This document shows positions 1 to 64,000 of a stretch of 64,000 nt of DNA, piece after piece. The notes beneath the pieces are model-generated. The model was not told where the DNA came from. It made no database searches and saw only the letters and a list, made by a program, of their open reading frames with translations. The position numbers and the translations under genes were made by a program. Within the stretch, counting starts at the first letter, position 1. Every line of letters starts with the position of its first letter. Source of the DNA: Parasedimentitalea huanghaiensis (GTDB lineage: Bacteria > Pseudomonadota > Alphaproteobacteria > Rhodobacterales > Rhodobacteraceae); contig NZ_WQLV01000013.1 of the NCBI RefSeq assembly GCF_009753675.1, forward strand, positions 1 through 64,000, in the 5' to 3' direction.

Positions 1-77
1 GTTTTGCCGTGGTCAACGTGGCCGATGGTGCCGATGTTGACGTGTGGTTTGGTACGTTCGAACTTTTCCTTAGCCAT
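1..77 (-). CDS. tuf: Elongation factor Tu, 5' end only (partial)
   Basis: Read on the minus strand, the first 25 codons start MAKEKFERTKPHVNIGTIGH and run into VDHGK, the beginning of the GTP-binding P-loop (GHVDHGKT) of EF-Tu. EF-Tu delivers aminoacyl-tRNA to the ribosome in the cytoplasm. The gene is cut by the window edge, not truncated in nature as far as can be seen. The ATG is at 75-77. The 131 bases upstream, up to the next gene, contain no tRNA or rRNA that I can see. Confidence 0.96.
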   Translation of the reverse strand, partial: MAKEKFERTKPHVNIGTIGHVDHGK

Positions 78-208
78 AATCTAGGCGCCCTTTTAGTAGG
101 AGGATCGACAACCGACCCGGATCATTATCGCGCGCGACATATTGCCTTTGCGCACAGAAATCAAGCAGATCGTAATTGAAACTTTGATGACAGTTGTTTG
201 ACCGGTGC

Positions 209-784
209 TTAGCTGGGGGCTGCGGGGTCTTCTTCAACGTTCTCTACGCGTTCATCGAACCAGCCACTTTCCAGATGTTGCTCAGCTATCCACTCTTCGA
301 CAGCATCAACGATGTTCAGAGAGAGACCCGCAATCTGTTCTTCTTTGGTACGGCTGTGTCCCGATCCTAGGAGTGCACTTTCACCGGTGGTACTTTCGAA
401 GATCTCCATCTGGTGCTTCTTGGCCAAGTATTCCTGCCCCGCAACATCATAAACAAAAACGTTCACCACCGCGACACTCTTGGGAGACAAGACAATGGGA
501 ACCCCAGCAGGAGCCAACATGAAACCTTCTAGAGTGATCGCTACATCGTATTCCTGCGTGCCCTCGTAGCGCCGCAACCGCGTATCAAGAGCATTCTGCA
601 AATCAGCATTCCAATCAGATCCTTCCGCGTTGCGTGACAGTGGCCACTGTAATGCCTTGTCGGTATAGATATAGCCGACACGCATTTTGAACGCGCCCAG
701 ATCCTCCTGCGCCTCATCCATTAAGGTTTCACCACAGGCTGTCAGCAGCGAAAGGGACGCCAGAAAAGCAATAAGTCGGATCAT
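209..784 (-). CDS. Putative lipoprotein of unknown function
   Basis: 191 residues with a typical lipoprotein signal: a short charged start (MIR), a hydrophobic stretch and a lipobox LLTAC with Cys17 as the probable lipidation site, so the mature protein should be anchored to a membrane on the periplasmic side. The mature part is acidic, has no motif I recognise, and ends in a Glu/Pro/Ala-rich tail. It lies upstream of tuf in the same orientation with a 131-base gap, but nothing suggests a link to translation. I cannot assign a family; conserved coding and the clear lipobox make it a real gene. Confidence 0.8.
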   Translation of the reverse strand: MIRLIAFLASLSLLTACGETLMDEAQEDLGAFKMRVGYIYTDKALQWPLSRNAEGSDWNADLQNALDTRLRRYEGTQEYDVAITLEGFMLAPAGVPIVLSPKSVAVVNVFVYDVAGQEYLAKKHQMEIFESTTGESALLGSGHSRTKEEQIAGLSLNIVDAVEEWIAEQHLESGWFDERVENVEEDPAAPS

Positions 785-904
785 AATTGGGTCTCTTTTC
801 AGAAAAAGTTCTGACCAGATAGACTGCTACTATGTGTCTGGTAAAGCATAAGAGGCATCTCCCCCAGCACAGGTGGCACTGGGGTCACAGGTTTCAGCCT
901 GATT

Positions 905-3253
905 TCAGTCGAATTTGTACGACCGCGGAAAGCCATAAGGCGGACGCTTGCCTACTCCGGCACGTTTCCCCAGCCACTGGCTAAGGTCCTGCTCATGACG
1001 AGTTTTACCCCCACCCATTTCCCAGGTCAGGCCGCTGTCCCAATTAAACGTGGTGACATCACTCAACCCACCGTCCAACTCCAGAGACCCCTGTTTGCCG
1101 CGCGCCATATTGTACTTTTGCAGGCGCACGCCTTTGCCACGGTTCAAATCAGGCATTTCTTCAACAGAGAACACCAAGAATTTTCCGTTTTCGGACACCA
1201 CGGCAACGTGATCACCGATCACCGGCACACAGATCTTGGCGCGATCATCACCTTTGACATTCAGCACCTGTTTGCCACTGCGCGTCTGGGCCACAATTTC
1301 TTTTTCGGCACAGATGAAGCCATTGCCGACAGACGAGGCAACCAGCAGCTTGCCCTCGGGCTGGTGAATGAACAGCTCAACAAGTTCAACTTCGTTGGGC
1401 AGGTCAACAATTAGTCGCAGCGGTTCCCCCATGCCCCGCCCACCTGGCAGGTTGGCGGCACTGATCGTGTAGAAACGGCCATTGCTGCCAAAGGCCAGTA
1501 ACCGGTCGGTGGTTTCAGCATGAAAGACGAACCGCGGGCCATCACCGTCTTTGAATTTGAGTTCACGATTCAGATCGATATGGCCGGTCATTGCCCGGAT
1601 CCAGCCCATTTGACTGCACACCACCGTTATAGGTTCACGGTCGATCATTGCCTCTAGCGGGACTTCTTCAACCTCGCCAGCTTCGGCAAACATCGTGCGG
1701 CGGGCGCCACCTTCATAATTTTTCCCGAACTGTTTCTTGGTCTCTTTCAGTTGCGCAGAAATACGAGACCACTGCAGCTCTTCTGACCCCAGCAATTCTA
1801 CCAGTTCAGCGCGTTCTTCACGTAGTGCATCGCGTTCGCGAACCAATTCGATCTCTTCCAAGCGACGCAACGAACGCAACCGCATGTTCAAAATTGCCTC
1901 GGCCTGCACCTCGGTCAGCTCCCCCTTACCGTACACTGGCGAGACATATTCTGCTTCGGTCAGCGCACGCGGGTGATCCAGGTCCCAATTTTCGCGCATC
2001 AGCGCTGCTTTGGGATCATCATCATAACGGATGATTTCGATGACCCGATCAAGATTGAGGAAGGCGATGATAAAGCCTGCCAAGACCTCCAACCGGTGAT
2101 CGATCTTGTCCATTCGGTGTCGTGACCGACGTTGCAACACATCACGCCGATGATCCAAAAAGGCGCGCAGCACCTCTTTCATAGAACAAACCTTGGGGGT
2201 GACCCCATCGATCAACACGTTCATGTTGAGTGAGAACCGCACCTCAAGATCTGAGCTGCGGTACATCATGTTCATCAGCACTTCGGGATCGACGTTCTTG
2301 GACCGCGGTTCCAGCACCACCCGGATGTCTTCGGCTGATTCGTCGCGGATATCGCCAAGAATCGGCACTTTCTTGGTTTGGATAAGCTCAGCGATTTTTT
2401 CGATCAGCTTGGATTTCTGCACCTGATACGGGATCTCGGTGACCACGATCTGCCATTGACCACGCCCCAGATCCTCAACTTCGTATTTACAGCGCAACCG
2501 GAACGACCCACGGCCAGTGCGATAGGCCTGGGCAATATTTTCTGGTGGCTCGACGATGATACCGCCAGTTGGAAAATCCGGCCCAGGCACATGGTTCAGC
2601 AGGGTGTCGTCGCGCGCATCCGGAGTTTTAATCAGGTGCAGGCAGGCGTCGATCAGTTCGGCAATGTTATGCGGCGGGATATTGGTCGCCATGCCCACAG
2701 CAATGCCTGACGATCCGTTGGCAAGAATATTAGGGAAAGTTGCCGGCAAAACAGCCGGTTCGGTCAGTCGACCATCATAGTTATCGCGAAAATCCACCGC
2801 ATTTTCAGATAGACCTTCCAACATCGCCTCGGCGATAAAGGTCATCCGTGCCTCGGTGTAACGCGATGCGGCCGGGTTATCGCCGTCGATATTGCCAAAG
2901 TTACCTTGGCCATCAACCAGCGGATAGCGGACATTGAAGTCCTGCGCCAAACGCGCCATCGCGTCATAGATCGCCGCATCCCCATGCGGGTGGAAATCCC
3001 CCATGGTATCGCCTGAAATCTTGGCAGACTTCAGGAACCCGCCGGATGAGGTCAACCGGAGTCGACTCATCGCATAGAGGATTCGTCGATGCACAGGCTT
3101 TAGCCCGTCGCGCGCATCCGGCAACGCACGGTGCATGATAGTGCTTAGCGCATAGGTCAGATAGCGCTCGCCAATCGCTCGGCGCAGCGGTTCCAGGATC
3201 TCGCCCCCTTCAGGAGAGGACGGCACATCGGTGTGGTCTACCAAATCGGTCAT
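905..3253 (-). CDS. parC: DNA topoisomerase IV subunit A
   Basis: 782-residue type IIA topoisomerase A subunit, which with ParE decatenates daughter chromosomes. The N-terminal breakage-reunion domain is complete: the quinolone-determining segment GDFHPHGDAAIYDA is at about 85-98 and the catalytic Tyr is Y132 in AASRYTEAR. The C-terminal repeats lack the GyrA box (QRRGGKG) and the protein is shorter than GyrA, which is why I call ParC. An in-frame ATG exists further upstream at 3358, but those extra 35 residues are not family-like; the start MTDLVDHTD at 3253 fits homologues. It diverges from the SH3 protein gene. Confidence 0.95.
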   Translation of the reverse strand: MTDLVDHTDVPSSPEGGEILEPLRRAIGERYLTYALSTIMHRALPDARDGLKPVHRRILYAMSRLRLTSSGGFLKSAKISGDTMGDFHPHGDAAIYDAMARLAQDFNVRYPLVDGQGNFGNIDGDNPAASRYTEARMTFIAEAMLEGLSENAVDFRDNYDGRLTEPAVLPATFPNILANGSSGIAVGMATNIPPHNIAELIDACLHLIKTPDARDDTLLNHVPGPDFPTGGIIVEPPENIAQAYRTGRGSFRLRCKYEVEDLGRGQWQIVVTEIPYQVQKSKLIEKIAELIQTKKVPILGDIRDESAEDIRVVLEPRSKNVDPEVLMNMMYRSSDLEVRFSLNMNVLIDGVTPKVCSMKEVLRAFLDHRRDVLQRRSRHRMDKIDHRLEVLAGFIIAFLNLDRVIEIIRYDDDPKAALMRENWDLDHPRALTEAEYVSPVYGKGELTEVQAEAILNMRLRSLRRLEEIELVRERDALREERAELVELLGSEELQWSRISAQLKETKKQFGKNYEGGARRTMFAEAGEVEEVPLEAMIDREPITVVCSQMGWIRAMTGHIDLNRELKFKDGDGPRFVFHAETTDRLLAFGSNGRFYTISAANLPGGRGMGEPLRLIVDLPNEVELVELFIHQPEGKLLVASSVGNGFICAEKEIVAQTRSGKQVLNVKGDDRAKICVPVIGDHVAVVSENGKFLVFSVEEMPDLNRGKGVRLQKYNMARGKQGSLELDGGLSDVTTFNWDSGLTWEMGGGKTRHEQDLSQWLGKRAGVGKRPPYGFPRSYKFD

Positions 3254-3489
3254 ACATTGGTGATACTTGCCCGACCCAAGTTGGTAAAGCGGCTGGCGTG
3301 AAATTCCTGCTTTATCGGACCTTTGTGGATCAACTGGCAACAATTGGGGGAGAAACACGCAGTATCTCCCCTATTTTCTTACCGCTGATCTGCACTAGTA
3401 TTAGAACCCTGACATTCTGCAGTCAGAGCTTTGTACATAGCATTCATTTAGCAATTTTCTCATGTCCACAATTGTCGGGGGATGGCGCC

Positions 3490-4125
3490 ATGTCGCGCTT
3501 TGTAATGGTATCGTTTTTGTTCATGGGTTGGTCGTTCTACGAGTTGAGCGGTGGCCGCGACTTTGTGCCGCCAATAAAGCCAGAACCCATCGAGGTTGCT
3601 AAGATCGAGCCCGTTGCCAAACCTCAGGTGACGGCAGCTTCTCTGGTCACAACACCCGTGCGTCGCCCTGTGCTGCAAACTCGCACAAATCGCGAAGCCC
3701 GCACCTTTCCCGATCGCCCTACTGCGAACCCCAACTTACGATCCGAGGTCGCCCTGGCTCAAATTGCGGCTGTTGGCGACGCGTTTAAGATAGAGCTGGG
3801 TACCAACGGACTTCAGCCTACGACTCCCGGTTTGCAACTGGCGTCGCTTGATGGTGGGTTGATGCCGCTAACCTCCGACGAGGTTGAGCCAACCGCTTTT
3901 ATCCCACTTGAGCCTCCCGTTGAAACCACGGAAGATCTGCGCATTGTAACTGCAACACGTGTCAATATGCGGGACGGGCCTGGCACCGTTTACCCCGTCG
4001 TCACGCAACTCAACCGCAACGCATCTGTAGCGGTCATCGATGATAACGGCACTGGCTGGTTAAAGCTGCGCGTCGTCGACAGCGAACAAGTCGGATGGAT
4101 TGCAGCTTCCTTGATCAGCAAGTAG
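3490..4125 (+). CDS. SH3-domain protein with N-terminal membrane anchor
   Basis: 211 residues starting MSRFVMVSFLFMGWSFYEL, a single hydrophobic segment that is either an uncleaved anchor or a signal peptide. A long Pro/Thr-rich linker follows, then a bacterial SH3 (SH3b) domain over the last 60 residues, with the hallmark VNMRDGPGT and VGWIAASLI at the end. Such domains bind peptidoglycan or other cell-wall ligands, so a periplasmic role is likely. An in-frame ATG upstream at 3298 would prepend about 64 residues that overlap the parC promoter; I prefer the later start. The gene is divergent from parC and 51 bases ahead of the dehydrogenase. Confidence 0.82.
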   Translation: MSRFVMVSFLFMGWSFYELSGGRDFVPPIKPEPIEVAKIEPVAKPQVTAASLVTTPVRRPVLQTRTNREARTFPDRPTANPNLRSEVALAQIAAVGDAFKIELGTNGLQPTTPGLQLASLDGGLMPLTSDEVEPTAFIPLEPPVETTEDLRIVTATRVNMRDGPGTVYPVVTQLNRNASVAVIDDNGTGWLKLRVVDSEQVGWIAASLISK

Positions 4126-4176
4126 CGTCCATAAACGGGGCAAAACAAGGACCCCGGCGACTTTGAGCAGCGAGAC

Positions 4177-5010
4177 ATGACGCAAAAAACCATTCTGATT
4201 ACTGGCTGTTCCTCTGGGATTGGCCTGGATGCCGCACGTGGCATGCGGGATCGCGGCTGGACCGTATTTGCATCCTGCCGCCAACAGCGTGACTGCGACC
4301 GAATGCGAGCCGAAGGCTTTGACAGCCCTTTGATCGATTATACCCAGCCAGAAACCATCACAGCTGGCTTACAAAACGTTCTGACCTCCACTGGTGGCAC
4401 ACTGGACGCGCTGTTTAACAACGGAGCGCACGGTTTGCCCGGCGCGGTTGAAGATCTGCCAACGGACGGTCTGAGGGCCATTTTCGAGGCCAACTTCTTT
4501 GGTTGGCACGAATTGACCCGACAAGTGATTCCCGTGATGCGGCAACAAGGACACGGCCGTATCGTGCAAAACTCGTCGATTCTGGGGCTTGTCGCGTTTC
4601 CTTGGCGAGGCGCCTATGTCGCAACCAAATACGCCATTGAAGGTATGGCCGACACCCTGCGGCTTGAGCTGCGTGACAGCGGCATCAAAGTGGTATTGAT
4701 CGAGCCCGGCCCGGTGACTTCAAAAATTCGGGTGAATTCCATCCCACATTTTGAGCGCTTTGTTGATTGGAAAAATTCAGCTCTGCGTACGCAATACGAA
4801 AGCAGCCTGTTAAAGCGCCTGTATCACAGCGATGGGCCCGACACCTTTGAATTGCCTGCTTCCGCCGTGACGGCAAAACTGATTCATGCCTGCGAATCGC
4901 GCCGCCCGCGCCCGCGGTATTACGTCACAACTCCAACTCATATTGGCGGCTTTCTAAGACGTATCCTCACCACCCGTGCCACCGATCGCATTCTGGCGCG
5001 GCTGCGCTAA
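4177..5010 (+). CDS. Short-chain dehydrogenase/reductase (SDR family)
   Basis: 277 residues with the classical SDR layout: cofactor motif TGCSSGIG at 9-16, NNGAHG at 81-86 (the NNAG position), catalytic Ser around S133-S134 and the Y147-xxx-K151 pair in YVATK. The lone Arg/Cys pattern after the second strand (ASCRQQ) points to NADP(H) preference, but this is inference. The substrate cannot be told from sequence; close SDRs act on fatty-acid, steroid or alcohol groups. It follows the SH3 gene in the same direction with 51 bases between, so co-transcription is possible. Confidence 0.9.
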   Translation: MTQKTILITGCSSGIGLDAARGMRDRGWTVFASCRQQRDCDRMRAEGFDSPLIDYTQPETITAGLQNVLTSTGGTLDALFNNGAHGLPGAVEDLPTDGLRAIFEANFFGWHELTRQVIPVMRQQGHGRIVQNSSILGLVAFPWRGAYVATKYAIEGMADTLRLELRDSGIKVVLIEPGPVTSKIRVNSIPHFERFVDWKNSALRTQYESSLLKRLYHSDGPDTFELPASAVTAKLIHACESRRPRPRYYVTTPTHIGGFLRRILTTRATDRILARLR

Positions 5011-5081
5011 AAAACCCGGTCGCTTTCCATCTACACGCAGGCTAGACCAAGATTAGGAGATTAACGGACTACGAGGGTATA

Positions 5082-5288
5082 ATGGCTGATCCACTCTTTT
5101 ATCTGGTTGTTGCAGCAATCATTTCGGTCGTTTTGGTGTTAATCATCGGAATTGCCGGATACGGCAAAGGTGGCGAGTTCAACGCCAAGTACAGCAACAA
5201 GATGATGCGACTGCGCATTCTGCTTCAGTTCATTGCGGTGCTTTTGATCCTTGCCTATGCCTATTTGAAAGGCCAGGGAGGCCAATAA
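5082..5288 (+). CDS. Small two-helix membrane protein (HIG1-like)
   Basis: 68 residues with two membrane helices, about 5-27 and 44-64, joined by a short polar loop containing NAKYSNKMMRLRI. That loop followed by the second helix resembles the bacterial HIG1 (hypoxia-induced protein) domain, whose members in alphaproteobacteria associate with respiratory complexes; this assignment rests on pattern memory. The gene stops two bases before the adenosyltransferase gene, so the two are almost certainly translated from one message. Confidence 0.82.
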   Translation: MADPLFYLVVAAIISVVLVLIIGIAGYGKGGEFNAKYSNKMMRLRILLQFIAVLLILAYAYLKGQGGQ

Positions 5289-5290
5289 CC

Positions 5291-5863
5291 ATGGTGGTTC
5301 TGAACAAGATTTACACCCGCACTGGCGACAAAGGGGATACAGCGCTTGGCAACGGAGAGCGCGTCGCCAAACATGCCGCCCGCGTAAACGCCTATGGTAC
5401 ATCAGACGAGCTGAACGCATTTGTCGGGGTTGCACGTTTGCAGGCCGACAATGAAATGGATGCCGCTTTGATGCGCATCCAGAATGATCTGTTCGATCTG
5501 GGTGCTGATTTATGTCGCCCGGAAATGGACCAGGATGCCAAAGCAGAGTACCCGCCACTTCGCATGGTGACCGCACAGATTGACCGGTTAGAATCCGAAA
5601 TCGATGCGATGAACAAGGACCTGAGTCCCTTGCGCAGCTTTGTGCTGCCCGGTGGGTCCGCCCTCTCTGCACATCTCCATGTCTGTCGCACAGTGGCAAG
5701 ACGTGCCGAACGTCTGGCCACCGACTTGGCCAGCAGTGAAGAGATCAACCCAGCTGCAGTGAAGTATCTGAACCGTTTATCCGATTGGTTTTTTGTTGCT
5801 GCGCGCGTGGCAAACGACAACGGAGCAGACGATGTGCTGTGGGTTCCAGGAGCGAACCGGTAG
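5291..5863 (+). CDS. pduO: Cob(I)alamin adenosyltransferase, PduO/MMAB type
   Basis: 190 residues matching PduO-type ATP:cob(I)alamin adenosyltransferases, which attach the adenosyl group of ATP to reduced cobalamin to make coenzyme B12. The N-terminal ATP-binding motif TRTGDKGDT (about 9-17) and the downstream RVNAYGTSDELNA are diagnostic, and VCRTVARRAER near residue 143 holds the conserved Arg/Glu pair. Coenzyme B12 is needed by the mutases of the ethylmalonyl-CoA pathway, to which mcd in this window belongs. No cobalamin riboswitch is visible upstream. Confidence 0.92.
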   Translation: MVVLNKIYTRTGDKGDTALGNGERVAKHAARVNAYGTSDELNAFVGVARLQADNEMDAALMRIQNDLFDLGADLCRPEMDQDAKAEYPPLRMVTAQIDRLESEIDAMNKDLSPLRSFVLPGGSALSAHLHVCRTVARRAERLATDLASSEEINPAAVKYLNRLSDWFFVAARVANDNGADDVLWVPGANR

Positions 5864-6060
5864 CCAGAGACCGCCGATCAAAGATTTCCGATGCGCAACA
5901 TTCTTGCAAAGATGTTGATCCAAACCACCAAACGCGACGTCGGTGATAGAAAACGTGACGATTTTGCCCTGTTATGCTGGCAATACAGCCGGTATCAACA
6001 CCGCATAAGCATGAAGGGGAGTCGCCCGCCGACTTGCCGTTTGTTAAGGAGAGACGCCAA

Positions 6061-6819
6061 ATGAAGGTACTTGTGCCTGTCAAACGCGTGATTGATTACA
6101 ACGTGAAGGTTCGTGTGAAAGCGGACGGAAGCGGTGTCGATCTCGCCAATGTTAAAATGTCGATGAACCCATTTGACGAGATTGCCGTCGAAGAGGCCAT
6201 CCGCCTAAAAGAGGCTGGGAAGGCAGACGAGATTATTGCGGTCTCGATCGGTGTTAAACAGGCTCAGGAGACCCTGCGCACTGCACTAGCCATGGGTGCA
6301 GATCGCGCCATTCTGGTTGTTGCTGCAGACGACGTGCAAACCGACATCGAGCCTCTGGCCGTTGCCAAGATCCTGGCTAAAGTGGTCCAGGAAGAGCAGC
6401 CCGGACTGGTTTTGGCCGGTAAGCAGGCGATCGACAACGACATGAACGCCACTGGTCAGATGCTGTCGGCTCTGCTGGGCTGGTCGCAGGGTACTTTTGC
6501 CTCTGAGCTGGACATCGACGGTGATAGCGCTGTTGTGACCCGCGAAGTAGACGGCGGCTTGCAGACCATCAAAGTTGCGATGCCCGCCATTGTCACCGTT
6601 GACCTGCGCCTGAACGAGCCGCGTTACGCGAGCCTTCCAAACATCATGAAGGCCAAGAAAAAGCCGCTAGATGCCAAAACCGCCGAAGATTACGGCGTTG
6701 ATGTCACCCCGCGTCTGGAAATTGTTTCGACCACCGAACCAGACGCCCGCGCCGCTGGTATCATCGTAGGTTCGGTTGACGAACTGGTTGAGAAACTCAA
6801 AGAAGCGGGGGCTGTGTAA
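6061..6819 (+). CDS. etfB: Electron transfer flavoprotein, beta subunit
   Basis: 252-residue ETF beta subunit. It binds AMP and, with the alpha subunit, carries electrons from acyl-CoA dehydrogenases to ETF:ubiquinone oxidoreductase. The start [14 protein letters not shown] is typical and is preceded by AAGGAGAGACGCCAA; an earlier in-frame ATG at 5974 has no such site and adds non-family sequence. The adenine-nucleotide and recognition-loop regions appear complete, including [11 protein letters not shown] near residue 200. The stop and the etfA start share one base (TAATG), indicating translational coupling. Confidence 0.96.
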
Positions 6820-7748
6820 TGGCTGTTCTTCTCCTTGCTGAAGTGACCGACGGCGCGTTGGCGCTGGATGCCACCGCCAAAGCTGTGACCGCAGCCGGTT
6901 CACTCGGTGATATTACCGTGCTCTGCGCCGGTGCTGCCGCCGCTGCTGCTGGCGACGAAGCTGCAAAAATCGCTGGTGTGGCCAAAGTTCTGGTTGCCGA
7001 AGATGCATCTCTGGGCCACCGCCTGGCGGAACCCACTGCGGCGCTGATCGCCGGTTTGGCTGGCGACTACGAGCACATCGTTGCTCCGGCCACGACTGAT
7101 GCCAAAAACGTGCTGCCGCGCGTCGCGGCCCTGCTGGATGTGATGGTGCTGTCGGATGTTTCAGGTGTTGTCGATGGCAACACATTCGAGCGCCCGATCT
7201 ATGCGGGCAACGCCATTCAGACCGTCAAATCATCTGATGCCAAAAAGGTTATTTCCTTCCGGACATCAACCTTTGACGCAGCTGGCGATGGCGGTTCTGC
7301 CTCGGTTGAAACCATTGGTGCCGCTGAAAACCCTGGCCTGTCCGAATGGGTTGAAGACAAGGTTGCCGCAAGCGACCGCCCCGAGCTGACCTCGGCTGGT
7401 GTGGTTGTATCCGGTGGTCGTGGTGTTGGGTCAGAGGATGACTTCAAACTGATCGAAGCTCTGGCCGACAAGCTAGGCGCCGCGGTTGGTGCCTCGCGTG
7501 CTGCGGTTGATTCTGGTTATGCACCAAATGACTGGCAAGTGGGTCAGACAGGTAAGGTGGTCGCACCGGACCTCTATGTCGCAGTTGGCATCTCGGGTGC
7601 GATCCAGCACCTGGCCGGCATGAAAGACTCCAAGATCATCGTCGCCATCAACAAAGACGAAGAAGCACCTATTTTCCAGGTCGCTGATTTTGGTCTGGTG
7701 GCTGACCTGTTCCAGGCGGTTCCGGAATTGACTGAAAAACTGGGCTAA
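6819..7748 (+). CDS. etfA: Electron transfer flavoprotein, alpha subunit
   Basis: 309 residues, the usual length. The N-terminal domain is Ala-rich as in the family; the C-terminal FAD-binding domain begins near [12 protein letters not shown] (about 197) and contains [16 protein letters not shown] and [12 protein letters not shown], the classic ETF-alpha signature. Together with EtfB it forms the soluble heterodimer that accepts electrons from dehydrogenases such as Mcd, encoded about 12 kb away. A strong terminator 44 bases downstream closes the etfBA unit. Confidence 0.96.
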
Positions 7749-7758
7749 CTGCCCCAAA

Positions 7759-7783
7759 GGTGCGTGCCAGCACGCACCCTACC
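7759..7783 (-). repeat. Dispersed palindromic repeat, copy 1
   Basis: A perfect 9-base dyad, GGTGCGTGC-CA-GCACGCACC, plus a conserved CTAC flank. On the minus strand it reads GTAGGGTGCGTGCTGGCACG followed by CACC, identical over 23-24 bases to the copy at 39669-39692 and one or two bases different from the copy at 56659-56682. It lies between the etfA stop and the etfA terminator. It behaves like a REP-type intergenic element. Confidence 0.8.
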
Positions 7784-7791
7784 TACAAAAG

Positions 7792-7830
7792 CAATGGCCC
7801 GCTGATTGAACAGCGGGCCATTGTTGTTTT
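7792..7830 (+). terminator. Rho-independent terminator after etfBA
   Basis: A perfect 13-base-pair stem (CAATGGCCCGCTG at 7792-7804 with its complement at 7811-7823), a six-base loop ATTGAA and the U-rich tail TTGTTTT. It is placed right after etfA and ahead of the convergent gene at 7850. Confidence 0.9.
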
Positions 7831-7849
7831 GGTCAATGTTTTGGCCGCA

Positions 7850-8686
7850 TTATTCCGCCGTCAAAACCCGGCGCAGCCCATCGGACGCGGCATTGGCGAT
7901 GCGCATATGCTCCATCGGGCCAATCATATGCCCCGCTGTCGGAAGATCCATTTGGCCAAGCACCATTCCATCGATATCATCAGCCCCACCCGCGGTTTGA
8001 ACCGGTACTTCAATCACGGCCTTTACCATTGAGCGCAGCGCATCAACCATTGGGCGGTCAACCAACGCCGGTTCTTGTCCCAACGCAACGCCGCCATCAA
8101 CACCCTGCCCTAGGTCATAGCGCAACCAGAGTAGTACAACGCGGCCTTCCAGCGTTTCAATCATACTGCTCATCCGCTTAACCCACGCAGTCTGTAATTC
8201 TGCGCGTACCGCCTCAAAACGCTCAGCCGAACAGGCTTCCAATCCTGTCAACAAGTGTTTGTTGAAATGGTAGTCGGTAAAATCCACCTCGCTGTACAGC
8301 TTGCTTAGCGTTTCGCTCGCCTGCAGAAACCGGTCATTGCGTCTGGGGTGGACCCTGTACAACCTGTTAGAAAGGTTTTGCGCCCCCAAGACCTGCAACA
8401 CAGTTATGTCCGCGTCACGCGCCAACGACATCAGCGCCTCGTCCTGCACGAAACTATCAAGACCTGCGTTCACGCTGCCCAGATTAACACAGGTTTGCCC
8501 TAGCGTATTTTCCAGCTGGGCAACAAAAGGTTGTTTAACATATCGGCCATAAACTTCGGTTCCACCCATAAACGCCAAATATGGCGAATCCAGATCCCGA
8601 CGCGGCCCTCTTACCAATAATTTCGACGTGCCATAGCGGCACGGCTCATCCAAAAGCGCCATTGCGCCTGTCTGTTCGTAGCTCAT
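7850..8686 (-). CDS. Uncharacterised protein, DUF6473-like
   Basis: 278 residues, soluble, no signal peptide. The pattern of MGGTEVYGRYV, NLGSVNAGLDSF and the conserved Arg/His clusters resembles a Rhodobacteraceae family I remember as DUF6473, some members of which sit near polysaccharide or sulfotransferase genes; the name is from memory and no function is known. The ATG at 8686 follows GGTGGG; an in-frame TTG lies four codons earlier. The gene is on the opposite strand to its neighbours and separates etfBA from the hydroxybutyryl-CoA dehydrogenase gene. Confidence 0.75.
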   Translation of the reverse strand: MSYEQTGAMALLDEPCRYGTSKLLVRGPRRDLDSPYLAFMGGTEVYGRYVKQPFVAQLENTLGQTCVNLGSVNAGLDSFVQDEALMSLARDADITVLQVLGAQNLSNRLYRVHPRRNDRFLQASETLSKLYSEVDFTDYHFNKHLLTGLEACSAERFEAVRAELQTAWVKRMSSMIETLEGRVVLLWLRYDLGQGVDGGVALGQEPALVDRPMVDALRSMVKAVIEVPVQTAGGADDIDGMVLGQMDLPTAGHMIGPMEHMRIANAASDGLRRVLTAE

Positions 8687-8842
8687 ACTACCCACCAAAT
8701 TTTCACCCGTGGATCACTTTGAACCGAGTCCCTTTCCAAAAAGCTAATGTGAAAATTTGCTTAAATTCGGTGCGATCTGACTTGTAACCGGCACGGCCCC
8801 ATCGGTATGGTCTGGCCGCAGGCAACCCGAAAGGCCAAAGCC

Positions 8843-9718
8843 ATGATCATTCAAAAAATCGGCATCATCGGTGCAGGACAGATGGGCAATGGAATTGCGC
8901 ATGTGATGGCTCTGGCTGGCTATGATGTTGTGCTAAACGATGTTAGCCAAGAAGCCCTGGACAGCGCGATTGTTGCGATCGAAAAGAACCTGACACGTCA
9001 GGTGAGCAAGGAAAAAATAACCTCCGATGCAATGAGCACAGCAATGGCTCGGATCACATCTACGCTAACGCTGGCCGATGTTGGCAAGACCGATTTGGTA
9101 ATCGAAGCGGCCACCGAGCGTGAAGCGGTCAAGCAAGCAATTTTTGACGAATTGCTACCACATCTGCAGCCGCATACGATCTTGACCTCAAATACTTCGT
9201 CGATTTCGATCACCCGGCTTGCGTCTCGGACTGACCGGCCCGAACGGTTTATGGGCTTTCACTTCATGAACCCGGTTCCAGTGATGCAGCTTGTAGAGCT
9301 GATTCGCGGTATCGCCACCGATCAGGACACTTATGCCGCCTGTCATGCTGTAGTTGAACGGCTTGGCAAAACCGCCGCAAGTGCCGAAGATTTCCCTGCC
9401 TTCATCGTCAATCGCATTTTAATGCCGATGATTAACGAGGCGGTCTATACCCTCTACGAAGGCGTTGGTTCGGTCCAGTCAATTGATCTGTCCATGAAGC
9501 TTGGCGCCAATCATCCGATGGGACCACTGGAGCTGGCTGACTTTATTGGCCTGGACACCTGCCTGGCAATTATGAACGTTTTGCACGACGGGCTGGCAGA
9601 TACCAAGTACCGCCCCTGTCCGCTGCTTACAAAATATGTTGAGGCCGGCTGGCTTGGGCGCAAGACCCAGCGTGGGTTTTATGACTACCGCGGCGAGACA
9701 CCCGTCCCCACCCGCTAG
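8843..9718 (+). CDS. hbd: 3-hydroxybutyryl-CoA dehydrogenase
   Basis: 291 residues. The Rossmann motif GIIGAGQMGNGIAHV is at 6-20, the catalytic His lies in MGFHFMNPVPVM and the domain boundary near PAFIVNRILMPMINEAVY is standard; SMKLGANHPMGPLELADFIG completes the family signature. It oxidises (S)-3-hydroxybutyryl-CoA to acetoacetyl-CoA with NAD(P). It could serve C4 metabolism feeding polyhydroxybutyrate or the ethylmalonyl-CoA pathway, which fits with etfBA and mcd nearby. The start MIIQKIGI is chosen over an earlier in-frame ATG at 8807 because the Rossmann strand should begin within a few residues. Confidence 0.95.
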   Translation: MIIQKIGIIGAGQMGNGIAHVMALAGYDVVLNDVSQEALDSAIVAIEKNLTRQVSKEKITSDAMSTAMARITSTLTLADVGKTDLVIEAATEREAVKQAIFDELLPHLQPHTILTSNTSSISITRLASRTDRPERFMGFHFMNPVPVMQLVELIRGIATDQDTYAACHAVVERLGKTAASAEDFPAFIVNRILMPMINEAVYTLYEGVGSVQSIDLSMKLGANHPMGPLELADFIGLDTCLAIMNVLHDGLADTKYRPCPLLTKYVEAGWLGRKTQRGFYDYRGETPVPTR

Positions 9719-9734
9719 GCTTTTAGAACTCAAT

Positions 9735-9769
9735 TCAAAAACTACTCTGGAGCTGCAACGCTCTAGAGT
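9735..9769 (-). terminator. Terminator between hbd and the acyltransferase gene
   Basis: Ten-base arms 9744-9753 and 9760-9769 (ACTCTGGAGC and GCTCTAGAGT, one mismatch) with a six-base loop. On the minus strand the stem is followed by AGTTTTTG, so it probably ends the plsC-like/HPr transcript. On the plus strand the tail is only TTT, so hbd may use it less well. Confidence 0.5.
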
Positions 9770-9832
9770 TTCGCTGCACAGAGATCTAGCAACCTACACG
9801 TTGTCTTGACCCAAATCACGATCAAGACAACT

Positions 9833-10744
9833 TCAGTCTTTATCACCCAAAGACAAGGTATGCTGCCGTAACCATGCCATAAAGCCGCGAGGATCGCTGC
9901 TTAGGCGCTCCATTTGCTCGTCGCTTAGCAGCTCACCGACCACGGGGGCCTGCGGTTTGTGGCAGGATCGAACAATCTCATGCAGCAAGAGCCCTTGACG
10001 CAGTATTGCCGAAATTCTGTTGGCAATCTGATAGGCACGGGAATTGCTGCCGGGAAAAAATATAGGAACAACGCGCGCGCCTGATCGGCGGATCAGCTGA
10101 GCAGTGAACACATTCCACTCAGCTTCTTGCGCGGGACCAAACCAGCTCTCGGATGACATCACCACGCCAGAGGGAAACAACGCCACGACGCCGCCCTCTT
10201 TCAAATGTGCCATCGCTTTTGCGCGCATTTCGACCATCTTGCTCTGCACATCCGGGTCATGTGGAAACGGGACTGGAATCATGAATGAGGTCGCGGCTTC
10301 ATCCAGCCCGGTCAAAACCGAACGGGTCAGGATGCGATAGTCTTGGCGTACCCGCCCAACCAGATCAGCAAAAATCATTCCATCGACCATGCCGTGCGGA
10401 TGATTGGCAACTACCACCACAGGACCATCCGTTGGAATGTTGCGCAGCTGTTCTGCAGGGGTCTCTAACTCAATCCCCATAATGTTCAGTGCACCGCGCC
10501 AGAATTTCTGCCCACGAAACTCTGCGTTTTGTTTCTCAAACTTTTTGACCATACGGAGTATGGTCAATTTGCCAGTCAGCCATTCGATGCATCGGATTGC
10601 CAGCGACGTCCAGCGGTCATCAAAGGAGTTGGCATAGGTCAATGCGCGACGGTCATAGACCTCGCCGACCTGTTGCTCCGCTTCCGTAGTGCGGTCGCTG
10701 TCCCTATCCTGAGCGGTGTCCGCCACTATCGTATTCCTGTTCAT
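9833..10744 (-). CDS. Lysophospholipid acyltransferase (PlsC-like)
   Basis: 303 residues. The glycerolphosphate acyltransferase signature is clear: NHPHGMVDG, with the catalytic His and Asp in the HxxxxD spacing, near residue 134, and a later LFPSGVVMSSESWF block corresponding to the substrate-binding FPEGT motif. The protein is longer at the N-terminus than PlsC and resembles the divergent acyltransferases or hemolysin-like acyltransferases. It probably acylates a glycerolipid at the inner membrane. It starts 19 bases after the HPr gene stops, so it may be the last gene of that operon. Confidence 0.85.
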   Translation of the reverse strand: MNRNTIVADTAQDRDSDRTTEAEQQVGEVYDRRALTYANSFDDRWTSLAIRCIEWLTGKLTILRMVKKFEKQNAEFRGQKFWRGALNIMGIELETPAEQLRNIPTDGPVVVVANHPHGMVDGMIFADLVGRVRQDYRILTRSVLTGLDEAATSFMIPVPFPHDPDVQSKMVEMRAKAMAHLKEGGVVALFPSGVVMSSESWFGPAQEAEWNVFTAQLIRRSGARVVPIFFPGSNSRAYQIANRISAILRQGLLLHEIVRSCHKPQAPVVGELLSDEQMERLSSDPRGFMAWLRQHTLSLGDKD

Positions 10745-10763
10745 CTATAACTCGGCCTGGGCC

Positions 10764-11033
10764 TCAGAAACCTTCGCCAAACTTGTCAGCCACCAAAGTC
10801 TCCAGGGCATGTGCCAATGCATCGCTGTCTGGCCCTGAAGTCTCGACGTCAATAGTCGTTCCTTTTGAGGCTGCCAACATCAAAAGCCCCATGATGCTGT
10901 CACCAGAAGCTGACAATCCATCACGCGACACCTCAGCACTGGCATCGAACCCTTCAACCACTTCAACCAGTCTGGCCGAAGCGCGGGCATGCAGCCCTTT
11001 TTCGTTCACAATTTTAAGTGTTTTTTGCGTCAT
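10764..11033 (-). CDS. ptsH: HPr-family phosphocarrier protein
   Basis: 89 residues with both regulatory phosphorylation sites: His15 in GLHARAS (phosphorylated by enzyme I) and Ser46 in SGDSIMGL (target of HPr kinase). No sugar permease or enzyme I gene is in the window. In alphaproteobacteria this incomplete PTS is regulatory rather than a sugar importer. The ATG follows the EIIA stop codon with no gap (TAG-ATG), and the likely partner kinase hprK is two genes upstream. Confidence 0.95.
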   Translation of the reverse strand: MTQKTLKIVNEKGLHARASARLVEVVEGFDASAEVSRDGLSASGDSIMGLLMLAASKGTTIDVETSGPDSDALAHALETLVADKFGEGF

Positions 11034-11441
11034 CTAAATCGATTGCTCCCCTTCGGGGCTGATGTTTTGCGAATTAATATACTTTTTGCCAGCTTCCATT
11101 GCCTGGCGCACGGCATCCGCTACGGGCAAATGCCGGGATTTCGCAAGCTTAATCAGCAACGGCAAATTTGCGCCGTACAGAATCCTACGATTGTTCGGGG
11201 CACAGGCCCGCAAGCTAAGGTTCGAGGGCGAACCGCCAAACAAGTCAGTGACCACGACCACTCCAGCGCCGCTGTCCACCGTATTTGCCGCCGTACAGAT
11301 CTCTTGCTGTTTGGCATCCCGATCATCATCGGGACCTATGGAAATAGCTTTCAAAGACGGTTGTTCACCGACAACATGCTCCACAGCGGCCAGGTACTCC
11401 CTAGCCAACCCGCCATGCGCAACTATCACAATCCCGATCAA
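11034..11441 (-). CDS. PTS EIIA component, mannose-family type
   Basis: 135 residues of the EIIA-Man fold. The phospho-acceptor is His9 in IVIVAHGG and the second signature, VVVVTDLFGGSPSN, is present near 60. It accepts a phosphate from HPr; with no EIIB or EIIC here it is probably an output regulator. The start codon is TTG at 11441, preceded at good spacing by GGAGAGG; no in-frame ATG is available ahead of the first strand. It lies 15 bases after rapZ and abuts ptsH. Confidence 0.92.
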   Translation of the reverse strand: MIGIVIVAHGGLAREYLAAVEHVVGEQPSLKAISIGPDDDRDAKQQEICTAANTVDSGAGVVVVTDLFGGSPSNLSLRACAPNNRRILYGANLPLLIKLAKSRHLPVADAVRQAMEAGKKYINSQNISPEGEQSI

Positions 11442-11456
11442 TCCGGCCTCTCCGTT

Positions 11457-12329
11457 CTACTGCTGGCCTTGCAGCTCGCGATGTCTAATTGACACCTGCT
11501 GGCCATCTTCTGCAAGGGCTTTGGCCAGTGTTTCTGCCAAAGTCACTGATCGATGTTGTCCTCCGGTACAACCAAAGGCAATCGACAGGTGGGATTTGCC
11601 TTCTTCGCGATACGCAGGCAACAACATTCTTGTCAGCCCCAGCACCCGATCGAAGAATTCACCATACCGCGGATCATTCATCACATGTGCCTGCACAGCC
11701 GAATCGCGCCCATTCAGACTGCGTAGTTTCTCCTGCCAATAGGGGTTCGTCAGGAATCGGCAATCAAATACCATATCGACACTGTGTGGGATGCCCCGTT
11801 TGTATGAAAAACTTTGCACCGAGAGCGCAAGCGACCGTCCGCCAGGGGCAAACCAATGTTCGATCTCAGCCTTCAACTGATGCACATTTAGATCTGAAGT
11901 ATCGAGCAACAAGTCCGCTCGCTCGCGGATTGGCCGCATCAGGTCGAGCTCCCGTTTCACACCGATCTCGGGCGTTTCAGCGGGAGCGAGAGGGTGGCGA
12001 CGTCGGGTTTCGGAATACCGACGCAACAGCACTTCCGGCCGTGCATCCAAATACAAAACAGTGAGTTGCGCGTGTTGATACCCTTCCAACACAGCGATCA
12101 GATCCAACAGCGCTTCAGTTGAAAAATCTCGATTCCGACTATCCAACCCCAGTGCAATTGGCGACTTTATTTCTTCACTGATCACAAGACGCGGCAATAA
12201 CCTCAGCGGTAGATTGTCAATTGCCTCAAAGCCCAGATCCTCAAGCACATTGATAGCACTGGACCGCCCTGCACCGGATGGGCCTGTCACCAATACCAAT
12301 GGCATCAAAGTTTCATTATGTTCCTGCAT
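11457..12329 (-). CDS. rapZ: RNase adapter protein RapZ
   Basis: 290 residues. The N-terminal Walker A motif VTGPSGAGRSSA and the C-terminal block FGCTGGQHRSV are the two hallmarks of RapZ (formerly YvcJ/YhbJ). In enterobacteria RapZ binds GlcN6P and directs RNase E to the GlmZ small RNA; in alphaproteobacteria its target is unknown. The start MQEHNE overlaps the end of hprK by 14 bases; a later ATG at 12305 (MPLVLVTG) would remove the overlap and is possible. An earlier in-frame ATG lies fully within hprK and is unlikely. Confidence 0.94.
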   Translation of the reverse strand: MQEHNETLMPLVLVTGPSGAGRSSAINVLEDLGFEAIDNLPLRLLPRLVISEEIKSPIALGLDSRNRDFSTEALLDLIAVLEGYQHAQLTVLYLDARPEVLLRRYSETRRRHPLAPAETPEIGVKRELDLMRPIRERADLLLDTSDLNVHQLKAEIEHWFAPGGRSLALSVQSFSYKRGIPHSVDMVFDCRFLTNPYWQEKLRSLNGRDSAVQAHVMNDPRYGEFFDRVLGLTRMLLPAYREEGKSHLSIAFGCTGGQHRSVTLAETLAKALAEDGQQVSIRHRELQGQQ

Positions 12330-12765
12330 CTGGATTCCGCCGTCCACGCTTGAGATATTGTAGCAGAGCCGGTGCCATATGCGCAGCATCAAACCTGCGC
12401 AACAATGTCACTTCCTGACCTAGGATTTCGGTATTGAGAGAGACAGGCAATCGATCTTTCTCAACCCTGTCCATATCAATCACCGCGCAAACAACAGACC
12501 GCTGACAATACTCAGCTTGCAAAAGCCCCAGTCCGCGCGCCTCTATCAATCCGACAAGCACAGAGGGCGCCCGAGCAACGAGCTTTTCATCTTCCACCGA
12601 CAGCAACACTTTATCATCCGCAACCAGAGTTGCACCCAACGCCATCAGCTCCAACGAAAGTGTCGATTTTCCGCTGCCAGATCCACCGCGAATCAGCAAG
12701 CCACGGCCATTCAGCGTGACACAGGACGCATGCAGGCACAGATCTTGTCCGTCGCCCACATTCAC
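12316..12765 (-). CDS. hprK: HPr kinase/phosphorylase, short alphaproteobacterial form
   Basis: 149 residues, only the C-terminal catalytic domain of Gram-positive HprK. The P-loop GGSGSGKST at 27-35 and GATLVADDKVLL (the capping region with the Asp pair) are intact. It should phosphorylate Ser46 of HPr. The absence of the N-terminal domain is normal for this class of bacteria. The start is GTG at 12765, three bases after the chvG stop, with the ribosome site inside chvG; the stop overlaps rapZ. Tight packing indicates one operon with chvI-chvG upstream and rapZ-EIIA-HPr downstream. Confidence 0.92.
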   Translation of the reverse strand: MNVGDGQDLCLHASCVTLNGRGLLIRGGSGSGKSTLSLELMALGATLVADDKVLLSVEDEKLVARAPSVLVGLIEARGLGLLQAEYCQRSVVCAVIDMDRVEKDRLPVSLNTEILGQEVTLLRRFDAAHMAPALLQYLKRGRRNPDAGT

Positions 12766-12768
12766 ATC

Positions 12769-14481
12769 CTAGACCGGCAATCCAACAACAAACCGAGCAC
12801 CCAGGGGTTCCGACGTGAGGTCCATTTCAGTTGGGCGAATATTTTCGGCCCAGACCACGCCGCCATGGGCTTCGACAATTTGTTTGGAAATCGCCAAGCC
12901 AAGACCTGAGTTATTGCCGAAATGTTCTTCTGGTCGTTGGGAGTAGAACCGCTTGAAAATCTTGCTAAGCGCCTGATCCGGGATGCCCGGACCAGTGTCT
13001 TCAACTACGACAAGCACACGATTTGCCCGCCGTCGTGCCCAGACCCGAATTGCATCCCCTTCGTCACAAAAGGAAATCGCATTGGTGATCAGGTTGACAA
13101 ACACCTGCGCCAACCGTGCTTCTAGCCCGGTGATCATGATCGGGCCTTCGGCCAGATCGGTAATATAGTCGATACCTTTGCCGCGCGCATCTTCACCCAA
13201 GTATTGGTTCAGATTGCCCAGCATAACCAGCAGGTCAAAGTACTCTTCTTCTTCCTTCACCAGCTCGGCATCCAGTCGAGAGGCATTGGAAATATCACTG
13301 ACCAGCCGATCCAAACGCCGCACGTCATGTTCGATCACTTCCAGTAGTTTTTCGCGTTGATCGTCACGCTTGACAATCCGCATTGTGCCAACCGCCGATT
13401 GCAAGCTGGCAAGGGGGTTCTTGATTTCATGCGCAACATCGGCTGCAAACTGCTCGTTGCTGTCGATGCGGCTATATAGGGCTTTGACCATGCCGCGAAG
13501 GGCACGGCTAAGGCGACCGATTTCATCCGGGCGGGCAGACAGATCCGGAATACGGATGCGACCCGGCTGGACTTTGCGAGAATCACGGTCACGGCCAAGC
13601 TCGGCGGCTTCAGCCAGATCGGCTAGTGGGTTGGCTATGGTTGACGCCAGCACCAGCGACAGGCCAACGGAAACCAGCAATGCAACAACAAACATCTGAA
13701 AAACACGCTCTCGCTCGTTGCGAACAAAAGCATCGATTTCGCCAGTCGGGGACGCCACTGCAACCACCCCAATCGGCTGACCCTGCCGCAAAATGGGCGT
13801 CACAGCCGTGAATACTGTGCCACCGGCAGTATCAACAATGGATTCGATTTTGGTCCCATCTGACAAAGTGCGGGGAACCATGCTGCTCAGCTGATTTACC
13901 AGGGTGTCATGTTCGGCCGCAGGACCAGACGGCAAAATACGCTCCAAGACGGACCACAGCGCCAACAGCCCGTCACTGATCAATGTCGTTCCTGTTTGAC
14001 CGCCAATCAAGTGATCTTCCAGCGCTTCGTTGACCGAGTCACCCTTGGTTTGGCCAATCAAATTTTCAGCAGCATCAAAAACATAGACTTCAACCCCAGA
14101 GCGCAGGCTTAACCCTGCCAGAGTATTGTCCGTATCAATGCCATCGCCTGCGGACAGGCTTTCGGTATCACTCGCCGAGAGTTGAGCCTCAAACACATCA
14201 GCGATCAAACGGGCTTCACCAACTAGGGCACCGGCACGTTGCAAAACCAGGCTTTGACGTGAAGAATCCAGGTAGAGAACACCCAATACCAGGATGAACA
14301 GCGCAACCAGATTAAAGGTAATAATTTTGCGCGTAAGCGGTGATCCCTTTAAGGAAAACAGCCTACGGCGGGCCCGCTTGGCCTGCATTTCCTGCGCAAC
14401 AGTGTGTTCCGGAGCGACCCAATCGTCGCCCAGAACAACATCACCATCGTGCTGGTTCTGTGTCATACCCGTGTCGCGCAT
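12769..14481 (-). CDS. chvG: Sensor histidine kinase ChvG (ExoS-like)
   Basis: 570 residues. Membrane helices at about 51-72 and 262-284 enclose a periplasmic sensor domain of about 190 residues. HAMP follows, then the H-box DVAHEIKNPLASL with His351, an N-box, and the G-boxes VVEDTGPGIPD and GNNSGLGLAISKQIV. This is the architecture of ChvG/ExoS, the acid- and envelope-stress sensor of alphaproteobacteria. The start at 14481 has GGAAGGGCGC before it; MTQNQHDG five codons later is an alternative. It follows chvI by 33 bases. Confidence 0.94.
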   Translation of the reverse strand: MRDTGMTQNQHDGDVVLGDDWVAPEHTVAQEMQAKRARRRLFSLKGSPLTRKIITFNLVALFILVLGVLYLDSSRQSLVLQRAGALVGEARLIADVFEAQLSASDTESLSAGDGIDTDNTLAGLSLRSGVEVYVFDAAENLIGQTKGDSVNEALEDHLIGGQTGTTLISDGLLALWSVLERILPSGPAAEHDTLVNQLSSMVPRTLSDGTKIESIVDTAGGTVFTAVTPILRQGQPIGVVAVASPTGEIDAFVRNERERVFQMFVVALLVSVGLSLVLASTIANPLADLAEAAELGRDRDSRKVQPGRIRIPDLSARPDEIGRLSRALRGMVKALYSRIDSNEQFAADVAHEIKNPLASLQSAVGTMRIVKRDDQREKLLEVIEHDVRRLDRLVSDISNASRLDAELVKEEEEYFDLLVMLGNLNQYLGEDARGKGIDYITDLAEGPIMITGLEARLAQVFVNLITNAISFCDEGDAIRVWARRRANRVLVVVEDTGPGIPDQALSKIFKRFYSQRPEEHFGNNSGLGLAISKQIVEAHGGVVWAENIRPTEMDLTSEPLGARFVVGLPV

Positions 14482-14514
14482 TAGCGCCCTTCCACCAAGA
14501 CCATAAGAGGTCGC

Positions 14515-15222
14515 TTAGTCTTCGTTATACCGGTATCCGATACCATACAGCGTCTCAATTGCCGAAAAATCTGCATCAGCACTTCGCATCTTTTTGCGCA
14601 ACCGTTTGATATGGCTATCAATAGTCCGATCGTCCACATAGACTTGGTCATCATAGGCGACATCCATCAGCTGGTCACGACTTTTGACGAACCCGGGACG
14701 TTGCGCCAGAGCCTGCAGCAACAAAAATTCGGTTACAGTCAGCGAAACATCCTTGCCCTTCCAGCTGACCGAGTGGCGCAATGGGTCCATGCGCAGTTCG
14801 CCACGCTCCATCACCTTGGTCTCAGCTACAGGAGTGTCGCCTTCGGCATCCCCTTTGATCGCCTCTTGGCGCCGCAACAGCGCACGAATGCGCTCGACCA
14901 GCAAGCGTTGCGAGAATGGCTTTTTGACGTAATCGTCAGCTCCCATTCGCAGGCCAAGAACCTCGTCGATTTCATCGTCCTTGGAGGTGAGGAAGATTAC
15001 AGGCATCTGTGATTTTTGCCGCAGCCGCTGTAGCAGATCCATACCGTCCATACGGGGCATTTTGATATCCAACACCGCCATATCCGGCAGTTTCTTATTG
15101 AACGCGTCTAGCGCGGCCTGTCCATCGTTGTATGTTTCAACCTCAAAACCTTCGGCTTCGAGGGTCATCGAGACGGAAGTCAGGATATTCCTGTCATCGT
15201 CAACCAATGCAATCTTTGACAT
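14515..15222 (-). CDS. chvI: Response regulator ChvI (OmpR family)
   Basis: 235 residues: receiver domain with phospho-acceptor D52 (VLDIKMP), Thr79 and Lys101 (KKPF), then a winged-helix DNA-binding domain with [15 protein letters not shown] and the closing [11 protein letters not shown]. This is a complete OmpR/PhoB-type regulator, partner of ChvG. In related bacteria ChvI activates pckA, envelope and exopolysaccharide genes; here pckA is the adjacent divergent gene, which makes it a natural target. It is the first gene of the chvI-chvG-hprK-rapZ-EIIA-ptsH run. Confidence 0.95.
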
Positions 15223-15558
15223 CTGTGTGCCCCTAATCTGCTCTGAACTGCCTGTTTTTTTGCCCTATTCATCGCTGTTCTGCCTGTCCGAATCAATCCC
15301 CATTAACGAATCGAGGCAATCTTGCGTCTTAATTGAGACAAAAATATCTTAGGATCCTCTGAACAACGCCCAGCCACCTGCCTAAAAAGCAATGGTTGCG
15401 TAAACATTGGCTTGATGGCGCTAACTGCGCCAAACCGTCCTGTTCACGCCCCAAACCAACATGTTAAGGACACGGCCATCGGCCCTTAGCCGTTTCCATT
15501 GCCCCACGGCACGATGCGTTCTCCAGTGACGCCCGCGCCGCCATAGGAGAAAGAACAT
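15223..15558. promoter_or_regulatory. 336-base divergent regulatory region, chvI / pckA
   Basis: No reading frame or RNA gene is supported here. The space must hold the promoters of chvI (minus) and pckA (plus). The only structured element I see is a short dyad GGCGC-TAACT-GCGCC at 15417-15431, about 130 bases before pckA. AGGAGAAAGAACAT gives pckA a strong ribosome site. I cannot name a ChvI box from sequence alone. Confidence 0.6.
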
Positions 15559-17157
15559 ATGACATTAGGACGGGTTAACCCGCAATTCCGCCTCGAAGAT
15601 CAGGGCATCGAGGGTCTGGGACATGTCTATTACAACTTCATGGAGCCTGCATTGGTCGAGGCTGCGCTAAAGCGCGGCGAAGGCACCCTGGGCAAAGGTG
15701 GCGCCTTTTTGGTCACCACAGGTAAGTTTACCGGTCGCTCGCCCAAGGATAAGCATGTGGTGAAAACCGCAAGTGTCGAAGACACCATTTGGTGGGACAA
15801 CAACGCCGCAATGTCGCCCGAAGGCTTTGACGCGCTATATGCCGACATGCTGGAACACATGAAGGGTCGCGACTATTTCGTACAGGATCTGGTTGGTGGC
15901 GCAGACCCAGCCCATTCGATCAATGTCCGCATGGTGACCGAGTTGGCCTGGCACAACCTGTTTATCCGCCATCTACTGCGTCGCCCCGACCGCGAAGACC
16001 TGAATGAATTTGTGTCGGACTTCACCGTTATCAACTGCCCAAGTTTTCAGGCGGACCCGGCCAAACACAACTGTCGCAGTGAAACTGTGATTGCGATGAA
16101 TTTCGATCGCAAGTTGATCCTGATCGGCGGCACCGAATATGCTGGAGAAAACAAAAAGTCCGTTTTCACCCTGCTGAACTACCTGCTGCCCGAAAAAGGC
16201 ATCATGCCGATGCACTGCTCGGCCAACCACGCCACTGGCAACCCGGTTGATTCCGCCGTGTTCTTTGGCCTGTCCGGCACCGGCAAGACCACCCTGTCAG
16301 CAGATCCAGAACGCACCCTGATCGGGGATGACGAACACGGCTGGTCCGACAACGGCACCTTCAACTTCGAAGGGGGCTGCTATGCCAAGACCATCAGCCT
16401 GAACCCTGAAGCTGAGCCCGAAATCTACGCCACCACGTCCAAGTTTGGCACCGTGATTGAAAACATGGTGTTCGACGAGGAAACCAAGGAACTGGATTTT
16501 GAGGACGACAGCCTGACAGCCAACATGCGCTGCGCGTACCCGTTGGAGTATATCGCCAACGCGTCGAAAACCGCGATGGGCGGTCACCCCAAGAATATCA
16601 TCATGCTAACCTGTGATGCCTTTGGTGTTCTGCCCCCGATTGCCCGTCTGACACCAGCGCAGGCCATGTATCACTTTCTGTCCGGCTTTACCTCCAAGGT
16701 GGCTGGCACCGAACGCGGAGTGACCGAGCCAGAGCCGACATTCTCTACCTGCTTTGGTGCCCCCTTCATGCCGCGCCGCCCCGAAGCCTATGGCAACCTG
16801 CTGCGCGAAAAGATCGCCCAGCATGGCGCTACATGCTGGCTGGTCAACACCGGCTGGACTGGCGGCGCTTATGGCATCGGTTCGCGTATGCCAATCCGCG
16901 CTACCCGCGCCCTGCTGAGCGCTGCGCTGGACGGATCACTGGCTGAGGTGGAATTCCGCAAGGACAGCAACTTTGGTTTTGACGTCCCTGTCTCTGTACC
17001 CGGTGTGGCCGAGGTTCTGCTGGACCCGCGCCGGACCTGGGACGATCAGGCGGCCTATGACACGCAGGCCGCCAAGCTGGTACAAATGTTCTCGGACAAT
17101 TTCACCCAGTACCTGCCCTACATCGACGACGACGTAAAAGCTGCCGCAATCAGCTGA
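15559..17157 (+). CDS. pckA: Phosphoenolpyruvate carboxykinase (ATP)
   Basis: 532 residues. It converts oxaloacetate and ATP to phosphoenolpyruvate, the entry to gluconeogenesis. The kinase P-loop GLSGTGKTT is at 237-245, followed by LIGDDEHGW, which binds metal; the N-terminal TGRSPKDKH and the C-terminal [10 protein letters not shown] are family signatures. The enzyme is complete and of normal length. It is transcribed away from chvI. PckA is expected to be essential for growth on acetate, succinate or fatty acids, fitting with the C2/C4 genes elsewhere in the window. Confidence 0.98.
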
Positions 17158-17174
17158 TATCGCTGAAGCACGTC

Positions 17175-17202
17175 AAAAGGCCCCGGAAATCCGGGGCCTT
17201 TT
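17175..17202 (+). terminator. Rho-independent terminator after pckA
   Basis: AAAAGGCCCCGG, loop AAAT, CCGGGGCCTTTT: a 12-pair stem counting the A/T ends. The A-run on one side and T-run on the other make it usable from both strands, so it may also end the convergent GFA-family gene. Confidence 0.9.
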
Positions 17203-17220
17203 GCGTTTCGGGACCAGTAT

Positions 17221-17649
17221 CTATTCTGGCATCAAGTCTCCGCTACCGCCCAGCTCAGCAGGAAAATCGCGCATCTTGGGCAATCCGTCTTTGATGGGTA
17301 AAACCGTTTCAGCATAATTTACATGTACGCCCGGCTCAAACTTTTGCGTTGGTATCGTCGCCGCATAGACGTCAACCAAGCCAAAGCCCTTGTGACCGGT
17401 CATCACATGCCCCCCGCATAGACGGCAGAACTGGCGTTGACTGCTTTCTGTTTTCTCAAATGTGGTCAGGTGTTGTTCCCCGTGGGTCACAGCGACAGCA
17501 TCTGGCTTCCACAAAGTAAACGCATTAACCGGACCTGCAGACCACGACCGGCACGACGCACAGTGACAATACCCCATTGCTTCGGGGTCTCCCGTTACTT
17601 CAATCGCAACGGCGCCACAAAAACATTGTCCCTTTTGAACTTTATCCAT
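17221..17649 (-). CDS. GFA-family zinc protein
   Basis: 142 residues with the zinc-binding cysteines of the GFA/CENP-V fold: GQCFCGAV near the start, YCHCASCR near 36-43 and CRLCGG in the middle. Founding members were proposed to catalyse glutathione adduct formation with formaldehyde, but for most of the family the reaction is unknown, so I do not assign one. The ATG at 17649 is preceded by GGGGGAGAGAA; an upstream in-frame ATG at 17721 gives a start lacking similarity. It stands alone between pckA and the transporter pair. Confidence 0.88.
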   Translation of the reverse strand: MDKVQKGQCFCGAVAIEVTGDPEAMGYCHCASCRSWSAGPVNAFTLWKPDAVAVTHGEQHLTTFEKTESSQRQFCRLCGGHVMTGHKGFGLVDVYAATIPTQKFEPGVHVNYAETVLPIKDGLPKMRDFPAELGGSGDLMPE

Positions 17650-17734
17650 TTCTCTCCCCCAGAGCACAGAACCTTTTACAATCCACTCTGGCCGCGGCAT
17701 CCACGGCCAAGATGAAAACACATGGGAAGGTCTA

Positions 17735-18649
17735 TTAACTAGGGTTTATGCCAACTGGTTCCAGTTTGTTGTCTGGTTCGACATGGATCGTTGCGTGAAT
17801 TCCAGAAATCTCCGCCTGTAGCGCTGCCTCGATCCGATCGCAGATCTCATGTGATGCCGCTACAGTCATCGCGCCGGACACCACCATGTGGAACTCCACA
17901 AACAGCGCCTGCCCCGCACGTCGGGTGCGAATGTCATGGATCTGAAGCGCACCATTGGCCGCCCTGTGTATGACCTTTTCGATTTGCAACTGCTCGCCTG
18001 GTTCAGCGGCTGAATCCATTAACCCACCCACGGATGAGCTAATGACGATGACGCCCTCTCTCAGTATATTCAGTGCCACAATAATTGCCAGAACGGGATC
18101 CAAAACGGCCCAACCGGTCAGCAAGGCCACAATCAGCCCGCCAAGCACCCCAACCGAGGTCCAGACATCACTCATAAGATGGCGGCCGCTTGCCGCCAGC
18201 GCTGGAGAATGATGTCTGCCTGCCCAGACAATCAAAACCCTCGCCCAGCCCAGATTGATCAGCATCGCGGCGCCATTCACCAAAAGGCCGAGCGGACCAA
18301 GATCACTTAGGTCCGGCGCCCACAGGACTTCCAGCGCCTGATGGACGATCAACAGCGCGGCTACCACAATCATGATACCCTCTGCCACAGCAGAAAAATA
18401 CTCGGCCTTGTGATGCCCATAGGGGTGGCCACTGTCGGCCGGCAACTGGGCGTACCACACCGCAACCAATGCCAGAGCAGCACCGCCGACATTGACCAGC
18501 GATTCCAGTGCGTCCGAATACAGGGCCACAGACCCGGTCACCCACCAGGCCAAGAGTTTGAGCCCCAGCACCAACAGCGAGACGGCAATTGAACCAATTG
18601 CCAAACGTTCAGCTGAAACCGATTTCAACATCCCGAAAGCTTCATCCAA
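17735..18649 (-). CDS. Cation diffusion facilitator family transporter
   Basis: 304 residues with six predicted helices and a C-terminal cytoplasmic domain rich in His (EFHMVVSG, HATIHVEPD). CDF proteins export divalent metals such as Zn, Fe, Mn or Co by proton antiport. The helix 5 metal motif HLMSD has the HxxxD spacing. The helix 2 motif reads ESLVN where Zn exporters such as FieF have DSLVD, so the metal may differ; this is inference. The start overlaps the TauE gene upstream by 8 bases, suggesting one transcript. Confidence 0.9.
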   Translation of the reverse strand: MDEAFGMLKSVSAERLAIGSIAVSLLVLGLKLLAWWVTGSVALYSDALESLVNVGGAALALVAVWYAQLPADSGHPYGHHKAEYFSAVAEGIMIVVAALLIVHQALEVLWAPDLSDLGPLGLLVNGAAMLINLGWARVLIVWAGRHHSPALAASGRHLMSDVWTSVGVLGGLIVALLTGWAVLDPVLAIIVALNILREGVIVISSSVGGLMDSAAEPGEQLQIEKVIHRAANGALQIHDIRTRRAGQALFVEFHMVVSGAMTVAASHEICDRIEAALQAEISGIHATIHVEPDNKLEPVGINPS

Positions 18650-19409
18650 ACACTCCGCGCCGTACCAGGTTCAACCCTGCGACGGCCAGTACAACCAGCG
18701 TCGCCTTGCGGAAAGTTGCCTGATCAATGCTGTCATGCCAACGCACGCCTACCCACATGCCCAACATCGCCGGAGGTAACAACGCCAACGACAGCGGCAG
18801 GGTTTCCGCACGCAAAACGCCGGATCCAGTATGCGCCACGAGCAAGGCCACTGCACCCAGACCATAGATCACACCCTGAACCCGAATGTGTTCCCCCTTG
18901 GGCGTATCCAATGCTGTCAGGTAGGCCACAGTCGGCGGCCCCCAAACGCCGGACAACCCACCGATAAAACCGGCAAATGCGCCCACCGCTGCCTCGATTC
19001 TAGTTGATGGCTTTTGCAAGTGAAACCGAAACCCAGATAGTTGCAGGAAAGCAAAAACCGTAATGGGCACCCCCAGAACCAACAGCAGAACCTGTGCTGG
19101 CAACAGCCGGACCAACTGCGCACTGGACACCAGAAACACCAGCCCAACCAGCAAGAACACCTGAAACCGCTGAACCGAGTGCCATGCAGCAATCCAGCCC
19201 TGACGGAGTGCCTGAATTCCATTGCTAGCGACTGTCGCAAGGATCAGCCCTGCCAGCGCCAGTTCAGGGCTAAGGAACATACTAAGCCCTGAGATCAAGA
19301 TCATCGGCATACCAAAGCCAACCATGCCCTTGATCACGCCTGCAAGCAAAGCAACACCAACGGCGGCAACCAGTTGAAGGGGGGAAATCAGCAGAAATAA
19401 TGTCTCCAT
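18642..19409 (-). CDS. TauE/SafE-family membrane exporter
   Basis: 255 residues with about eight hydrophobic helices and the family pattern of two repeated halves, each starting with a Gly-rich motif (LAGVIKGMVGFGMP and AGFIGGLSGVWGPP). Members export sulfite, sulfoacetate or other organosulfur anions; substrate unknown here. Organosulfur use is common in marine Roseobacters, but no sulfonate catabolic gene is adjacent. It is the first gene of a pair with the CDF transporter and diverges from mcd across an inverted repeat. Confidence 0.87.
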   Translation of the reverse strand: METLFLLISPLQLVAAVGVALLAGVIKGMVGFGMPMILISGLSMFLSPELALAGLILATVASNGIQALRQGWIAAWHSVQRFQVFLLVGLVFLVSSAQLVRLLPAQVLLLVLGVPITVFAFLQLSGFRFHLQKPSTRIEAAVGAFAGFIGGLSGVWGPPTVAYLTALDTPKGEHIRVQGVIYGLGAVALLVAHTGSGVLRAETLPLSLALLPPAMLGMWVGVRWHDSIDQATFRKATLVVLAVAGLNLVRRGVFG

Positions 19410-19483
19410 AGACTTCCTCTATCACATCTGGAAAAAGCCGCATCCTCAAATTTGAAACGCAATATTACTCCAAAATGCCGCAG

Positions 19484-19508
19484 TGCAGCGCATTTTTGTT
19501 GCGCTGCA
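19484..19508. promoter_or_regulatory. Inverted repeat in the TauE / mcd promoter region
   Basis: Perfect 9-base arms TGCAGCGCA and TGCGCTGCA around the 7-base centre TTTTTGT. A second nested dyad, GTTGC-GCT-GCAAC, uses the right arm. It lies 73 bases before mcd and 75 bases before the divergent tauE-like gene. It is a candidate operator; TGC-rich sites are used by regulators of polyhydroxybutyrate and acetyl-CoA metabolism, which is only suggestive. Confidence 0.45.
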
Positions 19509-19580
19509 ACTGCAAAGTAATTACCACCAACGACAACACCCAATTTGCGTTTGATCGCCCAGTACGGACAGGACCTGCAC

Positions 19581-21239
19581 ATGACCTCGACCCTTATTTC
19601 CGACCTGCTTACGCAAACCGCCGCGGCACTTCCCCCTGTTGAAAAAGTGTTCGAAGCCGCCCGGATCGCAGTACGCAACATGGTCAGCGAAAACGGGCGT
19701 GTGTCCGGGCGGTTGATCGAAGAGAACCAGACCGCAGCGCATGGATTGTCCTGGCTAGCGACCTATCACCAGAGCCTGCAGCAAATGCAAAAATGGGCAG
19801 AGAGGCTTCAGGGCGAAGGTAAATTTGGCGAAGTCGAACAACTGCTCCACCAAATCGCCTTTGGTGAATACCTCTGGCAGATCTACGGCGGCATTCAGAT
19901 GAATCAGGGCGAAGTGGTGCGCCTGCAGGATATGGGGCTGAGCCAAGACGACATGCGTGCGTTGATGGAGCCCGCGATCATGACGCTAACGCAGGGTGGC
20001 AACACCCAAGCAGCCCGGACCCGGCTCGTCGAGCTGATGCAGGAACAGGCTGCCAACCTGACAACTGGTGCCACCGGTCTCGACGACGAATTGGAAATGA
20101 TCCGCGAGCAGTTCCGCCGCTTTGCCAGCGAACGGGTCGAGCCACATGCCCATGATTGGCACCTCAAGGATGAACTGATCCCGATGGAAATCATCGAAGA
20201 GCTGGCCGAGATGGGCGTCTTTGGTTTGACCATCCCAGAAGAATACGGCGGGCTTGGCCTGTCTAAAGCATCAATGGTGGTGGTCTCCGAAGAACTCTCG
20301 CGCGGCTATATCGGTGTTGGCAGTCTTGGCACCCGTAGCGAAATCGCGGCTGAGCTGATCATTTGCGGCGGCACCGACGAGCAAAAAGCCAATTGGCTGC
20401 CTAAGATCTCAAGCGGAGAAATCCTGCCCACGGCTGTGTTCACTGAACCAAACACTGGGTCTGACCTAGGATCGTTGCGCACCCGCGCAATCAAGGGTGA
20501 GGCTGGGGACTATACCATTACCGGCAACAAGACATGGATCACCCATGCCGCCCGCACCCATGTGATGACCCTGCTGGCCCGTACAAACCCGGACAGCACT
20601 GACCACCGCGGACTTTCGATGTTCTTGGCGGAAAAGACCCCAGGATCCGAAGAGACCCCCTTCCCAACCGAAGGCATGACCGGTGGCGAAATTGAGGTCT
20701 TGGGCTATCGCGGCATGAAGGAATACGAACTGGGCTTTGACGGGTTTCAGGTCAAAGGTGAAAACCTGCTGGGTGGCGAAGAAGGCAAAGGCTTTAAACA
20801 GCTGATGGAAACCTTTGAATCCGCCCGCATCCAGACTGCTGCCCGTGCCATCGGTGTGGCCCAATCGGCGCTGGATATCAGCATGCAATATGCTGTGGAC
20901 CGCAAACAGTTTGGTAAGTCATTGATCAACTTCCCCCGCGTATCCGGAAAACTGGCGATGATGGCCGTTGAAATCATGGTCGCCCGCCAGTTGACCTATT
21001 TTTCTGCTTGGGAAAAGGACCACGGCCATCGTTGTGATCTAGAGGCAGGCATGGCCAAATTACTTGGTGCCCGCGTTGCATGGGCCGCCGCTGACAACGG
21101 CTTGCAGATCCACGGCGGCAACGGGTTTGCGCTGGAATACAAAATTTCTCGGGTGCTCTGTGACGCCCGAATTCTCAACATCTTTGAAGGGGCCGCCGAA
21201 ATTCAGGCACAGGTTATCGCGCGCCGTCTTCTCGCCTAG
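19581..21239 (+). CDS. mcd: (2S)-methylsuccinyl-CoA dehydrogenase (Mcd)
   Basis: 552 residues: an acyl-CoA dehydrogenase core from about 165 to the end, preceded by an extra N-terminal domain of about 160 residues. That extension is characteristic of Mcd, the flavoenzyme that oxidises (2S)-methylsuccinyl-CoA to mesaconyl-CoA in the ethylmalonyl-CoA pathway for acetyl-CoA assimilation. In the core, AVFTEPNTGSDLGSLRTRA and ITGNKTWITHA bind FAD and substrate, and QIHGGNGFALEY is the C-terminal signature. Its electrons should pass to EtfAB. Ccr and Ecm, the pathway's other enzymes, are not in the window. A terminator follows. Confidence 0.88.
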   Translation: MTSTLISDLLTQTAAALPPVEKVFEAARIAVRNMVSENGRVSGRLIEENQTAAHGLSWLATYHQSLQQMQKWAERLQGEGKFGEVEQLLHQIAFGEYLWQIYGGIQMNQGEVVRLQDMGLSQDDMRALMEPAIMTLTQGGNTQAARTRLVELMQEQAANLTTGATGLDDELEMIREQFRRFASERVEPHAHDWHLKDELIPMEIIEELAEMGVFGLTIPEEYGGLGLSKASMVVVSEELSRGYIGVGSLGTRSEIAAELIICGGTDEQKANWLPKISSGEILPTAVFTEPNTGSDLGSLRTRAIKGEAGDYTITGNKTWITHAARTHVMTLLARTNPDSTDHRGLSMFLAEKTPGSEETPFPTEGMTGGEIEVLGYRGMKEYELGFDGFQVKGENLLGGEEGKGFKQLMETFESARIQTAARAIGVAQSALDISMQYAVDRKQFGKSLINFPRVSGKLAMMAVEIMVARQLTYFSAWEKDHGHRCDLEAGMAKLLGARVAWAAADNGLQIHGGNGFALEYKISRVLCDARILNIFEGAAEIQAQVIARRLLA

Positions 21240-21273
21240 CTCCCAAGACACTCCCCGGGGATCTCCCCAATCT

Positions 21274-21302
21274 GCCCGGCCTTTGCGCCGGGCGTTTTTT
21301 TG
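21274..21302 (+). terminator. Rho-independent terminator after mcd
   Basis: GCCCGGC (21274-21280), loop CTTTGC, GCCGGGC (21287-21293), then G and seven T. It ends the mcd transcript, so the following GDSL gene has its own promoter. Confidence 0.9.
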
Positions 21303-21386
21303 TTGCCTCATAATTTTCTGGCCAGGAAAGAGACTGTTTCTACTCAAACCTGTTCTCACAACGCCTCATTCCCGCTAAAAGACCTC

Positions 21387-22082
21387 ATGACTTTTATTAT
21401 CCGCCTCTTTGCCGTTCTTGCGTTGCTGACCGGCTGTGCCGCATCTGCGCCAGGTGATCAGGCCCCACGCATTCTGGCAATTGGCGATTCGCTGATGGCA
21501 TGGAACAATATCAGCGCACAATCGATCCCAGACTCGGTGGCCAAGGCGCTGGACGAACCTGTTATGGATCGCTCAGTGTCGGCGGCACATATCATTTACA
21601 AGCTACCGGTGTCCGGCAGTGCAGGCCTCAACATTCACAAGCAATACCGCGCCGGGAATTGGGATTGGATTCTTGTCACCGGCGGCGGCAATGATCTCTG
21701 GCTCGGCTGTGGCTGCTTTGCCTGTGACCGCAGATTGGACAAACTGGTTTCAAAGGATGGGAGCCAAGGTGCCATTCCCAGCATGTTGACGGATCTGCGC
21801 AAAACCGGCGCACAGGTGATATATATCGGCTACCTTCGAAGCCCCGGAGTAGGCTCACCGATCGAACATTGCCGTGACGAAGGCAATATTCTGGAACAAC
21901 GCATCTCTCGCGCCGCCGAACTGGACAGTGGAATACACTTCCTGTCGTTGGATGATCTGGTTCCACATGGCGATCGATCCTACCACGCGCTGGACATGAT
22001 CCACCCTTCTATCAAAGCCAGCACCGCGATCGGCAACAGAGTCGCCGATCTCATCCGTTCAGTGGAAAAGACAACACACTAG
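21387..22082 (+). CDS. SGNH/GDSL-family hydrolase, lipoprotein
   Basis: 231 residues. The start MTFIIRLFAVLALLTGCAAS is a lipoprotein signal with lipobox LTGC. The GDS block ILAIGDSLM carries the catalytic Ser, VTGGGNDLW corresponds to the block III Asn and DMIHPS provides the Asp/His pair, so the SGNH catalytic set is complete. The enzyme should act in the periplasm as an esterase; substrate unknown. There are paired cysteines (LGCGCFACDRR) that could form a disulfide. An upstream in-frame start at 21300 lies in the terminator and is rejected. Confidence 0.85.
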   Translation: MTFIIRLFAVLALLTGCAASAPGDQAPRILAIGDSLMAWNNISAQSIPDSVAKALDEPVMDRSVSAAHIIYKLPVSGSAGLNIHKQYRAGNWDWILVTGGGNDLWLGCGCFACDRRLDKLVSKDGSQGAIPSMLTDLRKTGAQVIYIGYLRSPGVGSPIEHCRDEGNILEQRISRAAELDSGIHFLSLDDLVPHGDRSYHALDMIHPSIKASTAIGNRVADLIRSVEKTTH

Positions 22083-22092
22083 TGATGCCAGT

Positions 22093-22479
22093 CTATGCGC
22101 TGCGCCTCTCTTGCCAGTGCCCCAAAAGCATCACGGCAGGAATGACACTAAAGATAGTCCACTGCCCCATCTCCCATACTGTTCCCAGTAGCGTCCAACC
22201 GTAGAACAGAAACAAAGCTGCAAAACCAATTTGAATGGCGATGACCATCGCAAACAGCGCTGAATTTTGACGGTAGCTGATCCAGGCGAGCGCTACAGCC
22301 ATCAAGATTAAAATCCAGGTCACCGCGTGCCATAACACCGAGCCAACTGCCCGCACCAAGTCTGGCATGGCGCTGGCGCGGATCGGATCATGAATTTCCG
22401 GTCCTCCACCAAAGACATGAAGCCCAACGGTAAGACCCATCAAAGTGGCGGCGACGGCATAACTACGATTAATCTGCAT
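22093..22479 (-). CDS. Small membrane protein under TetR control (predicted)
   Basis: 128 residues with four predicted membrane helices, about 7-24, 47-67, 73-92 and 97-117. A conserved HVFGGGPEIHDP stands between helices 1 and 2. I do not recognise the family. An in-frame start exists at 22572 but it runs through both palindromes and over the divergent gene, so the ATG at 22479 is preferred. It faces a TetR regulator across 80 bases holding two operator-like palindromes. By analogy with other TetR-membrane protein pairs, it may be induced by the ligand sensed by that regulator. Confidence 0.8.
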   Translation of the reverse strand: MQINRSYAVAATLMGLTVGLHVFGGGPEIHDPIRASAMPDLVRAVGSVLWHAVTWILILMAVALAWISYRQNSALFAMVIAIQIGFAALFLFYGWTLLGTVWEMGQWTIFSVIPAVMLLGHWQERRSA

Positions 22480-22493
22480 TGCGTTCTCCGATT

Positions 22494-22511
22494 CCATACG
22501 CTTGCGTATGG
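22494..22511. promoter_or_regulatory. Operator-like palindrome 1 (TetR/membrane protein)
   Basis: CCATACGC-TT-GCGTATGG, perfect 8-base arms. It is the exact reverse complement of the site at 22535-22552, 41 bases away centre to centre, and lies 15 bases before the ATG of the small membrane protein gene. Confidence 0.8.
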
Positions 22512-22534
22512 ATTGCATATCGCCTTGCCAGAGT

Positions 22535-22552
22535 CCATACGCAAGCGTATGG
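22535..22552. promoter_or_regulatory. Operator-like palindrome 2 (tetR proximal)
   Basis: CCATACGC-AA-GCGTATGG, perfect 8-base arms, ending eight bases before the tetR-like ATG, where it would block both transcription and the ribosome site. The size and symmetry match a TetR dimer site, suggesting autoregulation. Confidence 0.8.
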
Positions 22553-22559
22553 TTTCGCC

Positions 22560-23120
22560 ATGTCCAAACCACGCCTCTCTCAATCTGACTGGATCTTCGC
22601 TGGCTTCAATGCGCTGGCCGAACTGGGTCCCGTGGCCCTTAAGGCCGAAGTCTTGGCCCGCCGGATTGGCAGCTCGAAAGGCTCGTTTTATTGGCACTTC
22701 ACAGATGTTCCCAGCTTCCACGCGGCAATGATGGCGCTGTGGGAGCAACGCGCAGTCACTGACGTCATAGATGCTCTGGCCCCCCTTCCCGATCCGCGAG
22801 ATCGGTTACGGATGCTGGCACGCCTCGCCCAAGAAAAACCGACAGAGCTTGACCCAAACCAACCCGCAGAAAGCGCCATCCGGGCCTGGGCACGCGCGGC
22901 CCAATTGGTGCGCGACACTGTTGACCGGGTAGATTCCCGACGGTTGGAGTATCTCGAAGCCCTGCTTGCAGAAGCTGGCGTTCCGCCAAGGCCCTACGCC
23001 CGTCTCATATACGCCACGCTGATTGGGCTGGATGATCTGCCAAGTGTTCAGGGCCAGCCTTCCAATGCTCTGGTCCAATTGGTCAACCTAATTCTAACTC
23101 AATTTCCCGACCCGGCTTGA
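22560..23120 (+). CDS. TetR-family transcriptional regulator
   Basis: 186 residues. The N-terminal helix-turn-helix is clear: LKAEVLARRIGSSKGSFYWHF, with the recognition helix SKGSFYWHF typical of TetR. The C-terminal ligand domain is divergent and gives no hint of the ligand. The start MSKPRLSQ at 22560 is chosen because the longer frame from 22479 would encode through both operators. The protein probably represses itself and the divergent membrane protein gene through the two palindromes between them. Confidence 0.9.
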   Translation: MSKPRLSQSDWIFAGFNALAELGPVALKAEVLARRIGSSKGSFYWHFTDVPSFHAAMMALWEQRAVTDVIDALAPLPDPRDRLRMLARLAQEKPTELDPNQPAESAIRAWARAAQLVRDTVDRVDSRRLEYLEALLAEAGVPPRPYARLIYATLIGLDDLPSVQGQPSNALVQLVNLILTQFPDPA

Positions 23121-23150
23121 ATGCAGACTAATCTTGCCTAATCTACGCCC

Positions 23151-23555
23151 ATGCGTATCCCCATCCCCCTTGGACTCATCAGCCTGATTGGGCTTGGACT
23201 TGCGGCCTGTCGGGGCGATGAAACCATAGCCGCCTATGGGGCTGCTGATATAACCTGGTATCTTGCTGAAATGGATGGCCTGCCGTTCAACGCAGCGGCG
23301 AGCCTGCAGTTTCCTGAATCGGGCGTTATCAGCGGGTCCGCCCCGTGCAACAGCTACAGCGCCGTGCAAGATGCGCCTTATCCCTGGTTTGACGCTCAAA
23401 AACTAAGCGTGACCCGTATGAGCTGTGGCGATCTGGCCGCAGAAGGTCGCTTTCTTCAAGCCCTTCAAACCATGACTTTGTCCGAGGTGTCTGGCGGGAC
23501 GCTGATCCTTAGCAACGACGCAGGCCGCGAGCTGGTGTTCAGAGCCGCCGAGTAA
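23151..23555 (+). CDS. META-domain lipoprotein (HslJ-like)
   Basis: 134 residues with a lipoprotein signal, lipobox LAACR. The mature part carries the META/HslJ fold: [13 protein letters not shown] at its beginning, [10 protein letters not shown] in the centre and a RMSC motif before the helix, all typical. In E. coli HslJ is a heat-shock lipoprotein linked to novobiocin resistance; function otherwise unknown. It follows tetR by 30 bases and its last 17 bases overlap the convergent recO. Confidence 0.87.
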
Positions 23556-24264
23556 ACGCGTCCACAAACCGCCCGCGCACCTCAGGCAGTGGGTGCCGCC
23601 CCAACGAAGGCGCAAGGCGGGCCTCAAGGAAGAAGCCAGTGGTCTGCAACCCCTGCGCAATTTCTGCGTCCGTCGCCGCTCCCTGCCCCAGCAGAACAGG
23701 CGGCAGGGGCAACAACCGGTCTGCCCAGTCGCCTGCGCCCTTGGCTGATACCGCCCGCCCAGACTTCGGAGAAACATAAATCAAACCTCGGGTGACCCCT
23801 GTCACCGCGCAGGCGGACAAGTCCAGCCCAAATCCCATGTCCTCTAACAGTGCTAACTCCCAGCGCAGATAGGCCAGCGGCCATAGCTCTTCCTGATCCA
23901 GCAGATCCAGCAACTGCTCCGATCTGGTATAAAGGTTGCCGTGGGGTTCGCGCTCAGGGAGGCAGAACGACAACAGCCCGGTTACAGCATTCAACCCCGC
24001 CAGCGCCAATCGGCCCGATAGCGCAGCGGCCGCGCGGCTGCGCAAGGGTTCCGCCTGATAGTGCCCCAAATGATCCTCTAACCGCGCCCGCCAAGTCACA
24101 TCCAACTGAGCACCGGGCTGTAGAACTGGTGCCTGTTTGCGACTGGTACCACCACGCACCACCCCTGCGTGACGGCCGTGTTCTTCGGTAAATACATCAA
24201 TAATTGCCGAGCTTTCACCATGGCGTCGCAGGCTTAGTAATATACCATGATCACGCCATTCCAC
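23539..24264 (-). CDS. recO: DNA repair protein RecO
   Basis: 241 residues with the RecO start [18 protein letters not shown] (OB fold) and a helical C-terminal domain including [19 protein letters not shown]. RecO loads RecA onto SSB-coated gaps with RecR. The start codon is GTG. It is the last gene of the long minus-strand housekeeping cluster, separated from era by the DUF1491 gene and an opposing small gene. Its 3' end overlaps the META gene. Confidence 0.93.
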
Positions 24265-24366
24265 TGGCTGTCCTCCGCAGATTGGTCAACGTTACTTCGC
24301 CAAAAGATCGCAAGCATCAACAATTCGCAAGATACCTCTTGAAGGCTGCTTTTTCCTGCCTATCTC

Positions 24367-24388
24367 TATTTAACGTTTTTGTTAAATA
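24367..24388. promoter_or_regulatory. AT-rich inverted repeat ahead of a small gene
   Basis: TATTTAAC-GTTTTT-GTTAAATA, perfect 8-base arms and a 6-base centre, ending 11 bases before the ATG at 24400. It could be a repressor site or an mRNA hairpin over the ribosome site. Confidence 0.5.
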
Positions 24389-24399
24389 AAGGGTCCAAC

Positions 24400-24705
24400 A
24401 TGCGTGGTATCACCATCACTTACAAATACAGCGGCGAAGAAGATGCTTGGCAAGCAGCCATGAACGACTTCATCGATGCCATCAACAATGATCCAGCTGC
24501 AGTAGGCAAGTTCAACTATCAGGTTGCTGTTGCTGACGACAAGGAAACCCGCTTTCACTGGGGGCGCTGGGACAGTGCTGAAACACTGGCTCACGTACAA
24601 TCACAAGGCTATTTCAAAACCTTTGCGGGCAAGGTCAGCGAATTTGCGGGTGGAACCCCCTCCGCCACAGGCCATGACATCTCTCTCAAATCCAACGGCT
24701 GGTAA
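24400..24705 (+). CDS. Small protein of unknown function, dimeric-barrel-like
   Basis: 101 residues, soluble, starting MRGITITYKYSGEEDAW. The alternation of predicted strands and helices and HWGRWDSAETLAHVQSQGYF resembles the dimeric alpha/beta barrel fold of antibiotic-biosynthesis monooxygenase-like proteins, but no catalytic residue can be named, so this is a weak structural guess. It stands alone on the plus strand within a minus-strand cluster, with its own palindrome upstream. It stops one base before the convergent DUF1491 gene. Confidence 0.72.
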   Translation: MRGITITYKYSGEEDAWQAAMNDFIDAINNDPAAVGKFNYQVAVADDKETRFHWGRWDSAETLAHVQSQGYFKTFAGKVSEFAGGTPSATGHDISLKSNGW

Positions 24706-25035
24706 TCACTCCAGGCCCGGTTCATCCAATAGATGACGCCCTAGCCGGTCTTCGACCTCGATCACCCATAGATCGGGGTCGAATTCTTGTTGCTTCTGCA
24801 CCGAAGCATCCACATCGCGCTCGTCACCTTTGACCAGTTCAACCCATTTGCGTTCGCCGCTCATCAAATCAAATGAACGTTGAAATGCAATTGCCTGACC
24901 GTCCAGCGTGTTCAGCTTAACCAGAACAGCACCCGCCGTGTCGTCACCATGGGAGACCACAAAGGCTGGGATTTCCTGAAACCGAAGCCGCGCCAGATAG
25001 GCGTGCACCCAGAATTCAGCGGTAAGACGCGTCAT
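24706..25035 (-). CDS. DUF1491-family protein
   Basis: 109 residues beginning MTRLTAEFWVHAYLARLRF, the typical start of a family of unknown function found next to era and rnc in alphaproteobacteria (DUF1491, named from memory). WVELVKGDERDVDASVQKQQEFDPDLWVIEVED is a conserved acidic C-terminal region. No catalytic motif is apparent. It is downstream of era in the same direction, with 76 bases between. Confidence 0.85.
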   Translation of the reverse strand: MTRLTAEFWVHAYLARLRFQEIPAFVVSHGDDTAGAVLVKLNTLDGQAIAFQRSFDLMSGERKWVELVKGDERDVDASVQKQQEFDPDLWVIEVEDRLGRHLLDEPGLE

Positions 25036-25111
25036 AGCCCATTACGTTTCTTGCTCCGGCGCACCCGGCCTGTCGACCCGGCAGATCCAACGCAAGAACG
25101 CCCTTTGTCTG

Positions 25112-26020
25112 TCACTGGTTGCCGTCTTTGAAGTCCAGCCCCATTTCAGAATAGCGCTCGGACTCGTCCTGCCAATTGGGCCGCACTTTGACCTGTAGGA
25201 ACAAGTGCACTTTGCGGTCCAGAAACTCAGTCAATTCGGTTCGGGAGGCCTGACCAATGGATTTGATTGTCTCGCCATTTTTGCCCAACACGATGCCTTT
25301 GTGCCCATCACGAACGACATAGACCACCTGATCAATTTTGACCGAGCCATCCTTGCGATCTTCCCAGCCTTCGGTTTCAACCGTCATCTGGTAGGGCAAT
25401 TCCTGATGCAGCCGCAGTGTCAACTTTTCACGGGTCATTTCAGCAGCGATCATCCGCAGTGGCAAATCGGCAATCTGATCTTCGGGATACAGCCACGGAC
25501 CTTCAGGCAGCTTCGCACCCAGCCAACTCCGCAGATCCTCGACCCCATGTCCACGTTCGGCCGAAATCATAAAGGTTTCAGCAAAGCCGTAACGTTCGTT
25601 CAGATCCTGCGACAAACCGAGCAGTTTCTCAGTTGGAACCTTGTCGATCTTGTTGATGGCAAGCGTCACGGTGCGACCCTCGCCAATCTCGGCCAAACCG
25701 TCCAGGATCTTCTCAACGCCCTCGGTGATACCCCGGTGGGCTTCAACCATCAGCACAATCACATCAGCATCCGCAGCGCCACCCCAGGCAGCCGCAACCA
25801 TTGCGCGGTCCAATCGGCGGCGCGGCGCAAACAGGCCTGGAGTGTCTACAAACACGATCTGGTTCTGCCCATCCATCGCCACACCACGAATACGGGCACG
25901 GGTGGTCTGCACCTTGTGGGTCACAATCGAGACCTTGGCCCCGACCATACGGTTCAGCAGGGTCGACTTGCCCGCGTTCGGTTCACCGATCAGGGCCACG
26001 AATCCGGCACGAGTTGTCAT
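25112..26020 (-). CDS. era: GTPase Era
   Basis: 302 residues: Ras-like GTPase domain with G1 GEPNAGKS at 12-19, G3 VDTPG, G4 NKID, and a C-terminal KH RNA-binding domain with [17 protein letters not shown]. Era binds the 3' end of 16S rRNA and assists 30S assembly. The start overlaps the rnc stop by four bases (ATGA), the usual rnc-era coupling. Confidence 0.97.
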
Positions 26021-26703
26021 TGTTTTTGCTCCAGTTTGCTTAGCAGCGCTGTGGCTGCAGCCTGTTCGGCCTGTCGTTTTGATCCTGCGGTGGCCTGCGC
26101 CTCGGCGCCGTCATCCAACCGGACTGAAATTGTAAACACCGGCTGATGATCTGGTCCGGTGCGGGATACTAACACATATGAGGGCGGTTTTTGGCCTTTT
26201 GCCTGTACCATCTCCTGTAGGGACGTCTTGGAGTCGCGTGCGTCTACCTCAACAGCGTTGATGCGGCTGGCCCACAACCGCAGAATCATCGCCTGAGCCG
26301 CTTCAAACCCGGCGTCTTTGTAGACAGCGGCAATCACCGCTTCCATCGCGTCACCCAACAGCGCCAGTTTGCGTCGCCCACCCGACATCATTTCGGATCG
26401 GCCCAGCTTCAACACTTCGCCAAGCTCGATTTCACGCGCCACATCCGCACAGGCCTCTTTGCGCACCATGGCATTGAAACGCGGCGCCAGTTGGCCCTCG
26501 GATGCGGATTTGTCGTCTTCCAGCAATGCCGTTGCCATCACCAGCCCCAGCACCCGGTCACCCAGAAATTCAAGCCGCTGATTGTCGCTACGCGTGGGGG
26601 ATGAAATTGACGCGTGTGTCAGCGCGCGCACCAGCAGTTCAGGCCGGGCAAACTGATGCCCGATCCGCTCTTGGAAAGCGCGCATTTCTTTGGACAGTTT
26701 CAC
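26017..26703 (-). CDS. rnc: Ribonuclease III
   Basis: 228 residues. The catalytic signature [14 protein letters not shown] carries the metal-binding Glu and Asp, and [19 protein letters not shown] contains the second acidic pair. A double-stranded RNA-binding domain closes the protein ([10 protein letters not shown] to the end). RNase III processes rRNA precursors and double-stranded RNA. The start is GTG, overlapping the lepB stop by four bases (GTGA). Confidence 0.97.
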
Positions 26704-27539
26704 GTGATCCCCTTGAAGAAACGATCACTGCGCCAAGTCCAGAAGAACAACATAGACCGTCCGGCAGATGAGAACATAATGCGGTCTGCTCGGCCGATCA
26801 GGTTTTCGTAGGGAACAAAACCTACACCACCCGCATTCTGCGGAACCCGGCTGTCGGTAGAGTTGTCACGGTTGTCACCCATAAAGAAATAGTGCCCTTC
26901 GGGAACCAGATAAACACCAGTGTGGTCCGTTGACTGATCGCCGATGTTGATAATCGCGTGTTCAACACCATTAGGCAGCGTTGCGATCTGGCGCGATTTT
27001 TTGCAGATCGCCCCCTCGCCCACTGCCGAATTGTTTTCACATCTTGGGAAGCGGCCCTGTGGTCCTTGACGCTCCATCACTTCCTCAAAATCTCCGGCGT
27101 CCTTTAGGGCAACAGCCTGATCGTTGATGAGCAACACGCCATCTTTGACCTGAATTTTGTCGCCGGGCAGGCCAATCAGCCGTTTGATAAAGTCGGTATT
27201 GTTCACAGGGTGGCGAAACACTGCCACGTCTCCGCGCTCGGGCGTGCCGCCAAACAAGCGGGTGTTGTCACCATCCATGAACCCACAGATATCCTCGGCA
27301 TCGATATCAATACCAACAACACCAAGTTTCACACTTGGGCAAGAGGCGTAGGAGTAGCCATAGGCCATCTTGTTGACGAACAGAAAATCCCCGATCAACA
27401 GGGTTTCCTTCATCGACCCCGATGGGATCCAGAACGGCTGGAAAAACAGGGTGCGGAAAACACCGGCGATCAACAGCGCGTAAACAATGGTTTTGATCGT
27501 CTCAATGATCGAATTTCCGGCTTGGGCTTTGGTCGCCAT
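26700..27539 (-). CDS. lepB: Signal peptidase I
   Basis: 279 residues with an N-terminal membrane anchor at about 13-33. The catalytic Ser is S42 in [13 protein letters not shown] and the general base Lys is in [11 protein letters not shown] near 116; [12 protein letters not shown] closes the active-site core. It cleaves signal peptides at the periplasmic face. It overlaps rnc by four bases and follows acpS by 72 bases. Confidence 0.97.
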
Positions 27540-27611
27540 CAGGCTCTCCGGTTCTGAAAAAGGTCCGAGGCTACATGCGGCCCGACACGGGGTAAGTCAA
27601 GCATGGCTGGC

Positions 27612-28028
27612 CTATTCCGCGATGGTACTGGCAATCGCCCGCGCTTCAATCACCACAAAAGCCTGTGCCCAGGGGTGATCGTCGGTCAAAGTCACATGGA
27701 TCACAGCCTCGTGACCCGGCGGCGTCATCTCCTGCAACCGCTTGGCAGCCCAACCAGTAACATGCATTACCGGCTGCCCTGTTCGCAGATTGCTGACCGC
27801 CATGTCCTTCCAGGCAATTCCCATACGCAGGCCAGTGCCCAGTGCTTTGGAACAGGCCTCTTTGGCGGCCCAGCGTTTTGCATAGGTTCCCGCCACATCC
27901 ATGCGACGCTCGGCTTTTTGTTGCTCGATGGTGGTGAACACCCGATTCTTAAACCGGTCGCCAAACCGATCCAGCGTCCGCTGGATCCGTTCAATGTTTG
28001 CTAGATCTGTTCCGATACCAAGGATCAT
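27612..28028 (-). CDS. acpS: Holo-[acyl-carrier-protein] synthase
   Basis: 138 residues of the AcpS type of phosphopantetheinyl transferase. The start [15 protein letters not shown] contains the Mg-binding Asp8, and [17 protein letters not shown] holds the Glu and Lys of the active site. It transfers 4'-phosphopantetheine from CoA to apo-ACP for fatty-acid synthesis. It lies between pdxJ (with one gene inserted) and lepB, a conserved order in alphaproteobacteria. Confidence 0.95.
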
Positions 28029-28037
28029 GTAATCCGT

Positions 28038-28502
28038 TTACCGTTGCACCTGCGCACGTTTAGCAGCAGCTTTCAGTTCGTTTTTTGCTCCCATAGAAAC
28101 AAAGAACCTATTCCCAAAGTACATGACGGCAACCAAGAAGACGGTAATGCCGATCATCGGAACCATGCTGCCCCCCAAGTACACAGAGGCGATAGCATGA
28201 AAAAACTCAGGCCCGACCAACAGTACCCCCCAGAATGCCGATGCAACAACCTCGACCACGACACCAATCAGTGTGGCCCTGAATGCAAAACGACGAACAT
28301 CATTGGCCGGAACAGTTTGCCCATTATCTCTTGCAAATCGTTGCCCCGAGAACATCGCGGCCATCATCGTCGGCAAAATGGACGTTACCGAAGAGGACAG
28401 GTCCACGTTTATGGCCATCAGAATCGCAATAAATACAGCCGGCAAAAACATCCGCCACCCGAGGAGCCACATCGAATAGCGAAGTAAGCTAATTTTCTTC
28501 AT
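28038..28502 (-). CDS. Four-helix membrane protein, ABZJ_00895-like
   Basis: 154 residues with four predicted helices at about 16-31, 36-52, 77-97 and 108-130 and a basic C-terminal tail (AAAKRAQVQR). The overall shape and FRATLIGVVVEVV segment recall the ABZJ_00895 family of unknown function; recognition is tentative. It is inserted between pdxJ and acpS, which are usually adjacent in this cluster, and begins with a good ATG 10 bases from nothing else; it is 9 bases ahead of acpS. Confidence 0.72.
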   Translation of the reverse strand: MKKISLLRYSMWLLGWRMFLPAVFIAILMAINVDLSSSVTSILPTMMAAMFSGQRFARDNGQTVPANDVRRFAFRATLIGVVVEVVASAFWGVLLVGPEFFHAIASVYLGGSMVPMIGITVFLVAVMYFGNRFFVSMGAKNELKAAAKRAQVQR

Positions 28503-28625
28503 CTAGATATTCCTAAGTCCATCGCTCCAATCAGCGCATTCAGAAGAGAAGTGGATGCGCCGACGACCGCTAAAGCTGCGGGATATACGTGATACCAAAT
28601 ATTAGTCTCTGCTAACCGAGCAAGA

Positions 28626-29372
28626 TCAGTGCCTTGCCTCATCCATCAGGCGGCGCATTTCCTGAACCGCAGGGGGCAAACCACGAAACACCGCTTCACC
28701 AATCAGGAAGTGACCAATGTTCAACTCTCGCACCTCGGGAAAGGCCGCAATCGGCTTAACACAGTCATAGGTCAGCCCGTGGCCAGCATGCACCTCCAGC
28801 CCAAGAGAATGCGCGTAGGTAGACATGTCACGCAGGCTCTCAAATTCAGCGTCACGTAATTTGAAATCACCCTCAGCATGGGCATCGCAGTAAGCCCCGA
28901 CATGCAACTCGATGATATCAGCACCAACCCGGTGCGCGGCTTCGACCTGTTTCATATCAGCGGCAACAAACAGCGAGATACGACTGCCAGCCTCACGTAG
29001 CGGCGCGATAAAGTCGCTCAATTTGTTCTGCTCACGCGCCACTTCCAACCCACCCTCGGTGGTGCGCTCTTCGCGTTTTTCAGGAACGATGCAGACCGCG
29101 TGAGGCTTGTGGCGCAGCGCAATCCTCTGCATCTCATCGGTGGCAGCCATTTCAAAATTCAAAGGCACCGTAAGTGACTGCATCAGGTTTTCAATGTCTG
29201 CATCAACCATATGGCGGCGGTCTTCACGCAGATGCGCTGTGATGCCGTCGACACCAGCTTCTTCTGCAAGTTTCGCGGCCCGCACGGGATCAGGATTCGT
29301 ACCACCGCGTGCGTTGCGCAGCGTTGCTACATGATCAATGTTGAGACCCAGTCGCAAAGAAGTTTCAGCCAT
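28626..29372 (-). CDS. pdxJ: Pyridoxine 5'-phosphate synthase
   Basis: 248 residues. The TIM-barrel start LRLGLNIDHVATLRNARGG is the PdxJ signature, and ITAHLREDRRHM and EVHAGHGLTYD carry further active-site residues. It condenses 3-amino-2-oxopropyl phosphate with deoxyxylulose 5-phosphate to pyridoxine phosphate, the last carbon-joining step in vitamin B6 synthesis. The start MAETSLRLG is preferred to an in-frame ATG 12 codons earlier. Confidence 0.96.
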   Translation of the reverse strand: MAETSLRLGLNIDHVATLRNARGGTNPDPVRAAKLAEEAGVDGITAHLREDRRHMVDADIENLMQSLTVPLNFEMAATDEMQRIALRHKPHAVCIVPEKREERTTEGGLEVAREQNKLSDFIAPLREAGSRISLFVAADMKQVEAAHRVGADIIELHVGAYCDAHAEGDFKLRDAEFESLRDMSTYAHSLGLEVHAGHGLTYDCVKPIAAFPEVRELNIGHFLIGEAVFRGLPPAVQEMRRLMDEARH

Positions 29373-29443
29373 AATTGCAAGTCCTAATAAGCCCATTTTC
29401 CCCGACATTAGACATCAGAGCTAAAAGAGCAAACTGCTAAATT

Positions 29444-30169
29444 TTACTGCGCCTTGCGCAGGGGGGCTTTGGCCATGCTAGAGGACACAGAGGTATCATT
29501 TTTCAGATGCGCGCGGGCCTTGATCGCCTGGAACTTTGCTTTGATTTTTGAACGGCGACGCTGCTGATAAACACGGATCAGTGGCACACTGAGGTAGTAG
29601 CAAATCACCGCCACAATCACGCCCGGAATCACGCTGCCAATCATATAGGGCAGAAACACCTCGTTATAGAACAGCTGTAATCCATGCCAGTCCGCCTCGC
29701 GGTCTGAGATCAGCGCCAGCAAGTTATCCCAGACATCTTTGCTGACACCAAAAAACTTGCCAATCAGCGAGTGGTCCACTTCTGTGTCGAACTCAGTGCC
29801 CAACAGCCAATGGCCAGTTTGCAACGACGCAACCCCAATAGGCACATAGGTCAGTGGGTTGCCAAAAAAGGTACCGCTAAGAGCGGCGAGGATATTGCCG
29901 TTGAACAACCGCGCAACCAGGGCTGCGACAATAAAATGCAATCCATAGAACGGGGTAAACGAGGTGAATACACCGGCAGCAATGCCTCGGGCGATCCGCT
30001 CAGGCGAATCAGGCAAACGGCGCACCCGGTGTTTGACATACAGAAACGCCCGCCCCCAGCCGCCACGCGGCCAGATGAAATCCACAATCGCACGTAACGG
30101 CGAACGTCGGTCCCGGCGCCTGAATACCAACGATTGCGTCCTTCCCAAATTCGGCCAGTGCAAGGCCAC
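29444..30169 (-). CDS. DUF2062-domain membrane protein
   Basis: 241 residues. The central block RRLPDSPERIARGIAAGVFTSFTPFYGLHF and FFGNPLTYVPIG is the DUF2062 signature, a membrane domain of unknown function. Helices lie at about 62-80, 95-112 and 178-205; the C-terminal tail is basic and likely cytoplasmic. The start is GTG at 30169, 13 bases after the rel stop; an overlapping ATG two bases upstream is in another frame. It is part of the rel-pdxJ cluster. Confidence 0.87.
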   Translation of the reverse strand: MALHWPNLGRTQSLVFRRRDRRSPLRAIVDFIWPRGGWGRAFLYVKHRVRRLPDSPERIARGIAAGVFTSFTPFYGLHFIVAALVARLFNGNILAALSGTFFGNPLTYVPIGVASLQTGHWLLGTEFDTEVDHSLIGKFFGVSKDVWDNLLALISDREADWHGLQLFYNEVFLPYMIGSVIPGVIVAVICYYLSVPLIRVYQQRRRSKIKAKFQAIKARAHLKNDTSVSSSMAKAPLRKAQ

Positions 30170-30182
30170 ATTTTCCGCGGCC

Positions 30183-32315
30183 TTACAGCTTGGCGCTATG
30201 CGTCACCACTTGATCGCGGATGCGCTCAACGGCTGCAACATCACTTTCAGCTTCCAGCATTAATATCAACGAGTGCAGCTGCTCCACATCCCGCAATTCG
30301 ACGTTTATCACCAGACGGTAAAAGTCTGGTTTCCGATCTACAAATTCAAGGTCTGAAATATTGGCCTTTTTCTCACCAATCAATGTGCAAATTCGTCCCA
30401 GCACCCCGGCATCATTGCCAATGGTCAGTCCCAGAGTGACGCCATACACCGCAGGGTGTGTCCCATCATGCCAATGGACGTCGACCCAGCGCTCTGGCTG
30501 GTCTTCATAATTGCTCAGATGGTCACAATCCGCAGCGTGGACCACAACACCGCGCCCGCGGTAAGTAATCCCGATGATGCGTTCACCTGGCAACGGCTGA
30601 CAGCAGGTCGCGCGTTCAAAACTTTGCCCAGGCTCAAGGCCGATCACCGCACGACGCGGCGAGATTTCGTCGCTCCTGTCTGGAATCAGATCCGGATAGA
30701 CCGCCTGCACAACATCGTGCCCGGTGATTTCGGCAGCCCCAAGACGTGCCAGCAACTCATGGGCATTCCCCAATCGCAATACACGCGCAGCCGTTTCCAG
30801 CGCTTTGTCTGTGGATTTACGACCTACATGCTCAAACGCAGATCGCGCAAGTTCGCGCCCCAGCTTCACAAACCGTTCGCGGTCTGCGTCCCGCAAGGCA
30901 CGGCGGATGGCCGTGCGGGCTTTACCTGTTGTGGCAATCTCCAACCAGCTGATCTGCGGCGTCTGTCCTTCGGCGGTGATGATGTCGACCGACTGACCAT
31001 TGCGCAACCGGGTCCACAGCGGCACTCGAATGGCATCCACCTTGGCCCCAACACAGGCATGGCCGATCCGAGTGTGGATCGCATAGGCGTAGTCAATCGG
31101 TGTCGCCCCTTTGGGCAGCTTGATCACATCGCCCTTGGGCGTAAAGCAGAACACCTGATCCGAATACATCTCTAGCTTGACCGCTTCGAGAAACTCGTCG
31201 TGGTCTTCTTCAGCGTCGAACTGTTCGGTGAGTGAAGCGATCCACTTAGCCGGATCTACCGCAAACGGGTTTTGGGTGCGCACACCGTCGCGGTATGACC
31301 AGTGTGCCGCTACGCCGGTTTCAGCAACGTCGTGCATCTGCCGGGTGCGAATCTGCACCTCAACCCGCTTGCCGTCGCGCCCCGACACTGTGGTGTGGAT
31401 TGACCGGTAGCCGTTGGATTTAGGCTGGCTGATATAATCTTTGAACCGTCCCGGCACCGCCCGCCACCGTTGGTGAATAGCACCCAACGTGCGATAGCTG
31501 TCTTCCTCGGTGGCGGTAATAATGCGGAACCCATAGATATCGGACAGCCGCGAAAACCCCTGATCCTTTTCCTGCATTTTGCGCCAGATTGAATAGGGTT
31601 TCTTCGCGCGACCAAACACTTCGGCCTCGATACCCGCCTTCTCTAGTTCACTGCGCATGTCGCCGGTGATCCGGTGAATCACATCGCCGGTTTCACGTTG
31701 CAGGGTGATAAAGCGACGGATGATCGACTGTCGGCCTTCGGGATTCAGAACGCGAAACGCCAGATCCTCCAGCTCTTCGCGCATCCACTGCATCCCCATG
31801 CGACCCGCCAAGGGCGCATAGATATCCATGGTCTCGCGGGCTTTTTGGGCCTGCTTGTCCGGACGCATCGCCTTGATCGTGCGCATGTTGTGCAAGCGGT
31901 CTGCCAGCTTGACCAAGATAACCCGCAAATCCTTGGACATCGCCATGAACAGTTTGCGAAAATTCTCAGCTTGTTTGGTTTCCCGGCTGGACAGCTGCAG
32001 ATTGGTCAGCTTGGTCACACCATCGACCAGCTCAGCAACTTCGTTTCCAAACCGCTCCGAGACCTCTTCGTAGTTGGCCTTGGTATCTTCGATGGTGTCA
32101 TGCAGCAGCGCGGTGATGATGGTGGCATCATCCAGGCGCTGTTCGGTCAGGATTGCAGCAACGGCAACTGGATGGGTGAAATAAGGTTCACCCGAATGCC
32201 GGAATTGCCCCGTGTGCATCTCTTCGCCATAGGTATATGCTTCGGCGAGCCGCTCTTCGTTGGTCTTGGGATTGTAGTTGCGGACCAGCGCAATCAGATC
32301 TTCAGGTGATATCAT
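30183..32315 (-). CDS. rel: Bifunctional (p)ppGpp synthetase/hydrolase
   Basis: 710 residues with the full RelA/SpoT set: HD hydrolase domain (His48 and H72-D73 in LLHDTIED), synthetase domain, TGS (GDVIKLPKGATPIDYAYAI) and a C-terminal ACT domain. The synthetase motif is RFKD at 290-293, the RXKD form seen in bifunctional enzymes, so it should both make and destroy the alarmone. It is the only such gene in the window and in most alphaproteobacteria. It follows rpoZ by 32 bases. Confidence 0.97.
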   Translation of the reverse strand: MISPEDLIALVRNYNPKTNEERLAEAYTYGEEMHTGQFRHSGEPYFTHPVAVAAILTEQRLDDATIITALLHDTIEDTKANYEEVSERFGNEVAELVDGVTKLTNLQLSSRETKQAENFRKLFMAMSKDLRVILVKLADRLHNMRTIKAMRPDKQAQKARETMDIYAPLAGRMGMQWMREELEDLAFRVLNPEGRQSIIRRFITLQRETGDVIHRITGDMRSELEKAGIEAEVFGRAKKPYSIWRKMQEKDQGFSRLSDIYGFRIITATEEDSYRTLGAIHQRWRAVPGRFKDYISQPKSNGYRSIHTTVSGRDGKRVEVQIRTRQMHDVAETGVAAHWSYRDGVRTQNPFAVDPAKWIASLTEQFDAEEDHDEFLEAVKLEMYSDQVFCFTPKGDVIKLPKGATPIDYAYAIHTRIGHACVGAKVDAIRVPLWTRLRNGQSVDIITAEGQTPQISWLEIATTGKARTAIRRALRDADRERFVKLGRELARSAFEHVGRKSTDKALETAARVLRLGNAHELLARLGAAEITGHDVVQAVYPDLIPDRSDEISPRRAVIGLEPGQSFERATCCQPLPGERIIGITYRGRGVVVHAADCDHLSNYEDQPERWVDVHWHDGTHPAVYGVTLGLTIGNDAGVLGRICTLIGEKKANISDLEFVDRKPDFYRLVINVELRDVEQLHSLILMLEAESDVAAVERIRDQVVTHSAKL

Positions 32316-32347
32316 TTCCGGTCCGCAGCCTCAGTTAATTGTGCGGC

Positions 32348-32701
32348 TCAGCCCTGTCCTTGGGCTTCCATCAGCGCACGAAGAAGTTTTTCTTCGGACA
32401 TGTCATCGTCAGCCGGCTTGTCAGCCTCGCCGCCCATCAGCAGAGCCATCGAATCTTCTTCGGGCTCATCGACTTCGATCTGGGTCTGGTTGCTCTCAAT
32501 CAGACGTTCACGCAGCGAATCAGCGCTTTGTGTTTCATCTGCGATTTCACGCAGCGACACGACAGGATTTTTGTCATTGTCACGCTCAACAGTGATCGGC
32601 GCACCTGCCGCGATCTCGCGGGCGCGGTGGGCTGCCAGCATCACCAGCTCAAAGCGGTTGGGAACTTTATCAACACAGTCTTCAACCGTTACGCGGGCCA
32701 T
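32348..32701 (-). CDS. rpoZ: RNA polymerase omega subunit
   Basis: 117 residues beginning [22 protein letters not shown], unmistakable for omega; the C-terminal extension is acidic as in other Rhodobacteraceae. Omega aids RNA polymerase assembly and contributes to the ppGpp binding site, and its linkage with rel just downstream is conserved. An ATG two codons earlier is possible, but MARVT is the family start. Confidence 0.97.
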
Positions 32702-32739
32702 CAGCAACTCTCCAAATGAGTAAGGATCCAGAACGATGG

Positions 32740-32768
32740 TGTGTAAGCCCGAATCTTTGTCTTGACAA
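32740..32768 (-). promoter_or_regulatory. Predicted sigma-70-type promoter of rpoZ-rel
   Basis: On the minus strand, TTGTCA (32768-32763), a 17-base spacer and TACACA (32745-32740), about 39 bases before the rpoZ ATG. The -35 is good and the -10 moderate. Confidence 0.4.
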
Positions 32769-32794
32769 GCGCTGAATGCGTCTCTTTTGCCACA

Positions 32795-33364
32795 TCAGAG
32801 TGGCTGTACCTCTACAACTGCCTCGTCGGGTAGATCCGCGAGCATTTCGCGCGCTGACAGACCAAGCACCGGATGCACCCAATCCGGGGCGATATCGCAC
32901 AGGGGGACCAGCACAAAGCCTCTGTCTTGGAGCCTCGGGTGCGGCAGTATCAGTTGATCAGGAGATTCACGCATCTGCTCGGCTAACGGCAGCTCCAGCC
33001 ACCGTGCGTAGGTTTCACGGTCCGGCATAATCTGGCCAGCAAAGGCAATAAGATCCAAATCCAGCGTTCGCATGCCCCAACGCTGATCTCGCACGCGTGC
33101 GAATTGCGCCTCCACCTCATGCAAAACGGCTAACAACCCTTCGGCAGACAGCTCGCTGCTGATCTCTATCAGTGCGTTGACATAATCAGGCCCCGCCCCC
33201 GCCGGAAAACACGGCGTGTGAAAGAATCGTGACACCGCTCGCAACCTCAGGTCGTACTTTGAAAGCGCGCAAACAGCTGCGACCAATGTCTGATGCGGCA
33301 TTCCAGCGCAGGTTGGAAGGTTCCCCCCTAAAGCAATAAGCGCATTTGACCGGAATTCGGTCAT
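32795..33364 (-). CDS. folK: 2-amino-4-hydroxy-6-hydroxymethyldihydropteridine pyrophosphokinase
   Basis: 189 residues. SNALIALGGN near the start and RWGMRTLDLDLIAF in the middle are the HPPK signatures, with the Asp pair that binds Mg-ATP; LILPHPRLQDRGFVLVPL completes the family. It transfers pyrophosphate from ATP to the pterin, a step of folate synthesis. It starts the minus-strand cluster and diverges from the NYN gene. The start MTEFRSN is preferred over an in-frame ATG 10 codons earlier. Confidence 0.94.
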   Translation of the reverse strand: MTEFRSNALIALGGNLPTCAGMPHQTLVAAVCALSKYDLRLRAVSRFFHTPCFPAGAGPDYVNALIEISSELSAEGLLAVLHEVEAQFARVRDQRWGMRTLDLDLIAFAGQIMPDRETYARWLELPLAEQMRESPDQLILPHPRLQDRGFVLVPLCDIAPDWVHPVLGLSAREMLADLPDEAVVEVQPL

Positions 33365-33501
33365 TTTTGACCCCATTTCATATATTTGATACACTTGCAG
33401 GACATGACAAATAACTTACATTAGATCTACCTGTTTCGCGCAATTTTAGCATTCACTCACGGAACACACCGCGCGGGCAGAATATACCGGAAGGACATAT
33501 T

Positions 33502-34074
33502 ATGTTTTATAAGGACGAACGGCTTGCGCTGTTCATCGATGGTTCAAATCTTTATGCTGCTGCCAAGGCGCTGGGGTTTGATATCGACTATAAGTTATTG
33601 CGTCAGGAATTCATGCGCCGCGGAAAAATGCTGCGTGCGTTCTACTATACGGCGCTGCTTGAGAACGATGAATACTCGCCCATTCGGCCTCTGGTGGACT
33701 GGCTCCACTACAATGGCTTTACCATGGTGACAAAACCCGCCAAGGAATACACCGATAGCATGGGCCGCCGTAAGGTTAAGGGCAACATGGATATCGAACT
33801 CGCTGTAGACGCTATGGAACTGGCACCGCGCGTGGATCACATTGTGCTGTTTTCCGGGGATGGGGATTTCCGGCCGCTGGTTGCCAGCTTGCAGCGACAG
33901 GGTGTCCGCGTATCAGTTGTCTCGACTATCCGTAGCCAGCCACCAATGATTTCGGACGACTTGCGCCGCCAGGCCGACAACTTCATTGAACTCGAAGAGC
34001 TCAAAGATGTAATTGGTCGCCCGCCGCGTGAAGACCCGGATGAAGCGCGCAACGTGGCCTTCGCAGGCAAATGA
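33502..34074 (+). CDS. NYN-domain (LabA-like) putative nuclease
   Basis: 190 residues of the NYN/PIN-like fold. The acidic residues expected for metal binding are present: ALFIDGSNLY (Asp near 11), NMDIELAVDAME (near 96-103) and FSGDGDFRPL (near 122-124). LabA-like proteins are predicted RNases; cyanobacterial LabA affects circadian gene expression, but the bacterial role is generally unknown. It is a single-gene unit, divergent from folK, closed by a strong terminator. Confidence 0.9.
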   Translation: MFYKDERLALFIDGSNLYAAAKALGFDIDYKLLRQEFMRRGKMLRAFYYTALLENDEYSPIRPLVDWLHYNGFTMVTKPAKEYTDSMGRRKVKGNMDIELAVDAMELAPRVDHIVLFSGDGDFRPLVASLQRQGVRVSVVSTIRSQPPMISDDLRRQADNFIELEELKDVIGRPPREDPDEARNVAFAGK

Positions 34075-34105
34075 TACGGGCCTATTAACCCGATTTAAGA
34101 TTTCG

Positions 34106-34142
34106 ACAGGCGCCGGACATTTATCCGGCGCCTGTTTTTTTG
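34106..34142 (+). terminator. Rho-independent terminator after the NYN gene
   Basis: CAGGCGCCGGA (34107-34117), loop CATTTA, TCCGGCGCCTG (34124-34134), then seven T. A perfect 11-base-pair stem. Confidence 0.92.
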
Positions 34143-34206
34143 TTTGGGGTAGGCAGACAACGTTAAATGGATGCCATTCTATGCACCTTATGGGCGCCGC
34201 TAAAAC

Positions 34207-34668
34207 TCAGTTTTCCGCCTGCTCGTTGATCTCATTGTGACGAGCGATAACCTCAGCAGGCCAGGTGCTCTTGATATAGGCAAAAACGGCCAGCAAATCC
34301 GACTCGCTCAACACATCCTCGTACCCTTCCATCCGGCTGCGATACCCATTTCCAACCAGGGCAGCCGTGCCTTTTCTGGTAATGGTCAGCAGCTGCTGGT
34401 CCGCATGGTGCCATGTGTGACCGCTGGCGTTATGTGGAGGGGCCGGTAGGTATCCCTCTTCATCTCGCTCGCGCCAATTGGCCTCTCCCTGCAACTGATC
34501 ACCATGGCAACTGGCGCAATTGTCCTGATAAATCACCTTTCCTTGCGCTACGGCCGCATCATCCTGATACGGAAACACCCCCGCAGCATTGCCTGCGGTG
34601 CCCTGGCTCCACAACACTGTTCCCAGCACGGCCACGCCTAGGGCCACACTGCTACCAAAAAACTTCAT
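34207..34668 (-). CDS. Small mono-haem cytochrome c
   Basis: 153 residues. An N-terminal signal peptide ([19 protein letters not shown]) precedes one haem motif, [13 protein letters not shown]; a likely distal Met ligand is in RSRMEGYED about 70 residues on. It is a periplasmic c-type cytochrome of class I, perhaps an electron carrier, with unusual His-rich stretch [11 protein letters not shown]. It is not next to any oxidase, so its partner is unknown. The ATG follows GGATCGTCG. It diverges from ispH. Confidence 0.9.
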
Positions 34669-34803
34669 CGACGATCCTCCGGTCACTTTTCACCTCCTTT
34701 GCAGCCTTCCCCCACAGGAAGCTCTAGTCACATCACCGTGAGCATCAGCCCCTATGGACCTGAGCGCACGAAAGCCTTACCTCTGCACAGCAAGGAGACG
34801 CCA

Positions 34804-35754
34804 ATGACAATGCCCCCACTAACTTTGTATCTGGCCGCACCGCGCGGTTTCTGCGCCGGGGTCGACCGTGCGATCAAGATCGTTGAAATGGCGATCCAGA
34901 AATGGGGGGCGCCCGTCTATGTGCGTCACGAAATCGTTCACAACAAATTTGTTGTTGATGGGCTGCGTGAAAAAGGCGCGGTATTTGTCGAAGAGCTAGA
35001 AGACTGCCCAGATGACCGGCCCGTGATCTTTTCGGCTCATGGTGTACCCAAGTCGGTTCCCGCCGAAGCCAGCCGCCGTCAGATGGTCTATGTCGATGCC
35101 ACCTGCCCGTTGGTTTCCAAGGTTCACATCGAAGCCCAGCGCCACGCAGATGCCGGTTTGCAAATGATCATGATCGGTCACAAGGGCCATCCCGAAACCA
35201 TTGGAACCATGGGGCAACTGCCCAACGGCGAGGTACTCTTGGTGGAAACCGTCGAAGACGTGGCCACAGTTGCCGTACGCGATCCGGCCCAATTGGCCTA
35301 TGTCACCCAGACCACCCTGTCGGTCGACGACACCAAGGACATCGTGGCTGCCTTACACGACCGGTTTCCAGCCATCATCGGCCCCCACAAAGAAGACATC
35401 TGTTATGCCACCACCAACCGCCAGCACGCGGTAAAATCGGTGGCTCCTAAAAGCGACGCCCTGCTGGTTGTTGGCGCGCCCAATTCCTCGAACTCGCGCC
35501 GTCTGGTCGAGGTTGGCGCGAAGGCTGGCTGCAAATACGCGCAGCTGGTGCAACGTGCCACAAATATCGACTGGCGCGCCCTCGAGGGCATCCGCAGTGT
35601 CGCCATCACCGCCGGCGCGTCAGCCCCGGAACTGCTGGTGAACGAAGTTATCGACGCTTTCCGCAGTCGCTATGACGTGACAGTCGAAGTGGTGGAAACG
35701 GCTGTCGAGGATATCGAATTCAAAGTCCCTCGCGTGTTGCGCCAGCCAGCGTAG
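34804..35754 (+). CDS. ispH: 4-hydroxy-3-methylbut-2-enyl diphosphate reductase
   Basis: 316 residues. The three cysteines that hold the iron-sulfur cluster are in [22 protein letters not shown] and the C-terminal part near [16 protein letters not shown] and [11 protein letters not shown] are also signatures. It is the last enzyme of the non-mevalonate isoprenoid pathway, releasing IPP and DMAPP. The start [10 protein letters not shown] has AAGGAGACGCCA before it; an upstream in-frame ATG at 34699 is rejected. Confidence 0.96.
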
Positions 35755-35844
35755 GTTCACCCCCGCCCACTTTCAAGCCTGTGACAGAATGCCAATGCCG
35801 TGCTAGGCCTTGGCTCACCCATTTCTGATACCCGGAGCCGCTTG

Positions 35845-36459
35845 ATGATTTCTCTACATTTCCTACTAACTGCTTTTGTTGTTGTACTCGCCCCCGGAAC
35901 CGGCGTGATTTACACTCTTGCACTTGGGCTGGGTCAGGGGCGCCAAGCCGCATTCTGGGCCGCATTGGGCTGTACGGTTGGTATCCTTCCGCATCTGGCC
36001 GCTGCCACTCTTGGTCTTGCAGCCGTCTTGCACAGTTCGGCTCTGATGTTTCAGATCGTCAAAATTGCAGGCGTGCTTTACCTGCTCTATCTTGCCTGGC
36101 AGGCGATGAAATCCGGTGGTGCACTGGCGATCACATCAAAGACCACCACCCAACCCGGCCTGAAAATCGCCCAGCGCGGCGCCCTGATCAATATCCTGAA
36201 CCCCAAACTGTCGATTTTCTTCCTGGCCCTGCTGCCGCCCTTTCTTAGTGGAAACCCCACATCCGCCACTCTGGAGATGACCCTGCTAGGTTCGGTCTTC
36301 ATGGGGCTGACGTTTGTAGTCTTCGTACTCTACGGTCTTTTCGCCGCCACCGCCCGCGATTATGTGCTTGGGTCGGAACGGGTGCTGACCTGGCTCAACC
36401 GTGGCTTTGCCGCCATCTTTGCCGGTCTGGCCGCACGCCTTGCCGTTGAACGCGCCTGA
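35845..36459 (+). CDS. LysE/RhtB-family exporter
   Basis: 204 residues with about six helices. The family motif LAPGTGVIYTLALGLGQGRQAAFWAALGC is in the first third, and ALINILNPKLSIFFLALLPPF is the second conserved block. Members export amino acids or homoserine lactone-like compounds; substrate unknown. It starts 90 bases after ispH and may be in the same transcript as the methyltransferase, which follows by 23 bases. Confidence 0.88.
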   Translation: MISLHFLLTAFVVVLAPGTGVIYTLALGLGQGRQAAFWAALGCTVGILPHLAAATLGLAAVLHSSALMFQIVKIAGVLYLLYLAWQAMKSGGALAITSKTTTQPGLKIAQRGALINILNPKLSIFFLALLPPFLSGNPTSATLEMTLLGSVFMGLTFVVFVLYGLFAATARDYVLGSERVLTWLNRGFAAIFAGLAARLAVERA

Positions 36460-36482
36460 GACCCCCTCTAACTGGAGTAGAC

Positions 36483-37082
36483 ATGACCGATCAGGAAACT
36501 ATGGCGGTCTATGCCGAAGCGGCAGATGAATATGCAGACCGCTTCGCTCTGACCAAAAATGCGGATCAGGATGCAGACCTGTTCGCCTTTCTGTCTGATG
36601 TTCCCAATGGCGGTCATGTCCTTGACCTTGGATGTGGCCCCGGTCAATGGGCCGCCCGCCTACGCGACGAGGGCCTGACAGTAGAAGCCACTGACGCCTC
36701 ACCTGAAATGGTAGACCTCGCCAAGGCCAATTACGGATTAGATGCAAAACTCGCCACCTTCGAGGACCTGGCTGACGAAGTTCACTACGATGGAGTATGG
36801 GCCAACTTCAGCCTGTTGCACGCGCCTCGCGCTGATTTTCCGCGCCATTTAAAACGCATCCAACGTGCTTTGCGCCCCGGCGGCTGCCTGTCTATCGGTA
36901 TGAAAATTGGCTCCGGTGAGAACCGCGATCACCTTGGTCGATTTTATGCCTATTACAGCGAGGATGAGTTGCGCGCACTCCTTACAGAGGCCGGTTTCAA
37001 TGTTACCCGCTCTCGCATTGGAAATGGCAAAGGATTGGCTGGCAGTGACGATACCTTCGTAGTAATGACCGCACATGTCTGA
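36483..37082 (+). CDS. Class I SAM-dependent methyltransferase
   Basis: 199 residues. Motif [16 protein letters not shown] and the following [13 protein letters not shown] bind S-adenosylmethionine; [18 protein letters not shown] is motif IV. It belongs to the small UbiE/Tam-like methyltransferases with unknown acceptor. The last eight bases overlap rnhA, so the two are translationally linked, though no functional link is known. Confidence 0.9.
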
Positions 37083-37545
37083 ACTATATGCATATACCGA
37101 CGGAGCCTGCTCCGGTAATCCCGGTCCCGGAGGCTGGGGCGTTCTGTTGCGCGCCCTTGATGATGACGGCAAGATTGTCAAAGAGCGAGAGCTGAAAGGC
37201 GGCGAGTCTGACACCACCAACAACCGGATGGAACTTCTGGCGGCAATCAACGCGCTGGAAAGCCTCAGCCGCCCCTCGACCCTGACCGTGGTAACCGACT
37301 CTGCCTACGTAAAAAATGGCGTCACCCAGTGGATTTTTGGCTGGAAAAAGAACGGCTGGAAAACCTCGGCCAGAAAGCCCGTTAAAAACGTCGACCTCTG
37401 GCAGCGCATTGACGAGGCGCAGGTACGCCATCAGGTGACATGGAAGTGGATCAAGGGTCACGCCGGTCACGAAGAAAACGAACGCGCGGATGAGCTGGCC
37501 CGCGCTGGCATGGAGCCGTTCAAACCCAAGAAATCCCGGTCGTGA
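37075..37545 (+). CDS. rnhA: Ribonuclease HI
   Basis: 156 residues. The catalytic acidic residues are all visible: Asp in [16 protein letters not shown], Glu in NNRMELLA, Asp in VVTDSAYV and the His/Asp pair in [16 protein letters not shown]. It removes the RNA strand of RNA-DNA hybrids. It overlaps the upstream methyltransferase by eight bases. Confidence 0.96.
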
Positions 37546-37574
37546 CAGTCACCCGGTTCTGATAGGGGTAACAT

Positions 37575-38201
37575 ATGAGTTTCCTGACCCTATTGGATTA
37601 CGCCTCGGTTCTGGTCTTTGCCCTGACAGGGGCACTGGTCGCCAGTCGCGCCCAGCTGGATATCGTCGGCTTTGCCTTTGTCGCCTGCCTGACGGCCGTC
37701 GGCGGCGGCACCATCCGGGATCTGTTGTTGGACCGACACCCTGTGTTTTGGGTAGAAGAACCAACCTACATCCTCTTGGCTGTTGGGGCGGCAGTGATTG
37801 TGTTTTTCACCGCCCACCGGATGGAAAGCCGACAAAAATGGTTGATCTGGCTGGATAGTTTTGCACTTGCTATCGCAGTTTCCGCAGGTACTGGCGCAGC
37901 AATTTCGCTCGACAAGTCGCCGGTGATAGTAGTGATGATGGGAATGGCAACAGGGTCGCTAGGCGGCTTGATGCGTGATGTGGTCTGCAACGAAGTCCCC
38001 CTGGTGTTGAAGCAGGGTGAGCTTTACGTGACCTGCACAATGGCTGGCGCCATTACCGCCATCGGCTTTTCTGAATTTTTTGGCTGGCCCGACTTCAGCG
38101 CTCTGGTAGCCTGTGCTGTAGTCTGCTGGACACTCAGGGCGGGCTCCATTCTATTTGGCTGGCATCTCACAGCCTATAAAAGCCGCCCACCCCGCAGCTA
38201 G
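37575..38201 (+). CDS. TRIC-type cation channel family protein (UPF0126)
   Basis: 208 residues with about seven helices arranged as two similar halves; each half has a Gly-rich segment (VGGGTIRDLLL and GSLGGLMRDVV) followed by a GD/VxNEVP-like motif. Bacterial TRIC homologues form trimeric K+ or Na+ channels. Its role here is unknown. It follows rnhA by 29 bases. Confidence 0.87.
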   Translation: MSFLTLLDYASVLVFALTGALVASRAQLDIVGFAFVACLTAVGGGTIRDLLLDRHPVFWVEEPTYILLAVGAAVIVFFTAHRMESRQKWLIWLDSFALAIAVSAGTGAAISLDKSPVIVVMMGMATGSLGGLMRDVVCNEVPLVLKQGELYVTCTMAGAITAIGFSEFFGWPDFSALVACAVVCWTLRAGSILFGWHLTAYKSRPPRS

Positions 38202-38252
38202 GATAAACTCTAAAACAACCACCTATTTCCCGGCGGGAAGGCGTGCCCTAAA

Positions 38253-38492
38253 TTACTTTTTCTGAAGATAGGTCTGCCACAGCCAGATCAGCAGTAACGC
38301 CCCCAGAACCGCACCGACAAACCCGGCCATCATCCCCATAACCGTCAATAGAAACCGCAGAACCAAACCACCAATCAGTGCGCCAGCCATGCCGATCGCC
38401 ACGGTTGTCACTATATTTGCGTCAATCCGCATCAACCGCGTTGCCAGAAATCCGGCAGCGGCTCCAATGATAATCAGGGCAATAATGGGCAT
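38253..38492 (-). CDS. Small membrane protein, GlsB/YeaQ-like
   Basis: 79 residues from the ATG at 38492, with two or three helices and the Gly-rich IGAAAGFLATRLMRI and GMAGALIGGLVLRFL pattern of the GlsB/YeaQ/YmgE (transglycosylase-associated) family of stress-induced membrane proteins. A GTG three codons upstream at 38501 overlaps the stop of the preceding gene (GTGA) and is an equally possible start. The family function is unknown. Confidence 0.78.
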   Translation of the reverse strand: MPIIALIIIGAAAGFLATRLMRIDANIVTTVAIGMAGALIGGLVLRFLLTVMGMMAGFVGAVLGALLLIWLWQTYLQKK

Positions 38493-38497
38493 ATCCG

Positions 38498-38734
38498 TCA
38501 CCTCTTCCAGTGAAAGGGCACGATAATCAGCGCCCCAATAGACGACACAATGGCATTCCAGCCTGCCGCATGAAAACCAATGCCAAACATCAGTCGTACG
38601 AAGTAAAACAAGAACGCGCCGCCAACACAGATGATGATCGACGGGATATACCCGTTGCTGGTGAACCCAGATCGTTCGGCAACATAGCCAACGATCCCGG
38701 CAATCACCACGGTGCCCATCAAGGTCAAATACAT
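38498..38734 (-). CDS. Small membrane protein, GlsB/YeaQ-like, second member
   Basis: 78 residues with three predicted helices (about 2-15, 30-50, 58-72). GIVGYVAERSGFTSNGYIPSIIICVGGAFLF resembles the GlsB-type fold but is more divergent than its neighbour. It lies 13 bases after fmt in the same direction and overlaps the next small gene, so both may be expressed with the def-fmt operon. Confidence 0.75.
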   Translation of the reverse strand: MYLTLMGTVVIAGIVGYVAERSGFTSNGYIPSIIICVGGAFLFYFVRLMFGIGFHAAGWNAIVSSIGALIIVPFHWKR

Positions 38735-38747
38735 GCAGGCTCTCCGC

Positions 38748-39653
38748 TTAGAAACTATCGCCCGGCTTCATTGCAAAACCGCGCAGGAATATCTCGCGAT
38801 CCTGCGCGCCCTTGCCCGCCCGTTGCAAGCGCAGCAGTTCAACTGCCCCCGAACCACAGGCAATGGTGAGGTTTTCTGCCAACACTTCACCGGGTTCACC
38901 CTGCCCTTCGGCCAGCCTTGACGCCAGCAGTTTGACCCGCTGACCGTTCAGCTCACTCCAGGCACCGGGAAATGGTGACAGCCCACGGATCTGCCGATCC
39001 ACTTCAACCGCTGGGCGGCTCCAGTCAATGCGCGCCTCAGCCTTGTCGATCTTACTGGCATAGGTGACGCCCTCATCAGGCTGCACATCCGGAGAGAGGC
39101 CATCGAGATGCCGTAACGCAGTCACGATCAACGACGCCCCCATCTCTGACAACCGGTCATGCAGCTGCGCGGTGGTTTCCTCTTCGCCAATGGCAGTGCC
39201 TTCACGCAGCAGCACGGGCCCAGTGTCGAGCCCGGCCTCCATCTGCATGATGCAAATCCCGGTTTCTTCATCCCCGGCCATGATCGCCCGGTGGATAGGT
39301 GCAGCACCACGCCAACGTGGCAACAGGCTGGCGTGAATGTTCAGGCACCCCTTGGCAGGTGCATCCAGAATGACCTGCGGCAGGATCAGCCCATAGGCCA
39401 CAACCACCGCGACATCAGCGCCCAGCGCCGCAAACTCTTCCTGCGCCTCGGGCGTTTTCAAGGATACAGGGTGACGTACCTCTAGCCCCAACTTAACCGC
39501 ACGGGCATGCACTGGCGTTGGCCGGTCCTTCTTGCCCCGTCCCGCCGGACGCGGCGGCTGGCAATAGACGGCTGCAATCTCGTGCCCAGCATCCACCAGA
39601 GCCTCCAGCACCGGAACCGAAAAATCAGGCGTACCCATGAATATGACGCGCAT
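38748..39653 (-). CDS. fmt: Methionyl-tRNA formyltransferase
   Basis: 301 residues. The start [19 protein letters not shown], the catalytic [18 protein letters not shown] and [13 protein letters not shown] are diagnostic of Fmt, which formylates initiator Met-tRNA. A separate C-terminal domain binds the tRNA (from about 205). It follows a deformylase-like gene, separated by 54 bases that contain a palindromic repeat. Formylation by Fmt and removal by deformylases in one operon is a logical pairing. An in-frame ATG inside that repeat is rejected. Confidence 0.96.
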
Positions 39654-39668
39654 CGTTTTGCCCCTTGT

Positions 39669-39692
39669 GTAGGGTGCGTGCTGGCACGCACC
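39669..39692 (+). repeat. Dispersed palindromic repeat, copy 2
   Basis: GTAGGGTGCGTGCTGGCACG followed by CACC: perfect dyad GGTGCGTGC-TG-GCACGCACC. It lies in the 54-base gap between the degenerate def gene and fmt, thus inside an apparent operon. Same element as at 7759-7783 (reverse) and 56659-56682. Confidence 0.8.
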
Positions 39693-39707
39693 ATGCTTTG
39701 CCAGCAC

Positions 39708-40205
39708 TCAGCCGTTCAGTTTCTTGGCCTTGCGCAACAACATGTCACGTTTGACCTTGCTCAGATGATCAAAATACATCTTGCCGTTCAGATGATCGAT
39801 TTGATGCTGCACGCTGGTTGCCTCGACACCGACAAAATCGCGCCGATCTATCTGCCCGGCTTCATTCATAAATCGCACCGTCACCGCACGCGGGCGTTTG
39901 ATCTTGGCTGACACCCCCGGCAGGTTGGGGCTGGCCTCGTCGTGCTCACGCAATTCAATCGACGCATGCAACACTTCGGGATTGGCCATCTTCACCGCCT
40001 TGCCCCGCTCGCGTGAGCCATCAACCACCGCCAGCCGCAGCATCACACCGATCTGAGGCGCTCCCAGCCCGACCCCGGGCATCGCTTCCATGGTATCCAC
40101 CATGTCCACCCAGATCGCGCGGATCTCATCGGTAATTTCAGTCACTTCGTCCGCAACAGTGCGCAGGCGCTTGTCTGGCCACGGCAGGCAGGTACGGGTT
40201 GTCAT
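39708..40205 (-). CDS. Degenerate peptide deformylase-like protein
   Basis: 165 residues with the overall deformylase fold, but two of three metal/catalytic motifs are altered. Motif 1 is GVGLGAPQ (44-51, near normal). Motif 2, normally EGCLS, reads EASPN: Ser92 replaces the metal-binding Cys. Motif 3, normally HEFDH, reads HQIDH (134-138): Gln135 replaces the catalytic Glu, though both His ligands remain. It should lack normal deformylase activity. It overlaps the upstream active-looking def by four bases (ATGA), so it is made in step with it. The frame is intact and conserved in appearance, so I treat it as a functional gene, not a pseudogene. Confidence 0.9.
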   Translation of the reverse strand: MTTRTCLPWPDKRLRTVADEVTEITDEIRAIWVDMVDTMEAMPGVGLGAPQIGVMLRLAVVDGSRERGKAVKMANPEVLHASIELREHDEASPNLPGVSAKIKRPRAVTVRFMNEAGQIDRRDFVGVEATSVQHQIDHLNGKMYFDHLSKVKRDMLLRKAKKLNG

Positions 40206-40699
40206 ATGTGTCTCTCCAGAAAGTCGGTCTCGGCCTTGGTCCGCTCTGCCGCCGTCAAATGGTCAAATGTTACCATGCCATTCAGGTGATCAAATTCATG
40301 CTGAATGCAGCGAGCTTCGAATCCGTCAAAGTCGGCCATGTGAATATCCCCCTCGGGCGCAGTCCACTGCACTGTTACGGCCTTGGGGCGCTCAACAGAC
40401 ACCAAAATACCAGGAATAGACAGGCAGCCCTCTTCCATCACGACAGGAATACGTTCGGCGGCCATGATTGTCGGGTTGATCATCGCCATGGGGGACTTCG
40501 TGCCTTCTTTCCAGGTGCAGTCCATCACAAACAGCCGCTTCATCACCCCGATTTGAGGTGCGGCCAGCCCACGCCCCTGCGCCGCATACATGGTCTCGAA
40601 CATGTCAGCAATCAGATCATCCAGATCCTCACCCTGCACAGTCTCACAGCGCTGCGACAGGCGGGCGTCCGGCCAGATCAGAATCGGCAATACGCTCAC
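40202..40699 (-). CDS. def: Peptide deformylase (second of three)
   Basis: 165 residues with all three motifs intact: GRGLAAPQIG near 43, EEGCLSIPG near 89 and QHEFDHLNG near 133. It removes the formyl group from nascent N-terminal Met using a bound metal, usually Fe or Zn. The start is GTG at 40699, overlapping the stop of the first def gene by four bases (GTGA). It has an internal Trp/Lys insertion (CTWKEGTKSP) not seen in its neighbour. Confidence 0.95.
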   Translation of the reverse strand: MSVLPILIWPDARLSQRCETVQGEDLDDLIADMFETMYAAQGRGLAAPQIGVMKRLFVMDCTWKEGTKSPMAMINPTIMAAERIPVVMEEGCLSIPGILVSVERPKAVTVQWTAPEGDIHMADFDGFEARCIQHEFDHLNGMVTFDHLTAAERTKAETDFLERHI

Positions 40700-41214
40700 T
40701 TGCGGGCCAGCTCGCGTTTCAGCTTTTGCATTTTTCGGGTGATCATCTGGCGGCGCAGAGGCTTTAGATAATCAATGAACAGTTTGCCCTGAAGGTGATC
40801 TATCTCGTGCTGCACACAGGTCGCCCACAGATCATCAAACGTCTCGCGCTGCGCGTTGCCATCGCGGTCCATCCATTCGACATCCACCAACTTGGGTCGG
40901 GTCACCTCACCGTATTGCTCGGGAATCGACAGGCAGCCCTCCTCGTACACATTGGTTTCATCCGACGAAGCCACGATAACCGGGTTGAACATCACCAGCG
41001 GACGCGGTGTTTCACCCTCTTCTTTGACACAATCCAGAGCGATTATCCGGTCCATGATACCGATCTGCGGCGCCGCCAGACCAATGCCCGGCGCGTCATA
41101 CATGGTTTCCAGCATGTCATCAGCCAGCTTGCGCAGATCATCAGTGATATCACTCACTGGGGCACAAACCTTCTTCAGGCGAGGGTCGGGATGGATCAGA
41201 ATGTTACGTTTCAT
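40696..41214 (-). CDS. def: Peptide deformylase (first of three)
   Basis: 172 residues with canonical motifs GIGLAAPQIG, EEGCLSIPEQ and QHEIDHLQG, and the basic C-terminal helix (RRQMITRKMQKLKREL) seen in the E. coli type that binds the ribosome near the exit tunnel. This is likely the main housekeeping deformylase. It is the first gene of the def-def-def-fmt run and diverges from the malY-like gene across 96 bases. Confidence 0.96.
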   Translation of the reverse strand: MKRNILIHPDPRLKKVCAPVSDITDDLRKLADDMLETMYDAPGIGLAAPQIGIMDRIIALDCVKEEGETPRPLVMFNPVIVASSDETNVYEEGCLSIPEQYGEVTRPKLVDVEWMDRDGNAQRETFDDLWATCVQHEIDHLQGKLFIDYLKPLRRQMITRKMQKLKRELARK

Positions 41215-41310
41215 GCCCCCGATTTAGGCCATTGCCCCAGCCACCGCAACGCCCCCCTTGCACCTATCGAAATTAGCAGTAGCTTCACGCCAAGCAAAGG
41301 AGTGACCTGA

Positions 41311-42483
41311 ATGAGTTTTGACGACCCTATCGACCGCCGCGGCACCAACAGCACCAAATGGGACAAGATGGAAATGCTATATGGTGTTTCCCCTGACGAC
41401 GGTCTGGCCATGTGGACGGCAGATTCGGACTACGCCACCGCCCCCTGCGTGATCGAGGCGATCCACAAAGCCGCAGATCACGGGGTCTTTGGTTATTCCT
41501 GGGATCACCCTGATTATCTGGCCGCCGTGCAGTGGTGGATGAAAAACCGCCACAACTGGGAGATCGAGCAAGACTGGATCCTCACTTCGCAAGGACTGGG
41601 CAACGCCATTGCCCTGAGCCTGGATGTCTGGAGCGAACCAGATGATGGCGTGGTGACATTTACACCCGTCTACCATGAGTTTGCGCACAAGATCGCCAAG
41701 ACCGGACGTAAGCTGACAGAGTGTCCTCTCAAACGCGAGGGTGATACCTATTTCCTGGATCTCGACGATGCGCAAAGCCGTTTGACGGGCAATGAAAAAC
41801 TGTTGCTGTGGTGTTCACCGCAGAACCCTTCGGGTCGTGTCTGGACACCCGAAGAACTGCGCTCGGTTGCCGACTTTGCAAAACGCAATGATCTGATTCT
41901 GGTTGCTGACGAAATCCACCACGATCTGGTTTACGCTGGCAACACCTTCGTGCCGATGGATATCGCCGCACCAGAGGCCCGCGACCGCACCGTCACCCTC
42001 ACCGCATCCTCCAAGACGTTCAACATTGCAGGCCAGCGCACAGGCAACATGATCATTCCCGATGATACCCTGCGCGCCGCGATGAAACACCGATTGAATA
42101 CGCTGGACTATGGTGCTGGCAGCCTGGCGATCAACATGATCACCGCCGCATATTCTCCGGAAGGTGCGGAATGGGTGGATGAGCAGCTTGCCCATCTCGA
42201 AGGCAACCGACAGATCTTTGATCAGGCCATCAATGCCATTCCCGGCCTGAAATCGCTGCCTCTGCAATCCACCTATCTGGCTTGGGTAGATTTTTCCGGT
42301 ACCGGCATGACCCACGACGAAGTTGCAGCCCGCATCCGCGACGTCGCCAAGATCGCCGTGTCCCAAGGCCCCAGCTTTGGCACGGGTGGCGAAACCTTCC
42401 AACGCTTCAATCTGGCCACCCAACGCAGCCGCGTGGTCGAAGCCTGCGAGCGTATGCGCCACGCATTTTCGGATCTGCAATAA
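41311..42483 (+). CDS. MalY/PatB-family PLP-dependent lyase
   Basis: 390 residues, fold type I aminotransferase. The PLP Lys is K235 in SSKTFNIAGQRTG; MWTADSDYATAPCVIEAI and NPSGRVWTPEELR are typical of MalY/PatB beta C-S lyases. These enzymes cleave cystathionine or related thioethers to a thiol, pyruvate and ammonia, so a role in methionine synthesis or sulfur metabolite turnover is likely. A terminator follows at 42507. Confidence 0.92.
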   Translation: MSFDDPIDRRGTNSTKWDKMEMLYGVSPDDGLAMWTADSDYATAPCVIEAIHKAADHGVFGYSWDHPDYLAAVQWWMKNRHNWEIEQDWILTSQGLGNAIALSLDVWSEPDDGVVTFTPVYHEFAHKIAKTGRKLTECPLKREGDTYFLDLDDAQSRLTGNEKLLLWCSPQNPSGRVWTPEELRSVADFAKRNDLILVADEIHHDLVYAGNTFVPMDIAAPEARDRTVTLTASSKTFNIAGQRTGNMIIPDDTLRAAMKHRLNTLDYGAGSLAINMITAAYSPEGAEWVDEQLAHLEGNRQIFDQAINAIPGLKSLPLQSTYLAWVDFSGTGMTHDEVAARIRDVAKIAVSQGPSFGTGGETFQRFNLATQRSRVVEACERMRHAFSDLQ

Positions 42484-42506
42484 TTCGCAGAGCCCCCCAC
42501 AAATAG

Positions 42507-42535
42507 AAAAGGCCCCTCACTTGGGGCCTTTTTTT
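42507..42535 (+). terminator. Rho-independent terminator after the malY-like gene
   Basis: AAAAGGCCCC (42507-42516), loop TCACTT, GGGGCCTT followed by a T run. The A-run on the other side lets it also serve the convergent gene at 42555. Confidence 0.9.
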
Positions 42536-42554
42536 GTGCAAGACAGCGATCTGA

Positions 42555-42911
42555 CTACATCGCGTCGCTTGCCAACAGCGCCACCGGCGCGTCTGGCGCA
42601 CGGTAGAAATCCAGCGGAGCCTTATCCGCTGCGACGGTTGAGCGCTTGAACTCATAACACATCTCACCCGCCTCGGCCTCAGCTGCGATAATCAGGCATT
42701 GATACAGGTGATTTGTACCATCATATAGATCAACGAGCCCGCGCAGCTTGGGCGTGATTCCCTCCTCGACGGCAAACCCGTCCTTCCACATGCGTAACAC
42801 GCGATAGACCTCATCATCGACCAAAACCCGTAGGCGGCTCGACTTTTTCAAAGCGGCCAATCGCGCCGCATCCAATCCATCCTGAACTTCTTTGGGTAGG
42901 TATGTCGACAT
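42555..42911 (-). CDS. Conserved-looking hypothetical protein, 118 residues
   Basis: Starts MSTYLPKEVQDGLDAARLAALKKS with GAGG upstream. It is basic at the beginning and has a KLRGLVDLYDGTNHLYQCLI segment in the middle. The same frame stays open upstream to 43277 but that part lies antisense to the next gene and is a shadow. No signal peptide, no motif I recognise. It is convergent with the malY-like gene and divergent from the glutathione-dependent reductase. Confidence 0.75.
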   Translation of the reverse strand: MSTYLPKEVQDGLDAARLAALKKSSRLRVLVDDEVYRVLRMWKDGFAVEEGITPKLRGLVDLYDGTNHLYQCLIIAAEAEAGEMCYEFKRSTVAADKAPLDFYRAPDAPVALLASDAM

Positions 42912-43131
42912 CTGGCTAACCTCTGCTTTGTTGACTCTAAGGGTGCCTCTACAAAAGATAAAATCAAGTGAACTTTTTTTGAAATACCGCTTGCCAGATC
43001 CGAATCCAAAAGCTGGCCCAACAATGCAACAGCGCCTGTGCACCGGCGCAGAGGAGTTGCGCGTGGCTGCCAATAGGCGAGCTGAAAAATACCCCCTATC
43101 TTTGCTACAGAAACTTTTTAGGAGCAGCCAA

Positions 43132-44106
43132 ATGGGCCTGTTGATTGACGGAAAATGGCACGACCAATGGTATGATACAGATTCCACCGGCGGAGCATTC
43201 AAACGTGCCGACGCAAAGTTCCGCAATTGGATCACCGCTGACGGCAGCGCCGGCATATCCGGCCAGGATGGGTTCAAAGCCGAAAGCGGCCGGTACCATC
43301 TTTATGTCTCTCTGGCCTGCCCCTGGGCCCACCGAACCCTAATTTTTCGCGCACTCAAATCACTGCAGGATCACATCAGTGTTTCGGTGGTCCACCCTGA
43401 TATGTTGAACGAAGGCTGGACGTTTGAAACGGACGAACATGGCGCGACCGGTGACGATCTATTCGGTCTGACCCACGCCCACCAGATCTACACTCAAGCC
43501 GTTCCAGATTTCACCGGCCGCGTCACCGTTCCAATCCTGTGGGATAAACAGCGCAAGACTATTGTGTCGAACGAAAGCTCTGAAATCATCCGTATGTTCA
43601 ACTCGGCCTTTAATGACCTAACCGGCAATACCGATGACTATTGGCCACAGGAAATGCGTGAACCCATCGAGGCGGTGAATGCACGGATCTACAGCAGCCT
43701 GAACAACGGCGTTTACAAATGTGGGTTTGCCACCACGCAAGAAGCCTATGACGCCGCAATAGAGCCACTTTTTGACACGTTAGAGTGGCTAGAGGATCTT
43801 TTATCGCAACATCGATATCTGCTCGGGGAAAAAGTGACCGAGGCAGACTGGCGGCTGTTCACCACCTTGGCGCGGTTCGATTCCGTCTATCACCTGCACT
43901 TCAAATGTAACCGGAAACGTTTGATCGATTACCCGAACCTCTGGGCCTATACCCGCGAGCTATACCAATGGCCCGGCGTAGCAGAGACGGTGGGTATGCA
44001 GCACATCGTCCGCCACTACCACTACAGTCACGACAGCATCAATCCGTCCCGGATCATTCCCACCAATCCTGTTCTGGATTGGTACGCACCACACAGGAGA
44101 GGCTAG
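43132..44106 (+). CDS. Glutathionyl-hydroquinone reductase (YqjG/ECM4 type)
   Basis: 324 residues. The active-site Cys is C63 in SLACPWAHRTL, unique to the Xi-class glutathione transferases, and NESSEIIRMFNSAF plus the C-terminal helical domain fit. The enzyme reduces glutathionyl-hydroquinones with glutathione. The ATG at 43132 has AGGAGCAGCC before it. A long upstream in-frame extension (from 42892) has no family match. Confidence 0.93.
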   Translation: MGLLIDGKWHDQWYDTDSTGGAFKRADAKFRNWITADGSAGISGQDGFKAESGRYHLYVSLACPWAHRTLIFRALKSLQDHISVSVVHPDMLNEGWTFETDEHGATGDDLFGLTHAHQIYTQAVPDFTGRVTVPILWDKQRKTIVSNESSEIIRMFNSAFNDLTGNTDDYWPQEMREPIEAVNARIYSSLNNGVYKCGFATTQEAYDAAIEPLFDTLEWLEDLLSQHRYLLGEKVTEADWRLFTTLARFDSVYHLHFKCNRKRLIDYPNLWAYTRELYQWPGVAETVGMQHIVRHYHYSHDSINPSRIIPTNPVLDWYAPHRRG

Positions 44107-44121
44107 TATACGGCCTGCGAG

Positions 44122-44484
44122 CTATCGCATGGCCGCATAATGCTCGACCATCGCCGCCAGATCTTCTGGCGGCGTCTCACTTTGCACGTAAGCACAGGCG
44201 TTGGGGCTATGGGCAAAAATGGAGCCATCTGAGAAAAAACTGGTGTTGGTGACAAAAATCACCTTCGCATCCGGGCGGCGGTAGCTGGCAAAATCCGCAA
44301 TGGCCAAAGCACTACCTTCTTCGATGACAAGATCCAGCACAATGATATCAAAACCACCAGCATAAAGCGCCAGAATGGCCGCCTCCTGGCTGTCTACCAA
44401 AGCAACCTCGGCCCCTTGTCTTTCCAGATGCTTCTTCCAGAGCAACCCCAAGTCTGGGCTGCTTTCAACAATCAAAACATTCAT
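44122..44484 (-). CDS. Atypical stand-alone receiver-domain protein
   Basis: 120 residues, a CheY-like receiver with no output domain. The acceptor Asp is D51 (IIVLDLVI) and Thr79 is in place, but the acidic pair at the start is E7-S8 instead of two acids and the conserved Lys is Gln101 (AYVQSE). It may be phosphorylated weakly or act without phosphorylation. It is convergent with the reductase gene (15-base gap), and no histidine kinase is nearby. Confidence 0.85.
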   Translation of the reverse strand: MNVLIVESSPDLGLLWKKHLERQGAEVALVDSQEAAILALYAGGFDIIVLDLVIEEGSALAIADFASYRRPDAKVIFVTNTSFFSDGSIFAHSPNACAYVQSETPPEDLAAMVEHYAAMR

Positions 44485-44665
44485 ACACAAACCGGGCACT
44501 CTTACAAAAACGGTGCCACTCCCCAACGCCACTGAATTTCCCGGAACTCCTTAGCAAATTTCTCGCGTATCACCAAGCACTGTTGCTTAGACAATAGTCT
44601 TACTTCATATGCATCTAGCCATTCTTGTGATGTCTGGACCTACATCCTTATTCAATAGGTGCTGA

Positions 44666-45628
44666 ATGCCCCTCACTCTTAATGAAATATCTTCCTCACA
44701 ACGCGATCACGGCGGGGGGTTAGATGCTGCTATGACGCAGTTCGGTGGTAGCCGTTCTGACTGGTTGGATCTATCTACGGGGATCAATCCCGAAATTTTC
44801 CCCATAGCTGCTTTGCAACCCGAGGCTTGGGCCTGCCTGCCTGATCACAACGCCAACCAGAAACTGATCGAATCAGCGCGATCTTTCTGGAAGGTTCCCA
44901 AAAACGCAGCAATCCTTCCCGCCCCCGGAGCATCCGCCCTGATCGCAACAGCGCCAGCGCTGGCAGCGCCACAGACCGTTCAGATCACCCCCCCAACATA
45001 TAACGAACATGCGGCCGGATTTCGCGCGCATGGATGGCAGGTTGCGGACCAAGGTTCGGCCCAAGCTCGGGTGTTGGTCCACCCCAACAATCCCGATGGT
45101 CGTCTCTGGACAGAGCAGGACGTCACCGCGCCACTGACAGTTATCGACGAGAGTTTTTGCGATATTTGCCCGGAACAGAGCCTAATATCGCTAGCGGACC
45201 GTCCTGGCGTTGTGGTGCTGAAAAGCTTTGGCAAGTTTTGGGGATTGGCCGGCTTACGACTTGGATTTGCAATTGGTCACCCTGATCTGATCTCTCGCTT
45301 GTCGACTTGGCTGGGCCCCTGGGCCGTCTCGGGACCCGCCTTGGAAATTGGTGCCCAGGCCTTACAGGATCAGGACTGGGCCACTGCAACCCGCGCCCGG
45401 CTGGCACGGGATAGCGCCCGGCTGGATGCGCTGGTCTTGGCCCGTGGTGGCCATCTGGTCGGCGGCACCTCCCTGTTCCGGCTATACGAGGTCGATGATG
45501 CCATCGCCTGGCATGCAAAGCTTGGTCGCGCTCATATCCTTAGCCGCATCTTCCCCTATTCGAAAACCTTCCTACGTCTTGGTCTGCCGCCAGCAGGTGG
45601 CTGGGACCGGGTTGAGGCCGCGTTGTGA
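44666..45628 (+). CDS. cobC: Threonine-phosphate decarboxylase-like aminotransferase (cobalamin synthesis)
   Basis: 320 residues, fold type I PLP enzyme. [10 protein letters not shown] and the PLP Lys K190 in [16 protein letters not shown] match the CobC/CobD group that makes aminopropanol phosphate for the cobalamin lower loop. The adjoining cbiB gene, overlapping by four bases (GTGA), supports this. It starts with [20 protein letters not shown]. No B12 riboswitch is seen in the 181 bases upstream. Confidence 0.9.
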
Positions 45629-46536
45629 ATACTGCAACTCTGCTTGTCGCAGCCCTGCTGCTGGATGCGGTGCTTGGTGAGCCAAAGTGGCTTTGGTCGC
45701 GTGTGCCTCACCCCGCGGTTTTGATGGGAAAACTGGTAAAAGCCCTTGATCAGAGCCTAAATAAGGGCAATCACCGTCGTGTGAAAGGTGTTGTGGCAGT
45801 TTTGCTACTGCTCACACTAGCCCTCGCCCTAGGTTCCGTGCTTTCGCAATTTGGCCCCATTGTTGAGATTGTCATTGCCGCCATTTTGATTGCTCAGCGA
45901 TCCTTGGTGGAACACGTAGGGGCTGTTGCGACGGGCCTGCGTCAATCCCTAGACGGTGGTCGCACTGCTGTAGCAATGATTGTCAGCCGCGATACCGCAG
46001 GCATGACGGGCCCTCAGGTGGCGCGCTCTGCCATCGAAAGTGGTGCTGAAAATTTCTCGGACGGTGTCATCGCCCCCGCATTTTGGTTTCTGATTGCTGG
46101 GCTGCCGGGATTGCTGGTCTACAAGACGGTCAACACTGCCGACAGCATGATTGGCTATCGCAACGACCGCTACGAAGAGTTCGGCAAGGCTGCCGCGCGG
46201 CTTGATGATCTGCTCAACCTGATCCCCGCCCGACTGACATGTCTGCTGATCGCCCTGTGCAGTGGCCAGCTGCGCAATTGGCGCCCCATCGTGACCGACG
46301 CCGGGCGGCACCGCTCCCCCAATGCAGGTTGGCCCGAAGCAGCCATGTCCCGCGCTCTGGGTTTGTCGCTGGCTGGTCCGCGTTCTTACGATGGGCAGAT
46401 GCAGGACTTCCCCTGGGTGAATGGCACAGCGCAAAAGGGTATTGGTTCTCATGATATCGACGCCTGCACCGGCAAACTCTGGCAGGTTTGGGGGCTTGCA
46501 CTGGCCATGACGGTTGCCCTTGCCCTTATGTTCTAG
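45625..46536 (+). CDS. cbiB: Adenosylcobinamide-phosphate synthase
   Basis: 303 residues with four or five helices. [30 protein letters not shown] is the CbiB/CobD start signature, and [21 protein letters not shown] is the central conserved block. It attaches aminopropanol (or its phosphate) to cobyric acid at the inner membrane. The start is GTG, coupled to cobC. With the adenosyltransferase at 5291 these are the cobalamin genes of the window. Confidence 0.94.
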
Positions 46537-46575
46537 CTAACAAGGGCCATCAGTTTCATTGTGGATTGTCCTATC

Positions 46576-47745
46576 ATGCGCTTATTACCCCTTGCCCTTG
46601 TTGCCAGCCTTTTACCCGCCACAGTCTTTGCACAATGTGGCGGCAGTTTTTCCGGGTTTGTCAAAGACCTAAAAAGAGAGGCCGTTGCAGCGGGCCACAG
46701 CAGTGCCACCGCCAAGGCATTCTTTAACGGTGTGAAGCACGATCCCAAGGTGCTGCGGGCCGACCGTGCTCAGGGTGTATTTCAAAAGCCCTTTATCGAA
46801 TTCACCCGTCATTTAATTTCGCAGAACCGTGTTGATCGCGGCCGCTCTATGGCCAAGAAGCACGACGCCACTTTTGATCGTATCGAGGCCACCTATGGTA
46901 TCAACCGCGGCGTGCTGCTGGCATTCTGGGCCTTTGAAACGGATTACGGTTCCTTTCAGGGCGATTTTAACACCCTGAACTCGCTGGTGACACTGGCCCA
47001 TGACTGTCGGCGGCCCGAGTTGTTCCGCCCGCAGATCTTTGCCGCGCTTGAACTGTACGAAACGGGCAATTTCGATCCCAAACGCACCACTGGTGCCTGG
47101 GCAGGTGAGATTGGCATGGTGCAGATGTTGCCACGCGACATCCTTGAAAACGGTGTAGACGGAGACGGCGATGGCAAGGTCAGCCTGAAAACATCGCCTC
47201 AGGATGCGCTAATGTCAGGCGCAAAAATGCTGTCAAACCTAGGCTGGAAGCCGGGTCAGCCATGGCTACAGGAAGTTACAATTCCCAAAGGGCTGGATCT
47301 TTCGAAAACGGGCCCGTCACAGAAGTATTCAGTCTCTAATTGGGCCAATATGGGCGTCAAACCCCGTTCTGGATCTCTTGCAAGCGGGTCGATGCAGGCC
47401 TCTTTGTTATTGCCTCAAGGGCACAAAGGACCCGCCTTTTTGGCCTACCCAAACTTCGACGTCTATTTCGAATGGAACCAAAGCTTCACCTACGTGCTGA
47501 CAGCCGCCTATTTCGCCACCCGACTGGAAGGTGCCAATGTCTATAACGCGGGCAACGCAGATCAGGGACTCAGTGGCAAGCAGATGAAACAGCTTCAACA
47601 GAAGCTGCAGGCGCGTGGGCATGATGTGGGGAAAGTTGACGGAATATTAGGCTCTAAAACACGCATTGCCGTGCAAGCAGAACAGCTCCGTCTTGGGCTG
47701 CCTGCTGACGCCTGGCCAACCCCGGCGCTCTTGGGCAAGCTTTAG
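46576..47745 (+). CDS. Lytic murein transglycosylase (MltB-like) with peptidoglycan-binding domain
   Basis: 389 residues. A signal peptide (MRLLPLALVASLLPATVFAQ) is followed by the MltB-type catalytic domain with the probable catalytic Glu in FWAFETDYGSFQGDFNTLNSL, and GEIGMVQMLPRDIL. The C-terminal 60 residues form a peptidoglycan-binding domain (LQQKLQARGHDVGKVDGILG). It cleaves glycan strands in the periplasm. A GTG at 46561 could start it 5 codons earlier, but the signal peptide fits the ATG. Confidence 0.92.
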   Translation: MRLLPLALVASLLPATVFAQCGGSFSGFVKDLKREAVAAGHSSATAKAFFNGVKHDPKVLRADRAQGVFQKPFIEFTRHLISQNRVDRGRSMAKKHDATFDRIEATYGINRGVLLAFWAFETDYGSFQGDFNTLNSLVTLAHDCRRPELFRPQIFAALELYETGNFDPKRTTGAWAGEIGMVQMLPRDILENGVDGDGDGKVSLKTSPQDALMSGAKMLSNLGWKPGQPWLQEVTIPKGLDLSKTGPSQKYSVSNWANMGVKPRSGSLASGSMQASLLLPQGHKGPAFLAYPNFDVYFEWNQSFTYVLTAAYFATRLEGANVYNAGNADQGLSGKQMKQLQQKLQARGHDVGKVDGILGSKTRIAVQAEQLRLGLPADAWPTPALLGKL

Positions 47746-47757
47746 AACGAAAGTGCG

Positions 47758-47777
47758 GCGGGGGGGCTCCCCCCCGC
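47758..47777. terminator. GC hairpin between convergent genes
   Basis: GCGGGGGG, loop GCTC, CCCCCCGC. It sits between the transglycosylase and the convergent YbjN gene but has no T run on either side, so it may be a weak or Rho-assisted terminator. Confidence 0.35.
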
Positions 47778-47786
47778 TCACATTGA

Positions 47787-48254
47787 TCACCAGTCGATGA
47801 ACTCTTCAAATTCACCCTGGGCTTTTGACCATTTGCTGGTCAATGCCGCAAAATCATCTGCAGTCACACCGGTGTTTCCTAAGTAGAGATCATGCTCAAT
47901 CCGGGCCGACCCACCTTCGGAAATATAACCACGGGCAAAACGGTTATTGGCGTTCCACTCGTTGATCTTGGCTTTGCGTACGCTGCCTTCGGTTTGGTAA
48001 CCCGAAAAGAACTGGATCGATTTGCAATCGGAATTGTTGCTGCATCCGTAAAAGTACAATGTGAAGTCGGTACCGTAGTAATCGACTTCCAGCATCGGAT
48101 CGCCAGTGTTATCCACCGTGCTTTCAACGTCTGCACCTTCTTCAACAAAAAACTGCACCAGGCTGTCAGGATCTGACGCCACCAGCATCTGTGCTGATGC
48201 CAATGACGGCAGCGATAGAACGGCTGCGGCCGTAATCTTGGCAATAAAATTCAT
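47787..48254 (-). CDS. YbjN-domain exported protein
   Basis: 155 residues with a cleavable signal peptide (MNFIAKITAAAVLSLPSLASA). The mature part has the YbjN pattern: DPDSLVQFFVEEGADVE at its start and the aromatic-rich DFTLYFYGC with FFSGYQTEG. Four residues later there is a Cys pair (CSNNSDC) that may form a disulfide in the periplasm. YbjN proteins in E. coli are linked to stress and motility; this subfamily is exported and its function unknown. It is downstream of smc. Confidence 0.85.
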   Translation of the reverse strand: MNFIAKITAAAVLSLPSLASAQMLVASDPDSLVQFFVEEGADVESTVDNTGDPMLEVDYYGTDFTLYFYGCSNNSDCKSIQFFSGYQTEGSVRKAKINEWNANNRFARGYISEGGSARIEHDLYLGNTGVTADDFAALTSKWSKAQGEFEEFIDW

Positions 48255-48325
48255 TGGTATTCCCTTTTTTCCTTAGACATTCATATTAAAATAGTTGGCG
48301 CCTGCACCACAAGAGCCGATGCAGC

Positions 48326-51300
48326 TCAGGCCACCATAGCCTCGGCCTTTTTCAAATCAACCGAGACCAGCTGGCTGACGCCTTGTTCCTGCATCGTGAC
48401 ACCAAACAGCCGGTCCATACGGGCCATTGTCACCGCGTGGTGGGTGATGATCAAAAACCGGGTGTCGGTCTGGCGACACATCTCATCCAGAAGATCACAG
48501 AATCGCGTGACGTTGGCGTCATCCAATGGCGCATCAACTTCGTCCAGCACGCAAATAGGCGCCGGGTTGGCCAGAAACACAGCAAAGATCAGCGCCAGTG
48601 CCGTGAGGGTCTGCTCGCCACCAGACAGCAGTGACAGGGTCGACAATTTCTTGCCTGGGGGCTGACACATGATCTCTAGCCCCGCGTCCAGCGGATCGTC
48701 ACTTTCGACCATGACCAGACTGGCCTCTCCCCCACCAAACAGGTGCCTGAACAATGATGAGAAGCTACCGTTGACTTGCTCAAAGGCGGTCAGCAGCCGT
48801 TCGCGACCTTCGCGGTTCAGGCTGGCAATCCCGTTGCGTAGAGTCTTTACCGCCTCTTCCAGATCCGATTTTTCGCTGACAAGCGTGTTATGCTCTTCTT
48901 CTACGTCGCGGGCATCTTCTTCGGCACGCAGGTTAACCGCGCCAAGTGCATCGCGCTGGCGTTTGTGGCGGTTTACCTCAACCTCCAGAACTTCGGCTTC
49001 TGGCATCGTCTCGGGGTCTGCTTCCAGCTGGTTCAGCAATTGATGGGGTGTCAGCTGTTGATCTTCTGCAATGCGCTCACTCGCGTGGGCAACAGTTTCA
49101 CGGGCGGCCTCACACAAGGCCTCTGCACGGGCACGAGCCTCACGCGCTTCTGACGCCAGTCTCTCGGCCTCACGTTCCGTGTGCACCGCCTCGCGCAACA
49201 CAGCCTCTGCAGCAATCAATGCATCGCTCGCGTCGCTTTTACGGACCTCCGCCTCTTCGATCGACTCGTTCAACTCTTCACGCGTCTCGGCAATTTCAAA
49301 CGGGACCGCGTTGGCCTCTTCCAGCTCTTCCTGAGAGGCCTCCCGACGTTCGGCCAATTCTGTGATCCGCCGTTCTGCACTGTCCAACCGATGTTTCCAG
49401 CCGCTGACCTCTTTGGTCACCTGTTGCGCCCGTTTGGTGCGCGCTTCACCCTCTCGGCGCAGCTCATCATGGGTTGAGCGATGCGACAGCATGGTGACGC
49501 GCGCCGCTTCAACCGATTGTTTGATATCCTCAACACCACTCCGCGCGGTTTCCAGATCACCCAGCGCAGCCAAGGCTGTCTCGGCTTCCGACAATTGTGC
49601 CTGCGCGGTGGTGGCATCCTCGTCGTGGCGTGTGACTGCGATCCCCAGGGTTTCCAACTTACCTTCAGCCAGATTTCGGTTGGCCTCTGCCCGGCTAAGC
49701 AGCCTTGCACTATCTGCAACCCGCTGGTCAGCCGCGCGGCGGGCCTGACGGGCATCCTGATCAGCCTGGGTCACCTGTTCCAGCTTGCGCATCAACACCT
49801 CATGTGCCGCTCGCGCGCCCTCGGCCCGGGCGCCAACCCGTTCCATCTCTTGCTTCAGCGCCTCCAGCCGGTTCAATTGCTCCAACCGCAGCGCTGCTGC
49901 GCTTGGGGCATCCTCAGCCCAGGCCCGGAATCCATCCCACCGCCACAGGTCGCCTTCCAATGACACCAACCGTTGTCCGGGCTGCAACTGCCCCTGCAGC
50001 CGTGGTCCGGTATCACCGTCCACCAGTCCAATCTGTGCAATCCGCCGACCCAGTGCGTCAGGTCCAGAGACATGCCGCGCCAAAGGCATTGCTCCTTCGG
50101 GCATCGGAACGTCACGCTCGTAAGCCGGCAAATCCACCCAGCCCGATGGCCCGTCCGCCGCAACCCGTGGCACCCGCAGGTCGTCTGCCAAGGCCGCACC
50201 CAGCGCCTTTTCATACCCCGGTTCTACCTGCAACTCGTCCAGGACCTGACCACCCTCAGCAGTGTCCCGTTCGACCAGCTTGGCCAACGCTGTGACCTCA
50301 GCCCTTAGCGCGCCCAACTCCCCTTCGGCCTCTGACCGCCCTGCCCTGGCATCGGATTCGCGGGCCTGCGTGTCGTTGCGCATCTCATCCGCAACAGCCA
50401 GTGCTTCTTCGGCGAGCTCTGCTGCCTCCCGTGTTTCTTCTTCGGCCTCAATGGCACTCTCAAACACCGTTTCCGCCTGTGTTAGAGCCACTTTTGCCTC
50501 GTTCACAGCACTACGTGCCTGATCGCCCTCCCCCATGGCCCGCATCAGTGTACGGTTGTGATCTTCGACCAAGCGCTGTGCGGATTGATGCCGCGCAGCC
50601 AGTCGCGCGACATCTTCTGTCAGCTGGGCAAGATGGTCCTCGTGCCCCTGCAAAATACCTGCCGCATCTCGTGACAGGTCGGCGGCCTTACTCAGCCGAT
50701 CATCGTGGCCTTCGCCCGCTTTTGACAACTCCCGGGCTTCCCACTCGAGCTGCTCAATCGTTTCACCAGCATCCCGGTTCAAACCGCTTTCCCGGTCGAT
50801 ATCACGGCCTAGCTGCAGAACTCTGTTGGTCAGGGTCTCAATCGCCTGCCGGGCCTGCGCTTCTTGCGCGCCCAATGCATCGCGTTGCACAACCAACCGC
50901 TGCAGGATCGCTGCCGCCACGGCCTCTTCTTCGCGCAGTGGCGGCAGCTGTTCCTCAGCCTTGCCGCGCTGTTCGGACGAGAGACGCGCCATCGCCTCCC
51001 CCTTGGCGGCTTCACTGACGCGCAAACGCTCTACTTCTTCGGAGGCCAAACGTGCATCGTCGGCCTCACGCCAACGGCGGTACAACAACATGCCTTCGGC
51101 GCGACGCAACTGCTCGCCGATTGTGCGATATCTCTGAGCTTGGCGCGCCTGACGCGCCAATTGCGCCAGCTGAGCAGCCAGCTGCTCGATCACATCATCA
51201 ACCCGCAGTAAATTTGCCTCGGTGCCTTTCAGCTTCAGCTCGGCCTCATGGCGGCGCTGATACAATCCCGAGATCCCTGCCGCCTCCTCCAGGATCCGGC

Positions 51301-51781
51301 GCCTTGCCTTGGGCTTGGCGCTGATCAAAACCGCGATCTGTCCCTGACTGACCAGAGCAGGACTATGCGCCCCGGTCGAGGCATCCGCAAACAGCATCTG
51401 AACATCGCGGGCCCGAACATCTTTGGTATTGGCTTTATAGGCACTGCCAACATCGCGGGTGATACGGCGGACAATCTCTAGATTGTCACTTTCGTTAAAC
51501 CCCGAAGGAGCTAAGCGTTCAGTGTTATCAATCTGCAGGCTGACTTCGGCAAAGTTTCGGGCGCCACGGGAATTTGCACCAGCGAAAATGACGTCTTCCA
51601 TACCGCCGCCACGCATTGATTTGGGGCGGTTCTCCCCCATCACCCAACGCAGTGCTTCCAGCAAGTTCGATTTCCCACAGCCATTTGGACCGACAACGCC
51701 AGTTAGACCATCCGAGATAACCAGATCGGTCGGGTCTACAAAACTTTTAAAGCCGGTCAGTCTGAGCTTGGAAAAACGCAA
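48326..51781 (-). CDS. smc: Chromosome segregation protein SMC
   Basis: 1151 residues. The N-terminal ATPase half has Walker A GPNGCGKSN (31-39); long coiled coils flank a hinge near 510-640; the C-terminal half has the signature LSLLSGGEQTLTALALIFA and Walker B ICVLDEVDAPLDD. With ScpA/B it compacts the chromosome. The start codon is TTG at 51781 with AGGGG before it, and the protein begins MRFSKLRLTGFKSFVDP as in the family. It follows the small lipoprotein gene by 117 bases. Confidence 0.97.
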   Translation of the reverse strand: MRFSKLRLTGFKSFVDPTDLVISDGLTGVVGPNGCGKSNLLEALRWVMGENRPKSMRGGGMEDVIFAGANSRGARNFAEVSLQIDNTERLAPSGFNESDNLEIVRRITRDVGSAYKANTKDVRARDVQMLFADASTGAHSPALVSQGQIAVLISAKPKARRRILEEAAGISGLYQRRHEAELKLKGTEANLLRVDDVIEQLAAQLAQLARQARQAQRYRTIGEQLRRAEGMLLYRRWREADDARLASEEVERLRVSEAAKGEAMARLSSEQRGKAEEQLPPLREEEAVAAAILQRLVVQRDALGAQEAQARQAIETLTNRVLQLGRDIDRESGLNRDAGETIEQLEWEARELSKAGEGHDDRLSKAADLSRDAAGILQGHEDHLAQLTEDVARLAARHQSAQRLVEDHNRTLMRAMGEGDQARSAVNEAKVALTQAETVFESAIEAEEETREAAELAEEALAVADEMRNDTQARESDARAGRSEAEGELGALRAEVTALAKLVERDTAEGGQVLDELQVEPGYEKALGAALADDLRVPRVAADGPSGWVDLPAYERDVPMPEGAMPLARHVSGPDALGRRIAQIGLVDGDTGPRLQGQLQPGQRLVSLEGDLWRWDGFRAWAEDAPSAAALRLEQLNRLEALKQEMERVGARAEGARAAHEVLMRKLEQVTQADQDARQARRAADQRVADSARLLSRAEANRNLAEGKLETLGIAVTRHDEDATTAQAQLSEAETALAALGDLETARSGVEDIKQSVEAARVTMLSHRSTHDELRREGEARTKRAQQVTKEVSGWKHRLDSAERRITELAERREASQEELEEANAVPFEIAETREELNESIEEAEVRKSDASDALIAAEAVLREAVHTEREAERLASEAREARARAEALCEAARETVAHASERIAEDQQLTPHQLLNQLEADPETMPEAEVLEVEVNRHKRQRDALGAVNLRAEEDARDVEEEHNTLVSEKSDLEEAVKTLRNGIASLNREGRERLLTAFEQVNGSFSSLFRHLFGGGEASLVMVESDDPLDAGLEIMCQPPGKKLSTLSLLSGGEQTLTALALIFAVFLANPAPICVLDEVDAPLDDANVTRFCDLLDEMCRQTDTRFLIITHHAVTMARMDRLFGVTMQEQGVSQLVSVDLKKAEAMVA

Positions 51782-51898
51782 ATTTGCCCCTGTTCGATTC
51801 AGTTAGAACCAAACCTGAACGGTTCCGGGCGACCAAGTCAACGCCGCAGCCCAAAATCGGCCAATGCGTCCCGGCTTCTTCGCCGTATGTTGCGGATA

Positions 51899-52306
51899 TC
51901 ACTGCAAAGTCGCAGTTTTTGGGCAATCATATCTTGGATATGCAATCACAGTTTGCGCCCGCACCCATTCGGACACCTCTACACATGCATAATTTTTGGA
52001 AACTGGCGCCTTGGCCCGGACCTCACAATCCAGCACTCCTGTCAGCACGGCCTGATCGCCCAACACACCGGTAACCACGCATCCACTAACCCGCGCCATT
52101 GCAAAACCAGCCTGTGCCCGCAAGGGCCCCAGTCGTGGTGCATACTGCGGGTTTGTGCGGATCGCCTCCGCCAGGTTTCCCCTGACCCGCACGTCAAACA
52201 CACTTCCGTCGACATGTATTTGAACCGGTTCCACACCGCGAAAGTGGCGGGTTTCCGTCGAGCACGCCTGCAGCAACAAGATCGACACTATTACAGTTGC
52301 CCGCAT
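51899..52306 (-). CDS. Small putative lipoprotein of unknown function
   Basis: 135 residues with a lipoprotein signal, lipobox LLQACS (Cys15). The mature part holds cysteines in SGCVVTG, LDCEVRA, NYACVEV and RYDCPK, possibly two disulfides in the periplasm. No family is recognised. AGGAGGGCGATC precedes the ATG. It is between the aminotransferase gene and smc on the same strand. Confidence 0.8.
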   Translation of the reverse strand: MRATVIVSILLLQACSTETRHFRGVEPVQIHVDGSVFDVRVRGNLAEAIRTNPQYAPRLGPLRAQAGFAMARVSGCVVTGVLGDQAVLTGVLDCEVRAKAPVSKNYACVEVSEWVRAQTVIAYPRYDCPKTATLQ

Positions 52307-52329
52307 GATCGCCCTCCTGTCGCTTTAGG

Positions 52330-52366
52330 GTTGCGCAATACGGTTAATAAAACCTTGCTGCGCAAC
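52330..52366. promoter_or_regulatory. Nested inverted repeat between aminotransferase and lipoprotein genes
   Basis: Outer arms GTTGCGCA (52330-52337) and TGCGCAAC (52359-52366), inner arms GGTT and AACC around AATAA, with 4x4 mismatches between. No T run on either strand, so it is more likely an operator pair or a mRNA hairpin than a terminator. Confidence 0.4.
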
Positions 52367-52371
52367 AGGTC

Positions 52372-53580
52372 TCATACCTCGCGCAACAAACCGCCCAGCT
52401 TCTCAATCCCTGTTCTGATTTCGCTCTCGTCAGAGCAAGAAAAACTAAGCCGGATCGTATTACCGCCCGATCCATCGGCAAAAAACGCCCGCCCCGGAAC
52501 AAAGGCAACCCCAATACTTTCCAGAGACTGCGCTAGCAACTCTGCCCCATCCATTTCAGTTGGCAGCGTCACCCAAATAAACATGCCACCTTCGGGACGT
52601 GTCCAGCTGACATTTGCTGGCATATACTGATCAAGCGCCGCCAACATGGCATCCCTTCGCTGTCGATAGGCATCACGAAGCGTTTCAACGTGACCGTCAA
52701 AGATCTCCTCGGCCACCTCATGCATCGCCATCTGGTTCAGCGTCGGTGAGTGCAGATCCGCAGCCTGCTTCAACAACACCAGTTTAGATATCACCGGCTT
52801 TGCCGCCACAACCCAACCAACACGCAATCCCGGTGACAAGGTTTTAGAGAACGTCCCGCAATAAATCGTCCGGCATGCTTCGATGTCGCCCTTGCGGGCG
52901 ATCTCAAGCGACAACAACGGCGGCACCTGCTCGCCGTCATAGCGCAGTGATTGATAGGCAGCATCCTCAATCAAAGCACAGCCCAGACTTTCAGTCAGAT
53001 CCAGCAGCGATTCACGTCCACGCTGATCCAATGTCTCACCTGTTGGGTTTGCGAAATCGGCCGACAGATAGGCGAACTTCACCTGGCCACCCGCATTTTC
53101 GGCTTCCTCGGCATAGCTCTCGGCTTTTCGATTCCCATTCGCCGTTAGCTGGTCATATCGTGGCTCATAGGCATTGAACGCGGCCAGCGCCCCGAGGTAA
53201 GTTGGCCACCCCACCAGTGCGGTGTCACCGGGGGAAAGAAACACTTTACCCAGATAGTCCAGCGCTTGTTGCGAACCAGAGGTGATGAGGATGTTGTCCG
53301 CTGAACAAGGTACTCCAATTTTCGCCATTTCGCCCACAATCCACTGCCGCAGCGGCAGATATCCCTCGCTGACCGAGTACTGCAGCGCCTGCGCTTGGGT
53401 GTCAGGGCTAAGCCCGTTGGCAAAGGCGGTTGCGAACTCTGAAGCAGGAAAAAGTGCCGGATCTGGAATACCTCCGGCAAAAGAAATTAGCCCGGGCCGG
53501 TCCAGCAGTTTCAACAACTCACGAATTTCCGACGCCTGCATGCGCGACGCACGGCTGGCAAAGATCTGAGACAAGGTCAT
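52372..53580 (-). CDS. PLP-dependent aminotransferase (LysN/MocR-core type)
   Basis: 402 residues, fold type I. LISFAGGIPDPALFP at the start and the PLP Lys K246 in GTFSKTLSPGLRVGW are the hallmarks of the 2-aminoadipate/kynurenine transaminase group (family AAT-1 gamma). The substrate could be aromatic or branched amino acids. AGGAGCC precedes the ATG at 53580. It is divergent from the GntR/FCD regulator, which may control it. Confidence 0.91.
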   Translation of the reverse strand: MTLSQIFASRASRMQASEIRELLKLLDRPGLISFAGGIPDPALFPASEFATAFANGLSPDTQAQALQYSVSEGYLPLRQWIVGEMAKIGVPCSADNILITSGSQQALDYLGKVFLSPGDTALVGWPTYLGALAAFNAYEPRYDQLTANGNRKAESYAEEAENAGGQVKFAYLSADFANPTGETLDQRGRESLLDLTESLGCALIEDAAYQSLRYDGEQVPPLLSLEIARKGDIEACRTIYCGTFSKTLSPGLRVGWVVAAKPVISKLVLLKQAADLHSPTLNQMAMHEVAEEIFDGHVETLRDAYRQRRDAMLAALDQYMPANVSWTRPEGGMFIWVTLPTEMDGAELLAQSLESIGVAFVPGRAFFADGSGGNTIRLSFSCSDESEIRTGIEKLGGLLREV

Positions 53581-53710
53581 GCTGGCTCCTATAGGCAAGA
53601 TTTGAGTTGAAGCTAAGGATCTTGCAAATAGAGTCAACAATGCTGACCTAATGTTTCAATGATCGTGATCAAAACGAATTTTCCCGCCACTTGCGGCAAC
53701 TCACCGGGCG

Positions 53711-53729
53711 TGGTCAAATGATCTAACCA
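53711..53729. promoter_or_regulatory. Candidate GntR/FCD operator
   Basis: Imperfect dyad TGGT-11 bases-ACCA with further internal matches, 18 bases before the GntR-type ATG. FadR/PdhR-type sites use TGGT and ACCA half-sites, but usually 3 bases apart, so this match is weak. Confidence 0.3.
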
Positions 53730-53747
53730 ATTTACCCGAGAGTCAAA

Positions 53748-54518
53748 ATGCCGTTCCAAAAAGTCCAACCCGAAAAGCTCTCTGCATCCGTTGTGCGTCA
53801 GATTGAAAAGCTGATCCTGCGCGGCATCCTGACACCAGGTGAACGGCTGCCCTCGGAACGCGAATTGGCCGAACGCCTGGGTGTTTCCCGTCCCTCACTA
53901 CGCGACGCCATTGCGGATCTTCAAAACAAAGGACTGCTGGCCGCCAAGGCCGGGTCCGGCATCTTTGTTGCCGACGTCCTTGGTTCGGCTTTTTCCCCAG
54001 CACTGGTTGAACTGTTTGCCACCCATGACGAGGCCGTGTTCGACTACCTGTCCTTTCGCCGTGATATGGAAGGCCTGGCCGCTGAGAGGGCCGCGCGCTT
54101 TGGCTCGGATGCGGATCTGGTGCTTATTCAGACCATATTCGACAAGATGGTGGCGGCAGGTGATCCATCCCTGTCAGACGAGGCGGCAAGTCTGGACGCC
54201 CAGTTCCATTCCGCCATCATGGACGCCAGCCACAACGTGATCATGCTACATATGATGCGGTCGATGTTCGACCTGTTGCACCAAGGCGTGTTCTACAACC
54301 GCCGCATCATGTTCAGCCAACACATCACCTATGACGCCCTGCTGGGGCAACACCGCGATATCAACACCGCGCTACAAGCCCGCGACCCCACCGCTGCACG
54401 TGCCGCGGTTGAAACCCATCTCGATTATGTAAAGCAGGCATTGGCAGATCATCAAAAGTCCGAAGCCAACGCCGCAGTAGCGCGACAGCGGCTTGAACAT
54501 GAGGCTCAGAAGAGGTGA
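53748..54518 (+). CDS. GntR-family regulator, FCD (FadR) subfamily
   Basis: 256 residues. The winged helix-turn-helix has RLPSERELAERLGVSRPSLRDAIADLQNKGLL, which is the GntR signature; the C-terminal FCD ligand domain has Asp, His-rich helices (LDAQFHSAIMDASHN, LLGQHRDI) that bind a metal and an organic acid. Relatives sense pyruvate, lactate or glycolate. The target is not obvious; the divergent aminotransferase gene 167 bases away is a candidate. Confidence 0.91.
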   Translation: MPFQKVQPEKLSASVVRQIEKLILRGILTPGERLPSERELAERLGVSRPSLRDAIADLQNKGLLAAKAGSGIFVADVLGSAFSPALVELFATHDEAVFDYLSFRRDMEGLAAERAARFGSDADLVLIQTIFDKMVAAGDPSLSDEAASLDAQFHSAIMDASHNVIMLHMMRSMFDLLHQGVFYNRRIMFSQHITYDALLGQHRDINTALQARDPTAARAAVETHLDYVKQALADHQKSEANAAVARQRLEHEAQKR

Positions 54519-54648
54519 GGAGCGGGGGCTAGCCACCGGTCTCAAGTTAAGCCCCTTACGCGGCCATTGTGGCACTTAGCGCTCTTTCGCGAATGTCTGT
54601 TTTTTCCTATGTACGGGGAAGTGTATCCATTGACCTACGGGAAAGACG

Positions 54649-55554
54649 ATGCTGGATAATTTTAGCGATGACATCATCGAACTGCCTTCCGGCATAAACC
54701 TACGTGTAAGATGCGCAGGCAATGGACCTGCTATCCTACTTTTGCACGGATACCCTCAAACTCATGTGTGCTGGCACAAGGTTGCACCGCTTCTTATTGA
54801 TGCAGGGTTTTCGGTCGTGCTCAGCGATCTGCGCGGCTACGGAGATTCAGATAAGCCGCCTTCGGATGACAACCATTCCCCCTATTCCAAGCGGGCTATG
54901 GCAGCAGATCAGGCTGAACTGATGCAGCATTTGGGGCATGAAACTTACTTTGTCGCAGGGCATGATCGCGGGGCGCGTGTTGCCCATCGACTTGCCCGTG
55001 ACTTCCCCGATGCGGTTTCGGCGGTTTCGTTTCTGGACATCGTGCCAACCGAGCATATGTACGCCCATACGGAACAAACCTTCGCGACCGGCTATTACCA
55101 CTGGTTCTTTTTAATTCAGCCCGCGCCTTTGCCGGAGCGGTTAATCGGTAACGAGCCCGGTTTCTACCTTACTTCCAAGCTCAGCAACTGGAGCAAGGGC
55201 AACGACAGCGCATTTGAAGGCAATGCCGTTGCCGAGTACATCCGCTGCTTTGATGCCGCATCCATCCACGCAACCTGCGAAGATTACCGGGCCGCCGCAT
55301 CCATTGATTTAGAGCATGATGCGCATGATCAAGACACTTTGTTGAAGATGCCAGTGCAGGCATTGTGGGGCCAAAAAGGACTGGTTGCAAAGCTCTACAA
55401 CGTGCCTGAGGTCTGGCAAGTCTATGCTGAGAATGTGGTAGGTGAGGCTATGCCATGCGGACATTTTCTACCAGAAGAAGCGCCCGAACAAACAGCCAAT
55501 GCATTGATTGGTTTCTTCAAAAGCAGTGACGGTAGCAAGGCCAAAGGATCGTAA
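54649..55554 (+). CDS. Alpha/beta hydrolase, haloacetate dehalogenase-like
   Basis: 301 residues. All residues used by fluoroacetate dehalogenase are present at the expected order: nucleophile D106 with R107 and R110 (GHDRGAR), D130 (LDIVPT), the halide-pocket H151-W152 and Y213 (EDYRA), and H272 (CGHF). HGYPQTH and DLRGYGDSDKP also match. The family hydrolyses haloacetates to glycolate; epoxide hydrolases share the fold but have different pocket residues. The start has a weak ribosome site. The gene is flanked by gaps and codon use looks more AT-rich than its neighbours. Confidence 0.85.
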   Translation: MLDNFSDDIIELPSGINLRVRCAGNGPAILLLHGYPQTHVCWHKVAPLLIDAGFSVVLSDLRGYGDSDKPPSDDNHSPYSKRAMAADQAELMQHLGHETYFVAGHDRGARVAHRLARDFPDAVSAVSFLDIVPTEHMYAHTEQTFATGYYHWFFLIQPAPLPERLIGNEPGFYLTSKLSNWSKGNDSAFEGNAVAEYIRCFDAASIHATCEDYRAAASIDLEHDAHDQDTLLKMPVQALWGQKGLVAKLYNVPEVWQVYAENVVGEAMPCGHFLPEEAPEQTANALIGFFKSSDGSKAKGS

Positions 55555-55687
55555 GGCGGCCATCGGTTGAAACCGTGGAATTGCACACTCTAGCTTCATT
55601 TCAAACCTGCTGACCATACTCACCAACCAAGTGATCTAGGCCAACGCTTGGATTGCAGATCGCGTTGCAGCACAATACTACCGGCGC

Positions 55688-56233
55688 ATGAAGCTCTATG
55701 TCGTAACAGATATTCACAACAAACCCACTCAGGACCAGTGCTTTTCCACTGGTATAAATGGCTCCGCCCAAGTGATCAGGCTGGTGTTGAATGACCTGTG
55801 TGCTCGGCCGGAACTGACCGGAGAAGCTTTGCATCAGCATCTGTTTCGTCACGATGGCATGGACGACGTTGTAAAAGCTCTGAAACAGATCTTGAGCGCT
55901 GGCGATGTCGGTTTGGGCTACAGCGCCGGCGGCACAGCCCTCTGGCGCGCTGCCGCAGCAGGATGCTCTTTCGCCGCCCTGTTCTGCGTGTCCTCGACCC
56001 GCCTCCGAGACGAAGCTGCGATACCAATACCGAACCATGTGTTTTTCGGTAGTGAAGACCAAGGAAGGCCATCTTCGCAGTGGCTCGCCACCGTCCCAGA
56101 TCAGTTCACAGTCTTTGATGAGGTCGGGCACATCTATTACCTTCACCCGTCTTCCCGCTCCGCACATGAAACCCGCATCCAAATTTCAGATGGTATAAAG
56201 CCCTCTACCGCGCCTCCTCGTTCTGCAAACTAG
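55688..56233 (+). CDS. Small alpha/beta hydrolase-like protein
   Basis: 181 residues. A nucleophile elbow GYSAGG places Ser79, with possible acid D124 (GSED) and H148 (DEVGH), so a complete triad is present in a compact fold without a cap domain. No signal peptide. The substrate is unknown. Its final 29 bases overlap the convergent ACT gene. The C-terminus (SSRSAHETRIQISDG) is poorly ordered and could be replaced by a shorter version in relatives. Confidence 0.72.
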   Translation: MKLYVVTDIHNKPTQDQCFSTGINGSAQVIRLVLNDLCARPELTGEALHQHLFRHDGMDDVVKALKQILSAGDVGLGYSAGGTALWRAAAAGCSFAALFCVSSTRLRDEAAIPIPNHVFFGSEDQGRPSSQWLATVPDQFTVFDEVGHIYYLHPSSRSAHETRIQISDGIKPSTAPPRSAN

Positions 56234-56618
56234 CCAATACCTGCATTGCCTGCTCGCTCATCTCAGCGGGCACAAACACATGATCATGGTGATAGGCTGC
56301 CACCATATTGCAAGGAATGCCGACCTCCCCCAGCGCAGTGGAAACCGCCGCCGTCAAACCAACGCCCAGCAATGACGAATAGACGTTCAGGGTGATACAG
56401 CGCATTTCATCTTCAACACAGATGCCAGCCCCCTTAGCCACATCAACAGGAAGGATCAGCGATACCCCTTCCGACTCTTTAAAGACAGAGAGAGCCCGGT
56501 GGAAAAACTTACTCGCGTCCCGGTCGTCAGCGAATGTCGCAAACACAAAGCACCCTGATTGCAGTTCCGGGGTCAAGTTGGAAATCATGTCAGACTTGGT
56601 TTCTGAAATGTTGCTCAT
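56205..56618 (-). CDS. ACT-domain protein
   Basis: 137 residues with an ACT-like fold in two halves: SGCFVFATFADDR at the beginning, then MRCITLNVYSSLLGVGLTAAVSTALGEVGIPCNMVAAYHHDHVFV, which matches the ligand-binding ACT pattern. It resembles small free-standing ACT regulators that bind amino acids. The ATG at 56618 is preferred over an upstream frame that runs through the palindromic repeat. Overlaps the convergent hydrolase gene by 29 bases. Confidence 0.85.
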   Translation of the reverse strand: MSNISETKSDMISNLTPELQSGCFVFATFADDRDASKFFHRALSVFKESEGVSLILPVDVAKGAGICVEDEMRCITLNVYSSLLGVGLTAAVSTALGEVGIPCNMVAAYHHDHVFVPAEMSEQAMQVLASLQNEEAR

Positions 56619-56658
56619 GCTAGCCCCTTCAAATAGAAAACCCGACATCTCAACCAGT

Positions 56659-56682
56659 GTAGGGTGTGTGCTTGCACGCACC
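56659..56682 (+). repeat. Dispersed palindromic repeat, copy 3
   Basis: GTAGGGTGTGTGCTTGCACG followed by CACC, a slightly imperfect copy of the elements at 7759-7783 and 39669-39692. It lies between the ACT gene and the terminator of the atp operon. Confidence 0.75.
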
Positions 56683-56689
56683 ACCGTAA

Positions 56690-56721
56690 AAAGCAAAAGA
56701 CCCGGGCCAATGGCCCGGGTC
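56690..56721 (-). terminator. Rho-independent terminator of the F0 operon
   Basis: On the minus strand GACCCGGGCC, loop ATT, GGCCCGGGTC, then TTTTGCTTTTT. A perfect 10-base-pair stem just after atpF. Confidence 0.92.
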
Positions 56722-56750
56722 TCTTTGATCTCATCAGTGTGGCACGCAGC

Positions 56751-57311
56751 TTAGTGCAGCTTGGCGTCCACGTCTGTGATAGCCGCGTCGATCAGCTTGT
56801 TGGCTTCGGTTGCAGTCATCTGCTTGGCGATGACCTGATCCGCTGCCGCAATGGCAATGGTGATTGCCTGATCGCGCACGTCTTTGACCGCGGCATCTTT
56901 GGCCGAGGTGATCTGGTCTTCGGCGGCGGCCAAACGGCGCGCAATCGAAACTTCCAGATCGGCTTTGGCCTGTACCGCCGCAGCAGAGGCGTCGTCACGG
57001 GCGGCCGCAACGATGCGGTCGGCCTGTTCTTGAACCTCTTTGTGCTTACGCTCATAAGAGGCCAGAACTGTCTGGGCCTCTTCACGCAGCGCACGGGCTT
57101 CGTCCAGCTCGGACTGAATGCCAGCAGCACGGTTGTCCAACTGACCACCCAGCATGCCAGGTACTTTGACCAGCAGCAGGATGCCTACGAACAGCAGGAA
57201 TGCCAGCCACACAACGAAGTTGGTGTTTGCCATCGAGAAGAAAGGTCCCGATGCTGCCAGCGCAGGGCTTGCAGCGCCAAATGTCAGGGCAAGAGCAATA
57301 ATAGTACGCAT
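56751..57311 (-). CDS. atpF: F0F1 ATP synthase subunit b
   Basis: 186 residues. After a short leader-like start (MRTIIALALTFGAASPALA), which could be a cleaved signal, there is one membrane helix (NFVVWLAFLLFVGILL) and a long charged coiled coil. It is the outer stalk of the F-type ATP synthase. Its start is 4 bases after the b' gene stop, with GAAAGGATAAGACG before the ATG. It is the last gene of the F0 operon. Confidence 0.94.
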   Translation of the reverse strand: MRTIIALALTFGAASPALAASGPFFSMANTNFVVWLAFLLFVGILLLVKVPGMLGGQLDNRAAGIQSELDEARALREEAQTVLASYERKHKEVQEQADRIVAAARDDASAAAVQAKADLEVSIARRLAAAEDQITSAKDAAVKDVRDQAITIAIAAADQVIAKQMTATEANKLIDAAITDVDAKLH

Positions 57312-57315
57312 CGTC

Positions 57316-57864
57316 TTATCCTTTCATCCGGTCAGAAACAGCCGCAGCAATTGCTTTGGCGTCGGCCTTGCCGCCCAGAGCAGCTACAACTTCGGCAGCA
57401 GTGTCGTTGGCAACAGCAGTGATGCTGTCCAGCGCGCCTGCTTTGATCTCAGCAATGGCTTTCTCAGACTCAGCTGCCTTGGCAGCAATGTCTACGTCAG
57501 CCTGAGCAATCGCTTCGTCCAGACCGGCCTGAATTTCGGCGCGGGTTTCAGCAGCGATACGCTGAGCTTCGGCACGGGCATCCGCCAGCGCCTTGTTATA
57601 TACGTTTTCAGCCTCGACCGCTTTGGCTTTGAGATCCTCAGCCGCTGCGATGTCATTGGTGATGGTTCCCTGACGCTCGGCCAGAACTGCCGCAATACGG
57701 GGCAGCGCAACGCGCGACAGGATTAGGTAGATCACGACGAGCGCGACCGCGAGCCAGAAAATCTGGTTCCCGAAAGTAGCGAAGTCCAGTTGCGGCATCG
57801 AAGATCCGCCACCGTGGGCGGCCTCGGCTGCACCGTGACTAGCCTCTTGCGTAGTTGATGCCAT
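57316..57864 (-). CDS. atpX: F0F1 ATP synthase subunit b'
   Basis: 182 residues. The N-terminal Gly/His-rich segment and one helix ([14 protein letters not shown]) are followed by a coiled coil, the pattern of b' in photosynthetic-type alphaproteobacterial ATP synthases, which use a b/b' heterodimer. The ATG at 57864 with GGAGGACGAC before it is preferred; a TTG 4 codons earlier is in frame. It is immediately upstream of atpF. Confidence 0.93.
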
Positions 57865-57949
57865 GTCGTCCTCCAAAGGAACTTGCCGTTACATCGGGCA
57901 GTATGATGACCACACTGCCCGACCGTAAGGATTTAGGTTCCGAAGAGTC

Positions 57950-58186
57950 TTAGACTGCGAACATCAGCAGCAGAGCAACCAGGAACGAGAAGATGCCCAG
58001 GGCTTCTGCAAAGGCGATGCCGATGAACAGAGTAGCAGTTTGGCCAGCAGCGGCCGAAGGGTTGCGCAGTGCGCCTGCCAGGAAGTTACCAGCTACGTGG
58101 CCCACACCGATAGCGGCTGCGCCGGAACCGATTGCTGCCAGGCCTGCGCCGATGAACTGACCCATTTCTGCGATATTACCTTCCAT
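57950..58186 (-). CDS. atpE: F0F1 ATP synthase subunit c
   Basis: 78 residues, two helices. The proton-carrying carboxylate is Glu61 in [14 protein letters not shown]; the loop RNPSA between helices contacts F1. The length and Gly-rich first helix ([17 protein letters not shown]) are normal. The ring subunit sits between atpB and the b' gene, with an inverted repeat 43 bases upstream. Confidence 0.97.
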
Positions 58187-58228
58187 GTGTATTTCTCCTT
58201 ACGATGGAATGTTTTGATTAGGATTGGA

Positions 58229-58244
58229 TGGGTCTGACGACCCA
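58229..58244. promoter_or_regulatory. Hairpin between atpB and atpE
   Basis: TGGGTC-TGAC-GACCCA, perfect 6-base arms, in the 82-base gap upstream of atpE. It could affect mRNA stability or help the high translation of the c subunit. Confidence 0.35.
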
Positions 58245-58268
58245 GCCGGTAAACTTTCAGATCCTGCC

Positions 58269-59072
58269 TTAGTGGCTCGGGTGCAATGCATCCTTCAGAT
58301 ACACACAAGTCAGGATGGTGAAGACATATGCCTGGATAAAGGCCACCAGGACCTCCAGGGCGTAAACTGCGGTGATCGCAAAGATCGGCAGGAAGCTGAA
58401 CAGACCCAGAGCGCCAGCAAAGCCTGCGAACACTTTCAGAACTGCGTGGCCCGCCATGATGTTGCCGCCCAAACGAATGGAGTGGCTCACGGGGCGCACA
58501 AAGTACGAGATCAGCTCGATCACAGCGAGGATCGGACGCAGCGCCAGCGGTGCGCTGGAGACCCAGAACAGACCCAAGAAACCGGCGCCGTTTTTGACAA
58601 AACCAACGATGGTTACGGTCAGGAACACCAGCATCGCCAGAACAGCGGTGACGGCGATGTGCGACGTGGTTGCAAAGCTCTGCGGCAGCAGACCCAGCGC
58701 GTTGGACATAACGATGAACATGAACAGGGTCATGATGTATGGGAAGAACTTGATGGCGTCCTTGCCAGCAACGTCTTCAACCATTTTGTAGACAAAACCG
58801 TATGCTAGTTCTGCAATCGACTGACCCCGAGACGGTACGATTGCGCGGCGTGACGAACCCATCACCATCAGCGCGAAGACTGCTGCTACTGCCAACAGCA
58901 ACCACAGGGTAGCGTTTGTTGGGGTGTACCAGGAAATCTCACCGTGGCCGAACAACGGCTGGACAACGAACTGTTCCATCGGGTGAATTTGCAGGCCAGC
59001 TTCCTGTGGCGCGAAAATCAGGCCAGAAACAACGGCCAAAGCCAAGGCCACGTAAAAGAAAATCTTACCCAT
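58269..59072 (-). CDS. atpB: F0F1 ATP synthase subunit a
   Basis: 267 residues, about six helices. The essential Arg is in [12 protein letters not shown], the helix 4 motif that works with Glu61 of subunit c; [17 protein letters not shown] is the helix 5 signature. The start overlaps the atpI stop by one base (TGATG). Confidence 0.96.
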
Positions 59073-59434
59073 CAGTCCGCTTCTCCTGTCGCCGGGGGCG
59101 CACCCCGGTCTTTCGCATTTTTTTCGGCCTCGTCAGCCATTGTCTTTTCCTGGATCTCTTGCGCGCTGCGAAGCATTGTCTTCACCCCGGCCGCAAGACC
59201 CAGCATTATAAACAGCACCATGAAGATCGGGAGTGTCCCGAACAGGCTATCCAGCCCGTATCCGATGCCAAAGCCAATCCCAAGACCGGCTACCAATTCA
59301 ATCACCATCCGCCAGGCCATATTGGCCATCGAGTAGTGTTCATCCGCGCGCGGCTTGGGCTCTTGGGCCTTACGTGCCGCTGCCAGCTTGTCCTCCAGCT
59401 GCGCCATACGCTGCTTTTGGTCGTCATCTGTCAC
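59072..59434 (-). CDS. atpI: AtpI-family ATP synthase assembly protein
   Basis: 120 residues. A charged N-terminus ([27 protein letters not shown]) precedes two membrane helices, one with [18 protein letters not shown], the AtpI pattern. AtpI helps assemble the c ring. The start is GTG with GAGGATGGCGCC before it. It is the first gene of the operon. Confidence 0.92.
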
Positions 59435-59618
59435 GGCGCCATCCTCACGCGAATTCTGACTGTGGTGCTAAGGGGCTGGGGGCGCAGAGTCAATTATTCA
59501 ATTCCTAACGCAGAAATTTTGACAAGCCTTTGTAATATTGAGTATTTTTAGCAAAAAGAAGCAAGGGTGACCGCAGCAAGCAGCTGCGCTCGGGCCGAAA
59601 TGGAGGTGAATCCGTTAT

Positions 59619-60533
59619 TCAACCGTTGGGTTGATTTTGCTTTTCTACAGGGGCGGGGCGCAATGCGTGCACAATGCGCCCATCGATCAACAGTAGGCCC
59701 AATAGGATCGCCCCCATTCCAATCAGGTGCGCGGACAGCAGAGTTTCACCCAAAATCCAGGACCCAAGGATAAGCGCGGAAATCGGAGCAATAAATGTGA
59801 CCATAGTGATATTAGTCGGTCCTATTTTGGGGAGCACCCAGTAGAACACAATGAAAGCCGCCGAGGTCAGAATGAACCCAATCACTGCCAAAGCAGCCCA
59901 GGTTTCCATCCGCGTGATCGCTGGCACCCCTTCGCTCCACAGTGCCAGCGGGACAATCGCAATCGTCGCACCTGTCAGGGCCAGCGCAACCAGCACAACC
60001 GCCTCCATATCGCGAAAGGCCCGCGCCAGATTCACCGAAAACGCATAGCAGAGCGGAGCGCAAAGTGTCAGCAACACGGCCCAAAGCGCTGAAGTCTGAC
60101 CAGATTGCAGCACGGGAAGCGACAGAACCACAATGCCGCCAATGCCACAAAGAACGCCGAATGACTTGAGCACGGTGGCGCGTTCACCCCCCGGCCAGAA
60201 ATGCGAGACGATAACGGCAAAGGCAGGGGTGATGGCATTGATAATGCCGGCCACGCCACTGGCGATATGCTGCTGGCCCAGCGCGTAGAAGGCAAAGGGT
60301 GCGGCATAGCTCAACACACCAAATCCCAGCAACGCCACTGCGCGGCGCAGGGTTATCTTTATCGGTCTGCGTGTCGCCAGCACATAGATCCAGCAGCCCA
60401 ACGCGCCCAAACCAACCCGGCCCATCGCCACGGACAGTGGCCCCAGCTCGCGCAGAAGGATGGCGTTGAACATGAACGACATGCCCCAGCCAATGCCAAG
60501 AACAAAAATCACTGCCCAGTATTTGAGTGCCAT
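59619..60533 (-). CDS. EamA/DMT-family transporter
   Basis: 304 residues, ten helices in two EamA repeats. The conserved RxxGALGCW segment and the second-half GETLLSAHLIGMGAILLGLLLIDG closing are typical. These proteins export amino acids or metabolites; substrate unknown. It is separated from the ArsR-type gene by 85 bases and diverges from it. Confidence 0.89.
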   Translation of the reverse strand: MALKYWAVIFVLGIGWGMSFMFNAILLRELGPLSVAMGRVGLGALGCWIYVLATRRPIKITLRRAVALLGFGVLSYAAPFAFYALGQQHIASGVAGIINAITPAFAVIVSHFWPGGERATVLKSFGVLCGIGGIVVLSLPVLQSGQTSALWAVLLTLCAPLCYAFSVNLARAFRDMEAVVLVALALTGATIAIVPLALWSEGVPAITRMETWAALAVIGFILTSAAFIVFYWVLPKIGPTNITMVTFIAPISALILGSWILGETLLSAHLIGMGAILLGLLLIDGRIVHALRPAPVEKQNQPNG

Positions 60534-60618
60534 TGCGCGCGCCCTTTGATGTGTCCCGACTTATGACCGCAGGTTGTCGGGATTGTCGATCCAGAAGTTG
60601 CGGTTTAGGTAGGACGAT

Positions 60619-60954
60619 ATGAGTGATCCGTTAGATACTGTCTTTGCTGCCTTGGCCGACCCCACCCGCAGGGCGATTCTGACTATGTTGCTAGAAGACG
60701 ACATGGCCGTCACGGATGTGGCCGAGCCGTTTTCAATTTCTCTGGCGGCCATTTCCAAACATCTGATGATCCTCACCCGTGCCGGGCTGATCGCGCAGGA
60801 AAAACGCGGCCGGGTGAAATGGTGCAAATTGCAACCAGACGCCATGCGTGGGGCCAGCATCTGGATGCAAGGGTTTGGCCAGTTCGAACCGGTTCATCTA
60901 GAGGCGTTTGAGCGGTTCCTGGCGGCTGAACTACCCGACAGGCCCGACAAATAG
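60619..60954 (+). CDS. ArsR-family transcriptional regulator
   Basis: 111 residues, winged helix: LADPTRRAILTMLLEDDMAVTDVAEPFSISLAAISKHLMILTRAGLIAQEKRGR is the ArsR pattern with the recognition helix near 45-55. It lacks the CxC metal site of ArsR/SmtB, so it probably responds to something other than metal. It lies between two EamA exporters, one divergent and one convergent (2-base gap), and may regulate the divergent one. Confidence 0.9.
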   Translation: MSDPLDTVFAALADPTRRAILTMLLEDDMAVTDVAEPFSISLAAISKHLMILTRAGLIAQEKRGRVKWCKLQPDAMRGASIWMQGFGQFEPVHLEAFERFLAAELPDRPDK

Positions 60955-60956
60955 CT

Positions 60957-61859
60957 TCAGGCCATTGCTGGCTTTGGCTTAGACTCGTCTTTTAACAACA
61001 TCAGCAACGCAATCACCGTCATCAAGATTCCCACCAGAATCAGACCCGTTGGCGCAGAGCGACCCAAGGCGAGCTCCCAAACGATTACCCAACTTGGCGT
61101 CAGGTAGGTATAGGCCATCACCTTGGCCGAAGGCAGATTCAGCGCTGCAAACTGAAGCAGAACAAACGTGGCTGAACTGGCGCAGATCGCCAGATAGCCA
61201 AGCCCGATCCAGACCATCGTCGGCAATTGCAGCCAATTGGTGGCCCGGATGTCGCTCCAACCAAACACCAACAAGATTGCTGAGCCCGCCACCAGCATAC
61301 CAAAAGTGAACACCACAGCAGGTTCACCGCGATTAAACTTGCGCACCAATGGCGTATAAACGGCATGCGCCACGCAGCCCCAAAAATAGATCATCTCCCC
61401 CTGGCCAATCTGAAAGGCGCGAAAGGTCGCCCAATCCGCCCGAAAAATCACCCACAGAGCCCCGGCGCCGCCAATTGCCAGGGCCAGCGCCATACGAGGC
61501 GTGGTAATCTGGCGTAGCAGAAACCATCCAGCAATCGCACTGATCACCGGGGTCAGGGTAAAAACGGCCGCAGCACTGACCGGCGCGGCTGTTTTTAATC
61601 CGTAGAACATCAGCACAAAATAGATCGCAAACATCCCGCCCAGCAGGACAAATCGCCAGGGCGCACGGAATTGCTCGACCCGCAACCCATGCGTCGCCAT
61701 AGCCACCGCGCCGATCACCATCGCCGCAACGATAAAACGCGCGGCATTTAGTGCCGCTGGGGCAATGTCGTTGGCGATCATTGAACCCAGAGAGAAGGAC
61801 CCGGCCACCAGTGCAGAAAACATCAGCATCGCCAAATGGCCGCGCATTGCATTGCTCAT
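60957..61859 (-). CDS. EamA/DMT-family transporter, second copy
   Basis: 300 residues, ten helices in two EamA repeats, with AAVFTLTPVISAIAGWFLLRQ closing the first repeat and TYLTPSWVIVWELALGRSAPTG in the second. It is not a close copy of the transporter at 59619. Its start overlaps the LysR gene stop by four bases (ATGA), so it is likely co-transcribed with lysR. Confidence 0.89.
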   Translation of the reverse strand: MSNAMRGHLAMLMFSALVAGSFSLGSMIANDIAPAALNAARFIVAAMVIGAVAMATHGLRVEQFRAPWRFVLLGGMFAIYFVLMFYGLKTAAPVSAAAVFTLTPVISAIAGWFLLRQITTPRMALALAIGGAGALWVIFRADWATFRAFQIGQGEMIYFWGCVAHAVYTPLVRKFNRGEPAVVFTFGMLVAGSAILLVFGWSDIRATNWLQLPTMVWIGLGYLAICASSATFVLLQFAALNLPSAKVMAYTYLTPSWVIVWELALGRSAPTGLILVGILMTVIALLMLLKDESKPKPAMA

Positions 61860-62734
61860 TTACACCAATCCTTGGCGTTATCCTTCAAAAACGACAGAAA
61901 GCTCTGCACCTTGGTGGTGCGGTGCAAATCAACATGAGTGACCAACCACAGCCGCCCTTCCCATTCCGTCAAATGATCCATCATCTGAACAAGGTTTGGA
62001 TAACGCTCGGCCTCCCAGACGGACATAAAGCCAATTCCAATTCCCGCCAGGACTGCCTCTTGCATGGTTACGGTATTGGTACAGCGAAACGAGATTGCCT
62101 CGTCGGGTGCATGCTCTTTCAGCCAGCGGGAAAACGGCGCGCGAGGGGTTTCATCATCGCTTCCGATGAACTTGTGATTGCCGAAATCCTCCAACCCTTT
62201 CAGCGGCCCGTACTGATCGACATAGGACTGTGTGGCATAAAGACCGACCTGTTGCGGCATGAAAGGTTGTACAACGTTGTCAGGCTGATCCGGTGCGGAC
62301 CCCGCTCTGATCGCTACATGCGCCTCGCCATACTCCAGCCGGAACAGACGATCACCTGTTAGATAACGAATGATCAGGCCAGGATGCATATCCTGAAATT
62401 TCTTGAGCACCGGCACCAGCATATGGGCAAAAGACGCCAGTGAGGTCACCACCAGCTCTCCCGAAACATCATCACCCTGCCCCTTAAGCCGCCCAACCAA
62501 CTGATTGAACTGATCATCCGTCGCCTGCGCCACACGCAACAGGTCCGCTCCGGATTCTGTCGCGGTATACCCTCGGGCATGGCGTTGGAACAGTTTCACG
62601 CCCAGTCTGGCTTCAATGGCATCAATATGACGGATCACGGTGGCGTGGTGCACACCCAGCACCTCGGCCGCACCGCTGACTGTACCCATCCGCGCAACCT
62701 GATAGGCGGTCCGAACTTCGTCCCAATTGTCCAT
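61856..62734 (-). CDS. LysR-family transcriptional regulator
   Basis: 292 residues. N-terminal helix-turn-helix (YQVARMGTVSGAAEVLGVHHATVIRHIDAIEARLG) and a substrate-binding domain (ELVVTSLASFAHMLVPVLKKF onward). It is divergent from the azoreductase-like gene across 125 bases, a usual LysR-target arrangement, and coupled with the EamA gene downstream. Confidence 0.93.
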   Translation of the reverse strand: MDNWDEVRTAYQVARMGTVSGAAEVLGVHHATVIRHIDAIEARLGVKLFQRHARGYTATESGADLLRVAQATDDQFNQLVGRLKGQGDDVSGELVVTSLASFAHMLVPVLKKFQDMHPGLIIRYLTGDRLFRLEYGEAHVAIRAGSAPDQPDNVVQPFMPQQVGLYATQSYVDQYGPLKGLEDFGNHKFIGSDDETPRAPFSRWLKEHAPDEAISFRCTNTVTMQEAVLAGIGIGFMSVWEAERYPNLVQMMDHLTEWEGRLWLVTHVDLHRTTKVQSFLSFLKDNAKDWCK

Positions 62735-62773
62735 TTTGCTGCTCCTTAATCACGCACAATCTGCGCATATTCG

Positions 62774-62786
62774 CACATCTTATGTG
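62774..62786. promoter_or_regulatory. Candidate LysR operator
   Basis: CACAT-CTT-ATGTG, perfect 5-base arms in the divergent region between lysR-type and azoreductase-like genes, 40 bases before the lysR start. LysR sites are usually T-N11-A dyads, which this only partly fits. Confidence 0.35.
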
Positions 62787-62859
62787 AGTTGTCAGGCGTT
62801 GCGTTCAAAATTGCAATGACCCATTTCTGTTGTCAGCAAACAAACACAGGACAGCCGAC

Positions 62860-63441
62860 ATGACACAGACCGTATTGCACATCGATTCCTCCGCCCGCTA
62901 TCAAGGTTCCACCTCGCGCAGCTTAAGCGCACAAATCGTCGAGCGTCTAGGTGCCGATGAGGTGATCCGCCGTGATCTCGCCTCTCCGCTGCCCCAGCTG
63001 ACCGAAAACTGGATCAACGCCAACTTTACACCTGCCGATGACCGCGATGCCGTGCAACGTGATTTGCTGGCCCTGTCTGACCAACTGGTCGAAGAGCTAA
63101 AGGCGGCTGACACCATTGTAATCGGCACTCCGGTCTACAATTTCGCAGTTCCCGCCAGCCTTAAGGCCTGGATCGACCTGATTGCCCGTGTGGGCCTGAC
63201 CTTTTCATACTCTGAAGCCGGCCCCAAAGGATTGCTTGAAGGCAAACGTGCCATCATCGCTGTCGCCTCCGGTGGAACTCAGTTTGGCTCGGACATCGAC
63301 TTCTTCAGCGGATACCTGCGCCACATCATGGGCTTTGTCGGCATCACCGACGTGCACTTTGTCGCCGCTGACGCCCTGATGGCCGATGCAGACGCCGCGA
63401 TGGCGCGGGCCAACACCGCGATCGATGCGCTGGCCGCCTAA
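62860..63441 (+). CDS. FMN-dependent NADH-azoreductase-like flavoprotein
   Basis: 193 residues, flavodoxin-like. HIDSSARYQGSTSRSLSAQI binds FMN phosphate, TPVYNFAVPASLKAWIDLI is the AzoR/NQO signature, and SGGTQFGSDIDFF completes the site. It reduces quinones or azo compounds with NADH. The ATG at 62860 is preferred over one 10 codons earlier. It is divergent from the LysR regulator and likely under its control. Confidence 0.91.
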   Translation: MTQTVLHIDSSARYQGSTSRSLSAQIVERLGADEVIRRDLASPLPQLTENWINANFTPADDRDAVQRDLLALSDQLVEELKAADTIVIGTPVYNFAVPASLKAWIDLIARVGLTFSYSEAGPKGLLEGKRAIIAVASGGTQFGSDIDFFSGYLRHIMGFVGITDVHFVAADALMADADAAMARANTAIDALAA

Positions 63442-63548
63442 ACCGACATCTGCCGTCGACCAACCAACGGTCGGCGGCGGGCTACTCTTGCACCCAGCCC
63501 CGCCATCGGCCACGCTGCCCGAAATTGCAGTAACAGGCGGGTATTTTG

Positions 63549-64000
63549 ATGAAGAAGATTGGCATTCTTGGCGGCGTTGGCTGGGCCTCAACCGTAGATT
63601 ACTACCGCGCAATCGCCAAAGGTTCCGGCACCTTTTTCGAAGCCCAGGGCGCCACATCCCCCTTACCCGTTCCCCCAATCACAATCGAATCCGTCACTCA
63701 GGCCCACACCCGCAGCCTGCGCGGCACACCGGGGGACGAGGCCAGCTGGGCTGCGTTCGACGCCGTATTCCGCGCGGCAATGTTAACGCTGGAAAACGCG
63801 GGCTGTGATTTTGCACTGATGGCCAGCAACACGCCGCATACCCGCCTGCATGCGATCCGCCGGGGCGTAAACATCCCAATTGTCAGCATCCTCGAAGAGG
63901 CCGCCAAGGCCACCGCCGCCGCTGGCGCGACCAGTGCCTTGGTCCTCGGCACAGCTGTCACCATGCAGGCCACCAACTATGCCGAGTCTCTGGCCTCCCA
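63549..64000 (+). CDS. Aspartate/glutamate racemase family protein, 5' part (partial)
   Basis: The first 150 residues up to the window end. MKKIGILGGVGWASTVDYYRAI is the family start, and ALMASNTPH (where a catalytic Cys is usually at the CNT position) and VSILEEAAKA follow. The usual nucleophile motif is C-N-T; here the position reads S-N-T, so the first catalytic Cys seems replaced by Ser. The 3' end is cut by the window. It follows the azoreductase-like gene by 107 bases. Confidence 0.88.
   Translation, partial: MKKIGILGGVGWASTVDYYRAIAKGSGTFFEAQGATSPLPVPPITIESVTQAHTRSLRGTPGDEASWAAFDAVFRAAMLTLENAGCDFALMASNTPHTRLHAIRRGVNIPIVSILEEAAKATAAAGATSALVLGTAVTMQATNYAESLAS

Follow-up and report, generated by a model that had tools for sequence, protein, structure and literature searches.

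Def3, the product of the third of three adjacent deformylase genes in the window (the whole stretch of 64,000 nucleotides that was analysed), is, judged from its sequence, an old, conserved and family-wide pseudo-deformylase of Rhodobacteraceae. It combines a predicted deformylase fold and a basic C-terminal tail with fixed substitutions at the positions of a metal ligand and of the catalytic base. The reading that we prefer, with about even odds (roughly 0.5), is that Def3 is a ribosome-docked, non-catalytic factor which tunes N-terminal processing; the lack of activity, the coupling to Def1, the docking and the regulation are all presumed from comparisons of sequences and models.

The coordinates and reading frames given for the three def genes in a preliminary description of this DNA are exact, and both adjacent pairs overlap by four bases (Table 1). 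The genome (4.86 Mb) has no PF01327 matches other than these three genes, and Def1, Def2 and Def3 score 179.8, 172.2 and 132.7 bits, all above the cut-off of 22.8. That description had correctly recognised the canonical motifs II and III of Def1 and Def2 (EGCLS and QHE-DH). It was also right that Def3 has Ser92 in place of the Cys ligand (E-A-S92-P-N) and Gln135 in place of the catalytic Glu (Q-H134-Q135-I-D-H138), that both histidines of motif III are kept, and that a deformylase fold is predicted. Two other changes, Pro93 and Ser131, had been overlooked, as had fmt, with which the cluster has four genes.

Table 1. Features of the def–fmt cluster in the window.
Feature	Position	Strand	Remark
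def1, canonical peptide deformylase, 172 aa, basic C-terminal tail	40696..41214	-	motifs GIGLAAPQ / EGCLS / QHEIDH intact
def2, accessory deformylase, 165 aa, GTG start, uncharged or acidic tail	40202..40699	-	catalytic motifs intact
def3, putative pseudo-deformylase, 165 aa	39708..40205	-	150 copies in relatives; predicted deformylase fold
fmt, methionyl-tRNA formyltransferase, at the end of the cluster	38748..39653 (ATG 39653, stop 38748)	-	TIGR00460 280.7 bits, cut-off 201.5
GTGA four-base overlap, def1 stop / def2 start	40696..40699	-	
ATGA four-base overlap, def2 stop / def3 start	40202..40205	-	
Ser92 codon AGC, replacing the Cys metal ligand (E. coli Cys90)	39930..39932	-	
Pro93 codon, at the place of E. 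coli Leu91	39927..39929	-	
Ser131 codon, replacing the second Cys next to motif III	39813..39815	-	
Gln135 codon CAA, replacing the catalytic Glu (E. coli Glu133)	39801..39803	-	
Def3 C-terminal basic helix, residues 150-164, putative uL22 docking helix	39714..39758	-	model and basic positions

The comparison set consists of 160 loci, 80 from close relatives and 80 from other genera, which contain 150 Def3 copies. The close-relative loci, whose Def3 is 80–97% identical to that of the window, are the best 80 of 300 confirmed by a collection scan. The others are the clusters of 80 genomes from a PF01327 search of 198 family genomes; this sample consists mostly of the highest-scoring genomes and is not random. 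One record, L018 (JAHVJD010000009.1), is titled Nocardioides marinus and encodes a Def3 that is 86% identical to that of the window; it is probably mislabelled or contaminated.

Ser92, Pro93, Ser131, His134, Gln135 and His138 are each present in 150/150 Def3 copies, and the 215 Def1 and Def2 copies all have Cys92, Leu93 and Glu135. Column 131 is Cys in 161/161 Def1 and in 47/54 Def2. No copy with intermediate motifs occurs among the 150 Def3 and 215 Def1/Def2. Seven columns (42, 92, 93, 94, 95, 131 and 135) are conserved both in Def3 and in Def1/Def2, with different letters; motifs II and III contain five of them, and column 131 is just before motif III. The mean number of cysteines per domain is 1.0 in Def3, versus 3.8 and 3.6 for Def1/Def2. 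Motifs of the active type, EGCxS with its Cys ligand and HExxH with its Glu, are absent from all 150 Def3 copies. The conservation of Ser92 and Gln135, which the preliminary description had proposed to check, is thus complete in this set, where no intact-motif version of the same gene was found. A sequencing error was considered and rejected, since 150 other Def3 copies carry identical residues.

In deformylases, Glu133 is the general base and the amide of Leu91 helps to hold the formyl oxygen. In what we take to be the E. coli numbering, the changes of Def3 are C90S, L91P, C129S and E133Q. In the Salmonella enzyme, Cys90 is a metal ligand which is needed for activity, and a C90S copy failed to rescue growth; the substitution of the second cysteine (Cys130, presumably the same residue as C129) by serine leads to the loss of about half of the activity (PMC7683392). 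The part of PMC3101196 that deals with the changed residues covers the dynamics of Cys90 and Leu91 only. Considering the four substitutions together with the Salmonella mutants, it is therefore very unlikely that Def3 has deformylase activity.

Of the near-invariant columns, 23 of 42 in Def3 and 24 of 48 in Def1 fall in the pocket segments. These segments are about equally rich in such columns in the two proteins (23/40 versus 24/40), and the pocket of Def3 thus seems to be still under selection. This conservation, and the invariance of Gln51, Glu90, Arg104, His134 and His138 in Def3 of the 70 other genera, would also suit an enzyme with a changed chemistry or metal, in which the two histidines, Ser92, Asn94 and Gln135 form a new site devoted to another substrate or to slow, conditional deformylation. 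Altered-motif deformylases from T. brucei are active, and alternative metals have been proposed (PMC12690207). Such an enzyme is nevertheless unlikely: Def3 has simultaneous changes of the metal ligand, of the general base and at the Leu91 position, and Cys90 by itself is needed for the activity of the Salmonella enzyme (PMC7683392).

Exactly one QHQ-DH deformylase is found in 70/80 of the clusters from other genera. The remaining 10 genera have a single deformylase of the Def1 type, with one PF01327 match per genome, and no Def3; Def3 is therefore dispensable in some lineages. The order def(-def)-def3-fmt is found in 147/150 def3 loci, the exceptions being L170 (def3-def1-fmt) and L176 and L083, which have no fmt within the fetched stretch. 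The gene before def3 is a deformylase which overlaps it by exactly four bases in 108/150 loci, and the gap between the two is within −20 to +20 in 145/150. The proposal that the overlaps make stoichiometric production likely went too far, since overlaps alone are insufficient to read it, but the close packing of the def genes on which it was based is conserved across the 150 loci.

When the copies are labelled def1 or def2 according to their higher identity to those of the window, def2 is missing from the cluster in 96/150 def3 loci (57/80 in close relatives, 39/70 in other genera). Def2 is therefore not an obligate or general partner of Def3, which disfavors the obligate Def2–Def3 heterodimer that had been envisaged. 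Def3 could instead be an obligate partner of Def1 (or of Fmt), without catalytic activity, which serves it off the ribosome as a subunit or as a chaperone. The linkage of def3 to def and fmt in 147 loci, the close packing and a constraint equal to that on Def1 (see below) are consistent with this proposal, but it is quite unlikely, considering that a Def1-type enzyme occurs without Def3 in the ten genera mentioned above and that Def2 does not qualify as the general partner.

A DNA pattern for QHQ-DH matches 333/394 family genomes from 393 genera (301/347 of the good ones), and a slightly stricter pattern, QHQ-DHL, has matches in 17/380 genomes of other families of the class. None of the 18 loci with stricter-pattern matches outside the family showed a deformylase gene. 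These matches are therefore due to chance, and those of the looser pattern in the family include some chance matches too. Indeed, G059 has a pattern match although its one deformylase cluster lacks Def3; the pattern also misses variants. Four of the 198 genomes have at least two deformylases and no pattern match; their clusters were fetched, together with those of four one-deformylase genomes. L315 has a Def3 with LHQVDH, the Def3 of L316 is cut by the contig end before motifs II and III, L317 and L318 have def1 and def2 only, and L320–L323 have one canonical deformylase. Def3 with restored motifs is found in none of these eight pattern-negative clusters. In L317 and L318, which belong to two genera, a def2-like protein has a changed motif II (EERCLSIP), and no def3 is present in the fetched cluster.

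Def from E. coli docks on the ribosome via L149, K150, R153 and K157, which bind uL22, and K160 and R163, which bind 23S rRNA (PMC12690207). At the positions of K150, K157 and K160, Def3 has K or R in 150/150 copies, and Def2 (53 copies) has mostly uncharged or acidic residues at the docking positions. The R153 position is mostly Met in both Def3 and Def1 (Arg in 4/150 Def3), and the R163 position is Arg in 22/150 Def3. The mean net charge of the tail is +8.3 in Def1 (161 copies), +6.9 in Def3 (150 copies), where the tail is about five residues shorter than in Def1, and −1.0 in Def2 (−1.02; 53 copies).

The AlphaFold model of Def3 alone, a prediction that the preliminary description had suggested, has a deformylase fold (pLDDT 93.6) and a helix at residues 150–164, as in the tail of type 1B enzymes. 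Its TM score is 0.92 to 5j46 and 0.91–0.92 to several E. coli chains, with which it shares 34–35% identity. Absence of the tail helix was rejected as the feature that sets Def2 apart from Def3, because the model of Def2 also has a C-terminal helix (pLDDT 85.3); according to the models, only the charge would separate the two tails. Among the functions offered in the preliminary description, occupation of the ribosome site has the best support, in that Def3 has kept the basic tail that Def2 lost, even if the R153 and R163 positions are mostly not Arg. Another of these functions, the binding of formyl-Met peptides, is compatible with the conserved pocket. A sensor of such peptides which steers a process away from the ribosome would suit this pocket too, but is decidedly unlikely, since the basic tail of the ribosome type is kept in Def3 nearly as strictly as in Def1, and an off-ribosome sensor would not need one.

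The median pairwise dN/dS of 500 sampled close-relative pairs is 0.085 for Def3 (480 usable pairs), 0.083 for Def1 (483) and 0.111 for Fmt (477); these are Nei–Gojobori values with dS near 1 and are approximate. The ratio of Def3 is thus below 1, in answer to another check proposed earlier. For Def2 the median is 0.183 (182/250 pairs), versus 0.114 for Def3 (236 of the same 250). The pooled ratios at 0.1<dS<0.5 are 0.098 for Def3 (87 of 3240 pairs) and 0.100 for Def1 (128 of 3240). In this range Def2 is not faster (0.050, on 5 of 276 pairs), and its faster evolution therefore rests on the more diverged pairs.

The open frame of Def3 is full length (164–166 aa) in 80/80 close relatives and the domain is 159–166 residues long in 150/150 copies, detection being based on ORFs, so that def3 copies broken by a stop are harder to find. 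A tree was built with 111 deformylases, leaving out rows under 140 aa and canonical outgroup copies; besides outgroups, it includes the window, every fifth of 80 family loci and six loci with a single copy. Def3 (16 rows) forms one clade with a support of 100/100, although the bootstrap is not fully settled; its stem measures 1.02, and most of the branches inside it are short. This points to a burst of change followed by strong constraint. That Def3 is decaying after a recent duplication, which the loss of its catalytic motifs might evoke, can practically be dismissed given the changes fixed in 150/150 copies, a dN/dS of about 0.085, the full-length frame in all close relatives and the single old clade. 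The earlier view that Def3 is not decaying but is a kept inactive partner is thus strongly supported by the fixed Ser92 and Gln135 and by the low dN/dS, while calling the gene degenerate was wrong: Def3 is a stable paralog of the whole family.

If Def3 is a ribosome-docked, non-catalytic factor, it would have kept the fold and pocket of a deformylase while the substitutions of the ligand (Cys to Ser), of the base (Glu to Gln), of Leu by Pro and of the second Cys by Ser became fixed. It would be synthesised beside Def1, with translation probably coupled, and its conserved basic C-terminal helix would bind it at the tunnel exit to the uL22 site that Def1 uses, where it may compete with Def1 and perhaps with methionine aminopeptidase. 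Alternatively to competition, Def3 may hold formyl-Met nascent ends without cutting them. The sites of deformylase and methionine aminopeptidase at uL22 overlap (PMC9099147), and a docked inactive copy is therefore a plausible competitor. N-terminal protein processing would then have a conserved pseudoenzyme in Def3.

A more specific and unlikely version of this proposal is that Def3 is an anti-deformylase docked on the ribosome, both a competitor and a reader of fMet at the tunnel exit, which chooses the chains that keep their formyl group. If so, deformylation would be set by the ratio of live to dead deformylase, both translated from one message, and Def2 would be the active, off-ribosome form.

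Def3 resembles type 1B deformylases (E. coli Def, PF01327) in its predicted fold and C-terminal helix, in Gln51 of motif I, in both metal-binding histidines and in its place beside fmt, and differs from them in its four fixed changes (Cys to Ser at the ligand, Glu to Gln, Leu91 to Pro and second Cys to Ser). Type 3 deformylases are mostly weakly active or inactive, and the length of their C-terminus is not conserved (PMC5591237); inactive accessory copies occur in S. aureus and S. pneumoniae (PMC12690207). Def3 shares with these proteins substitutions in the conserved motifs and, presumably, weak or no activity (PMC12690207, PMC5591237). Unlike type 3 proteins as they are described, it has a helix similar to that of type 1B and belongs to a def-def-fmt cluster.

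Seven other families of the class have deformylase-like proteins of the Ser type (L261, L262, L270, L289, L293, L294, L299, L301 and L304), which come from nine genomes represented in the top 30 loci of a 240-genome search. Such alphaproteobacterial proteins are presumably those called "peptide deformylase-like" in Swiss-Prot (NCBIfam NF009484 and relatives). Like Def3, the nine proteins have Ser instead of Cys in motif II and a basic tail. Unlike Def3, they keep the Glu, the third His is replaced by Gln or Tyr, and the Gln of motif I by His or Met. Def3 and the other Ser-type proteins differ in how the site was lost. There is no fmt near the nine genes in any fetched stretch. In the best tree, Def3 groups with the Def1/Def2 of its own family (82/91, not flagged as well supported) and is not joined to the alphaproteobacterial deformylase-like proteins, but a joint clade is not rejected by AU tests (p 0.296, 0.315 and 0.317).

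Each of three Def3 proteins tried against NCBIfam matches NF009484 best (131.4, 135 and 134.1 bits), in all cases below its cut-off of 190. L262, which lacks two of the three metal ligands, scores 255 bits on this "equivalog" model (cut-off 190) and is therefore named peptide deformylase. Caution is required, as automatic annotation models give this name to Def3-like proteins.

Deformylase genes are clustered in 98.1% of Rhodobacterales reference species, with three copies in 62.5%, according to a 2025 survey (PMC12690207), which considers the rationale elusive. This is the same cluster as def1-def2-def3-fmt, and the gene clustering is thus already in print; the parts of the survey considered here do not report a uniform inactivity of one copy. 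No report of a conserved dead copy was found by title or abstract in the open-access literature, nor in the essential-gene literature. What is new here is that Def3 has kept a basic tail of the docking type which Def2, with intact motifs, has lost. This defines a testable split of labour between Def1 (intact motifs and docking tail), Def2 (intact motifs, no tail) and Def3 (dead motifs and tail).

Deformylase is an essential enzyme and a drug target. The position of E. coli Arg97 (column 99 in Def3 numbering) is Tyr or Phe in 160/161 Def1 copies. The Arg97Tyr substitution is linked to a lower susceptibility to actinonin in Vibrio (PMC12690207), which suggests that the main deformylase of the family may be naturally less sensitive.
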